A stretch of 37,718 bases of DNA, from the NCBI GenBank assembly GCA_947472765.1, contig CANJCM010000045.1, positions 1-37,718 on the forward strand. Direction: 5' to 3'. Shown here in pieces: positions 1-37,718 of this stretch (positions within the stretch are counted from its first letter, which is position 1; each line of letters begins with the position of its first letter). The notes beneath the pieces were generated by a model. The model did no database searches and had not been told where the DNA came from. It saw only the letters and a program-made list of their open reading frames with translations. This stretch comes from Opitutia bacterium. GTDB taxonomy: Bacteria > Verrucomicrobiota > Verrucomicrobiia > Opitutales > Opitutaceae. The position numbers were made by a program, and so were the translations under genes.

Positions 1-53
1 GCGGCGGTTGCTAAACTGATTGGTGAACGTTCCGCTCGACGAAAGGCAGCCGT

Positions 54-247
54 GGACGGTGGGGGCACCGTCCCTCCATGGATTGCTCTTTGAGAGGAGC
101 GCGAGCGGAAGTCTGAACGATCCGCCTACGATGGAGGGCGGGTGCCCACACCCGCCGATTTCGTTCCTCTGCATCGTTCCGGCTCAAGAGGGGAACTTCG
201 GGATGCGATTCGACAAGATCCCCTCTTGAGAGGGGTGCCCGCAGGGC
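54..247. repeat. Hairpin-rich leader upstream of potC
   Basis: No convincing gene lies in positions 1-360. The stretch is packed with inverted repeats. One has an 8-bp stem at 54-61/66-73 with a GGGG loop. Another has an 8-bp stem at 137-144/149-156. An 11-bp inverted repeat pairs 184-194 with 219-229. A local hairpin, CCCCTC-TTGA-GAGGGG, spans 220-235, and a short GCCC/GGGC hairpin spans 237-247. The 219-229 segment can pair either with 184-194 or, in large part, with 230-235, so two of the structures exclude each other. This may be an intergenic repeat element or a leader RNA for the pot genes; the sequence does not decide. Confidence 0.6.
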
Positions 248-360
248 GGGGTGTGTCGCTCGACGGACTACCCGATGGAACTGCTGCGATCACAAAGCCG
301 GTCGGTCGCGGTTGCGGACTTGCGGTCGGGCTCCGGGCGTGGCGATCCTCTGGCGCCGCG

Positions 361-1176
361 ATGCCATCGTCCACGCCGTCCACCTCATTTTTTTCGGGCG
401 GCCTGCGGCTGCGGGACGGAATCCTGCGCGGCTGGACGGCCGCGGTGCTGGTGTTCCTCTACGTGCCGATCGTGGTGCTCGTGGTCTATTCGTTCAATGC
501 GTCCCGGCTCAACGTTCGCTGGACCGGCTTTACGCTCGGCTGGTACCGTGAGGTCTGGTCCAACGCGCCGTTGCTGCGGGCGGCGCAGAACAGCCTGATC
601 ATTGCGCTGCTCACCACCGTCATCTCCGTGATTCTCGGCACGACGGGCGCCTGGCTCCTCTTTCGCTACCGATTCCGCGGGGGGCGCGCCATTCGGACCC
701 TCGCGGCCGTTCCCATGGTGATGCCGGAAATCCTGATGGGCATCAGTCTCCTCGTGTTCTTCGCGAGCGTGGGCATGCCGCTCGGTTTCACGACGGTGGT
801 GATCGGACACGTGACCTTCAGCTTTCCGTTCGTCTGGCTCGCCGTGCAGGCGCGGCTGCAGGGTCTCGATCCGGCGCTCGAGGAGGCGGCGCTCGATCTC
901 GGAGCGACGCCGTGGCGCGCCTTCTGCTACGTGATTCTTCCCGGACTGCGGCCCGCGATTGTGGCCGGCGGACTGATGGCCTTCACGCTCTCCTGGGATG
1001 AACTCATCGTGACTTTCTTCACCGCCAGCGCGGCGTCGGCCACGTTGCCGATTCGGATTTTTGGCATGGCCAAGGTTGGCCTCAATCCCATGCTCAATGC
1101 GCTGTCGGTGTTGTTCGTCCTCGCCACCACCGCCGCGGTGATTTTTTCCGCGCATCTGCGGAAAATCAGCCGCTAA
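361..1176 (+). CDS. potC: Polyamine ABC transporter permease PotC
   Basis: This is an inner-membrane permease of a spermidine/putrescine-type ABC importer, 271 residues from the chosen ATG. The frame stays open upstream to 142, but those residues are low-quality sequence from the repeat-rich leader. Starting at 361 places the first membrane segment (AVLVFLYVPIVVLVVYSF) near residue 25, as in PotC, and gives the usual family length. The EAA loop that contacts the ATPase is visible as EEAALDLGATPWRAF with the downstream LPGLRPAI. About six membrane segments are apparent. It is the first gene of a potC-potD-potB-potA cluster, with 21 bp to potD. No Shine-Dalgarno site is evident. The family is clear; the exact polyamine cannot be told from sequence. 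Confidence 0.9.
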   Translation: MPSSTPSTSFFSGGLRLRDGILRGWTAAVLVFLYVPIVVLVVYSFNASRLNVRWTGFTLGWYREVWSNAPLLRAAQNSLIIALLTTVISVILGTTGAWLLFRYRFRGGRAIRTLAAVPMVMPEILMGISLLVFFASVGMPLGFTTVVIGHVTFSFPFVWLAVQARLQGLDPALEEAALDLGATPWRAFCYVILPGLRPAIVAGGLMAFTLSWDELIVTFFTASAASATLPIRIFGMAKVGLNPMLNALSVLFVLATTAAVIFSAHLRKISR

Positions 1177-1197
1177 CTCGCCTCCACTTCCACCTCC

Positions 1198-2223
1198 ATG
1201 CACCTGCGTACCTGTGTGATTGTCCCGCTCCTCGCCCTCGTGACCGCGCTGCCCGCGCGGGCCGCCGAGGAACTCAACCTGTTCGGCTGGTCCGAATACG
1301 TGCCCCAGACTGTGCTCGATGGCTTCACCAAGGCCACGGGCATCAAGGTGAACTTCGAGACCTACTCCTCCAACGAGGAACTGCTCTCGAAACTCGTGGC
1401 CGGCGCCGGCAACTACGACGTGATCCAGCCGTCGGACTACGCCGCGGAGGTGATGATTCGCCAGAAGCTGCTCGCCCCGATCGAACCGGCCAAGCTGCCC
1501 CATCTCAAGAATCTCGATGCCGACATGCTCCGCCGGCCGCACGATCCCGAGGGCAGGTTCACCGTCCCCTACATGAGCGGGACCGTCGGCATCGTCGTGA
1601 ACACCGAGAAGGTGAAGACGCCGGTGAAGGCTTATCGCGACGTGTTTGCCCCCCGGTTCAAGGATCGGCTCGTCGTGCTCAACGACAGTCGCGAACTCGT
1701 CACGTGGGCCCTCTACACGCAGGGCGCACCGATCAACACGATCAACGCCGCCGCGCTGGCCAAGGCCAGGCCGGTGATCGCCGACTGGGTGAAGCTCGTG
1801 AAGGTCTTCGATTCCGACAGTCCGAAGACCGCGTTGTTGAACGGTGATGTCGACGTCGGCATCGTCTGGAGCGGCGAGGCGGCGATCCTCTGGAACACCG
1901 ACAAGAAGTTCGCCTACACGATTCCGGCCGAGGGCGCCCACCAGTTCATCGATGTGCTCGCGATTCCCGCCTCGGCGAAACACAAGGACGCCGCGCACAA
2001 GCTGATCGATTACATCCTCCAGCCCGAGGTCTCGAAGCTCATCTCGGATGCCTTTCCGTACACGAATCCGAACCGCGAGGCCCGCAAGCTTCTCTCGGCC
2101 GAGGCGCTGGCCAATCCCGCCAGCTATCCGCCGCCGGGCGCGAAGCTCGAGACCTTCCGCGATATTGGCCGGGCTGCGGCTGACATCGATCGGCTCGTGA
2201 CGGATTTGAAGAGCGCGCGCTAG
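1198..2223 (+). CDS. potD: Periplasmic polyamine-binding protein PotD
   Basis: Extracytoplasmic solute-binding protein of the PotD/PotF family, 341 residues, which captures polyamine and delivers it to the PotB/PotC permease. A signal peptide is visible at residues 1-22 (hydrophobic core CVIVPLLALVTALPARA). There is no lipobox cysteine at the cleavage site, so a soluble periplasmic protein is likely. The mature start ELNLFGWSEYVPQTVLDGF is typical of the family, followed by FEKATGIKV-like and YDVIQPSDY-like stretches (FTKATGIKVNFETYSSNEE, NYDVIQPSDYAAEVM). It lies between potC and potB and ends 3 bp before the potB GTG start. Substrate choice between putrescine and spermidine is not assigned. 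Confidence 0.9.
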   Translation: MHLRTCVIVPLLALVTALPARAAEELNLFGWSEYVPQTVLDGFTKATGIKVNFETYSSNEELLSKLVAGAGNYDVIQPSDYAAEVMIRQKLLAPIEPAKLPHLKNLDADMLRRPHDPEGRFTVPYMSGTVGIVVNTEKVKTPVKAYRDVFAPRFKDRLVVLNDSRELVTWALYTQGAPINTINAAALAKARPVIADWVKLVKVFDSDSPKTALLNGDVDVGIVWSGEAAILWNTDKKFAYTIPAEGAHQFIDVLAIPASAKHKDAAHKLIDYILQPEVSKLISDAFPYTNPNREARKLLSAEALANPASYPPPGAKLETFRDIGRAAADIDRLVTDLKSAR

Positions 2224-2226
2224 GCG

Positions 2227-3126
2227 GTGGACGCGCTCCCCGCAACCGGCGCCGGCGCCGCCAGCCCGACGGCGGCCGATGCCCGGCGGGCCGGCTGGCG
2301 GGCGTGGCTGTTGCTGACGCCCGTCGTGGGGTGGCTGGTGCTGTTCGTGGTCGTCCCGACCGCGGTCCTTTTCGTTTACAGCCTGTGTGAGCGGGACGAG
2401 TTGGGCCGGGTCGTGTTTACGTTTTCACTCGAGAGCTACGGGCGCGTCTTCGACACCGTGTATGTTCGAATCTTCGCCCGCTCGATCGGTTACGCGGCTT
2501 TCACCACGGTGGCCTGCCTGATCATTGGTTTTCCCGTGGCGTACGTCATCGGCCGCGCCACCGAAGCCTGGCGCCAGCGGCTCCTGCTGCTCGTCATGGT
2601 GCCGTTCTGGACGAGCTTCCTGATCCGGACTTATGCCTGGATCACGATCCTCAAGCAGGAGGGTCTCCTCAACGGCCTGCTGCAATTGGTGTCGCTGAGC
2701 GCGCAGCCGTTCGATCTGCTCTACACGCCCTTCGCGGTCTCGATCGGCCTTATCTATGCTTACCTTCCGTTCATGATCCTGCCGATCTACGGAAGCGTGG
2801 AGAAGATCGACGGCTCGGTGATCGAGGCCGCGCACGATCTCGGGGCCGGGCCCTGGCGCGTATTCTCCGCCGTGATCCTGCCTTTGAGCATGCCCGGGAT
2901 TGCCGCCGGCACGCTGCTCGTCTTCGTGCCGGCGATCGCGATGTTCGCGATTACCGATCTGCTCGGCGGTGCCCGGGTGCCGCTGATCGGCAACGTGATT
3001 CAGAACCAGTTTCTCCAGGCCCGTGACTGGCCGTTCGGCGCTGCGCTCGGGATGGTGTTCATGGCGTTGTTTGTCGTGACGTACTGGCTGCTGCTGCGGT
3101 TTGGACGCGAGGAGGAGGTCGCATGA
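2227..3126 (+). CDS. potB: Polyamine ABC transporter permease PotB
   Basis: Second permease of the importer, 299 residues. The chosen start is GTG, three bases after the potD stop; no in-frame ATG precedes the first membrane segment, so GTG is the only sensible choice. A polar N-terminus of about 25 residues leads to the first helix ([20 protein letters not shown]). The conserved PotB stretch [20 protein letters not shown] is present around residues 130-150. The EAA loop is [20 protein letters not shown]. Its last codons overlap the potA start in an ATGA arrangement at 3123-3126, so potB and potA are translationally coupled. Confidence 0.9.
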
Positions 3127-4205
3127 GTGCGGCGGTCGAGTTGCGCGCGGTCACCAAACGCTTCGGCGACTTCGTCGCGGTCGACAACGTCAGCCTCGAG
3201 ATCAAGGCGGGCGAGTTTCTCACCCTGCTCGGTCCGTCCGGCTGCGGCAAAACCACGCTGCTGCGTCTCATCGCGGGGTTCGAGTTGCCGACTCAGGGAA
3301 CGGTCTGGGTCGGCGGCGAGGATGTGACGGATCGTCCGCCGTACCGCCGGCCGGTGAACCAGGTCTTCCAAAGTTACGCCTTGTTCCCGCATCTCACCGT
3401 GGCCGAGAACGTGGGCTTTGGACTGCGCATGCAGGGGGTGCCGGCCACCGAGGCCGCGGGACGCGTGCGGCAGGCACTCGACCTTGTGGCGCTCACGGAC
3501 ATGGACGCCCGCCGTCCGCACCAGCTTTCCGGCGGCCAGAGACAACGGGTGGCGCTGGCCCGCGCGGTCGTCTGCCAGCCGCGGGTGTTGTTGCTGGATG
3601 AGCCGCTCTCGGCCCTCGACGCGCGGCTTCGTCAATCGATGCAGCTCGAGTTGAAGCGACTGCAGCGGCAGCTCGGGATCACCTTTGTCTTCGTGACCCA
3701 CGATCAGGAAGAGGCGCTGACGATGAGCGACCGAATCGCGATCGTGAATCGCGGGCGGATCGAGCAGCTCGGGAGCGCACACGAAATCTATCACCGCCCC
3801 GCGACGGCGTTCGCCGCCGAGTTCATCGGCGCCGCCAATCTGTTGTCCGCCCGGTTGGTGCGGCGGGACGCGGGCAGCGTGCGCATTCAGGTCGCCGGTG
3901 GACTTGAGTTGACGCTCCCGTCCGCGTCGTGGCCGGGCGCGATGGAGGAGGCGTTGATCTCGATTCGTCCCGAGAAGGTGCACGTGGGGCGCGCGCCGAT
4001 CCCGGGGGCGAACGGATTTACCGCGCGAATCGAAGAGGAGATCTTCAAGGGCGCGACGGATCATCTGCGGCTGGCGACGGCGGCGGGAACCCGGCTGCAG
4101 GCGGTCGTCGCCAACGAAAGCGCGCTCGGGGAAATCTTTCACGTCGGCGAGGAGATCTGCTGCGGGCTGCACGCGGACGATGTCATCGTGTTGGCGGCGC
4201 GCTGA
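3123..4205 (+). CDS. potA: Polyamine ABC transporter ATPase PotA
   Basis: ATP-hydrolysing subunit of the importer, 360 residues. The Walker A motif GPSGCGKTT is at residues 37-45, the Q-loop at [10 protein letters not shown] (81-90), the signature LSGGQ at 135-139, Walker B LLLDE at 156-160 and the H-loop at [10 protein letters not shown]. The C-terminal third carries a TOBE-type regulatory domain ([13 protein letters not shown]-like stretch near residue 275), as in PotA/MalK-type proteins. It overlaps potB by four bases and ends the cluster. Having potA last rather than first differs from the enterobacterial potABCD order. No terminator-like structure is seen in the 60 bp after it. Confidence 0.92.
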
Positions 4206-4265
4206 GGCGAAGCGCGCGAACTGATTGGGCTGGTCGCGGCCGGATGCCGGAGCCAGATTCGCCGC

Positions 4266-5252
4266 GTGATCGCGAGAGTCGCATTTCGCAATTTCAAGGC
4301 CCTGCGGTCGACGAGCCTCGCGCTCGGTCCGTTCAACCTGGTCATTGGCCCCAACGGCAGCGGCAAGACGAGCCTCATTGAGGCGCTGGAACGGCTGCGG
4401 GCGTTGTCGAAGCTTCCGATCCAGCCCGGCCCGGCGCCGGTGGCAGGCGAGGGTCCGGAAATCGAATTTCAGTTTGCGCCGCCCTACAGCGGCATCGTGA
4501 TTCGCCTCGAGTGCGTCTCGGACCACACGTGCAATGCATTGCGCGTGATTCCGGCGGACGCGCCGGAATGGCCGGCGTTATGCGCCGAGCTCGGGTTGAT
4601 CCGGCATTACGTCTTGGATCACGAAGTCATGGCCGAGCCGTCAGCCACGCGGCCCGGCCAGGCGCTGCATCCGGACGGGGCGAATCTCGCCGGTGTCCTC
4701 GCCGACCTGCGGCGCCGCTCGCCGGAGGCCTTCACCGCCCTGACGGCCGAGTTGCTGCGCACCCTGCCGGAGTTTCGCTCGCTCGAGCTGATTGAGCATG
4801 CCGACAACCGGATCGAGTTCGGACTGCGGCTGCAGGAGGACGGGGTGCTGCAGGCGGACGAGCTGTCGCAGGGGGTGCTCTACCTGATCGGGATCCTCGC
4901 ACTGTCGTATGATCCCACGCCGCCCCGCGTCTTGAGCATCGAGGAGCCCGACCGCGGGATTCATCCGCGCATGCTGCGCGAGATTCGCGATCTCCTGTAC
5001 CGGCTGAGCTATCCGGCGGCGGCAGGCCTGGCGCGACCGTCCGTGCAGATTGTCGCGACCACGCTCTCGCCCTATTTCATCGATCTGTTTCGCGAGCACC
5101 CGGAGGAAGTGGTCATTTCGCAGAAGCAGGGAAGGGCGGCCCGGTTCGAGCGCCTGTCGGATCGACCCGATCTCCCGGAGTTGTTGCGCGAAGGATCGCT
5201 GGGCGAGATGTGGTTCAGTGGAATCCTGGGTGGTGTTCCCGAGGAGCAATGA
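4266..5252 (+). CDS. SMC/OLD-type AAA ATPase, coupled to a Toprim-like partner
   Basis: ABC-class ATPase of the AAA_21/RecF-like group, 328 residues from a GTG start. The N-terminus (IARVAFRNFKAL) is typical of such proteins. Walker A GPNGSGKTS is at residues 28-36, a signature-like DELSQGV lies before Walker B, and Walker B with catalytic acids is VLSIEEPDRGIHPRM (E226, E227). There is no long coiled coil, so it is a compact single-head ATPase. The switch region reads ATTLSPYF, with Leu267 where relatives commonly have His (TTHSP). It overlaps the next gene by an ATGA. Small ATPases of this type coupled to DUF4276/Toprim proteins are often regarded as defence or DNA-processing modules; that role is inference here. 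Confidence 0.82.
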   Translation: MIARVAFRNFKALRSTSLALGPFNLVIGPNGSGKTSLIEALERLRALSKLPIQPGPAPVAGEGPEIEFQFAPPYSGIVIRLECVSDHTCNALRVIPADAPEWPALCAELGLIRHYVLDHEVMAEPSATRPGQALHPDGANLAGVLADLRRRSPEAFTALTAELLRTLPEFRSLELIEHADNRIEFGLRLQEDGVLQADELSQGVLYLIGILALSYDPTPPRVLSIEEPDRGIHPRMLREIRDLLYRLSYPAAAGLARPSVQIVATTLSPYFIDLFREHPEEVVISQKQGRAARFERLSDRPDLPELLREGSLGEMWFSGILGGVPEEQ

Positions 5253-5893
5253 AGGTCGCGCTCCTCAGCGAATCACCGGCGGACGAAGCGGCATTACGGA
5301 TTCTGGTGGCAGCGGTGATCGGCCCGGTGCGTTTCGTGGCGCAGGGCTTCCGGGCGCGGGGCTGGCCGAACGTCGTGCAACTGCTGCCCTCGGTCATCCG
5401 ACACCTGCATTTCAACACGGACGTCGACGTCCTCGTGGCGGTGGCGGATTCGGACGACTCCGTGGTGCACACCGACGTGCACGAGCGGCCGAACTACTTC
5501 CATCCGCAATGCCGGGTTTGCCAGATGCGGGCCGTGTTCCGGCAGACGAGCCGGAAGCTCCCGCCGGCGCACGGCCGCGACCGCGTGCTTCGCGGGGTCG
5601 GAGTCGCGGTGCCGGCGATCGAGGCCTGGTACCTTTGTGGCCGCGATCCGGAGGTGACGGAGGCCGCCTGGCTCGACGGGCAGGCCACCGGCCGGCAGCC
5701 GTATTCGCGGGCCGAGTTGAAGTACCGGGTCTACGGCACCGATCGGCCCAGCCTCCCGCACGAAATTGACTGCGCCCTGCGGGAGGTGGCGAGGCACCGC
5801 GCGGATCCGCGGCGACTGGAGCATGATTTTCCCGGCTTCGGCGCGCTCGCCCGCGATCTTCGTGCGGTACCGCCGACGGTTAACCGTCATTAG
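5249..5893 (+). CDS. Toprim-like (DUF4276-type) protein, partner of the ATPase
   Basis: A 214-residue protein of no named function. The start at 5249 gives an ATGA overlap with the ATPase stop, which argues for translational coupling; a longer frame from 5210 exists but is less likely. Toprim-like acidic residues can be placed at Glu8 (LLSESPADEAAL) and at the D-x-D after a hydrophobic strand (VLVAVADSDDS, Asp67 and Asp69). A later IEAWYLCGRDP stretch (Glu125) and a C-terminal DPRRLEHDFPGFGALARDL resemble DUF4276-family proteins. A Cys-x2-Cys pair (C88, C91) might bind metal. If the Toprim reading is right it would be the nuclease half of a two-protein complex with the upstream ATPase. No homologue of proven function is recognised. 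Confidence 0.65.
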   Translation: MKVALLSESPADEAALRILVAAVIGPVRFVAQGFRARGWPNVVQLLPSVIRHLHFNTDVDVLVAVADSDDSVVHTDVHERPNYFHPQCRVCQMRAVFRQTSRKLPPAHGRDRVLRGVGVAVPAIEAWYLCGRDPEVTEAAWLDGQATGRQPYSRAELKYRVYGTDRPSLPHEIDCALREVARHRADPRRLEHDFPGFGALARDLRAVPPTVNRH

Positions 5894-6036
5894 GGCCCGG
5901 AGACGGACCCGGAGTTGGCGGTCGCGGGCCCGTCCTCGAGTCCTGATTCCGGCCGCGAAAAGCGATCCGTTTTTCCGGTCCCCAAGATCCGGGTTGAATC
6001 CCGCGAGTTTCCGCCCGCATAAATCTGGCCGCGTTC

Positions 6037-8250
6037 ATGCCTTTTCCCCGGCGCTCGTACCTTCCGCTGTACCTCGAAACGATCGCCCGGCTGGTGGCGG
6101 CGGTGCTGTATCGGGTGCGTTCGAGCGGCACGGAATGGTTTCCCCGTACTGGTGGCGTCCTGCTGATCGCGAATCACATTTCGTACGTCGACGTGGTGGC
6201 GCTCCAGATTGCATGTCCGCGTCCGCTGCGCTTCGTGGGCTACCAGGGACTGCGGCGAAATCCCTTCTTCGACTGGTGTTTCAAACAGAGCGGCTGCATC
6301 GCCGTCAGCTCGCCGAGCCCGCTGGAAGGCCTCCGGGCGGCCGTGCGGGCGCTGCAGGCGGGCGAGGTCGTGCTGATTTTCCCCGAGGGACACATTTCCC
6401 GCACCGGTCAGCTCATGGCGATGAAACGGGGCCTCGAGCTGATCGCCCGCCAGGCCAATGTGCCGGTCGTCGCCGCGGCGACCGACGGATTGTGGGGATC
6501 GATTTTTTCCTTTGCGGGCAACAGGTGCCTTTGGAAATCGCCGCGGCTGAAACCGACCGCCGTCTTCATCGCCTTTGGCCGCCCCGTGCCGCCGGCGCAG
6601 GCGACGGTCGAGTGGGCGCGTCGCGAACTGCTCGATTTGGGCCGCGTCGCCTTCGACGCCCGTCCGGTGTTGCGGCGTCATCTGGGCCGGGAGGCAGTGC
6701 GAATGCTCACCCGTCATCCCTGGCGCATCGCGGTGGTCGATCGGACCGCAGGGCGGCGCGTAATCAAGGCGGGACAGCTCTATGCGGTCGCGGCGATTCT
6801 CGCGCGGCGCTGGCGTCAAACGATCCCCGAAACCCGGGTGGGCATAGTCCTGCCGCCAGGCGCCGGTGCGTTCATTGCGAATCTCGCAATCCTCTGTTCC
6901 GGCAAGGTGCCGGTGAACCTGAACTTCACCTCGAGCCGCGAGGCGATCGCGGCGAGTCTGCGACTGGGTGGCATCGGCACCGTGGTCTCGGCGCCGGCGA
7001 TGCGCGAGAAGGTGCCGAATTTTCCCTGGCCGGAACGCACGCTCGATCTGGCCGCGGAGATCCAGACGGCCGGCGGAAAGCGGGCGCTGCTGCCCTGGCT
7101 CGCGGCGGCCTGGCTGCTCCCGAACCAATGGTGCGCGTCGCTGCTGGGGCTGCCGCACCTGGGTGACCGCGCCGAGGCCGGCTTGCTGTTCACCAGTGGA
7201 AGTTCGGACGAGCCGAAGGGCGTGGCGCTCAGTCACCGCAACCTGCTCGCCAACTGCGCCCAGATTTCCTCGCTCTCGATTCTGCCCGAGTACGCCTCGA
7301 TGCTCGGTTGCCTCCCGGTGTTTCACAGTTTCGGCTTCACCGTGACGCTCTGGTATCCGCTCCTGCGCGGCTGCCGGGTCGTCACCGTCCCCAGTCCGCT
7401 CGACACCCGGAAGATCGTCGACGCCATCCACGAGGAGCAGGCCACGGTGCTGATCGGCGCGCCGACCTTCCTGCGGCCGTTGATCAAGAAGGCCCGGCCG
7501 GCGGAACTGCGCTCGCTCGATCTCGTGGTCAGCGGCGCCGAGCGTCTGACCGAGGATCTGTCCCGCGCCTTCCTCGAGACGTTTCACCTTCCGATCATGC
7601 AGGGCTACGGCCTGACGGAAACCTCGCCCGCGGCCAACATCAACCAGCCGCATCCGCCGATCGTAATGGCGACGAACGAGCCTCAGGTCGGCCATCGCCC
7701 CGGGGCCGCGGGCCGGATGATGCCCGGCATGACCGCGCGCATCCTGCATCCGGAGACGGGCGAGGAGTTGCCGCTGACCGAGACCGGCATCGTGCTCTTC
7801 CAGGGCGCGAATGTCTTTGCGGGTTATCTCAACGATGCGGACAAAACGCAGGCGGCGTTTCGCAACGGCTGGTTCGTCACCGGTGATCTCGGGCGGTTCG
7901 ATGACGAGGGTTTCCTGGTGATCGAGGGCCGGCTGTCCCGCTTCTCCAAGATCGGGGCCGAGATGGTCCCGCATGTCATCATCGAGCAGAAGATTCTGGC
8001 GAGCTTCGGCTGGGAGGCAGCGGAGACCCCGATCGTTTTTGTAACGGGGATTCCCGATCCGGCGAAGGGTGAGGCGCTCGTGCTGCTGACGACGCAGGAC
8101 GTGCAACTCGACGAACTGCGATCCCGCCTCGCGACCGCGGGCGTGCCGAACCTCTGGGTGCCTCGCATCATTCGGCAGGTCCCGCAGATTCCGATGCTCG
8201 GCTCGGGCAAAATCGACTTGAAGCGCTGCCGCGAACTCGCGCTCGCGTAG
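6037..8250 (+). CDS. aas: Fused lysophospholipid acyltransferase / acyl-ACP ligase (Aas-like)
   Basis: Two-domain membrane-lipid enzyme of 737 residues, close to the length of E. coli Aas. Residues about 1-200 are a PlsC-type acyltransferase, with the catalytic H-x4-D at His47/Asp52 in NHISYVD and the acceptor motif FPEGH at 115-119. Residues about 220-737 are an AMP-forming acyl ligase, with the P-loop-like LLFTSGSSDEPKGV near residue 390, YGLTETSP, TGDLGRFDDEGF and the C-terminal lysine motif GSGKIDLK. In Aas the ligase charges a fatty acid on ACP and the acyltransferase transfers it to a lysophospholipid. The MFS flippase domain (LplT) fused in some relatives is absent. It stands alone, 143 bp after the ATPase/Toprim pair. 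The substrate is inferred from architecture only. Confidence 0.82.
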   Translation: MPFPRRSYLPLYLETIARLVAAVLYRVRSSGTEWFPRTGGVLLIANHISYVDVVALQIACPRPLRFVGYQGLRRNPFFDWCFKQSGCIAVSSPSPLEGLRAAVRALQAGEVVLIFPEGHISRTGQLMAMKRGLELIARQANVPVVAAATDGLWGSIFSFAGNRCLWKSPRLKPTAVFIAFGRPVPPAQATVEWARRELLDLGRVAFDARPVLRRHLGREAVRMLTRHPWRIAVVDRTAGRRVIKAGQLYAVAAILARRWRQTIPETRVGIVLPPGAGAFIANLAILCSGKVPVNLNFTSSREAIAASLRLGGIGTVVSAPAMREKVPNFPWPERTLDLAAEIQTAGGKRALLPWLAAAWLLPNQWCASLLGLPHLGDRAEAGLLFTSGSSDEPKGVALSHRNLLANCAQISSLSILPEYASMLGCLPVFHSFGFTVTLWYPLLRGCRVVTVPSPLDTRKIVDAIHEEQATVLIGAPTFLRPLIKKARPAELRSLDLVVSGAERLTEDLSRAFLETFHLPIMQGYGLTETSPAANINQPHPPIVMATNEPQVGHRPGAAGRMMPGMTARILHPETGEELPLTETGIVLFQGANVFAGYLNDADKTQAAFRNGWFVTGDLGRFDDEGFLVIEGRLSRFSKIGAEMVPHVIIEQKILASFGWEAAETPIVFVTGIPDPAKGEALVLLTTQDVQLDELRSRLATAGVPNLWVPRIIRQVPQIPMLGSGKIDLKRCRELALA

Positions 8251-8311
8251 GGTCGGCTTACGTCCGGCGTGGTGAACCCGCGCCGGGCAATTGGTGGCGG
8301 CTCGTGGGTGC

Positions 8312-8366
8312 TACCGGAATTCCGGTATTCGGGTCGCTTCCCAATTTTGGTCCCGGAATGCATTCC
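8312..8366. promoter_or_regulatory. Two perfect palindromes upstream of the response regulator
   Basis: A 16-bp perfect palindrome (TACCGGAATTCCGGTA) lies at 8312-8327 and a 12-bp perfect palindrome (GGAATGCATTCC) at 8355-8366. Both are in the space before the receiver-domain gene that starts at 8439. Their symmetry suits binding of a dimeric regulator. No promoter boxes can be named with confidence, so an operator role is only a suggestion. Confidence 0.4.
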
Positions 8367-8438
8367 TCAGCGCGGCTGCGTTGGCTTTCGGCCGACGAGG
8401 CCTGGCTTCCCTCGCAACCGCACTCTCTCCATCCACCG

Positions 8439-8846
8439 ATGAAAAATATTTCCGTCATTGTCGCGGATGACGTCGAAGGCATTCAGGACCTGGTCGGGCA
8501 CTGGCTCACGGCTGCTGGCCATGTCGTGATGTGCGTGTCCACCGGGCAGGCGGCGACCCAGCTGCTCAAGCACTGTCACTTCGACCTGGTGATCACGGAT
8601 ATCATCATGCCGGATGGTGACGGCCTCGAACTGATCCTCGAACTCAAGCAGGCGAGCCCGGAGGTGCGCATCCTCGCGATTTCCGGGGGCGGACGGCACA
8701 TGCAGGCGACGGACTGTCTGAAGATGGCAAAGAATCTCGGCGCCCATGCTGTGCTGCTGAAGCCGTTCAACCGTGATCAGCTTTCCGCCGCAGTGGAGCA
8801 GGTTTGTCCCCGCGATGAATCGGACGCCGTCGAGCCGCGGAACTAG
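8439..8846 (+). CDS. Stand-alone response regulator (CheY-like receiver)
   Basis: Single receiver domain of 135 residues. The acidic pair is Asp10/Asp11 (VIVADDVEG), the phosphoacceptor is Asp54 (LVITDIIMPDGDG), the conserved hydroxyl residue is Ser82 (LAISGGG) and the invariant lysine is Lys108 (VLLKPF). No output domain follows, so it should act by protein contact or within a phosphorelay. The frame is open upstream to 8304, but the ATG at 8439 puts the first beta strand directly at the N-terminus, as in CheY-like proteins. No histidine kinase gene is adjacent, so its partner is unknown. Confidence 0.88.
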   Translation: MKNISVIVADDVEGIQDLVGHWLTAAGHVVMCVSTGQAATQLLKHCHFDLVITDIIMPDGDGLELILELKQASPEVRILAISGGGRHMQATDCLKMAKNLGAHAVLLKPFNRDQLSAAVEQVCPRDESDAVEPRN

Positions 8847-8908
8847 CGCGGCCGACGAGATGCCGCCAGCCATCCGGGCGCGGCTGAGTCACGGTCCTGC
8901 ACCCGATT

Positions 8909-8938
8909 CGTCGGGGCGCGCCTCGTGCGCGTCCGCGA
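8909..8938. repeat. REP-like inverted-repeat element, copy 1
   Basis: A 30-bp sequence that recurs at 10984-11013 with a single mismatch. It can fold as GGGCGCGC-CTCGT-GCGCGTCC; the copy difference (T for C) keeps pairing through a G-U wobble. It lies in the 413-bp gene-free stretch 8847-9259, which otherwise shows no gene before the small Lys-rich ORF. Confidence 0.6.
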
Positions 8939-9259
8939 TTTCTGGTCGGCGGCTCTTCCGTTTAAACAGATCCGGAGCCGCGCGAAAATTGGCGGGCCAG
9001 GCTGGCGCGCGGCGCCGCGGAATTTCTGCGATGGCGAATTCGTCGCCGCAATTTCGCTCGGGCGATTGCAGCGATCGTGCATCACGAAGCGCACATGACT
9101 TCGGATTTCGCGCGAATTTCCGGCTTGGTGTGGTCCGCAGTCATTTGCGGACAGTGATCTTCTGAGGTTTACATTTGGCCGCGGTGCGCGCCCATTTAGT
9201 CGTGCGGATGAGAACTGGTTCCCATTCGCACTCACAACCAAAGCAAAAAGGAAAATATC

Positions 9260-9325
9260 ATGGCTAAGAAAGCAGCAAAGAAAGCGGCTCCGAAGAAGAC
9301 GGCAGCGAAGAAGAAGAAGAAGTAA
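9260..9325 (+). CDS. 21-residue Lys/Ala-rich histone H1-tail-like peptide
   Basis: A very short gene: ATG plus 20 sense codons and TAA. The product has 12 Lys and 6 Ala, plus one Pro and one Thr, and begins MAKKAAKKAAPKK. A good Shine-Dalgarno site (AAAAGGA) sits about 7 bases upstream, which is rare in this window. The composition matches the basic tails of bacterial histone H1-like proteins, so nucleic-acid binding is the natural guess. A 16-bp hairpin and a strong Rho-independent terminator follow, so it looks like its own transcription unit. A low-complexity leader for a regulatory RNA is an alternative. Confidence 0.65.
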   Translation: MAKKAAKKAAPKKTAAKKKKK

Positions 9326-9340
9326 CCCCGCCTCGCCTCT

Positions 9341-9376
9341 CCTCCGCCGGTGGCTGATTTCAGTCATCGGTGGAGG
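9341..9376 (+). other. 16-bp hairpin in the 3' UTR of the Lys-rich peptide gene
   Basis: Positions 9341-9356 pair with 9361-9376 over 16 consecutive pairs, three of them G-U, around a four-base loop (ATTT). No T-run follows, so it is not a classical terminator. It lies between the peptide stop codon and the terminator at 9428-9458. Confidence 0.6.
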
Positions 9377-9427
9377 TGGGTGTAGCGGCCCGGCTGCTTC
9401 TGCCACTGGAGTCACTCCCAGATATTC

Positions 9428-9458
9428 GCGCGCCCCATTCGTGGGTCGCGCATTTTTT
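9428..9458 (+). terminator. Rho-independent terminator with TTCG tetraloop
   Basis: The stem 9428-9437/9442-9451 has nine pairs and one mismatch and closes on a TTCG loop. Six T residues follow at 9453-9458. The orientation suits transcripts from the Lys-rich peptide gene. It faces the convergent minus-strand VF530/DTW pair. Confidence 0.8.
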
Positions 9459-9508
9459 ATGTCCCGCGATCGACACCAGCCGATCGCACCGCCTCCGCGG
9501 GAGCGTGA

Positions 9509-9736
9509 TCAGATCGTCCGCTTCCTCGCCACGTACAGTGCCTCCACCTTCGCGCGGGCCCACGGGGTTTTCCGGAGGAAGGCCAGGCTCGACTTGATGC
9601 TGGGATCAAAGCGAAAGCAGCGCACGTCCACGCGATCCGCCATGCCGTCCCAGCCGAGCTCGGCGACGAGTTCGGTCAGGAGTTTTTCCAAGGTCACGCC
9701 GTGAAGTGGATCGCGCGAGGCGGGCGGGGTGGTCAT
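9509..9736 (-). CDS. VF530/DUF2132 family small protein
   Basis: A 75-residue protein matching the VF530 (DUF2132) family, a small helical fold annotated as a possible DNA-binding protein. The family pattern is clear: [17 protein letters not shown], then [24 protein letters not shown] and the terminal KVEALYV. Its start overlaps the stop of the upstream DTW gene by four bases (ATGA read on the minus strand), so the two are translationally coupled. Its function is unknown; coupling to an RNA-modifying enzyme hints at a nucleic-acid role. Confidence 0.88.
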
Positions 9737-10488
9737 GGCGAAGAGGGTGAAGGTCCGGCCGCGGGGATTTTGGTTTGAAAAATCCGCGCCCGGCGGGCGC
9801 CACTGCGACCCTGGGGTGGGGTGCGCTCGGCGGGATCACGGTACGCGTGGCGCCGGTAGCCGCCGCGCGCCGGATCGGCGGCGCAACGAATTTGAAAATC
9901 CTGCATCCGGGTGAACAGCTCCGGGAGTTGTTCCGGCTGCGAATAGTCATCGAGCCCGGCTCGGGCGAGGGTGAGCAGCAGTTCATGCGTGGCCTCGAGC
10001 GTCGAAAGGCACGCGGGATGCGGCTGCTGCTTGATCACGAATCGGCTCGGCGCACTCGGCACGAACATGATTCGCGGCAACCGCTGCAGGGTGGGACTCA
10101 GCCGGAGCATCTTGCGGCCGAGCGCCCACGTGGCGTCCAGCAGCAGCACCGTCAGGCGCCGGCCCTGGAGGAAGGAAGGATCCCATGGCTCCAATGACAG
10201 GTTGCGAGCCGTCGGCCCGGGATAAAGGAGCACCGGAAAATTCGCCGGATCGCGCAGCGCGGCCTGGACTTCCTCGTGTTCGTCAAAGCCCACGCCGACA
10301 TGAATCGCGCTGTTCGGGAGACAGAGATGAGTGAGCCGGCCCGTCGCCGCCTTCTCCTGTTTGTATTCCTTCGGATGCATGAGGAACAGGAAGCGGGTCC
10401 GGGTCTCCATCGCGTGGATCGAAGGGCACCAGCAGAGGCTTTGCGGCCAGAAGCATCGATAACACGTTGCGCGACTCATGCGATCCAC
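9733..10488 (-). CDS. DTW-domain protein (tRNA-uridine aminocarboxypropyltransferase family)
   Basis: A 251-residue member of the DTW family, whose studied members transfer the aminocarboxypropyl group of S-adenosylmethionine to a tRNA uridine. The N-terminal metal-binding cysteines are C9, C12, C19 and C21 ([13 protein letters not shown]). The family signature is [14 protein letters not shown], with Asp118, Thr120 and Trp121. A later [10 protein letters not shown] stretch is also typical. The C-terminal 40 residues are basic and Pro-rich and may be an extension beyond the domain. An internal Met at residue 4 is an alternative start. The gene is first of a two-gene unit with VF530. The exact tRNA position is not assigned. 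Confidence 0.87.
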
Positions 10489-10654
10489 CGACGTTGCGCG
10501 GCCTGCGCGCAGGTGGGAAGGGTGTAATTCCGCCGTGGAACTCGAGGCGAACGGTTAGTGCCCGGCGCGGCGCGCCTGGTGGGTGAAGACCGGAGGCGGG
10601 ACAAAATCTCCCCTCCGGAGGGAACCATCGACCGGCGTACGGGACCACTCGATC

Positions 10655-10909
10655 ATGAGTTTCCCGGGTAGTTTTACCTCCCGAATCATGGCGGCCATTT
10701 CGGCCCTGCCGATGGAACTGCGGGCCGAGGCCATCCATGCGATTCTCAGCGACATGCTGAAGGATCTCCCGGCCGAAAGCATCCTGCGGATGCGGGAAGA
10801 GGTCCGGCAGCAGTTGGATGACGATATTCCGATCATCCGTTCCGCGCTGGAACTGATCGAAGGCCAGCTCGCGCTGCGCGAAATCGCGGCCTCCGCGCAC
10901 TGGCGCTAG
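10655..10909 (+). CDS. Small helical hypothetical protein
   Basis: No family recognised. From the ATG at 10655 the product is 84 residues, acidic and probably all-helical (ISALPMELRAEAIHAILSD, then PAESILRMREEV and DDDIPIIRSALELIEG). A longer frame begins at 10583, but its extra 24 residues are Gly/Arg/Ser-rich and look non-coding. There is no signal peptide and no metal motif. It is divergent from the DTW gene and followed by an intergenic repeat. The regular amphipathic pattern argues for a real protein. Confidence 0.5.
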   Translation: MSFPGSFTSRIMAAISALPMELRAEAIHAILSDMLKDLPAESILRMREEVRQQLDDDIPIIRSALELIEGQLALREIAASAHWR

Positions 10910-10983
10910 GGCAGGTTAAGAAATGGCGTAGCCGGCGGGTGTGGACGAGCCACCCCCCTCCAGCGGATCTTGCAATGTCGCAT

Positions 10984-11013
10984 CGTCGGGGCGCGCCTCG
11001 TGCGCGCCCGCGA
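10984..11013. repeat. REP-like inverted-repeat element, copy 2
   Basis: Second copy of the 30-bp element at 8909-8938, with one difference. Here the stem is perfect: GGGCGCGC-CTCGT-GCGCGCCC. It lies in the short gap between the 84-residue hypothetical and the minus-strand WGHQPC small gene. Confidence 0.6.
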
Positions 11014-11071
11014 AATCTTACCGGCTACACTTCAATTTAATCTGCTCCAGTTCACGCCGGCCCTCGCCGTT

Positions 11072-11242
11072 TCAGCACGGCTGATGTCCCCAGTCGGTTT
11101 CCTTCAGCTCCTTTTCGTAGAGCGCCATTTGTTCCTCGGGCGTCAGGGGCTGGCCGGCCGCCGGACCCGGCTCGGTCGCAGGCGGCGTCCCCCCCGGCGG
11201 CGGCGCCGGGGGTTTGGGGGAATCGGGCGGCGTGGTGCTCAT
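11072..11242 (-). CDS. 56-residue Pro-rich small protein ending WGHQPC
   Basis: A small gene directly downstream of the ketoacyl synthase, 28 bases after its stop, read from the ATG at 11242. Residues 1-30 are Pro/Gly-rich and probably disordered. The C-terminal part (PLTPEEQMALYEKELKE, then TDWGHQPC) looks like a conserved helix ending in a terminal cysteine. No family name is recognised. An in-frame extension to 11302 would overlap the ketoacyl synthase gene and is less likely. The position suggests co-transcription with the synthase. Confidence 0.5.
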   Translation of the reverse strand: MSTTPPDSPKPPAPPPGGTPPATEPGPAAGQPLTPEEQMALYEKELKETDWGHQPC

Positions 11243-11270
11243 CCAAGTCAGGCGAATGGCGTGCTCGCGG

Positions 11271-12533
11271 TCACAAGGCGCGTTTGAAAAGCAACGCGAC
11301 ATTGGCGCCGCCGAAGCCGCTGCTGTTTTTCATCACGATGTTCACCGCGCGATTTTCGGTCGTGCGCGGGAGGTTCAGATGCGCGCACTCGGGATCCACG
11401 TTCGCCAGATGGGCGTTGCCGGGGACGAATTGTTCCCGCAGCGCGACCGCGGAGAAGCCGCTCTCCATCGCGCCCGCCAGGGAGAGTCCGTGGCCGGTGA
11501 GGGCCTTCGTGCTGCTCACGAGCGGACCCGCGCCGGTGCCGTGAAACACCGACTTCAGGGCGCGCGCTTCCGAGATGTCACCGATCAAAGTCGAGGTGGC
11601 GTGGGCGTTGACGTAGTCGACTTCCGGCGGGCTGACCCCGGTGGCCCGCAGCGCCTTCGTCATGGCCGCGGCCGAACCGCTGCCCTCGGGATGGGAAATG
11701 GCGACGTTGTAACCATCGGACGCCTGGCCCCAACCGAGGAACTCCGCATACGGCGTCACCCCGCGGCGCCGGACTTCCGCTTCGGTTTCGAGCACGAGAA
11801 CCGTCGCGCCGCCGGTGCCGACGAAGCCGTCCCGCGCGACATCGAAAGGGCGCGACGCCAGCGCCGGATCGGTTTGCAGCGACAGCGTCCGCATGCCCGC
11901 GAAGGGCAGGATCGCGTCGCGATTCCCGTCCTCGGCCCCGACGACGAACATCCGCTGCTGCCGGCCGAGGACCAGGTCATCGAAGGCATAACCCATCGCA
12001 TGGGCGGACGAGGCGCAGGCCGAGGAGAACCCGCAGGACGCGCCGAGAATCCGGAAACCCGCGACGAGATTGAAGTTCAGGGTGCCGACGATGGAGGCCA
12101 CGATGCCGAGCGGCGAACACCGCATCGGGCCGAATTTATTCAGCCGCTCGTGATGATGGTGTGTCAGAAGCGGTGAGCCTCCGGACGCGGCGTAGAGCCC
12201 GGTGTCGGGATTGGAGATGTCCGCCTCCGTCAGCCGCGCATCCTCGATGGCCTGGAGCATGGCGCAGTGGGCGAAGAGCCCGTTGGGCGCCATCGAGCGG
12301 AGCAACTCGCGCTTGATCTTGTAGCGGGCGGGAAAGACCCAGTCCTCCTGATCGATCGAGTCGGCGGTGAACTCCTTGATCGTGCCAATCACCTTGCACG
12401 GGATTTCCGGCTTCTGAAAAGGGGCGTAGGTTTCAAACCCGTGTTCGAGCTGGCGCAGGCGCCGGGTGACGTTCGCGACGTCATTGCCGATGCTGGTGAC
12501 GAATCCGAGGCCGGTGATGAAAACTCTGGGCAT
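11271..12533 (-). CDS. Beta-ketoacyl-ACP synthase family protein (FabF/FabB-like)
   Basis: A condensing enzyme of 420 residues that should extend an acyl-ACP with malonyl-ACP. The thiolase-fold triad is complete: Cys173 in SSACASSAHAMG, His311 in NAHATSTLIGD and His348 in SSTKALTGHGL, with Lys343. The C-terminal KNSSGFGGANVALLF is the standard KAS I/II ending. No fabD, fabG or acpP is adjacent, so it is not in the usual fatty-acid cluster. It could serve an accessory lipid or polyketide-like product. A small gene for a 56-residue protein follows on the same strand. Confidence 0.85.
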   Translation of the reverse strand: MPRVFITGLGFVTSIGNDVANVTRRLRQLEHGFETYAPFQKPEIPCKVIGTIKEFTADSIDQEDWVFPARYKIKRELLRSMAPNGLFAHCAMLQAIEDARLTEADISNPDTGLYAASGGSPLLTHHHHERLNKFGPMRCSPLGIVASIVGTLNFNLVAGFRILGASCGFSSACASSAHAMGYAFDDLVLGRQQRMFVVGAEDGNRDAILPFAGMRTLSLQTDPALASRPFDVARDGFVGTGGATVLVLETEAEVRRRGVTPYAEFLGWGQASDGYNVAISHPEGSGSAAAMTKALRATGVSPPEVDYVNAHATSTLIGDISEARALKSVFHGTGAGPLVSSTKALTGHGLSLAGAMESGFSAVALREQFVPGNAHLANVDPECAHLNLPRTTENRAVNIVMKNSSGFGGANVALLFKRAL

Positions 12534-12757
12534 GCCGTGAGAGGAAGTGCGATCGAAGGGATGGAGTTTCGCCGAACCGCCGCGGAAGTGAAATCAGTTC
12601 TCCGCCCCGGTCAACGTCCGCAGACGGCTGGGGCTCGCGCGGAAATGCACGCGCAGCGATGAACCGCTGCTGAGCCTGGCGCCCTGTCCCCGCGGGAGCC
12701 CGGCGAGCGTGCTCTCCGGGATTGCCGGTGAGCGGGACTGCCGCCAATTCATTCCGC

Positions 12758-13288
12758 ATGTGCGCTGCGACCATACGACGGGCCGGACCGGGCGATGAGG
12801 ACGCGCTGACGCTCGTCGGGCAGGCCTCGTTTCTGGAAGCCTTCGCGGGTGTCATCGGTGGACGCGATATCGTGGCCCACTGCCAGCGCCAGCATGCGCG
12901 GGAGAAGTATGCGGCCTGGCTGCACGATCCGGCGACGGAGATCTGGTTGGCCGAGGTCGAGCCGGGTCGCGCCCCCATCGGGTATCTTGTTCTCACCAAG
13001 CCCGACCTGCCGCTGGCGGATCTGGCGGCCGATGATCTGGAAGTGAAGCGCGTGTATCTCCTGCACCGTTTTCAACGCACGGGTGTCGGTGCGCGATTGA
13101 TGCAGGAGGCCTTGGAGTCCGCGAGCCGGCGCGGGGCGCGCCGGCTGCTGCTGGGAGTCTATGGCGGAAATACGGGTGCGATCGCGTTTTATCACCGCCT
13201 CGGCTACCAGACGGTTGGCACGCGCCGCTTCCTTGTCGGCGAGAACACCTATGAGGATCTGATCCTCGGTTTGAACCTCGCCCGCTGA
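12758..13288 (+). CDS. GNAT-family N-acetyltransferase
   Basis: A GCN5-related acetyltransferase of 176 residues. The acetyl-CoA binding motif A is visible as VYLLHRFQRTGVGARLMQEA, with the Q/R-x-x-G-x-G/A pattern. The motif B region follows as LLLGVYGGNTGAIAFYHRLGY, ending GTRRFLVG. The frame could start at TTG 12722, but the ATG at 12758 begins directly before the first strand (ATIRRAGPGDEDAL), as is usual. It is divergent from the ketoacyl synthase. Downstream lies a broken VOC gene on the same strand. The substrate cannot be inferred. Confidence 0.87.
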   Translation: MCAATIRRAGPGDEDALTLVGQASFLEAFAGVIGGRDIVAHCQRQHAREKYAAWLHDPATEIWLAEVEPGRAPIGYLVLTKPDLPLADLAADDLEVKRVYLLHRFQRTGVGARLMQEALESASRRGARRLLLGVYGGNTGAIAFYHRLGYQTVGTRRFLVGENTYEDLILGLNLAR

Positions 13289-13313
13289 TTCGAGTTTCAC
13301 GAAATCCATCCCC

Positions 13314-13524
13314 ATGAACACAGAAGGAAACCCGGTCGGCTGGTTTGAGATCTAAGTGCAGGACATGAAACGTGCCCGCGCCTTTTATGAGGCGAAATTC
13401 GGCGTGAAGCTGGAGCGCCTGCCAGGCCCGGACATCGAGATGTTGGCCTTTCCCATGGAAATGGAGCGACCCGGCTGAGCTGGCGCCCTCGTGCACATGC
13501 CGGGCAAGGAAAACGGCGACGGCT
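13314..13524 (+). pseudogene. Broken VOC/glyoxalase-family gene remnant
   Basis: Read in one frame from ATG 13314, the translation is a recognisable VOC (glyoxalase/bleomycin-resistance) N-terminus: NPVGWFEI, stop, VQDMKRARAFYEAKFGVKLERL, then MLAFPMEME. In-frame stops fall at 13353-13355 (TAA where a Tyr codon is expected in EIYV) and at 13476-13478 (TGA where Ala or similar is expected before AGALVHMPG). The homology then stops at about 70 residues, around half a domain, and runs into a hairpin-rich intergenic stretch. Two stops plus a missing C-terminal half make a functional product very unlikely. It follows the GNAT gene by 25 bases. Confidence 0.75.
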
Positions 13525-13541
13525 GCTTGCGGGAGGCGTGT

Positions 13542-13602
13542 CGCTCCCGACTCGAGGAGCGAGGGGCCTCGGCCTCGCTCCCGTCTGGGGCGCGTCAGCC
13601 CC
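13542..13602. repeat. Cluster of hairpins at the pseudogene end and downstream of the minus-strand gene
   Basis: Three overlapping inverted repeats sit in about 60 bases: 13542-13547/13556-13561 (CGCTCC/GGAGCG), 13556-13564/13573-13581 (GGAGCGAGG/CCTCGCTCC) and 13587-13591/13598-13602 (GGGGC/GCCCC). The last lies just beyond the stop of the minus-strand gene ending at 13606 and may help to end its transcript, although no T-run is seen. The cluster begins where VOC homology is lost. Confidence 0.5.
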
Positions 13603-13605
13603 GTC

Positions 13606-14232
13606 TTACTTCAATTCGGCGACCAGCGTATCCCAGCCAGCTTTGGTGAATTCCTTGCCCAAGGCGGTGCGGCGTTCCTTGATCCGCTTCACCCGGGCCG
13701 CTTCGGCGTCACGACCGGCGGTGCCGGCGGGCGTCGCCGCCAGGCGCTCGTCGAGACGCTTGATCTCGCGATCGAGGGCGTCCAACGCGGCCTTGACCTC
13801 GGCGGCGTTGGTGACGGAAGGATTTAATTTTGCCACGGCGACGGTGGACGCGGCCTCGGTCCGGGAGGCTGGCGGCGGGGTTCGCAGCGGAGCCAGCCAG
13901 TTCGCGATGCGCTGGCACTGGAGATTGATGTCGTAGCGCAGTTCCTCGTATTTCACCTGATCCCAGTTTTCCTTCAGCGCTTCGGCGCGACCTTTCATCA
14001 GGTTGATGTAACCGAGGATGGTCAGCTTCTGTACCGGATCGGTATATTGCTCGAACAGGCCGTCCAGCCGGACAAAATCAACCGTGAGGGTCTTGTATTC
14101 CGCGGCGTGATCGTCGGCCGGAGCGGTCTCCGCCGCGGATCCGGACAGCGCGGGGAGCGTCAGGAGCGAGCCGAGGCACAGGATGGCGGCGAGACGGCGG
14201 AGCGGTAAAAAAGGACGGAGATCGTGGGACAT
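13606..14232 (-). CDS. Secreted coiled-coil hypothetical protein
   Basis: No family recognised. From the ATG at 14232 the product is 208 residues with a clear signal peptide (basic start, core LAAILCLGSLLTLPALSGSAA, cleavage near residue 28). The mature part is helical and charged. One stretch (DFVRLDGLFEQYTDPVQKL) precedes a long heptad-like segment (AEVKAALDALDREIKRLDERL and KRIKERRTALGKEF). An upstream in-frame Met at 14307 would bury the signal peptide and is rejected. A periplasmic or envelope-associated role is likely. It stands alone on the minus strand, divergent from the cytochrome-like gene at 14713. Confidence 0.65.
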   Translation of the reverse strand: MSHDLRPFLPLRRLAAILCLGSLLTLPALSGSAAETAPADDHAAEYKTLTVDFVRLDGLFEQYTDPVQKLTILGYINLMKGRAEALKENWDQVKYEELRYDINLQCQRIANWLAPLRTPPPASRTEAASTVAVAKLNPSVTNAAEVKAALDALDREIKRLDERLAATPAGTAGRDAEAARVKRIKERRTALGKEFTKAGWDTLVAELK

Positions 14233-14712
14233 GGAGAGCGCGGCGCGTGTGGGCCGAGGTTTTTTGGGGCGGGAGGTGGATGCAAGGCGAACCGCTTCCT
14301 CAGGCAAGCGTGTTGAGGGCGAAGGAGCGCGAGACTCAGCGACGCCGGACTCCGTGCATCACGACCTGACGCGGAGGGGAGGGAGAAGATTCGGTTTCTC
14401 CGAGTCCGGGCGAGCTTTTCGTTCAAATCATGGAGAAGTTCTCCGACCTCCGCCCGGAAATCTACTTGCGTGATTGTCGGCGTATCGGGCTCTATTGTGC
14501 CTTCTTTCGGCGTCCGCGCGTCAGTCTGCTCCATTTGACCGCGGTAAATTTTAGCTACCTTTTGCCCGAGCTTTCGTCAGGCGCGCGACGGAAGATTCGT
14601 CAGGCCGAACACCCCATTTTCTCCATCCCATCTTAGCGCGTGCCTCTTTCCGTCTCGGTCGGAACGGCCTCCACCGCTCTCGTCCGCAGCCTTTCGTGCC
14701 GCTCTCCCACCC
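14233..14712. promoter_or_regulatory. Divergent intergenic region before the PSCyt/DUF1592 locus
   Basis: 480 bases with no gene that can be supported; short open frames on both strands look accidental. The region is less GC-rich than its surroundings around 14420-14640. A TTGACC box at 14535-14540 sits next to an AT-rich stretch (AAATTTTAG), but no well-spaced -10 box is convincing. A 10-bp direct repeat, TTCGTCAGGC, occurs at 14573-14582 and 14596-14605, 23 bp apart, about two helical turns. That spacing would suit cooperative binding of a regulator. It probably contains the promoter of the gene at 14713. Confidence 0.4.
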
Positions 14713-17511
14713 ATGAAGAAGAATTCAATTCCCGCTTTGGCTCCCAGACTTCGTCCTGATGCCCGCCGGGTCGGCTTGGGTGCATGGTTGATTCTCGGGT
14801 CGGCGTACCTCTCCGGTGTCTCCGCGGCATTCGGTGCCGACGCGTTTCCCGATGAGGCGGTGGCTGCTTTCACCGATCGCCACTGCTCGAGCTGTCACAA
14901 CGACGTCGACAAGGAGGGAGGCCTCGATCTGACCTCGCTGCCCTATAGTCCGTCGGATGCGGAGAATTTCCTGACCTGGGTGAAGGTTCACGACCGCGTC
15001 CGGTCAGGCGAAATGCCGCCGAAGGAAAAGAAGCGCCCGGAAGCGGCCGAGCTGGCGACCTTCGTCAAGAATGTCTCCACCTCGCTCATCACCGCGGAAG
15101 AGGAGACGACCCGTCGAATCGGTCGCGCGACCCGTCGCCGCCTCAACCGCAACGAATACGAGAACTCCCTCCGCGACCTGCTGCACGCCCCCTGGCTGCT
15201 GATCAAGGAGCAGCTTCCCGAAGACGGTGAGGCCGCTCACTTCAACAAGGTCAGCCGCGCCCTGGACGTCTCCTACGTCCACATGTCGCGGTACATGAGC
15301 GCCGCCGACTACGCCATGCGCCAGGTGCTGGCGGTGAAGTTTGCGCAGCCGCCCACGACGAAGAAGCGGTATTGGGCCCGCGACAATTTTGCGTTCACCA
15401 ACCAGGATGGAAATCCGGACCGCGGCCGTTTCCCGATTCTCAATTCCGCGCCCGACATTCCCGCCCTCACCCGGATGGCGCCGCTCACGGTGGGCGACGC
15501 GGATCCGGAAAAACAGGCGCAGGAAGCCATGGCTTGGACGGCCAGCCACTTTCAGACCGGCTTCCAGTCGTCGTGGAACGTGTTCCGCGCGCCGGTCACG
15601 GGTCGCTACAATATCAGTTTCAACGGTTATACCATTTGGGTTGGGCCGAACGGAACGCGCCGCCCGACGGTTTCATATCTCGGCATCACGCCGAAGGACG
15701 GCGATCCCCGCGCGATCGCACTGCTCCCGCCGGAGTGGCATCGTCCGAACCACGCGGACGTCACGACGGGCCGTCGCTACGAACCGGTTCACGTCTACGC
15801 CAAGGTCGGTGCGACCGCGGCGTCGCGGATCGCGCAGTTCGACCTCACCCCCGAGCCGACCGTCCATGAGTTCAAGGACGTCCTGCTGATGGCGAACCAG
15901 AACATCATCATGGATGCGGTGCGCTTCTTCCGCTCCCGCCCGGGCTTCACGGCCATCGACCATTACACGAACAAGCTCGCGCAGCGCGACGGCATGCCTG
16001 GCGTCGCGTTTCGCTGGATGGACGTCGAGGGCCCGCTCTACGACGAGGAGACCACGGCCGGGTATAAATCCCTCTTTGGCGATCTTCCGCTGAAGAAGGT
16101 CGAGAATGGCAGGCGTGGCGTCGAGGTGGAGGTCATCAGCACCGGCGGTGGCCGGGGCGGACGCGGCCCGGCCCGCGGCGGCGCCCCGGTGCTAGCGACG
16201 CTGGTGGAGGTTGAAACCCCTAATCCGGACGCCGACGCCGATCGCCTGATTCGCGCTTTCCTGGCTCGCGCCTATCGCCGCCCGGCGGACGAACGCGAGG
16301 CCCGGCGTTTCCTGACTCTCTTCCAGGATCGTTATCAAGCCGGTCTCGGTTTCGCCGGCTCGATGCTGGCCAGCTACACCGCGATTCTCGCTTCGCAGGA
16401 ATTCGTCTATCTCGATGAGAAGCCGGGCCGCCTGGACGATCACGCTCTGGCGACCCGCCTTGCCCTGTTCCTCTGGAATTCCCAGCCCGACCAGGCCCTG
16501 CGTGAACGCGCGGCCAAGGGTGAACTGCACCAGCCCGGCGTTTTGAGGGCCGAGACAGATCGCATGCTGAATGATCCGAAGTCCGGGCGGATGGTGGAGG
16601 CGTTTCTGGATTACTGGCTCGAGGTGCGAAAGATGTACGACACGACGCCGGACATCGCGCTCCACAACGACTATTACCTCGACGATGCGTTGCTCGAGGC
16701 GGCCGTCGACGAGTCACGGCTCTTCTTCACCGAGCTCCTGAAGAACGACATGCCGGCGAGCAACATCGTCGACTCCGAATTTACCTTCCTCAATGACCGC
16801 CTGGCGTTGCATTACGGCGTTCCCGGGGTCGACGGTGTGAAGATGCGCCGGGTGGCGCTGCCGGCCGACAGCGTCCGCGGCGGCGTCATGACCCAGGCGA
16901 TCGTGCTGAAGGTCACGGCCAACGGCACGACGACGTCGCCGGTCTTGCGCGGGAAGTGGATCATGGAGCGCGTGGTCGGTTACGACGTGCCGGCCCCGCC
17001 CGCAGCGGTTCCGGCGGTCGAGCCCGACATTCGCGGCGCGGTGACGATTCGCCAGCAACTCGACAAGCATCGCGCGGACGAGAGCTGCGCGGCCTGCCAT
17101 CGCAAGATCGATCCGCCGGGCTTTGCCCTGGAGGCGTTCGACGTGATGGGCGCCTGGCGCGATCGCTATCGCGCGGTGGCTTCCTCCGGCCAGACGCCGG
17201 AACGCGGCTTCGGTCAGAACGGCTGGCCGCTGGCGTTCTATTTCGGGCTGCCGGTCGATCCGAGCGGCGCGACGGCGGATGGACGGCCCTTCAAGGATGT
17301 CCGCGAGCTGAAGCAACTGTTGCTGCAGGACGAGGAAGGCATTGCCCGCAATTTTGCGAAGCAGCTTTCGGTTTTCGCGACCGGCGCTCCGGTGCGTTTC
17401 AGCGACCGCGCCAAAATCGACCGGATCCTGCAGAAGACCGCGTCGAGCAAGCATGGCCTCCGCTCGATTCTGAACGAGCTTGTCCAAAGTGACCTCTTCC
17501 TGAACAAGTAA
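14713..17511 (+). CDS. Exported haem-binding PSCyt1/DUF1592-DUF1588-DUF1585 protein
   Basis: A large planctomycete/verrucomicrobial type cytochrome-like protein of 932 residues. A signal peptide or anchor is at residues 20-42. The first c-type haem motif, CSSCH, is at 58-62 (PSCyt1) and includes the typical GEMPPK stretch. DUF1587-like sequence follows (RRLNRNEYENSLRDLL), then DUF1595/DUF1592 (DRLIRAFLARAYRRPADEREARRF, RLALFLWNSQPDQAL). DUF1588 and DUF1585 come last, with a second Cys-x2-Cys-His, CAACH at 792-796, in CAACHRKIDPPGFALEAFD. An Arg/Gly-rich linker sits near residues 478-492. The substrate of this family is not established; electron transfer linked to degradation of complex organics is commonly suggested. 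The DUF1552 gene follows 59 bp later. Confidence 0.88.
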   Translation: MKKNSIPALAPRLRPDARRVGLGAWLILGSAYLSGVSAAFGADAFPDEAVAAFTDRHCSSCHNDVDKEGGLDLTSLPYSPSDAENFLTWVKVHDRVRSGEMPPKEKKRPEAAELATFVKNVSTSLITAEEETTRRIGRATRRRLNRNEYENSLRDLLHAPWLLIKEQLPEDGEAAHFNKVSRALDVSYVHMSRYMSAADYAMRQVLAVKFAQPPTTKKRYWARDNFAFTNQDGNPDRGRFPILNSAPDIPALTRMAPLTVGDADPEKQAQEAMAWTASHFQTGFQSSWNVFRAPVTGRYNISFNGYTIWVGPNGTRRPTVSYLGITPKDGDPRAIALLPPEWHRPNHADVTTGRRYEPVHVYAKVGATAASRIAQFDLTPEPTVHEFKDVLLMANQNIIMDAVRFFRSRPGFTAIDHYTNKLAQRDGMPGVAFRWMDVEGPLYDEETTAGYKSLFGDLPLKKVENGRRGVEVEVISTGGGRGGRGPARGGAPVLATLVEVETPNPDADADRLIRAFLARAYRRPADEREARRFLTLFQDRYQAGLGFAGSMLASYTAILASQEFVYLDEKPGRLDDHALATRLALFLWNSQPDQALRERAAKGELHQPGVLRAETDRMLNDPKSGRMVEAFLDYWLEVRKMYDTTPDIALHNDYYLDDALLEAAVDESRLFFTELLKNDMPASNIVDSEFTFLNDRLALHYGVPGVDGVKMRRVALPADSVRGGVMTQAIVLKVTANGTTTSPVLRGKWIMERVVGYDVPAPPAAVPAVEPDIRGAVTIRQQLDKHRADESCAACHRKIDPPGFALEAFDVMGAWRDRYRAVASSGQTPERGFGQNGWPLAFYFGLPVDPSGATADGRPFKDVRELKQLLLQDEEGIARNFAKQLSVFATGAPVRFSDRAKIDRILQKTASSKHGLRSILNELVQSDLFLNK

Positions 17512-17570
17512 GGCGCTGTTTCCCACCCGGCGCCTGCCCCAGTTTACGACCGCCAGCAGAGAAAAATCCC

Positions 17571-18920
17571 ATGAAAAATCCGCCGAATTCGCCGAACGCG
17601 TACGGACCGTACATTGCCACCCGCCGCCCGCTTTCCCGGCGGCACTTCCTGCGCGGCACGGGCGTGGCCCTCTCGCTGCCGTTTCTCGATGCCATGCTGC
17701 CGACGTTTGCGCGGGCCCAGCAGTCATCCTCGCCGCTGGCGCCGAATGCGACTCCGCGCCGGATGTTTGGCGTGATCACGAACCTTGGCATGGTGCCGCG
17801 CGAGTTCGTGCCCACGGGCGCCGGCCGCGATTACAAGGCCTCGCCGTACCTCGAGGTGCTCAAGGAGCATCGCAACGACTTGACGGTCTTCACCGGCGTC
17901 TCCCTTCCGAACGTGGGCGGCAGCCATCCGACCGAGCTGGCTTTCCTCACGGGCGCGCCGAATCCGGGCAGCAGTTCGTTCAAGAATACGATCTCGCTCG
18001 ATCAGCTCGTGGCGGAGGCGATCGGCGTGCAGACGCGGTTTCCCTCCCTGACCCTGGCGGTGAACGGCAACACGAGTCTGTCGTGGACGGGCAGCGGTGT
18101 CGCGATCCCGCCCGAGCAGAAAGCGGCGGAAGTCTTCAAGCAGTTGTTCGTGCAGGGTTCCCCGGATGAAGTGGAGGCCCAGGTGCTGAAGCTCGGCACC
18201 GGTCGCAGTATTCTCGATACCATCGCCGGACAAGTGAAGGATCTGGAGCGCGACTTGGGCACGCCCGACCGCGAGCGCATCGATCAATTCCTGACCAGCG
18301 TCCGCGCCCTCGAGAACCGGCTGCAGGTTTCGCAAGGCTGGGAGAAGAAGCCGAAGCCGGTCGTGAAGGTCGCCGCGCCGGTCGACGTCGCCAGCCCCAC
18401 GCAGTTCATCGAGAAGATCAAGGTCATGTACGATCTCGTTCGCCTCGTGTTCGAGACGGATTCGAGCCGCGCCGTCACGCTCTTCATCAATGCCGCCAGC
18501 ACGGGGGTGGTCGACAGCCCGCTCGATACCGCGATCACCGAAGGCTACCACGGACTCTCCCACCACGGTAAGTCCGAGGAGAAGCTCGGCCAGTTGAAGG
18601 CGCTCGACATGGGCCAGCTCCGCAAACTGAACGACCTGCTCACCGGCCTGAAGTCGGTGAAGGAGCAGAACGAGTCGCTCCTCGACCGCACGATGATCCT
18701 CTACGGCTCGAACCTCAGCGACGGCAATTCCCACGTCACGCTCAACCTCCCGGTCATCTTCGCGGGTGGCGGCTTCAAACATGGCCAGCACCTCGTGTTC
18801 GACACGGTGCGGAATTATCCGCTGACCAACCTGCATCTCTCGATGCTGCACCGCCTCGGGATCGACAAGGACAAGTTCTCGTCGTCGACCGGTACGATGC
18901 GCGGTCTCGAGATGACCTGA
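17571..18920 (+). CDS. Tat-exported DUF1552 protein
   Basis: A DUF1552 family protein of 449 residues, the usual partner of DUF1592 proteins in planctomycetes and verrucomicrobia. A twin-arginine signal is visible (LSRRHFLRGTGVALSLPFLD, Arg23-Arg24), followed by a cleavage-like FARAQ near residue 50. The mature part carries family stretches such as GVSLPNVGGSHPTE near residue 110 and GYHGLSHHGK near residue 325. The C-terminal half includes MILYGSNLSDGNSHV, similar to sulfatase/alkaline-phosphatase-like DUF1501 proteins. Tat export fits a protein folded in the cytoplasm, perhaps with a cofactor. The biochemical function is unknown. It lies in one direction with the PSCyt gene, the MFS gene and the TonB receptor. 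Confidence 0.9.
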   Translation: MKNPPNSPNAYGPYIATRRPLSRRHFLRGTGVALSLPFLDAMLPTFARAQQSSSPLAPNATPRRMFGVITNLGMVPREFVPTGAGRDYKASPYLEVLKEHRNDLTVFTGVSLPNVGGSHPTELAFLTGAPNPGSSSFKNTISLDQLVAEAIGVQTRFPSLTLAVNGNTSLSWTGSGVAIPPEQKAAEVFKQLFVQGSPDEVEAQVLKLGTGRSILDTIAGQVKDLERDLGTPDRERIDQFLTSVRALENRLQVSQGWEKKPKPVVKVAAPVDVASPTQFIEKIKVMYDLVRLVFETDSSRAVTLFINAASTGVVDSPLDTAITEGYHGLSHHGKSEEKLGQLKALDMGQLRKLNDLLTGLKSVKEQNESLLDRTMILYGSNLSDGNSHVTLNLPVIFAGGGFKHGQHLVFDTVRNYPLTNLHLSMLHRLGIDKDKFSSSTGTMRGLEMT

Positions 18921-19112
18921 TTTCGCCTCGCTGCGGTCTGGCCTTCCGCTGGACTGCAGCGTTTATTGTCCGGGCCAGTCCGCCCGTGCCAGGCGGCAGG
19001 CCCCGCGGAGCCGCTCCGGTCCAGTTTGCTTCCGCCCACCCCCGGGCGAAAACCCCCATCGCCCCAGCGTCTGACGGCCCGAGCTTCCTGGCTCACCCTT
19101 TACTCCCCTCCG

Positions 19113-20414
19113 ATGTCACTTCTTTCCGCGTCCCCGCTCCAAGCTGCCGTCCAACCCACCCGTGTCCGCTACAAGGTGGTGTCGATGACGCTGATGCTGG
19201 CGATGATCACGTACCTCGATCGCGCCTGCATGGGAACGGTCGCGCCGGACATCATGCGCGATCTCTCGCTCAGCAAGGAGCAGATGAGCTGGGTCTTCAC
19301 GATTTTCGCCATTTCCTACGCCCTGTTCGAAATCCCCACCGCGTGGTGGGCGGATCGGCTCGGCACCCGTTCCACGCTGACCCGGATCGTCCTCTGGTGG
19401 TCGGCCTTCACGATGCTGACCGCGGCCGCGTTCAACTACGTCTCGATGTTGATCGTGCGTTTCCTCTTTGGCGCCGGGGAGGCGGGAGCGTGGCCCTGCG
19501 TAGCGCGGACGTTTGCCCGCTGGATCCCGCTGGCGGAACGTGGTCGCATCCAGGGAATTTTTTTCGCCGGTGCGCATCTGGCCGGCGCGGTCACGCCCGC
19601 GATCGTCGTCGCGATGATGACCGTCGTGAGCTGGCACTTCGTGTTCGTGGTGTTTGGCCTTGTGGGCGTTTTCTGGGCGATTGCGTGGTACCGCTGGTTT
19701 CGCGACGAACCCACTGAGCACCCGGAGGTGAACGCGGCCGAGGTGGAGAAGATTCTGGCCGGCCGGCAGGTTGGTTCGGACCACAATTCGGGCGGGGGAT
19801 ATTGGGGCCGCCTCTTCAAGCACCGCAACACGGTCGCAATCTGCCTGGCCTACATGCCCACCAGTGCCGCGTTCTATTTTTGCATCACCTGGCTGCCGAC
19901 CTTCCTGAAGGAAAAGCATGGCTTTTCCTCGATGACGCTGGGTGTGCTTTCCGGGCTGCCGCTCTTCCTCGCCGTCTTTGGCGATATTTTCGGCGGCGTG
20001 GCGACGGATTCCGCGGTGCGCCGCTTCGGGCTGAAGTTGGGCCGCATTGGCGTCGGGGTGGTGGGTAATCTGCTCGCCGGGGGCTGCATGTTTCTCGCGG
20101 CCTACGTCTCGCAGCCGATCCTGGCGGCCGTTTTCCTCTCCCTGGCCGTCGCCGCCGCGATGTTCACGCTCGGTGCGGCTTGGGGAACCTGCCTCGATAT
20201 TGGCGGAGAGCACGTCGGGGTGGTCAGTGCCGCCATGAATACGGCAGGTCAGGTGGCCAGCATTCCCTCGCCGCTGCTCGTCACCTATCTGGTTTCCCGC
20301 TTCAGCGACTGGAATGCGCCCCTGTATGTCATGGGCGCATTTTTCGTCTTCGGCGCCGTGAACTGGCTTTTGATTGATCCCCGCAAACCGGTATTCGGTC
20401 CCGCCGCCGTCTGA
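19113..20414 (+). CDS. MFS transporter, ACS (anion:cation symporter) family
   Basis: Inner-membrane carrier of 433 residues with about 12 membrane segments. The first segment reads MTLMLAMITYLDRACMGTVAP, and the family loop is WWADRLGTRSTL with RFLFGAGEAGAWPCVARTFARW, typical of hexuronate/glucarate-type ACS porters. A longer frame starts at 18966, but the ATG at 19113 sits shortly before the first helix and omits a Pro/Arg-rich tail that looks non-coding. It is placed between DUF1552 and the TonB receptor. An organic-anion or sugar-acid substrate is inferred from the family, not shown. A run of seven T at 20507-20513 lies after the gene without a clear stem. Confidence 0.88.
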   Translation: MSLLSASPLQAAVQPTRVRYKVVSMTLMLAMITYLDRACMGTVAPDIMRDLSLSKEQMSWVFTIFAISYALFEIPTAWWADRLGTRSTLTRIVLWWSAFTMLTAAAFNYVSMLIVRFLFGAGEAGAWPCVARTFARWIPLAERGRIQGIFFAGAHLAGAVTPAIVVAMMTVVSWHFVFVVFGLVGVFWAIAWYRWFRDEPTEHPEVNAAEVEKILAGRQVGSDHNSGGGYWGRLFKHRNTVAICLAYMPTSAAFYFCITWLPTFLKEKHGFSSMTLGVLSGLPLFLAVFGDIFGGVATDSAVRRFGLKLGRIGVGVVGNLLAGGCMFLAAYVSQPILAAVFLSLAVAAAMFTLGAAWGTCLDIGGEHVGVVSAAMNTAGQVASIPSPLLVTYLVSRFSDWNAPLYVMGAFFVFGAVNWLLIDPRKPVFGPAAV

Positions 20415-20538
20415 GTATTGCGATTTCCAAACGATTAGCCCCACCCACACCGTCGCTCAGTCGCTCATCCTGACCTTTGGACGGTTTGGCGCCCGACCAG
20501 GCCGGCTTTTTTTATCTGCAGACAACCCTACCGACACC

Positions 20539-23500
20539 ATGACACTGCCAAGCATTAGATCCCTGTTACTTGCCGCTGCCGCCACCCTGGCGTCCAGCGT
20601 TTCCTATGGACAAGCCGCCCCGGCCGCCGCCCGATCGGGCGCGGAGGACGCGGTCAAACTCGATCCGTTCAGCGTGAGCGCCGACTCGGATGTCGGTTTC
20701 GTCGCCGCGAGTTCTCTCGCCGGCGGCCGCATCGCGACGGCGCTGAAGGACACCCCGGTGGCCTATTCGGTCATCACGAAGGAGTTCATCGACGCGTTCA
20801 ACGTGACTGATGTCGTCGAGGCCGCTCAGTGGTCGACGAACACCAATCAGAACGAAGCCGACGGTGGCACGCGCATGTACGGCAATTCCTCGGCCACGAT
20901 GGTCCGCATGCGCGGCATCAAGATGGGCCTGCCGACCCGCAATTTCTTCACGATCAGCCGCACGGCCGATTCGTATAACATCGATCGCGTCGACATGGCG
21001 CGCGGTCCGAACTCGGTGCTCTTCGGCGCCGGCGGCGTCGCGGGCACGATGAACTCACTGACGAAGCAGGCCGAGCCCGGCCGCCAGTTTTCCGAGCTGC
21101 AGTTGCGGCTGGGCAGCTACGGCCGCTATCGTGTCACGGCCGACGTCAATCAGCCGGTCAACGAACGGATCGCGGTGCGCGCGAATGTCCTCTTCGACGA
21201 GGGCGGAACCTGGCGCCACGACGAGTGGAACGAGAAGCGGGCGATTACCCTCGCGGGCAAATTCAACATCACGCCCAAGCTCTCCCTCCGCGCGGAGTTT
21301 GAATATTTCAAGAACCTCGATGGCACGATGAGCGCCTCGATCCGTGACAACCTGTCCGCGTGGGATGGCATGACGACGTTCTCGGCGTATCCCGCCAACG
21401 GCGCCACCGTGCCGATGACCGCGGCGCAGCTCGCTGCCGCCGGCCTCGTGGTCACTCCCCAGCGCTTCGTCGAAAGCGCCGAGTGGGGCCATACGTTCCT
21501 GAACTTCCAGAATCGTTACGCCACCAAGGGCGTGCAGCAGAATAACACCCTCTCGAATACGAACCAGATCAACGGCGTGCAGGTACGCACCGTGGGCTTT
21601 AACCTCAACCGTCAGGCCCTCGTCGATGGCGAGGACGGCGTGCCGACTTCCCGTTGGAACCGCGCCAGCGGCGGATCGCCGTTCTGGACGATGCCCACGC
21701 GCGAGGACACCTCGATCTGGACGAACCGCTCGCTCCCGCTCGCGACCGCCCGGGGCGGCGATGCCTCGCTTTATCTGAACTACACGCCGACGCAGGAGCT
21801 TTACTTCGAAGTCGCCGCGACCGCCAGTACCTCGAAGCAGTTCGGTGAGAACACCCAGCGTCGTGGTCTCCTCGACATGTATCTCGACGTGAACCGGACG
21901 CTGCCCGACGGCTCGCCCAATCCGACGTTCCTCAAGCCCTACATCGACGTCTTCAATTATCGGACCCATCGCAATTACGACATCGAGCAGGTCCGTGCCC
22001 AGGCCATCTACAAAAAGGACACCCGCGTCGGCCGCCTCCAGTTCTCCGGCATTGTCGGCATGAACCTCCAGCGGCTCGAGGCCAAGGGTCAGTCGATGTT
22101 GCTCCCGTTGAAGAGCATCGCCCAGGACGCCCGTTCGTGGACCGACGTCGCCGAGTTCAGTGAATACGGCGCGTACACGCGTTACACTTTCAACGATGGC
22201 TCGTCCCGCGTCTGGCGCGACAACAGCAACGCCGATGTCCGCACCTACAACCCGCAGAACGGCATCGTCGAGGTCGTCCGTCCGACGTTCATGTACGACA
22301 CGAAGCGCCAGGAGAACAACTATGTCGGCTGGCAGCGGTTCAAGTTCTTCCAGACCGCTGGCAACTTCGATCTCTTCAAGAATCGCGTGGTTCTGATCGG
22401 TGCGTTCCGCCGTGACTTCACCAGCATCTACACGCGTCGCGTGAAGTTCCCTGGCGATAACCCCGCCGGCTGGGATGGCACGACCCGTGCCTGGAAGCCG
22501 GACGCGCCGGCCGATTACTACAAGCTCACCTACCAGATCAAGGATGCGACCGGCAAGGTCCTCGATCAGACCGCGCTGCCTGCAACGAGCCGTCCTCGCG
22601 GACGCACGTCCACGAATGCCAATATCGGCTTCGCCCAGTACGCGGGCGATCGTTTCCAAGACGACTATAGCGCCCCGGTGTACAAATCCAACGTCAATAC
22701 CTGGACCTACGGCACCGTGGTCAACGTGTCCCGCTGGATCGGCGTCTACGCGAACAAGAGTTCCACGTTCAACCTGAGCCTCCCGGCCCAGCGTGTGGAC
22801 GGAAGCCTCGTTCCGCCGACGTCCTCTCAGGGCACCGACTACGGCATCCGCTTCACGCTGCCGAACAACCGGCTCGCGGTCAGTATCGGTCGGTATGACT
22901 CCTACCAGGAGGGCGCGACCATTCGCGCCGCCCTCGGTGGTTACTCGACGATCGCCGCATCCCCGGTGGTCGGTGATCTCAGCACGACCGGCCGTAATAT
23001 CCGCGGCTTCAGCCAGCTGCCGCAGGACGTCTTCACAACCCTCACCGACTCAACCAAGGGTTGGGAATTTGAGGCGACCGCGAACCTGACGCCGACGTGG
23101 CGCCTGATTCTGAACGTTGGCTACACCGACGCGGTGCAGAAGGATCAGCAGCCCGACGTCATCAAGTGGATTCCCCAGCAGGACGCTGTCATGCGTCAGA
23201 TTCTGGCTGATTCCGGGGTAATCATCGATGCGAACAAAGACGCGCGGATTCCCGACAATCTGAACGATCCGACGAAGATCAACGTCACCAAGGTCCAGGC
23301 CGCCGTCGACGCTTGGAACACCCTTCAGGACGTCACGATTCCCGGTTTGACCGGCCAGGTGCCGAAGCCGACCGGTGGCATGACCAAGTGGACGGGCAAT
23401 GTCGCGACCGACTACCGCTTTCGCACCGGGCCGCTCCGCGGTCTCCGGCTCGGCGCAGGCGCGCAATATCGCAGCGGCCAGGTCATCGGTTTCATGTCCG

Positions 23501-23868
23501 GCGACACGATTCGTGATCCGGCCAATCCGAACAACGCGATCGACGATCCGACGGTCGACGGCACGACGCCGGTCGTCGCCGCGGGCTACATCAAGGCTGT
23601 GGCCAGCATGTCGTACACGGTGCGCCTGAAGGAGTCCGGCCGCCGGATTGCACCGAAGTCGATCACGTTCGACTTCAACGTCGACAACCTGTTCGACGAG
23701 AGCGACGTCATCTACGGCAACATCAACGACACGGTGCAGACCGGCGTGACCAACTTCCGGCCTCGCGTCGGGGAGGACATCTCGTCGCCCGCCCGTCGCA
23801 CGGTGCCCGGTAACTTCGGTTACATCGCGCCGCGCAGCTACACGTTCTCGGCCAAGCTGAACTTCTAA
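20539..23868 (+). CDS. TonB-dependent outer-membrane receptor
   Basis: A 1109-residue receptor. The signal peptide is at residues 1-26 (RSLLLAAAATLASSVSYGQA). The mature N-terminus reads VKLDPFSVSADSDVGF, a pattern common in verrucomicrobial receptors and possibly the TonB-box region. The plug domain runs from about residue 65 to 185 (LKDTPVAYSVITKEF, then IDRVDMARGPNSVLFGAGGVAG). The rest is a long beta-barrel, with a FNVDNLFDESDVIYGN motif near the end and a terminal aromatic, YTFSAKLNF. The frame extends upstream to 20374, inside the MFS gene, but ATG 20539 is directly before the signal peptide. A strong terminator follows. Ligand unknown; the neighbours suggest an organic compound rather than iron. 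Confidence 0.93.
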   Translation: MTLPSIRSLLLAAAATLASSVSYGQAAPAAARSGAEDAVKLDPFSVSADSDVGFVAASSLAGGRIATALKDTPVAYSVITKEFIDAFNVTDVVEAAQWSTNTNQNEADGGTRMYGNSSATMVRMRGIKMGLPTRNFFTISRTADSYNIDRVDMARGPNSVLFGAGGVAGTMNSLTKQAEPGRQFSELQLRLGSYGRYRVTADVNQPVNERIAVRANVLFDEGGTWRHDEWNEKRAITLAGKFNITPKLSLRAEFEYFKNLDGTMSASIRDNLSAWDGMTTFSAYPANGATVPMTAAQLAAAGLVVTPQRFVESAEWGHTFLNFQNRYATKGVQQNNTLSNTNQINGVQVRTVGFNLNRQALVDGEDGVPTSRWNRASGGSPFWTMPTREDTSIWTNRSLPLATARGGDASLYLNYTPTQELYFEVAATASTSKQFGENTQRRGLLDMYLDVNRTLPDGSPNPTFLKPYIDVFNYRTHRNYDIEQVRAQAIYKKDTRVGRLQFSGIVGMNLQRLEAKGQSMLLPLKSIAQDARSWTDVAEFSEYGAYTRYTFNDGSSRVWRDNSNADVRTYNPQNGIVEVVRPTFMYDTKRQENNYVGWQRFKFFQTAGNFDLFKNRVVLIGAFRRDFTSIYTRRVKFPGDNPAGWDGTTRAWKPDAPADYYKLTYQIKDATGKVLDQTALPATSRPRGRTSTNANIGFAQYAGDRFQDDYSAPVYKSNVNTWTYGTVVNVSRWIGVYANKSSTFNLSLPAQRVDGSLVPPTSSQGTDYGIRFTLPNNRLAVSIGRYDSYQEGATIRAALGGYSTIAASPVVGDLSTTGRNIRGFSQLPQDVFTTLTDSTKGWEFEATANLTPTWRLILNVGYTDAVQKDQQPDVIKWIPQQDAVMRQILADSGVIIDANKDARIPDNLNDPTKINVTKVQAAVDAWNTLQDVTIPGLTGQVPKPTGGMTKWTGNVATDYRFRTGPLRGLRLGAGAQYRSGQVIGFMSGDTIRDPANPNNAIDDPTVDGTTPVVAAGYIKAVASMSYTVRLKESGRRIAPKSITFDFNVDNLFDESDVIYGNINDTVQTGVTNFRPRVGEDISSPARRTVPGNFGYIAPRSYTFSAKLNF

Positions 23869-23890
23869 CTTGGCTTAAGTTTCAATCGGC

Positions 23891-23924
23891 AACGCCGGCG
23901 GGAAATTCCCGCCGGCGTTTTTTT
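23891..23924 (+). terminator. Rho-independent terminator after the TonB receptor
   Basis: A perfect 12-bp stem (23891-23902 with 23908-23919, arm AACGCCGGCGGG) closes on AAATT and ends in seven T residues (23918-23924). It lies 23 bases after the receptor stop and marks the end of the plus-strand locus. Confidence 0.95.
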
Positions 23925-24006
23925 GTGATCGGCAGTCGGTCTATTCGAGGATTGCCCGTCGGCGCCCGGCCGGGGAGGAATGGATCATGACGCCCATGGG
24001 TTTCCG

Positions 24007-24723
24007 ATGAGAACGCTCCGCGACAGTCTCTGGTTCTGGATCGGTTTGGTGGCTTCGTCACTGGGGGCCGCGGAGCGCGGGCCCTTGCAACACCCGATGA
24101 TGGGTGTGGCGAATGGCTGCTTCGTCGAGACCGTCGCGTTTCTCGATCACTGGCAGGATAACGCCGGCCCGGAAGCGTGGGCGCGGTTGCTGCAATGGGG
24201 CGCGATGGAGGATGAGGAGATTGTGATGGGCCATGCCGTCGGCCTGTGCGAAGCGCAGGGCGTGCTTTGGAGCTGGGATATCAACCATGGCTGGAACCGC
24301 CTGCCCGTCGCGGCGGCGGAGCGGGATCGCGTCGAGTCCGTGGCGGCCCCGGTGCTGGCGCGCTATCCGCGGGTGACAGCCCGGCACCCCACCTTCCGGT
24401 TCGATTTCCCCCAGGCGGCAGCAAGTGCGCCGCCGGTGGCGCAGCCCGCGCATCCCAATCGATCGATTCGCGATGCGAGCATTGTTGGCGCCGCGCTGGC
24501 CCGACGGCGGCCGGTCAACGTCGTCACCTTCAAGCACGTCGACGCGGGAACCGAGCAGGAGAGTGCCGCGGTCGTGTTCCTCTTTCACGGCCGCTACTGC
24601 GTCTATGTGCCGGAGCATGGGACGGTGCCGTTTCGCGCCCGTGGCGGCATCGAGAACCTTCGTCTGATTCAGGAACTGCTTCGCCGCTCGTATCCCGGCG
24701 CGAGCGGAGTGAAGAAGCTCTGA
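24007..24723 (+). CDS. Secreted protein with a cysteine-peptidase-like Cys/His/Asp pattern
   Basis: No named family recognised. From ATG 24007 the product is 238 residues with a short signal peptide (LWFWIGLVASSLGAA, cleavage near residue 22). Potential catalytic residues are Cys38 in GVANGCFVETVAFL, His76 in VMGHAVGLCEA and Asp91 in WSWDINHG. A Cys at a helix start, then GHAV and a Trp-x-Asp, resembles papain/C39/transglutaminase-like folds. A middle Ala/Pro-rich linker (QAAASAPPVAQPAHP) separates a C-terminal part. An alternative start at ATG 23980 adds nine residues and sits only two bases from a GGGGAGG box; this cannot be settled. The peptidase reading is an inference from spacing only. 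Confidence 0.6.
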   Translation: MRTLRDSLWFWIGLVASSLGAAERGPLQHPMMGVANGCFVETVAFLDHWQDNAGPEAWARLLQWGAMEDEEIVMGHAVGLCEAQGVLWSWDINHGWNRLPVAAAERDRVESVAAPVLARYPRVTARHPTFRFDFPQAAASAPPVAQPAHPNRSIRDASIVGAALARRRPVNVVTFKHVDAGTEQESAAVVFLFHGRYCVYVPEHGTVPFRARGGIENLRLIQELLRRSYPGASGVKKL

Positions 24724-24757
24724 GCCCGAAGCGGCGCGTCCAACCCTTGCGCGTCAC

Positions 24758-24895
24758 GCAATACTTGGATTCCGAAGTTGGCTTCGTAGCCCGCTGCGTG
24801 AGCAACGGGACGGCGTTAGGCGAAGCGATCAAGAGGTCCCTGTCCTCACGGACAGGGCCACGCCAATCCGTTTAACTTCGGAGTTCAGGCAATAC
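24758..24895. mobile_element. Possible MITE-like element with terminal inverted repeats
   Basis: In the 282-bp gap after the cysteine-peptidase-like gene, the 9-bp TCCGAAGTT at 24771-24779 is the reverse complement of AACTTCGGA at 24874-24882. Counting imperfect flanks, about 13 of 16 bases match. Direct repeats GCAATAC flank it at 24758-24764 and 24889-24895. A hairpin (CCCTGTCC-TCAC-GGACAGGG) lies inside at 24838-24857. No coding potential is seen. The layout suits a small non-autonomous element with a target duplication, but chance or a REP-like repeat is possible. Confidence 0.4.
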
Positions 24896-24952
24896 ATGAC
24901 GTGCAAGGTTTGGATGGGCGCGCTGGGCGACAAGGACGCGGAGTCAAAACAC

Positions 24953-24980
24953 AAAAAAGGCAGGTCTTGCGACCTGCCTT
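24953..24980 (-). terminator. Rho-independent terminator of korAB
   Basis: On the minus strand a 10-bp stem (AAGGCAGGTC and its complement, 24971-24980 with 24957-24966, loop 24967-24970) is followed by a run of T (complement of A residues at 24953-24958). It lies 25 bases after the korB stop. Confidence 0.9.
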
Positions 24981-25005
24981 GGTGAAATGGCTTCGGAACT
25001 CCTGG

Positions 25006-25944
25006 TTACCGGAGCTTCGCAAACGTGCTCTGAAGGAGCTGAAGATCGGTGGCGTTCTTCGTCTTTTCCTTGGCGCGGGCGATGAGTCCGGCCTCGAGGG
25101 CGTTCTTCGTCGGACGCGACTTGTTCTCGTAGTAGACGCCGAACTTCCCCGGCCAGGGCTCGAGCGCGATCTTCATCGCAGCGAGTTCGTCCGAGGTGTC
25201 GTGACGGGCGGCGTCCTCGGGGGAGCCGTCGTTCTTCTTCTCGTCGATCATCGACCAGGTGCCGCCTTTGCGGGGATTGGCCGCATCGAACGCACCTTCG
25301 TAGAACTCGACGCACTCCGAGAGAATCTCGACGACGGAGAATCCATCATGCTTCGCGGCGCGGAGCATCATGTCGGTCATGTGATTGACCTGCGTGGCAT
25401 GACTGCGTGCGACAAAGGTGGCGCCGGTGTTGAGCAGCGTCCGCATCGGATTGATCGGCTGGTCCATCGCGCCCGTCGGATCGGTCTTGGTCTTGAAGCC
25501 GATGGGCGAGGTGGGGGAGGTCTGCTTCTTCGTCAGGCCATAGACGAAGTTGTCCATGATGACGTAGGTGATCCGCGGGTTCTTGCGGGCGGTGTGCACG
25601 AGGTGATTGCCGCCGATCGAGAAGCCGTCGCCGTCACCGCCGAAGACGAAGACATGGAGGTCGTCGTTGCCGAGGCTGATGCCCGCAGCGAACGGCAGCG
25701 CGCGGCCGTGGATGTAATGGCCGCCGTGGGTGTTGACGAAGTAGGGGAAACGAGACGAACAGCCGATGCCGGCGAAGGTGACGATCTTCTCGTGGGGATA
25801 CTGCAGCTTTTCCAGCACGCGGTAGAACGACGCGAGTACGGCGAAATCACCGCAACCGGGGCACCACGTGGGGTGATCGGCAACGAGCACCTTCTTGGTG
25901 AGGGGGGCGCCGGCGGGGGCGGGAGGAGTGGCAACGGAGGACAT
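25006..25944 (-). CDS. korB: 2-oxoacid:ferredoxin oxidoreductase beta subunit (KorB)
   Basis: Thiamine-diphosphate-binding subunit, 312 residues, of a 2-oxoglutarate:ferredoxin oxidoreductase. With KorA it would interconvert 2-oxoglutarate and succinyl-CoA using ferredoxin. The N-terminal WCPGCGDFAVL (Cys28, Cys31) is diagnostic. The TDP-binding segment is GGDGDGFSIGGNHLVH (103-117), continuing to MDNFVYGLTKKQTSPTS. No ferredoxin domain is fused. The gene is downstream of korA by 54 bp on the same strand and ends at a strong terminator. The specificity (2-oxoglutarate rather than another 2-oxoacid) is inferred from the KorB-type architecture. Confidence 0.92.
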   Translation of the reverse strand: MSSVATPPAPAGAPLTKKVLVADHPTWCPGCGDFAVLASFYRVLEKLQYPHEKIVTFAGIGCSSRFPYFVNTHGGHYIHGRALPFAAGISLGNDDLHVFVFGGDGDGFSIGGNHLVHTARKNPRITYVIMDNFVYGLTKKQTSPTSPIGFKTKTDPTGAMDQPINPMRTLLNTGATFVARSHATQVNHMTDMMLRAAKHDGFSVVEILSECVEFYEGAFDAANPRKGGTWSMIDEKKNDGSPEDAARHDTSDELAAMKIALEPWPGKFGVYYENKSRPTKNALEAGLIARAKEKTKNATDLQLLQSTFAKLR

Positions 25945-25998
25945 GAGATTGGACTTAAGAGTTGCGGAGTGGGATTTGAGAGGGAAGGGGCCCTCTGC

Positions 25999-27885
25999 TC
26001 AGGTGGACTTGGCCAGCGCGCTGTGGCTGGAAACGCCGACGGTTCCGTCGAGCTTCTGGCTCCCGACGTACTTCGCGAGGCCCGTGACGATCTCGCTGAC
26101 CTTGAAGGTGAGGCCGTCGGTCTTGGTGATACTCACGATATCCGGGTTTGCGTAACGCGCGCGGAGGAGGGTCGCGAGCTGGCCGAAACCGTAGAGGCCC
26201 TCGTCATTGATCTCTGCCACCACGATCTTCTTGTACTTGGCGAAGATGGCCTCGAGGCCGTTCGGGAGCGGATGGATGTGACGAAGGTGGAGGTGTCCGG
26301 CCTTGACGCCGGCCGGCCGGATACGACCCACGGCCTCGCGGCCCGGGCCCCAGGTCGAACCCCAGGTGACGAGGAGAACCTCGCCCTCGGGATCACCGGT
26401 GTGTTCCGGAGCGGGCAGGGCCGCGCCGAGGGCCTTGATCTTCTCGCGGCGCTTGATGGTCATCTGCGTGTGGAGCTTCGGACTGCCGGTGGGATGTCCC
26501 ATCTCGTCGTGCTCGAGTCCGGTGACCGTCGGATATTTGCCCGACTCGATGCGCGCGCCCGGAGGCGCGTGGCGGGTGATGCGGTCCAAGGGATACGGTT
26601 TGAAATCCGCCCCACGCGTGGAGAGGTCGGCCTTCGGGCTTACCATGAGCGTGGTCAGATCGGGCTCGTCGAAGGCCTCGATGCGGCTGGCGAGCGCGAA
26701 GTCGGTCAGGATGAAGACCGGCGTCGAGTATTCGCGCGCGATGCGCGTGGCCTCGAGGGCGATATAGAAGCAGTCCTCCACGTTCTTCGGGGACACGACG
26801 ACACGGGGGGCATCGCCATGGCTGCCATAGATCGCCTGGAGCAAATCGCTCTGCTCGACGTTCGTCGGCATGCCCGTGGAAGGGCCGCCGCGCTGCACGT
26901 TAACCACGATGAGCGGCATCTCGGCCATGACGGCCCAGCCGAGTGCTTCCATCTTGAGGGAGAGGCCGGGACCCGAGCTGCCGGTGATGGCGAGCTGACC
27001 GGTGTAGGAAAATCCGATGGCGGTCGAAACCGCGGCGATTTCATCTTCGCACTGGACGAAGATGCCGCCGTATTTCGGTAGCTCGGTGCGCAGGGTCTCC
27101 ATGATGGAAGACCAGGGCGTAATCGGGTAACCGGCGCCGTGACGCACGCCACCGGCGAGCAGGCCATAGGCGACGGCGGTGTTGCCATCGACCGTGATCT
27201 GCGGGCGGCCGGAGGGCGCGGGCCCGCCGGCCTGATCGACCGCCTCAAAGCGGTAGAACAGGTCGCGGAGATTGTTCTGCGGCCAGGCATAGCCGGAGTC
27301 GAAGGCCAGCATGGCGTTGCGGACGATGTCCTCGTTGCGGCCACCGAAGCGCTCCTTGATGAGCGCGGAGAGCTTGGCGACATCGAGGTCGAAGATGCGG
27401 GCGATGAGGCCGAGGATGAAGATGTTCTTGCCCTTGTCCTTGCCGGTGCCGCCGACGGCCTCGACGGTCGCGGTGGTGATCGGCACGGCCACATGCGTAA
27501 ACCGGTTGTCTCCCGCCACCGGCGTCACGTGGTCGCTGTCATAGAGCAGCACGCCGCCCGGTCGGAGCGAGCTGATGTGGGCGTCGTAACTATGCTGGTA
27601 GAACGCCACCAGCATGTCCGCGCGGTCACCGGCCGACAGGATGTCACCGGTGCCCATCCGCACCTGAAAGATGGATGGTCCGCCCGAAATGGTGGAGGGG
27701 ATCGTCATGTAGGTCATGACGTCCTGGTCGCTGCGTCCGGCGAGCCGCGCGAGGAAACCGCCGACGGCCTGAATGCCGTCCTGCGAGTTACCGGCGAGCC
27801 GGATGACAACGTCTTGAATGGACCGGGGCGCACCGCTGGGACTGGTGCCGCCGCCCGGGGTTTCGGGGGTGTTGGGACTGACCAT
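25999..27885 (-). CDS. korA: 2-oxoacid:ferredoxin oxidoreductase alpha subunit, gamma-alpha fusion (KorA)
   Basis: A 628-residue fusion. Residues about 20-210 are the gamma domain (DVVIRLAGNSQDGIQAVGGF, then MTYMTIPSTISGGPSIFQVR). Residues about 225-620 are the alpha domain, starting GNTAVAYGLLAGGVRHGAG followed by YPITPWSSIMETL, with the pyrimidine-binding VQCEDEIAAVSTAIGFSYTG and the GGPSTGMPTNVEQSDL stretch. The fused gamma-alpha order is normal for KorA of aerobes and many anaerobes. It acts in the cytosol with KorB. It opens a two-gene unit; the 150 bp upstream hold a hairpin belonging to the neighbouring lactonase gene end. Confidence 0.92.
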   Translation of the reverse strand: MVSPNTPETPGGGTSPSGAPRSIQDVVIRLAGNSQDGIQAVGGFLARLAGRSDQDVMTYMTIPSTISGGPSIFQVRMGTGDILSAGDRADMLVAFYQHSYDAHISSLRPGGVLLYDSDHVTPVAGDNRFTHVAVPITTATVEAVGGTGKDKGKNIFILGLIARIFDLDVAKLSALIKERFGGRNEDIVRNAMLAFDSGYAWPQNNLRDLFYRFEAVDQAGGPAPSGRPQITVDGNTAVAYGLLAGGVRHGAGYPITPWSSIMETLRTELPKYGGIFVQCEDEIAAVSTAIGFSYTGQLAITGSSGPGLSLKMEALGWAVMAEMPLIVVNVQRGGPSTGMPTNVEQSDLLQAIYGSHGDAPRVVVSPKNVEDCFYIALEATRIAREYSTPVFILTDFALASRIEAFDEPDLTTLMVSPKADLSTRGADFKPYPLDRITRHAPPGARIESGKYPTVTGLEHDEMGHPTGSPKLHTQMTIKRREKIKALGAALPAPEHTGDPEGEVLLVTWGSTWGPGREAVGRIRPAGVKAGHLHLRHIHPLPNGLEAIFAKYKKIVVAEINDEGLYGFGQLATLLRARYANPDIVSITKTDGLTFKVSEIVTGLAKYVGSQKLDGTVGVSSHSALAKST

Positions 27886-27998
27886 GAGAAGGTGAAGGTG
27901 AGCGGTGGCGGAGGCTGAGTCAACGGATGGACCGGATTACGATGGGGTGATTAGCCCTATTCGGCGGATGCGACACCTCCAGAAGGCCTCTTTATAAG

Positions 27999-28037
27999 GA
28001 GCCCCACCACGCAGAACGGGGTAAGCCGCTGGGGCTC
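27999..28037. other. Hairpin at the 3' end of the lactonase gene
   Basis: GAGCCCCA at 27999-28006 pairs with TGGGGCTC at 28030-28037, with a 23-base loop. The right arm overlaps the lactonase stop codon. No T-run follows on the minus strand, so it is at best a weak terminator or an mRNA 3'-end structure. Confidence 0.35.
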
Positions 28038-29160
28038 AGTCGTAGAACAGGACGCAGACGGACATCGGGACCGTCGCGGTGTGTTCGGTTTGCGTCAGCC
28101 GGCCAGTAGTCGGGTCGACTCGGAAAACCGTGACATTATTCGAGTCCTGGTGGGCGCAAACGAGCCATTTGCCGTTCGGCGACAGCGCGAAGTTACGCGG
28201 CACCTTGCCGCCCGAGGGCACGATCTCGACCGGCGTGAGCCGGCCTGAGGCGTCCGTGCCGAACACCGCGATGCTGTCGTGGCCGCGATTCGAGCCGTAG
28301 ATGAATTTCCCATTCGGATGCACGCGGACCTCGGCCGTCGTGCTGGCTCCGGTGAACCCGGGGGGCAGCGTGCTGACGGTCTGCCGGGCGGTCAGCGCAC
28401 CGCGGGCCGGATCGTAGTCGTAGGCCGTGATCGTGCTCGCGATTTCGTTGATGGCGAAGGCATGGCGGCCATCGGCGGCGAACTTGAAGTGACGCGGACC
28501 CTGGCCTGGCTCCGTCGCTACGAAAGGGGGATTTGCCGGCGAAACCTTCACGGTCGCGGGGTCGATCGCGTAGGTGAAGATTTTGTCCAACCCGAGATCG
28601 CAGACGATCGCGAAGCGGTTGTCGGGAGAGATCGTGATGGAGTGGACGTGCGGTTTGTCCTGGCGGGGGTGAACGCTCTTCCCGCTGTGGGGGATGAGGC
28701 CTGGCTCGCCGAGGGTGCCGTCGGGCTTGATCGCCATCACGCCCAGGTAGCCGTCGGCATAGTTCGCGCTCAGCAGCATCCGTCCGGACGCATCGACCGC
28801 GAGATGCGAAGGTGGAGCCACCTCGGCGGCCGCCGGGACCGGAAGGGGAACGAGTTTGCCGGCCGCGGCATCAACCTTGAACCCGATCGCCTGCGCCTTC
28901 GACGGATGCAGGGTGTAGAGGAATTTCTTGTCCGGGGAAAAAACGATCCATGCGGGATTCGCGCCGGTCGCCGCGAGCACGGGAGTCGTCAACGCCCCGG
29001 TGTCGTCATCGAGACGGGCAGAGTAGATGCCCTGGCTCGTGCTGGGGTTGCGCGTGTAAGTGCCGAAGTAGATGAGATGCGACATGGCGAAGGCGAAGGA
29101 AGGCAGGAAGAGCGAGACGAGCAGGATGGCCGGGAGGGAGCGACGGAGGAGCCGGGACAT
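28036..29160 (-). CDS. Exported lactonase-family beta-propeller (6-phosphogluconolactonase-like)
   Basis: A seven-bladed propeller of the YbhE/Pgl lactonase family, 374 residues. The family opening SHLIYFGTYTRNPSTSQGIY follows a signal peptide (RRSLPAILLVSLFLPSFAFA), so it acts in the periplasm rather than the cytosol. Repeated blade motifs include AWIVFSPDKKFLYTL, SHLAVDASGRMLLSANY, HSITISPDNRFAIVCDLG, RHFKFAADGRHAFAINE and RNFALSPNGKWLVCAHQDS. The frame begins at 29172, but the Met at 29160 is adjacent to the basic signal-peptide start. An exported member probably hydrolyses a lactone other than 6-phosphogluconolactone, since phosphosugars are cytosolic; this is inference. Confidence 0.87.
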   Translation of the reverse strand: MSRLLRRSLPAILLVSLFLPSFAFAMSHLIYFGTYTRNPSTSQGIYSARLDDDTGALTTPVLAATGANPAWIVFSPDKKFLYTLHPSKAQAIGFKVDAAAGKLVPLPVPAAAEVAPPSHLAVDASGRMLLSANYADGYLGVMAIKPDGTLGEPGLIPHSGKSVHPRQDKPHVHSITISPDNRFAIVCDLGLDKIFTYAIDPATVKVSPANPPFVATEPGQGPRHFKFAADGRHAFAINEIASTITAYDYDPARGALTARQTVSTLPPGFTGASTTAEVRVHPNGKFIYGSNRGHDSIAVFGTDASGRLTPVEIVPSGGKVPRNFALSPNGKWLVCAHQDSNNVTVFRVDPTTGRLTQTEHTATVPMSVCVLFYD

Positions 29161-29290
29161 GACGTCCACCATCGGCCTGGCGGCTGGACATGGCGAACCG
29201 GAATTGTACGCCGCATATTCCGGCCTGCGGCTCGATCCGGTTCGTTTCCCGATGGTTGCGGCGTGACCGCGCCAAGTCTGACCAAGCCCT

Positions 29291-30400
29291 TTAGCCGAGC
29301 GCGTTGTCGCCGAACATTTCCTCGGTCGCCTTCGCGACTTCCTGCAAATCCTCGTTCTGCACGTAATGATCGAGCGCGTAGCGGCGCAGCGCCTCCCACA
29401 CGCCGAGCAGGTAGCTCTCCTTCACGGCGGTGTGCTGCGTCTCGGCCTCGGCCACCTTCTTCAGGAGTTGCGGCAGTCCCTGTTCGCGCAGTTCGTCGCA
29501 CCGCAGGAGCAGCAGCGTGAATTGTTCCTGCAGGAGCGACACCGGCAGGGTCGCGGCGTCCCGCAGGGTCCCCGCAAAATCGAATTCCGGCAGGCGGGGA
29601 AAATCCGTGGCAAAGGCGGTGCCCTGCACCTGTTGATCACGTTCCGCCGCCAACTCGGTGGTCGCCGCGACTTCACGCACAAGGAGCTCGCCCAGTTCGG
29701 CGGCGCGCAGGATTGCCTTCCGACTCACGTCGGAGGCCACGCGGACGCCGTTTTCGCCGAGCTGCGCATTCACGAGGGAATTGCGCGCCGAGCCCACCTC
29801 GGCGACGAACTCCGAGAGATTCGAGGTCAGTCGCTTGACGCACCGATGCCAGTCCGCGACGAGCGATTCGGAGACGAGGCCGGAGTAATAAACGGGATCG
29901 TTCTCGCGCAGGCAGGCCTCGAGGTGAAGTTCGGCGAACTTGCGCAGCTTCTTCATCGCATCGGCGTTGCGGCGCGCCGCCTTGTCGAACAGCGAAAAAT
30001 CCTGCTCCGCCGCCGCGAGGTTGGACTGGAAGGCGTCCTTGGTCTCGCCGCGACGGAGAATCAAGAAGGGCGGTCGCGTGGCCCGGATTTCCTCCTGCTT
30101 CGCCTTGGCCTCGGCGTGCGCCTCCTGAATGATTTCACCCGCCCGGAAGAGATACGCCTCGCGGACGATCAGCTGGAAGGTTTCCTCCGGCAGGGCCGTC
30201 ATGATCCGTTCCGCGGCCTCGGTGTCCAGGGACTGCAACGGGGGGACATTCCAAGGTGTCGCCGACTTGCCCGCAGGATTTGAGGAGGGAGGTGTGTCCA
30301 CAGTGGTACGGTCCGAAACGGAACTCATTCCTGCCGAAGCGGGATTGGCGGCAAGCTCGGAAACTACGCGCTGCCCTGCGGGCGCTTGCGTATTGGGCAT
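29291..30400 (-). CDS. Cytosolic helical protein of unknown function, head to head with a Pro-rich membrane protein
   Basis: No family recognised. The start at 30400 is supported by a GGAGGGA Shine-Dalgarno box 10 bases upstream (30411-30417), giving 369 residues. The N-terminal 55 residues are low-complexity and Pro/Ser/Thr-rich. The rest is highly charged and helical (DTEAAERIMTALPEETF, EIIQEAHAEAKAKQEEI, LYRVLEKL-free long helices such as LLLLRCDELREQGLPQLL). There is no signal peptide or membrane helix. A much longer frame continues upstream antisense to the divergent gene and is rejected. Its start is 33 bp from the start of the gene on the other strand, suggesting related roles. Confidence 0.7.
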   Translation of the reverse strand: MPNTQAPAGQRVVSELAANPASAGMSSVSDRTTVDTPPSSNPAGKSATPWNVPPLQSLDTEAAERIMTALPEETFQLIVREAYLFRAGEIIQEAHAEAKAKQEEIRATRPPFLILRRGETKDAFQSNLAAAEQDFSLFDKAARRNADAMKKLRKFAELHLEACLRENDPVYYSGLVSESLVADWHRCVKRLTSNLSEFVAEVGSARNSLVNAQLGENGVRVASDVSRKAILRAAELGELLVREVAATTELAAERDQQVQGTAFATDFPRLPEFDFAGTLRDAATLPVSLLQEQFTLLLLRCDELREQGLPQLLKKVAEAETQHTAVKESYLLGVWEALRRYALDHYVQNEDLQEVAKATEEMFGDNALG

Positions 30401-30433
30401 GCTCGACAAATCCCTCCGAAAAACTGATGGGAG

Positions 30434-31888
30434 ATGACTGCCATGTCGACGCCCGCGCCAATTCCGCCGCCCCCTGAAGGTGCTCCGCGGCGGCGCGCGC
30501 GTCCGGACCTCACGAAGCCGGGGCCGAATCTGACCGCGGCACCGTTTCCTCTCCCGGCGAATCCGATCCCGATTCCGAAACCGATCGCTCCCGCGGTGCC
30601 GCCTCCGGCTGGAGCACGCGAGCAGGGGTCCGTGCCAGCCGCGTTCGCCGGCCGGCCCGTTTTTGATCCGAGGGCAAAGCCACCCGCTCCTGCGCCGGCC
30701 TCGCGGCCGCCGTTGCCCGGACCAGGTTCGCAACCGCCGCTTCCGCCCCCACCGGCTCCACCGGGGGCCGTCTCGCGTCCGCCCGGCGCAGGATCGGCTC
30801 CGCCCATCGGCCGGCCCGGCGCGGCCGTCACGCTCGCGGCGCTGAAAGCGCCGCCGCTGCCGAAACGTGCCGCCGTCGGCAGCACCCCGCCACTTCCGTC
30901 GGCCCTGCCGCCGCCGCCACCGCCAGCGGCACGGCATTCGACTCCGCCAATTCCGACCGCCGCGTCCGGTCCACTTCCGCCTCCACCGCCACCCACGCCG
31001 AAGGGCAACCCGTTCCAGGCGACCGCCGTGTTCAACCGTCAGGAGGTCGGCGCGCCGGTATCACGCCCCCGGATTCTCACTTCGCTCGGGGCAAAGGCTG
31101 CCGATGAGGCGGGCCTTTCGCCTCCGCCGCCAGACTCGCAGGTCGCACCGGAGGAAATGGCCACGCCGAGCCTGCCCGGGGCGACGTTGCCGGTGCTCAA
31201 TCTGACTGCCCCGCTGCCGACGGCCGAGGAATTCGCGCAGCGCGTACGGGCCGCCCCGCCTCCGGCTCCGGCCCCCGCGGAGTCGGACAGTGGATCGAGT
31301 TCGCTGCCTTCCCATTCAACGGGCACGGGCATGGCGGTGGTGCGCACGTTCGCCCGGTTCTTCAAGGTTTTCATGGGCGCCGGCCTGCTCCTCGGGGGAC
31401 TCTTCTACCTCACGAAATTCATCCTGCTGCCATTCTATCAGGAGATGAAGGATCCGAAGAAGGATGGCGTGGATCGCAAGGCGCCCGCGGCGGTCCAGGT
31501 TCTGCAGCAGACCCGCAAGGTCGTGGCCGAAAATAATGCGCGGATGGACAAGCTGAACGATATCGTCGACGGCATGAATTCCGGGGAGAAGCCGGCGACG
31601 AATGCTCCTCCTCCTGGTGGCATTCCGCAGATCACAGCCGTTCGCCCGGCCCGGTCGAAGGCGGCGAAAGACGATCTGCTCTTCCAGATTCAACTCGCGC
31701 TCGATGCGATGAAGATCACCGGCGTCACCGGCGGCTCCGACCCGCGGGCGGTAATCGATGGTCGCATGGTGAAGTTTGGCGACATCGTCGACTACCGGCT
31801 CGGCTTGCGCTTCGTCGAGGTCAACGAGGAGGATCACGAGGTCCGGTTCATCGACGCCGAGGGGACGAAGTATCGACGGACGTATTGA
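30434..31888 (+). CDS. Proline-rich single-pass membrane protein with a C-terminal GspC/PilP-like domain
   Basis: A 484-residue protein of unknown function. Residues 1 to about 210 are extremely Pro/Ala-rich (repeated PPPPP, PAPP and PPL tracts) and probably disordered in the cytoplasm. One membrane helix lies near residues 306-332 (FKVFMGAGLLLGGLFYLTKFI). A helical linker follows, then a C-terminal module, AVIDGRMVKFGDIVDYRLGLRFVEV and VRFIDAEGTKYRRTY. That module resembles the small beta domains of type II secretion and pilus proteins (GspB/GspC/PilP), where IxGxxVxxGD is typical. This similarity is by eye. ATG 30434 has a GATGGGA box before it; ATG 30443 is an alternative start. Confidence 0.7.
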   Translation: MTAMSTPAPIPPPPEGAPRRRARPDLTKPGPNLTAAPFPLPANPIPIPKPIAPAVPPPAGAREQGSVPAAFAGRPVFDPRAKPPAPAPASRPPLPGPGSQPPLPPPPAPPGAVSRPPGAGSAPPIGRPGAAVTLAALKAPPLPKRAAVGSTPPLPSALPPPPPPAARHSTPPIPTAASGPLPPPPPPTPKGNPFQATAVFNRQEVGAPVSRPRILTSLGAKAADEAGLSPPPPDSQVAPEEMATPSLPGATLPVLNLTAPLPTAEEFAQRVRAAPPPAPAPAESDSGSSSLPSHSTGTGMAVVRTFARFFKVFMGAGLLLGGLFYLTKFILLPFYQEMKDPKKDGVDRKAPAAVQVLQQTRKVVAENNARMDKLNDIVDGMNSGEKPATNAPPPGGIPQITAVRPARSKAAKDDLLFQIQLALDAMKITGVTGGSDPRAVIDGRMVKFGDIVDYRLGLRFVEVNEEDHEVRFIDAEGTKYRRTY

Positions 31889-31912
31889 GGCCTTGTCCCG
31901 GCGCCGCGGTGC

Positions 31913-32539
31913 TCAGGACGGCTTCGTCCGGGGAAACGGGGAGTGGGTGGGGGAAGAGCCTGTCGCGGCGATGGCCTCCTTGAAGTGGCGCCGGCACATG
32001 GCGACGTAGCGGTCGTTGCCGCCGATCTCGACCTGGGCGCCTTCACGCGCGGCCCGGCCGTCGGCATCAAGGCGGAGGTTCATCGTCGCCTTCCGGCCAC
32101 AGTGACAAATCGCCTTCAATTCCACGATTTCGTCGGCCAGCGCCAGCAGCGCGCCGCTGCCGGGGAAGAGCTTGCCCTGAAAATCCGTTCGCAGCCCGTA
32201 GCAAAGCACCGGGATGTTCAGCTGGTCGGCCACGTCGGTGAGCTGCCAGACCTGTTCGCCGGCGAGAAACTGGGCCTCGTCCACGAGGACGCACGCGAGG
32301 GCATTGGACTCGTGCTCGGTCCGCACCCGGTTGAGCAGGTTGTCGCTGGGGCCGAAAGAAATCGCGCTCGAGCGCAGGCCGATCCGGGACTCGATTCTCG
32401 CGGCACCGTAACGGGTGTCGATCAGCGGCGCGAAGAGCAGCGTGCGCATGCCGCGCTCGCGGTAGTTGTAGCTCGACTGCAGCAGCACCGTGCTTTTGCC
32501 GGCGTTCATCGCGGCGTAGTAGAAATAGACCTTCGCCAT
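31913..32539 (-). CDS. tdk: Thymidine kinase
   Basis: Type II (TK1-like) thymidine kinase of 208 residues, phosphorylating thymidine to dTMP with ATP in the salvage pathway. It is close to the E. coli enzyme: the N-terminus reads [20 protein letters not shown] with the P-loop AMNAGKST, followed by LVDEAQFL and [13 protein letters not shown]. Zinc ligands appear as CHCGRKA and MCRRHF (the last Cys and His). The short C-terminal tail is Ser/Thr/Pro-rich. It is convergent with the Pro-rich membrane protein gene (24 bp apart) and divergent from the hydrolase at 32693. Confidence 0.95.
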
Positions 32540-32692
32540 GGGGAAGGGGAGTCTGCCAGCGTTGCGCGGAAAAATCCAGTCCGCGGCGCGAAGTTCTCCG
32601 CCGACCTCCGGAAATTTTCCGTGGCGGGACCCGTGATCCTGTTACGGCTTCAAACTTGCCTTGGCTCCGGGGGGCAGAAAACCTCCGCGCCC

Positions 32693-33502
32693 GTGACCAT
32701 CCTTCGCTGCCTGACGCTGCTAGTTGCGCTGGTGAGTTTCGGCCGCGCCGCCGATGGACCTGCCCTCGTCGGACCGAATGGCGAGAAGCGTTCCGAGTGG
32801 CACGGTTATCCGCGCTTCGACTTTGTGGTCGCCGATCGACCCTGCCTCGTGGTCGCGCCCAAGGTCCCCGCGCCGGGGCACCCCTGGATTTGGCGCACGG
32901 AGTTCTTCGAGCATGAGCCGCAGGTCGACCTCGCCCTGCTCGAACGCGGCTGGCACGTGGCCTTCATGGACGCCAGAGACATGTACGGCGCGCCGAAAGC
33001 CATGGCGCTCTTTGGCCAGTTTTACGCGCGGCTGGTCGGTGTCTACGACCTTTCTCCCCGGGTCGTGCTTGAGGGCTTCAGCCGCGGCGCTCTTTACGCC
33101 TTCAACTTTGCCGCGAGTCATCCCAATCGCGTGGCGGCGCTCTACCTCGATGCGCCGGTACTCGACCTCCGAAGCTGGCCGGGTGGCAACCGCGCCTCGA
33201 AGGAGTGGCCGCAGGCGCTCGCGGCTTATGGCGTGACCGAGGAGACGCTCGCGTCGCTCAAGGGTAATCCGATCGATCGCATACCCCTCGTGGCGGGCGG
33301 CCGGATTCCGATCGTCGTGGTCGTGGGTGACGCGGACACCGTCGTGCCCGTCGCGGAAAACACCGCGATCCTCGAAAAACGTTACCGTGAGCTCGGTGGC
33401 ACCATCACCGTGATTCACAAACCCGGCGTCGATCACCATCCGCACAGCCTCGTGGACCCGACCCCGATCGTGAATTTCCTGCTGAAGAACGCGAAGTTCT
33501 GA
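32693..33502 (+). CDS. Secreted alpha/beta-hydrolase (esterase/peptidase-like)
   Basis: A 269-residue alpha/beta-hydrolase. No in-frame ATG precedes the signal peptide, so the start is taken as GTG 32693, giving MTILRCLTLLVALVSFGRAA with cleavage near residue 20. The nucleophile elbow is Ser130 in VVLEGFSRGALYAF. The acid is Asp213 or Asp215 in VVVVGDADTVVPV, and His248 or His249 in GVDHHPHSL completes the triad. The layout resembles acetyl-esterase and prolyl-oligopeptidase-like hydrolases. The substrate is unknown. It is divergent from tdk and convergent with the MFS gene. Confidence 0.83.
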   Translation: MTILRCLTLLVALVSFGRAADGPALVGPNGEKRSEWHGYPRFDFVVADRPCLVVAPKVPAPGHPWIWRTEFFEHEPQVDLALLERGWHVAFMDARDMYGAPKAMALFGQFYARLVGVYDLSPRVVLEGFSRGALYAFNFAASHPNRVAALYLDAPVLDLRSWPGGNRASKEWPQALAAYGVTEETLASLKGNPIDRIPLVAGGRIPIVVVVGDADTVVPVAENTAILEKRYRELGGTITVIHKPGVDHHPHSLVDPTPIVNFLLKNAKF

Positions 33503-33538
33503 GCGCGAGAAAAGCGGACGGTCACACTTCGCCGGGCG

Positions 33539-33555
33539 CGCGGGGCCTGCCCGCG
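33539..33555. other. GC-rich hairpin between convergent genes
   Basis: CGCGGG (33539-33544) pairs with CCCGCG (33550-33555) between the hydrolase and the minus-strand MFS gene. No T-run, so at most a weak transcription barrier. Confidence 0.3.
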
Positions 33556-33565
33556 AGCCGCGACC

Positions 33566-34876
33566 TCAAGTCGCCTCGTTTTCGTACGTCCGTTCCGGCA
33601 GGACGATCGAGGCGGCGGACGCCGCGAGTGCCAGGGCTCCGGTCCAGAGCAGCGCGCCCCGGAAATCACCGACCGGCGCGAAGAGCCCAAAAACGACCGA
33701 AGCCACGGCGGCCGCGACTCGTCCGATGTTGTAGCAGAAGCCGGCCCCGGTCGTGCGGAGCAGCGTCGGAAACAGCGGCGGCATGTACATCGTGAACAGG
33801 GCAAAGAGTCCCGAGAAGAAACCCATCAACGGGCACCAGAACCACGCCAGTTCCGCGAACGTGCGGGGCACCGCGAAACCGCCGATCATCGCGAGTCCGA
33901 GTCCCGCGAACAGCCAGACGATCGCGAGCCGGTTGCCAACGCGGCGGGCAAGCCAGCCGGCGGCAAAGTTGCCGACGATCGCGACAAAGTTGACGAGGAA
34001 GAACGCGGTGGAGACGTAGCGCGTGACGTCGGCCGCGGGAATGCCCTCGGCTCCGGCAAGCCGCCGCAGGTGTTGCGGATGCCAGAACATGAACAGCCAC
34101 CACGCCGACAGCCCGAGGGCGCAGACGAGCGTGGTCTTCACCGTGGTGCCGAGCACCGCGCCGCGGAAGAGATCGCCCGCGCCCGGCGGCCGGTGATGCA
34201 CCGCCGTTTCAGCCTGCTGCCACGCCTCGGGCTCGGGCACGTGGCGGCGAATCCAGAAAACGAGCAGCGCGGGCAGCACGCCGACGAGGAAGACCCAGCG
34301 TTCCGCGTTGGGCGGGAGGACGAGCGAGAGCACCGTGACCACGACCGCACCTAGGAGGATGCCGATGTTCACGCCCGTCTGGAGCATGGCAGCGATCCAC
34401 GGACGCCACGCTTTCGGCCACGTTTCAGTGAGGAGCGAAGCGCCCACCGCCCACTCGCCGCCGATGCCGAGCGCGGCGATGAAACGGAAGATCATGAGCT
34501 GCCACCAGGTTTGGGCGAACGCGCAGAGCCCGGTGAACAGGGCGTAGGTGAGAATCGTGAGCGCCAGCGCGCGACTGCGCCCGAGCACATCGCCGAGTCG
34601 TCCGAAAAACGCGCCACCGACGGCCCACCCGAGCAGAAACGCCGCCTGGATGTAGGCGCTCTTTTCCTTCACCGCCGGATCCGCGGTGCTGGTGGCGTGA
34701 AGCAACTGCAGCACGAGCGGCGCGGCAATCAGCGTATAGAGGTGCAGTTCGAGTCCGTCGAACAGCCAGCCGAGCCACGCGGCCGCGCCGGACTTCCACT
34801 GCTGCGGCGACAACTCACGGAGGTGGGTGGCCTCCTTCGGACGAGTGGACGGGGAAACGACGGCGGGCGCGGTCAT
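33566..34876 (-). CDS. MFS transporter (metabolite/sialate:H+ symporter-like)
   Basis: A 12-segment MFS carrier of 436 residues. The family features of proton-coupled metabolite symporters are visible: WLGWLFDGLELHLYTLIAAP in the first helix, the A-like motif GRLGDVLGRSRAL, and the RFIAALGIGGEWAVGASLL stretch typical of sialate/aromatic-acid porters. A long cytoplasmic loop near residues 210-230 (RRHVPEPEAWQQAE) separates the two halves. Substrate unassigned. The tag gene lies upstream on the same strand, with a small hairpin and direct repeats between them. Confidence 0.87.
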   Translation of the reverse strand: MTAPAVVSPSTRPKEATHLRELSPQQWKSGAAAWLGWLFDGLELHLYTLIAAPLVLQLLHATSTADPAVKEKSAYIQAAFLLGWAVGGAFFGRLGDVLGRSRALALTILTYALFTGLCAFAQTWWQLMIFRFIAALGIGGEWAVGASLLTETWPKAWRPWIAAMLQTGVNIGILLGAVVVTVLSLVLPPNAERWVFLVGVLPALLVFWIRRHVPEPEAWQQAETAVHHRPPGAGDLFRGAVLGTTVKTTLVCALGLSAWWLFMFWHPQHLRRLAGAEGIPAADVTRYVSTAFFLVNFVAIVGNFAAGWLARRVGNRLAIVWLFAGLGLAMIGGFAVPRTFAELAWFWCPLMGFFSGLFALFTMYMPPLFPTLLRTTGAGFCYNIGRVAAAVASVVFGLFAPVGDFRGALLWTGALALAASAASIVLPERTYENEAT

Positions 34877-34912
34877 GGGGTCGCGGCAGTGCGTCAGGCA
34901 CTGTGGGGTCGC
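34876..34912. repeat. Short direct repeat with hairpin before the MFS gene
   Basis: The 9-bp TGGGGTCGC occurs at 34876-34884 and 34904-34912. Between the copies a hairpin CAGTGC-GTCAG-GCACTG spans 34887-34903. The left copy touches the MFS start codon. Possible regulatory site or repeat; nothing more can be said. Confidence 0.3.
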
Positions 34913-34962
34913 TCAAGCCAAATGCTCGCCACCGAACTGGCCGGCGATCCCGGGCCGCCGGG

Positions 34963-35541
34963 TCACTTCAGTTTCGCACACGCCGCGTGCCGGGGACAGG
35001 TGACGAAGTGATCGTTCACCATCCCGCTCGCCTGCATGAAGGCGTAGCAGATCGTCGTCCCGACAAATTTGAATCCGCGCGCGAGGAGCGCCTTGCTCAG
35101 CGCGTCGCTTTCGGCGGTTCGCACCGGCACGTCACCTCGACGGCGCGGTCGATTCACGATCGGCTTGCCCCCGACAAAGGGCCAGAGGAACGCATCGAAG
35201 CTGCCGAATTCCTTCTTCACCGCGAGGAAGGCGCGGGCATTCCCGATCGTCGCGGCGATCTTCAGTCGGTTGCGGACAATGCCCGCGTCGGCCAGCAGGG
35301 ACGCCACCTTGCGGGCGTCATAGCGGGCGATCCGGGCGACGTCGAAGTTGTCGAACGCGCGCCGGTAGTTGTCCCGCTTCGCGAGAATCGTCGACCAGCT
35401 CAGGCCCGCCTGGGCGCCCTCGAGCGTCAGCAGTTCAAACAACGCCCGGTCGTCATGCAGCGGCACGCCCCATTCCGTGTCGTGATAATCGATGTCGAGC
35501 GGCCGGGTCGGCCAGGGGCAGCGGGCGGGGGCAGCGGACAT
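34963..35541 (-). CDS. tag: DNA-3-methyladenine glycosylase I
   Basis: A 192-residue base-excision repair enzyme that removes 3-methyladenine from alkylated DNA. The zinc ligands of the family are all present: Cys8 (RCPWP), His20 (DYHDTEWG), His178 and Cys182 (NDHFVTC). The catalytic glutamate region is Glu41 in LLTLEGAQAGLSWSTIL, followed by RRAFDNFDVARIARY. Length matches the E. coli enzyme. It lies upstream of the MFS gene on the same strand. The PPi-PEPCK gene is also on the minus strand and lies farther upstream. Confidence 0.95.
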   Translation of the reverse strand: MSAAPARCPWPTRPLDIDYHDTEWGVPLHDDRALFELLTLEGAQAGLSWSTILAKRDNYRRAFDNFDVARIARYDARKVASLLADAGIVRNRLKIAATIGNARAFLAVKKEFGSFDAFLWPFVGGKPIVNRPRRRGDVPVRTAESDALSKALLARGFKFVGTTICYAFMQASGMVNDHFVTCPRHAACAKLK

Positions 35542-35595
35542 AGTGGGCGGCGGTGGAACTGGAAAATGGGCTGACGCCTGGCGTCGGTCGACCCC

Positions 35596-35624
35596 GAAGG
35601 CGCGATCCTGGGGATCGCGCCTTC
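35596..35624. terminator. 13-bp hairpin downstream of the PEP carboxykinase gene
   Basis: GAAGGCGCGATCC (35596-35608) pairs with GGATCGCGCCTTC (35612-35624), a perfect 13-bp stem with a 3-base loop. It lies 25 bp past the PPi-PEPCK stop on the minus strand. There is no T-run, so termination efficiency is uncertain, but the position fits. Confidence 0.5.
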
Positions 35625-35648
35625 ACCCTTTTCCGGAACGGATCTGAC

Positions 35649-37718
35649 CTAGGAGACGAGCGACGGATCGACGCCGAGCGTGCCAACGAGCGACGTGAGA
35701 TATTCGGGGACCCGGGCAGTGCCGGCGGCAAATCGCGCCATGGCGAGTCGCTCGCGCAGGTCGAGCCGGGTCACGACGTCGGCATAGTTGGGCCGCGCCA
35801 CGAGCTTCTCGAGATACTGCGTCTGCTTCTGCCAGTGGGCCACGTCGCGTCGCTGCTGGGCGACGAGCCGATCGCGATACCATGTGCTGGCCACCACGCT
35901 TTCGCGGGTGAACAGCGCCCGGAACTTCGGCGCGGCAGCATCGAGTCCCTCCCACTGGCCATCGCGCATGATGTGCAGCAGCGCCCGGAGCGGGGGCACC
36001 GCGCGATCGATCGAGCCGTCGGTGAAGTAGCTGGTGGCGGCCGTGGCCATCGCCTGGACGATGTTGTCGATGCCATCGGCGAAGACCGCGGGATCCTGCA
36101 ATTCGGGCCGGAGCAATTCCTCGTCGAACAGGGTGCTGGGGTTGCCGAGCACGCGGCCGCAGAAGGCCTGGACGAAACGCGGCGTGATCCGCCACCCGAT
36201 CCGGCTCGCGAGCACGGTGCGGCCCTCATGCTGCAGGTCGTTGCACCGCTCGAGGTAGCCGTGATCGATCAGGAAGCGCGGCGTGCGCTCCTCGGCACTC
36301 ATGCGGGCCCAGATTTCGGGGATGAGCAGACTGATGTCGTGGTCGACCCGATAACGCGGTCCCAGCCAGCCAGCGGCTGAGGAATACACCGCGAGATCCG
36401 TCAGGATGTACGACACGAGTGCGGCGTTGAGGTCGTGGATCGGCGGCATCGCGTTGAACGGCGCCTTCGTCAGCGCTCCTTCGGAACCGGCGCCCGTGGT
36501 CGAGGGCGATTTGCCGGTCACGCTCGCGATGAAGTCCATGAAGGCCTCGGGAAACTCCTGGTAATGGAGCGGACCGTAGACGCAGAGCGGGCGCATGCCG
36601 GGTTCGGGCGGATTGAGCCGCCGGCCGGCGAGCACCGCGCCCACCGGGAAACGCACGGGGTCGTCCGGATTAAGCCGGCGGTAGAGACGGGCGCCGACGT
36701 GGGCGAGATACGTGGTCCGCGGATCCTCGAGGTCGGGCCGCTGCTGCAGGTAGCGCGGGTTCTTCGACGGCTTGCCGTCGACGATGCGCGGATGGGCGGG
36801 CGAGGCGAGGTAGTCGGGTCGTCCGGCCTGTACAAATTCCTCGAAGATGGCCCGGATGGGTTCGGTGAAGGCGTCGAAGCCGATCGCGTCCTCCACCACC
36901 GAGTGGGCGGCCTCGCGGGTCAGCGGCTCGTAGTTGGAAAAGAAATTTCCCGGCCGGGAGAAATCGCGCTCGGTGCGCTTGTCGTAGCCACGAACGATCG
37001 CCTCGTCGGGCCGCTGAAAGAGCGTCGTCTCGCAGTTCTGCACGAACTTCAGCGACGGAACATCGGCCGCCCATGCCGGCAGGCCGGCGAGTCCGCGACC
37101 CGGGACGACCACGGAGGCCGTGATGTCGTCCTCGACCTGAATCTTGACCGCGGGGAGGAAGTCCTTGCGCAGGCTGAAGGTCCGCCAGCCGCCGTCCGGG
37201 GTGAAGCCGACGCGCAGGAAGTGGGTGAGGACTTTCTGCCGGTGATACTTCAGCTCGTTGCCGGGGCGCCCGTTGATCGTGTCGACGCTGAAATGCTCCC
37301 GCCAGTTATCGCCCCACTCGGGTTTGTAGTAGCGTTTGATCAGGAGAATGATGTCGAGAATGTAGCGCGGGATCGTGTCGAGCCAGGCGTTGTATTCGTC
37401 GGTGTAGTCCGGGCTGCGGCTGAGCAGCTTCACGACCGAGCCGAGCGAACGCTGCGGGCTGAGCAGCGGGCGTCCCTTCGGGCGGTTACGGGCGCCATCG
37501 GCGAAGCGCTGGCCGAATTCCCGGGACAGGATCGAGTCGACGAGCGCGAAGTCGGCGGCGAGTTCGCTTACAAAATTCGGACCCGTGAACATCGCGTCGG
37601 CGATCGACTTCGAGATCTCGGATTTGCCGCCGCCGGAGACGGTGCAGGGCTTGTGGCAGAGCACGCCCTCGGCGGTGGTGCCGCGGAGACGCCAGCGGCG
37701 TCCTTCGTCGGGTTTCAC
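35649..37718 (-). CDS. PPi-dependent phosphoenolpyruvate carboxykinase, C-terminal part (cut by window end)
   Basis: The C-terminal 689 residues of a PPi-type PEP carboxykinase (family about 1,100-1,200 residues), which interconverts oxaloacetate plus pyrophosphate with PEP, CO2 and phosphate. It is unrelated in length to the ATP and GTP enzymes. Diagnostic stretches are CHKPCTVSGGGKSEISKSI near the window edge, RSLGSVVKLL, KRYYKPEWGDNWREHF, VQVEDDITAS-like (IQVEDDITAS), NCETTLFQRPDEAIVRGYDK, ITGKSPSTTGAGSEGALTK-like (VTGKSPSTTGAGSEGALTK), VDHDISLLIPE and the terminal SLVGTLGVDP. The reading frame is open to the end of the window, so the N-terminus lies outside. With KorAB nearby it fits a PEP/TCA node. 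Confidence 0.92.
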   Translation of the reverse strand: MKPDEGRRWRLRGTTAEGVLCHKPCTVSGGGKSEISKSIADAMFTGPNFVSELAADFALVDSILSREFGQRFADGARNRPKGRPLLSPQRSLGSVVKLLSRSPDYTDEYNAWLDTIPRYILDIILLIKRYYKPEWGDNWREHFSVDTINGRPGNELKYHRQKVLTHFLRVGFTPDGGWRTFSLRKDFLPAVKIQVEDDITASVVVPGRGLAGLPAWAADVPSLKFVQNCETTLFQRPDEAIVRGYDKRTERDFSRPGNFFSNYEPLTREAAHSVVEDAIGFDAFTEPIRAIFEEFVQAGRPDYLASPAHPRIVDGKPSKNPRYLQQRPDLEDPRTTYLAHVGARLYRRLNPDDPVRFPVGAVLAGRRLNPPEPGMRPLCVYGPLHYQEFPEAFMDFIASVTGKSPSTTGAGSEGALTKAPFNAMPPIHDLNAALVSYILTDLAVYSSAAGWLGPRYRVDHDISLLIPEIWARMSAEERTPRFLIDHGYLERCNDLQHEGRTVLASRIGWRITPRFVQAFCGRVLGNPSTLFDEELLRPELQDPAVFADGIDNIVQAMATAATSYFTDGSIDRAVPPLRALLHIMRDGQWEGLDAAAPKFRALFTRESVVASTWYRDRLVAQQRRDVAHWQKQTQYLEKLVARPNYADVVTRLDLRERLAMARFAAGTARVPEYLTSLVGTLGVDPSLVS

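What the first reader, a model, noticed from the sequence alone, without database searches (positions are those of the whole stretch)
9260..9458. A 21-residue Lys/Ala peptide with its own Shine-Dalgarno box, 16-bp hairpin and terminator
The peptide has 12 Lys, like the basic tail of an H1-like protein, but no globular part. The AAAAGGA box is unusually good for this window, and the transcript would end at a strong TTCG-loop terminator after a 16-pair hairpin. This looks like a compact unit: either a minimal DNA-compacting peptide or a dual-function small RNA.
Basis: partly seen in the sequence, partly recalled or inferred. Interest (0 to 1): 0.52.

Follow-up and report, generated by a model that had tools for sequence, protein, structure and literature searches.

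The report
Tiny lysine-alanine peptide gene
This looks like a real, self-contained gene for a 21-residue, almost pure lysine-alanine peptide, one of a family of very short histone-H1-tail-like peptides in related bacteria, which probably binds and compacts DNA or RNA by charge alone.

Summary
ORF 9260-9325 encodes MAKKAAKKAAPKKTAAKKKKK: 21 aa, 11 Lys (not 12). It has a good Shine-Dalgarno box, a 16-bp 3' hairpin and a U-tailed terminator-like hairpin with one stem mismatch. An unreported hairpin lies in the 5' leader.

It is not a chance ORF. A pattern fixing only the first seven residues hit 27 places in 150 family genomes; 17 (the window's included) are Lys/Ala-only ORFs of 16-32 aa. Twelve of these converge on a DUF5069 gene. 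Beside that gene such peptides run from 15 to 113 aa between genomes. The 113-aa form passes Pfam's cut-off for HC2, the chlamydial H1-like protein; the 21-mer matches no family. Similar micro-ORFs occur in records from other phyla.

Best reading: a minimal disordered polycation, an H1 tail without a globular domain, that binds nucleic acid or another polyanion. The gene is well supported; translation and binding are inferred. A lysine attenuator is unlikely because the next gene is convergent. In the window's genus it was recognised in 4 of 27 genomes. The paper searches made found no description.

The parts
9202..9231 (+). predicted 5' leader hairpin upstream of the Shine-Dalgarno box
   Evidence: RNA fold of 9200-9465. 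The window's leader alone is not more stable than shuffles (26 of 100 as good); 9 of the 21 leaders tested beat at least 95 of 100 shuffles; modest covariation in one 7-sequence group.
9245..9252 (+). Shine-Dalgarno box AAAAAGGA, 7 nt before the ATG
   Evidence: sequence; GGA or GGAG near the same place in most units, not in L055, L057, L058
9260..9325 (+). 21-codon ORF, MAKKAAKKAAPKKTAAKKKKK, Lys/Ala-only peptide
   Evidence: syntenic relative in G004; family members in other genera
9341..9376 (+). 16-bp hairpin in the 3' untranslated part (arms 9341-9356 and 9361-9376)
   Evidence: a 16-pair hairpin at the same place in G004, all pairs standard in both, 8 or 3 pairs changed on both sides depending on the register chosen
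9428..9458 (+). terminator-like hairpin, TTCG loop, one stem mismatch, then A and six T
   Evidence: a matching hairpin with a T run in G004; not reported by the strict scan
9509..9736 (-). convergent downstream neighbour, VF530 DNA-binding family (PF09905); context only
   Evidence: of 24 VF530 loci read, a Lys/Ala peptide lies nearby in G000 and G004 only
8304..8846 (+). upstream neighbour, response regulator receiver domain (PF00072); context only
   Evidence: a similar reading frame upstream of the unit in G004, compared by eye

Best explanation
A single-gene transcription unit makes a minimal, disordered, polycationic peptide: like the lysine/alanine tail of an H1-like (Hc2-like) protein, reduced to 21 residues with no folded domain. 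Shown here by sequence: the ORF recurs in relatives; its composition, MAKK-type start and lysine end are kept while lengths range from 15 to 113 aa; it stands alone, mostly with its own ribosome-binding site; a terminator-like hairpin follows; and the next gene is convergent wherever I established it. Inferred: that it is transcribed and translated; that the mRNA ends are protected by its hairpins; and that the peptide binds DNA, RNA or another polyanion through charge without sequence preference, helping to compact the nucleoid or neutralise polyanions. Loose constraint on order and length with strict constraint on composition is what a charge-only binder would show.
For: The closest relative has the same unit in the same place, peptide 86% identical. 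17 of 27 matches to a pattern fixing the first 7 residues (26 of 150 family genomes; the reversed control pattern matched 3 times) are 16-32 aa Lys/Ala-only ORFs ending in KKK or KK, the window's own included. 12 of those 17 converge on DUF5069 with a gap of 64-349 nt. Of 70 DUF5069 loci read, 12 hold a complete Lys/Ala-only ORF of 15 to 113 aa and one more a form cut by the contig end; all 12 are convergent with it, gap 71-840 nt. The 113-aa form matches Pfam HC2 at 5.8e-14, 53.1 bits against a cut-off of 40. Similar micro-ORFs occur in records from other phyla, many followed by a terminator-like hairpin. Published support for charge-only binding: KPAA-repeat peptides bind DNA in vitro (stated in PMC9239181, passages); oligolysines of 16 or more Lys packed plasmid DNA well and K8 less stably (PMC4991294, abstract start in listing).
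Against: No expression or binding data were available. In its own genus it was recognised in only 4 of 27 genomes by the patterns and DNA search used (G000, G003, G004, G023), and 57 of 70 DUF5069 loci show none under my filters, so it is dispensable or often unrecognisable. Synonymous excess is weak: in codons 8 onward, 8 synonymous against 6 non-synonymous codon changes summed over 7 non-independent pairs. The 21-mer, 32- and 36-aa forms match no Pfam family, and the 21-mer and 36-aa form no NCBIfam family. The HC2 profile also gives sub-cut-off matches in 2 of 14 control genomes, so weak matches to it mean little. With 11 Lys the peptide lies between the K8 and K16 peptides of the cited paper, so strong compaction is not assured. 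No promoter was found by the sigma-70 scan.
Confidence: 0.62

Rival explanations
1. A lysine attenuator: a leader peptide of 11 Lys codons whose translation senses charged tRNA-Lys and chooses between the 16-bp hairpin and the terminator, controlling a downstream gene.
For: The anatomy fits on paper: a short ORF rich in one amino acid, a hairpin, then a terminator-like hairpin.
Against: The next gene is on the opposite strand in the window and G004 (VF530) and in 12 of the 17 pattern-found units (DUF5069); the downstream gene of four others (L053, L055, L057, L058) was not established. Lengths up to 113 aa are not leader-like.
Confidence: 0.04
2. Mainly a small RNA (or dual-function RNA): the hairpins are the active part and the ORF is secondary.
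For: Strong fold, z = -4.8. The 16-bp hairpin is kept in G004 despite many base changes. In 7 of 21 units, the window's included, the terminator-like hairpin lies 51-106 nt after the stop, leaving room for other structure.
Against: In 13 of 21 units it starts 13-35 nt after the stop, without room for the extra hairpin, while the Lys/Ala ORF is what stays. No Rfam match at gathering score; weak sub-threshold hits only. The covariation of the leader hairpin is modest (56 of 500 shuffles reach the score).
Confidence: 0.12
3. A ribosome- or RNA-associated basic peptide, like very short basic ribosomal proteins, rather than a chromatin peptide.
For: Size and charge fit (by recall of such proteins); a leader hairpin could be an autoregulatory site. 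Not distinguishable from DNA binding by sequence.
Against: Length ranges from 15 to 113 aa and order is not kept, unlike a peptide that fits one ribosomal pocket. Recognised in 4 of 27 genomes of its genus.
Confidence: 0.13
4. A counter-ion for polyphosphate or RNA condensates, as the KPAA tail of AlgP affects polyphosphate granules.
For: AlgP truncated of its Lys/Pro/Ala tail loses granule positioning, and polyphosphate forms condensates with polycationic peptides (PMC9239181, passages).
Against: I did not search for polyphosphate genes nearby; this is inference from composition only.
Confidence: 0.06
5. A chance or degenerate ORF in a low-complexity AAG stretch.
For: Low-complexity DNA can give such frames; 4 of 27 genus genomes have it. 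In the window's genome the bare KKK* tail pattern is no more frequent (11) than its reversed control (12).
Against: The same start, composition, lysine end and following hairpin recur in several genera and at a conserved place.
Confidence: 0.03

Closest known systems
Hc2 / HctB, histone H1-like nucleoprotein of Chlamydia (Pfam PF07382, HC2)
   Same: Lysine-rich, tail-like, length-variable. A 113-aa Lys/Ala-only protein convergent with DUF5069 in G090 passes the Pfam cut-off. Hc2 varies from 165 to 237 aa (PMC2848022, abstract).
   Different: The window peptide is 21 aa, about a tenth of the size, and matches no family. A match between low-complexity proteins may reflect composition and not descent.
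BpH1 and the Burkholderia/Bordetella Hc2-like proteins
   Same: Lysine-rich repeats and length variation (PMC2848022, section 10).
   Different: 182-206 aa in B. pertussis and 149-231 aa in Burkholderia (same section); the forms here go down to 15 aa.
AlgP and PhaF Lys/Pro/Ala tails of Pseudomonas
   Same: Predicted disordered K/P/A tail, fragments of which bind DNA (PMC9239181, passages).
   Different: AlgP carries the tail behind a 124-aa N-terminal domain; here there is no other domain.
Protamines and oligolysine DNA-packing peptides
   Same: Very short, charge-driven, unstructured (recalled for protamines; oligolysine length effect from PMC4991294, abstract start).
   Different: Protamines are arginine-rich and eukaryotic (recalled); this one has lysine only and is bacterial.

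Membership tests
HC2 / Hc2-like histone H1 family (PF07382; NCBIfam NF038052, NF038053) | Profile match above the curated cut-off | tested here: not met
   Window 21-mer: no match in Pfam (E up to 0.001) or NCBIfam (E up to 1). Of 7 longer members scanned, only the 113-aa one passes Pfam (53.1 against 40 bits); none of the 6 scanned passes NCBIfam.
HC2 / Hc2-like histone H1 family (PF07382; NCBIfam NF038052, NF038053) | Lysine-rich composition with length variation | tested here: met
   0.43-0.62 Lys in the 17 pattern-found units; members convergent with DUF5069 are 15 to 113 aa. That lengths change by whole repeats was not tested.
HC2 / Hc2-like histone H1 family (PF07382; NCBIfam NF038052, NF038053) | DNA binding | not testable with these tools
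   needs a binding assay
Amino-acid attenuator leader peptide | A co-directional gene downstream of the terminator | tested here: not met
   VF530 convergent in the window and G004; DUF5069 convergent in 12 of 17 units
Known small-RNA family | Rfam match at gathering score | tested here: not met
   0 matches in the window at gathering score; only sub-threshold matches in 9100-9500

The most novel reading that the evidence does not exclude
Several bacterial phyla carry single-gene 'bacterial protamines': peptides of 15-40 aa made of almost nothing but lysine and alanine, most with their own ribosome-binding site and terminator. They would be among the smallest genome-compacting or polyanion-binding proteins, and their length would evolve freely because only net charge is selected. 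Whether these genes are annotated in public records was not checked.
Probability: 0.4. Interest if true: 0.7.

Novelty: new variant of a known kind. Interest (0 to 1): 0.52.

Why it matters
If the peptide is made and binds nucleic acid, it shows how little protein a chromatin-like function needs: about 11 lysines and no fold. The 21-mer matches nothing in Pfam or NCBIfam, and a search with it found only itself and one relative, so such genes are easy to miss and the set may be larger than seen here (inference; annotation of these genomes was not examined). The natural series from 15 to 113 aa at one chromosomal place is a ready-made experiment on how charge number and length set DNA compaction.

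Tried and rejected
Synteny with VF530: rejected as a general feature; of 24 VF530 loci read (24 of 38 genomes), only G000 and G004 have a Lys/Ala peptide nearby.

Protein search with the 21-mer: too short; it found itself at E 0.004 and G004 at 0.06, nothing else in 57 genomes at E up to 1.

Genus survey: the tail pattern KKKK* matched in 19 of 27 genomes, but every place read is the tail of another frame except those in G000, G003 and G004. The start pattern MAK[ASTP]KK matched in 4 of 27: G003; G023 with a 21-aa Lys/Ala-only ORF that I had first overlooked and found on checking; G011 and G025 with other frames. Total 4 of 27. Forms with other starts and ends would be missed.

Own genome: patterns and the DNA search give only this unit; another K-rich 33-aa frame near one tail match (L073) is not of this kind.

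Other DNA-search hits (8 genomes besides the own one): five lead to Lys/Ala micro-ORFs (G003, G004, G029, G035, G036); G033 is in the tail of a 212-aa protein; G020 is a different 32-aa basic protein that I recall as AURKAIP1/COX24-like; G038 looks like chance.

Pattern hits not of this kind: 10 of 27 (longer proteins, one SWIB-like by recall, and short frames of 37, 18 and 7 aa).

Codon test: whole ORFs lean to third positions, but the search pattern fixed the first seven residues; from codon 8 the evidence is thin.

Leader hairpin: 9 of 21 leaders fold better than at least 95 of 100 shuffles, the window's does not; covariation in 7 sequences is modest.

HC2 profile over 38 relatives: no match in the window's genome or the 24 other genus genomes searched; 5 genomes outside the genus match (6 places), 1 above the cut-off; 2 of 14 control genomes match below it.

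Terminator scan in my script: 13 of 21 units have the hairpin 13-35 nt after the stop, 7 of 21 at 51-106 nt; for L009 the script's pick is not convincing. Two of the 13 (L040, L041) have a weak T run.

Full report
WHAT IS THERE. At 9260-9325 (+) is a 21-codon ORF, MAKKAAKKAAPKKTAAKKKKK, with 11 lysines and not 12. AAAAAGGA (9245-9252) lies 7 nt before the ATG. After the stop come a 16-pair hairpin (arms 9341-9356 and 9361-9376) and a terminator-like hairpin (9428-9451, TTCG loop, one mismatch) followed by A and six T. A further hairpin is predicted in the leader, 9202-9231. The region folds better than all 200 shuffles, z = -4.8. The strict scans found neither a sigma-70-type promoter nor this terminator. 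The upstream neighbour is a response-regulator gene; the downstream neighbour, on the opposite strand, is a VF530 gene, followed by a DTW-domain gene.

THE NEAREST RELATIVE. A DNA search of 57 relatives found a match in 9 genomes, the own one included. The best is G004, same genus: 82% identity over 207 bases, VF530 convergent downstream as in the window, a similar upstream frame by eye, and the peptide MAKKAAKKAAPKKSSAAKKKK (one search gives 86% identity). Over 20 aligned codons there are two synonymous codon changes and one non-synonymous, plus in-frame codon differences. A 16-pair hairpin is also in G004, all 16 pairs standard in both; depending on the register, 8 or 3 pairs changed on both sides and 4 or 7 on one side. 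With two sequences and an uncertain register this is suggestive only. Four more of the matched genomes (G003, G029, G035, G036) hold Lys/Ala-only ORFs of 15, 21, 36 and 35 aa.

THE FAMILY. A pattern spelling the first seven residues, MAKK[AT][ASTP]K, was run on 150 genomes of the same family (G000 included): 26 genomes and 27 places matched; the reversed control pattern matched 3 times. Of the 27, 17 are Lys/Ala-only ORFs of 16-32 aa, the window's own among them, ending in KKK or KK. Most have GGA or GGAG before the start; the three of one genus (L055, L057, L058) lack a clear box. In a set of 21 units (these, with duplicates removed, and those found by DNA search), a hairpin with a T-rich tail starts 13-35 nt after the stop in 13, and 51-106 nt after it in 7, the window and G004 among these; one (L009) is unclear. 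In 12 of the 17 the next gene downstream is a convergent DUF5069 gene, 64-349 nt away; the other five are the window's own, L053, L055, L057 and L058, with no DUF5069 in the stretch held. I then used that gene as an anchor: 89 of 100 family genomes have a match to it. I read 70 loci: 12 hold a complete Lys/Ala-only ORF and one more a form cut by the contig end; the other 57 show none under my filters. All 12 are convergent with DUF5069, at 71-840 nt. Their lengths are 15, 17, 20, 20, 21, 31, 34, 38, 56, 56, 89 and 113 aa. Four of them (17, 20, 20 and 21 aa) are the same units as in the pattern search. The window's peptide therefore lies near the short end of an elastic series.

RELATION TO KNOWN FAMILIES. 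The 113-aa member matches Pfam HC2 (PF07382) at 53.1 bits, above the cut-off of 40; the 89-, 56-, 56- and 38-aa members match below it, and the 36- and 32-aa members do not match. NCBIfam gives only sub-cut-off matches to the H1-like models. The 21-mer matches nothing. HC2 itself found nothing in the window's genome or the 24 other genus genomes searched, and it gives sub-cut-off matches in 2 of 14 control genomes. So the peptide resembles an Hc2/H1 tail, but I do not file it as an HC2 member; the similarity of low-complexity proteins may be convergence of composition.

WIDER SPREAD. Of 81 ORFs in these loci, 19 are at most 40 aa and over 80% K/A/P/V/T/S, two of them (L162, L214) cut by the end of the stretch. 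They include records titled Opitutaceae, Verrucomicrobiaceae, Planctomycetota and Phycisphaerae, Acidobacteria, Bdellovibrionaceae and Bacteroidetes. I looked at the surroundings of 20 of the 80 loci, chosen for such ORFs: many have a terminator-like hairpin soon after the stop; the Bacteroidetes ones lack a clear Shine-Dalgarno box. In some the frame is open far upstream (L150, L201, L221), so a longer protein is not excluded there. The other ORFs are mostly longer proteins with a lysine-rich start.

LEADER. In the group g59/g65 (7 sequences) a 12-pair leader hairpin is 97.6% paired, with two pairs changed on both sides, and slid controls pair 26-52%. Against shuffles the excess is modest (56 of 500 reach the score). 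9 of 21 leaders fold better than at least 95 of 100 shuffles; the window's does not. I read it as a possible end-protecting or regulatory hairpin, unproven.

HOW IT PROBABLY WORKS. Shown: the ORF, its setting and its recurrence. Inferred: transcription, translation, disorder, and charge-only binding to DNA, RNA or polyphosphate. Published work supports the plausibility: Hc2 varies in length by lysine-rich repeats (PMC2848022, abstract and section 10); [quoted passage not shown] oligolysine with 16 or more lysines packs plasmid DNA well while K8 is less stable (PMC4991294, abstract start in the listing). With 11 lysines this peptide is borderline on that scale.

RIVALS. A lysine attenuator is unlikely: the downstream gene is convergent in the window, in G004 and in 12 of 17 units. 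A pure small RNA is unlikely because in 13 of 21 units there is no room for the extra hairpin while the ORF persists. A ribosomal or RNA-binding peptide cannot be excluded by sequence. A chance ORF is contradicted by the recurrence.

AGAINST MY READING. In the window's own genus the peptide was recognised in 4 of 27 genomes (G000, G003, G004, and G023 with MAKSKKATKAPAKKKKAAKKK). From codon 8 onward the substitution counts are 8 synonymous and 6 non-synonymous over 7 related pairs. There is no expression evidence.

NOVELTY. I found no description of such micropeptides in the searches made, of which I saw listings only and which cover open-licence PMC papers. H1-like lysine-rich proteins are well known; stand-alone forms this short look like a new variant of that kind.

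Noticed in passing
L006 (1000 onward), L268, L275, L283, L302, L315, L316, L324, L326: A recurring protein with a PHRQISVR...SVGELLR motif (ribbon-helix-helix-like, by recall) ends in a few lysines in the window's genus but carries a long Lys/Ala tail in G033, so a Lys/Ala tail may grow or shrink on a folded domain too.
   Followed up: no
L152 939-992 and 1183-1263: In one Acidobacteria contig two Lys/Ala micro-ORFs (17 and 26 aa) lie in tandem, each followed by its own terminator-like hairpin.
   Followed up: no
L294 1501 onward (G023): A same-genus genome has a 21-aa Lys/Ala-only ORF with a different start, MAKSKK; its neighbours were not examined.
   Followed up: partly
window 10583-10909: A 108-aa ORF with no Pfam or NCBIfam match; a similar frame lies downstream of VF530 in G004 by eye (L003, about 2320-2540).
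   Followed up: partly
L045, L160, L202, L204, L222, L224: Lys/Ala-rich starts on small proteins with a shared PLPRT domain (SWIB-like, by recall), in several phyla.
   Followed up: no
L061 226-1311: A 361-aa gene upstream of the peptide with no Pfam match; a similar 361-aa frame lies upstream in L050 265-1350, another genus.
   Followed up: no
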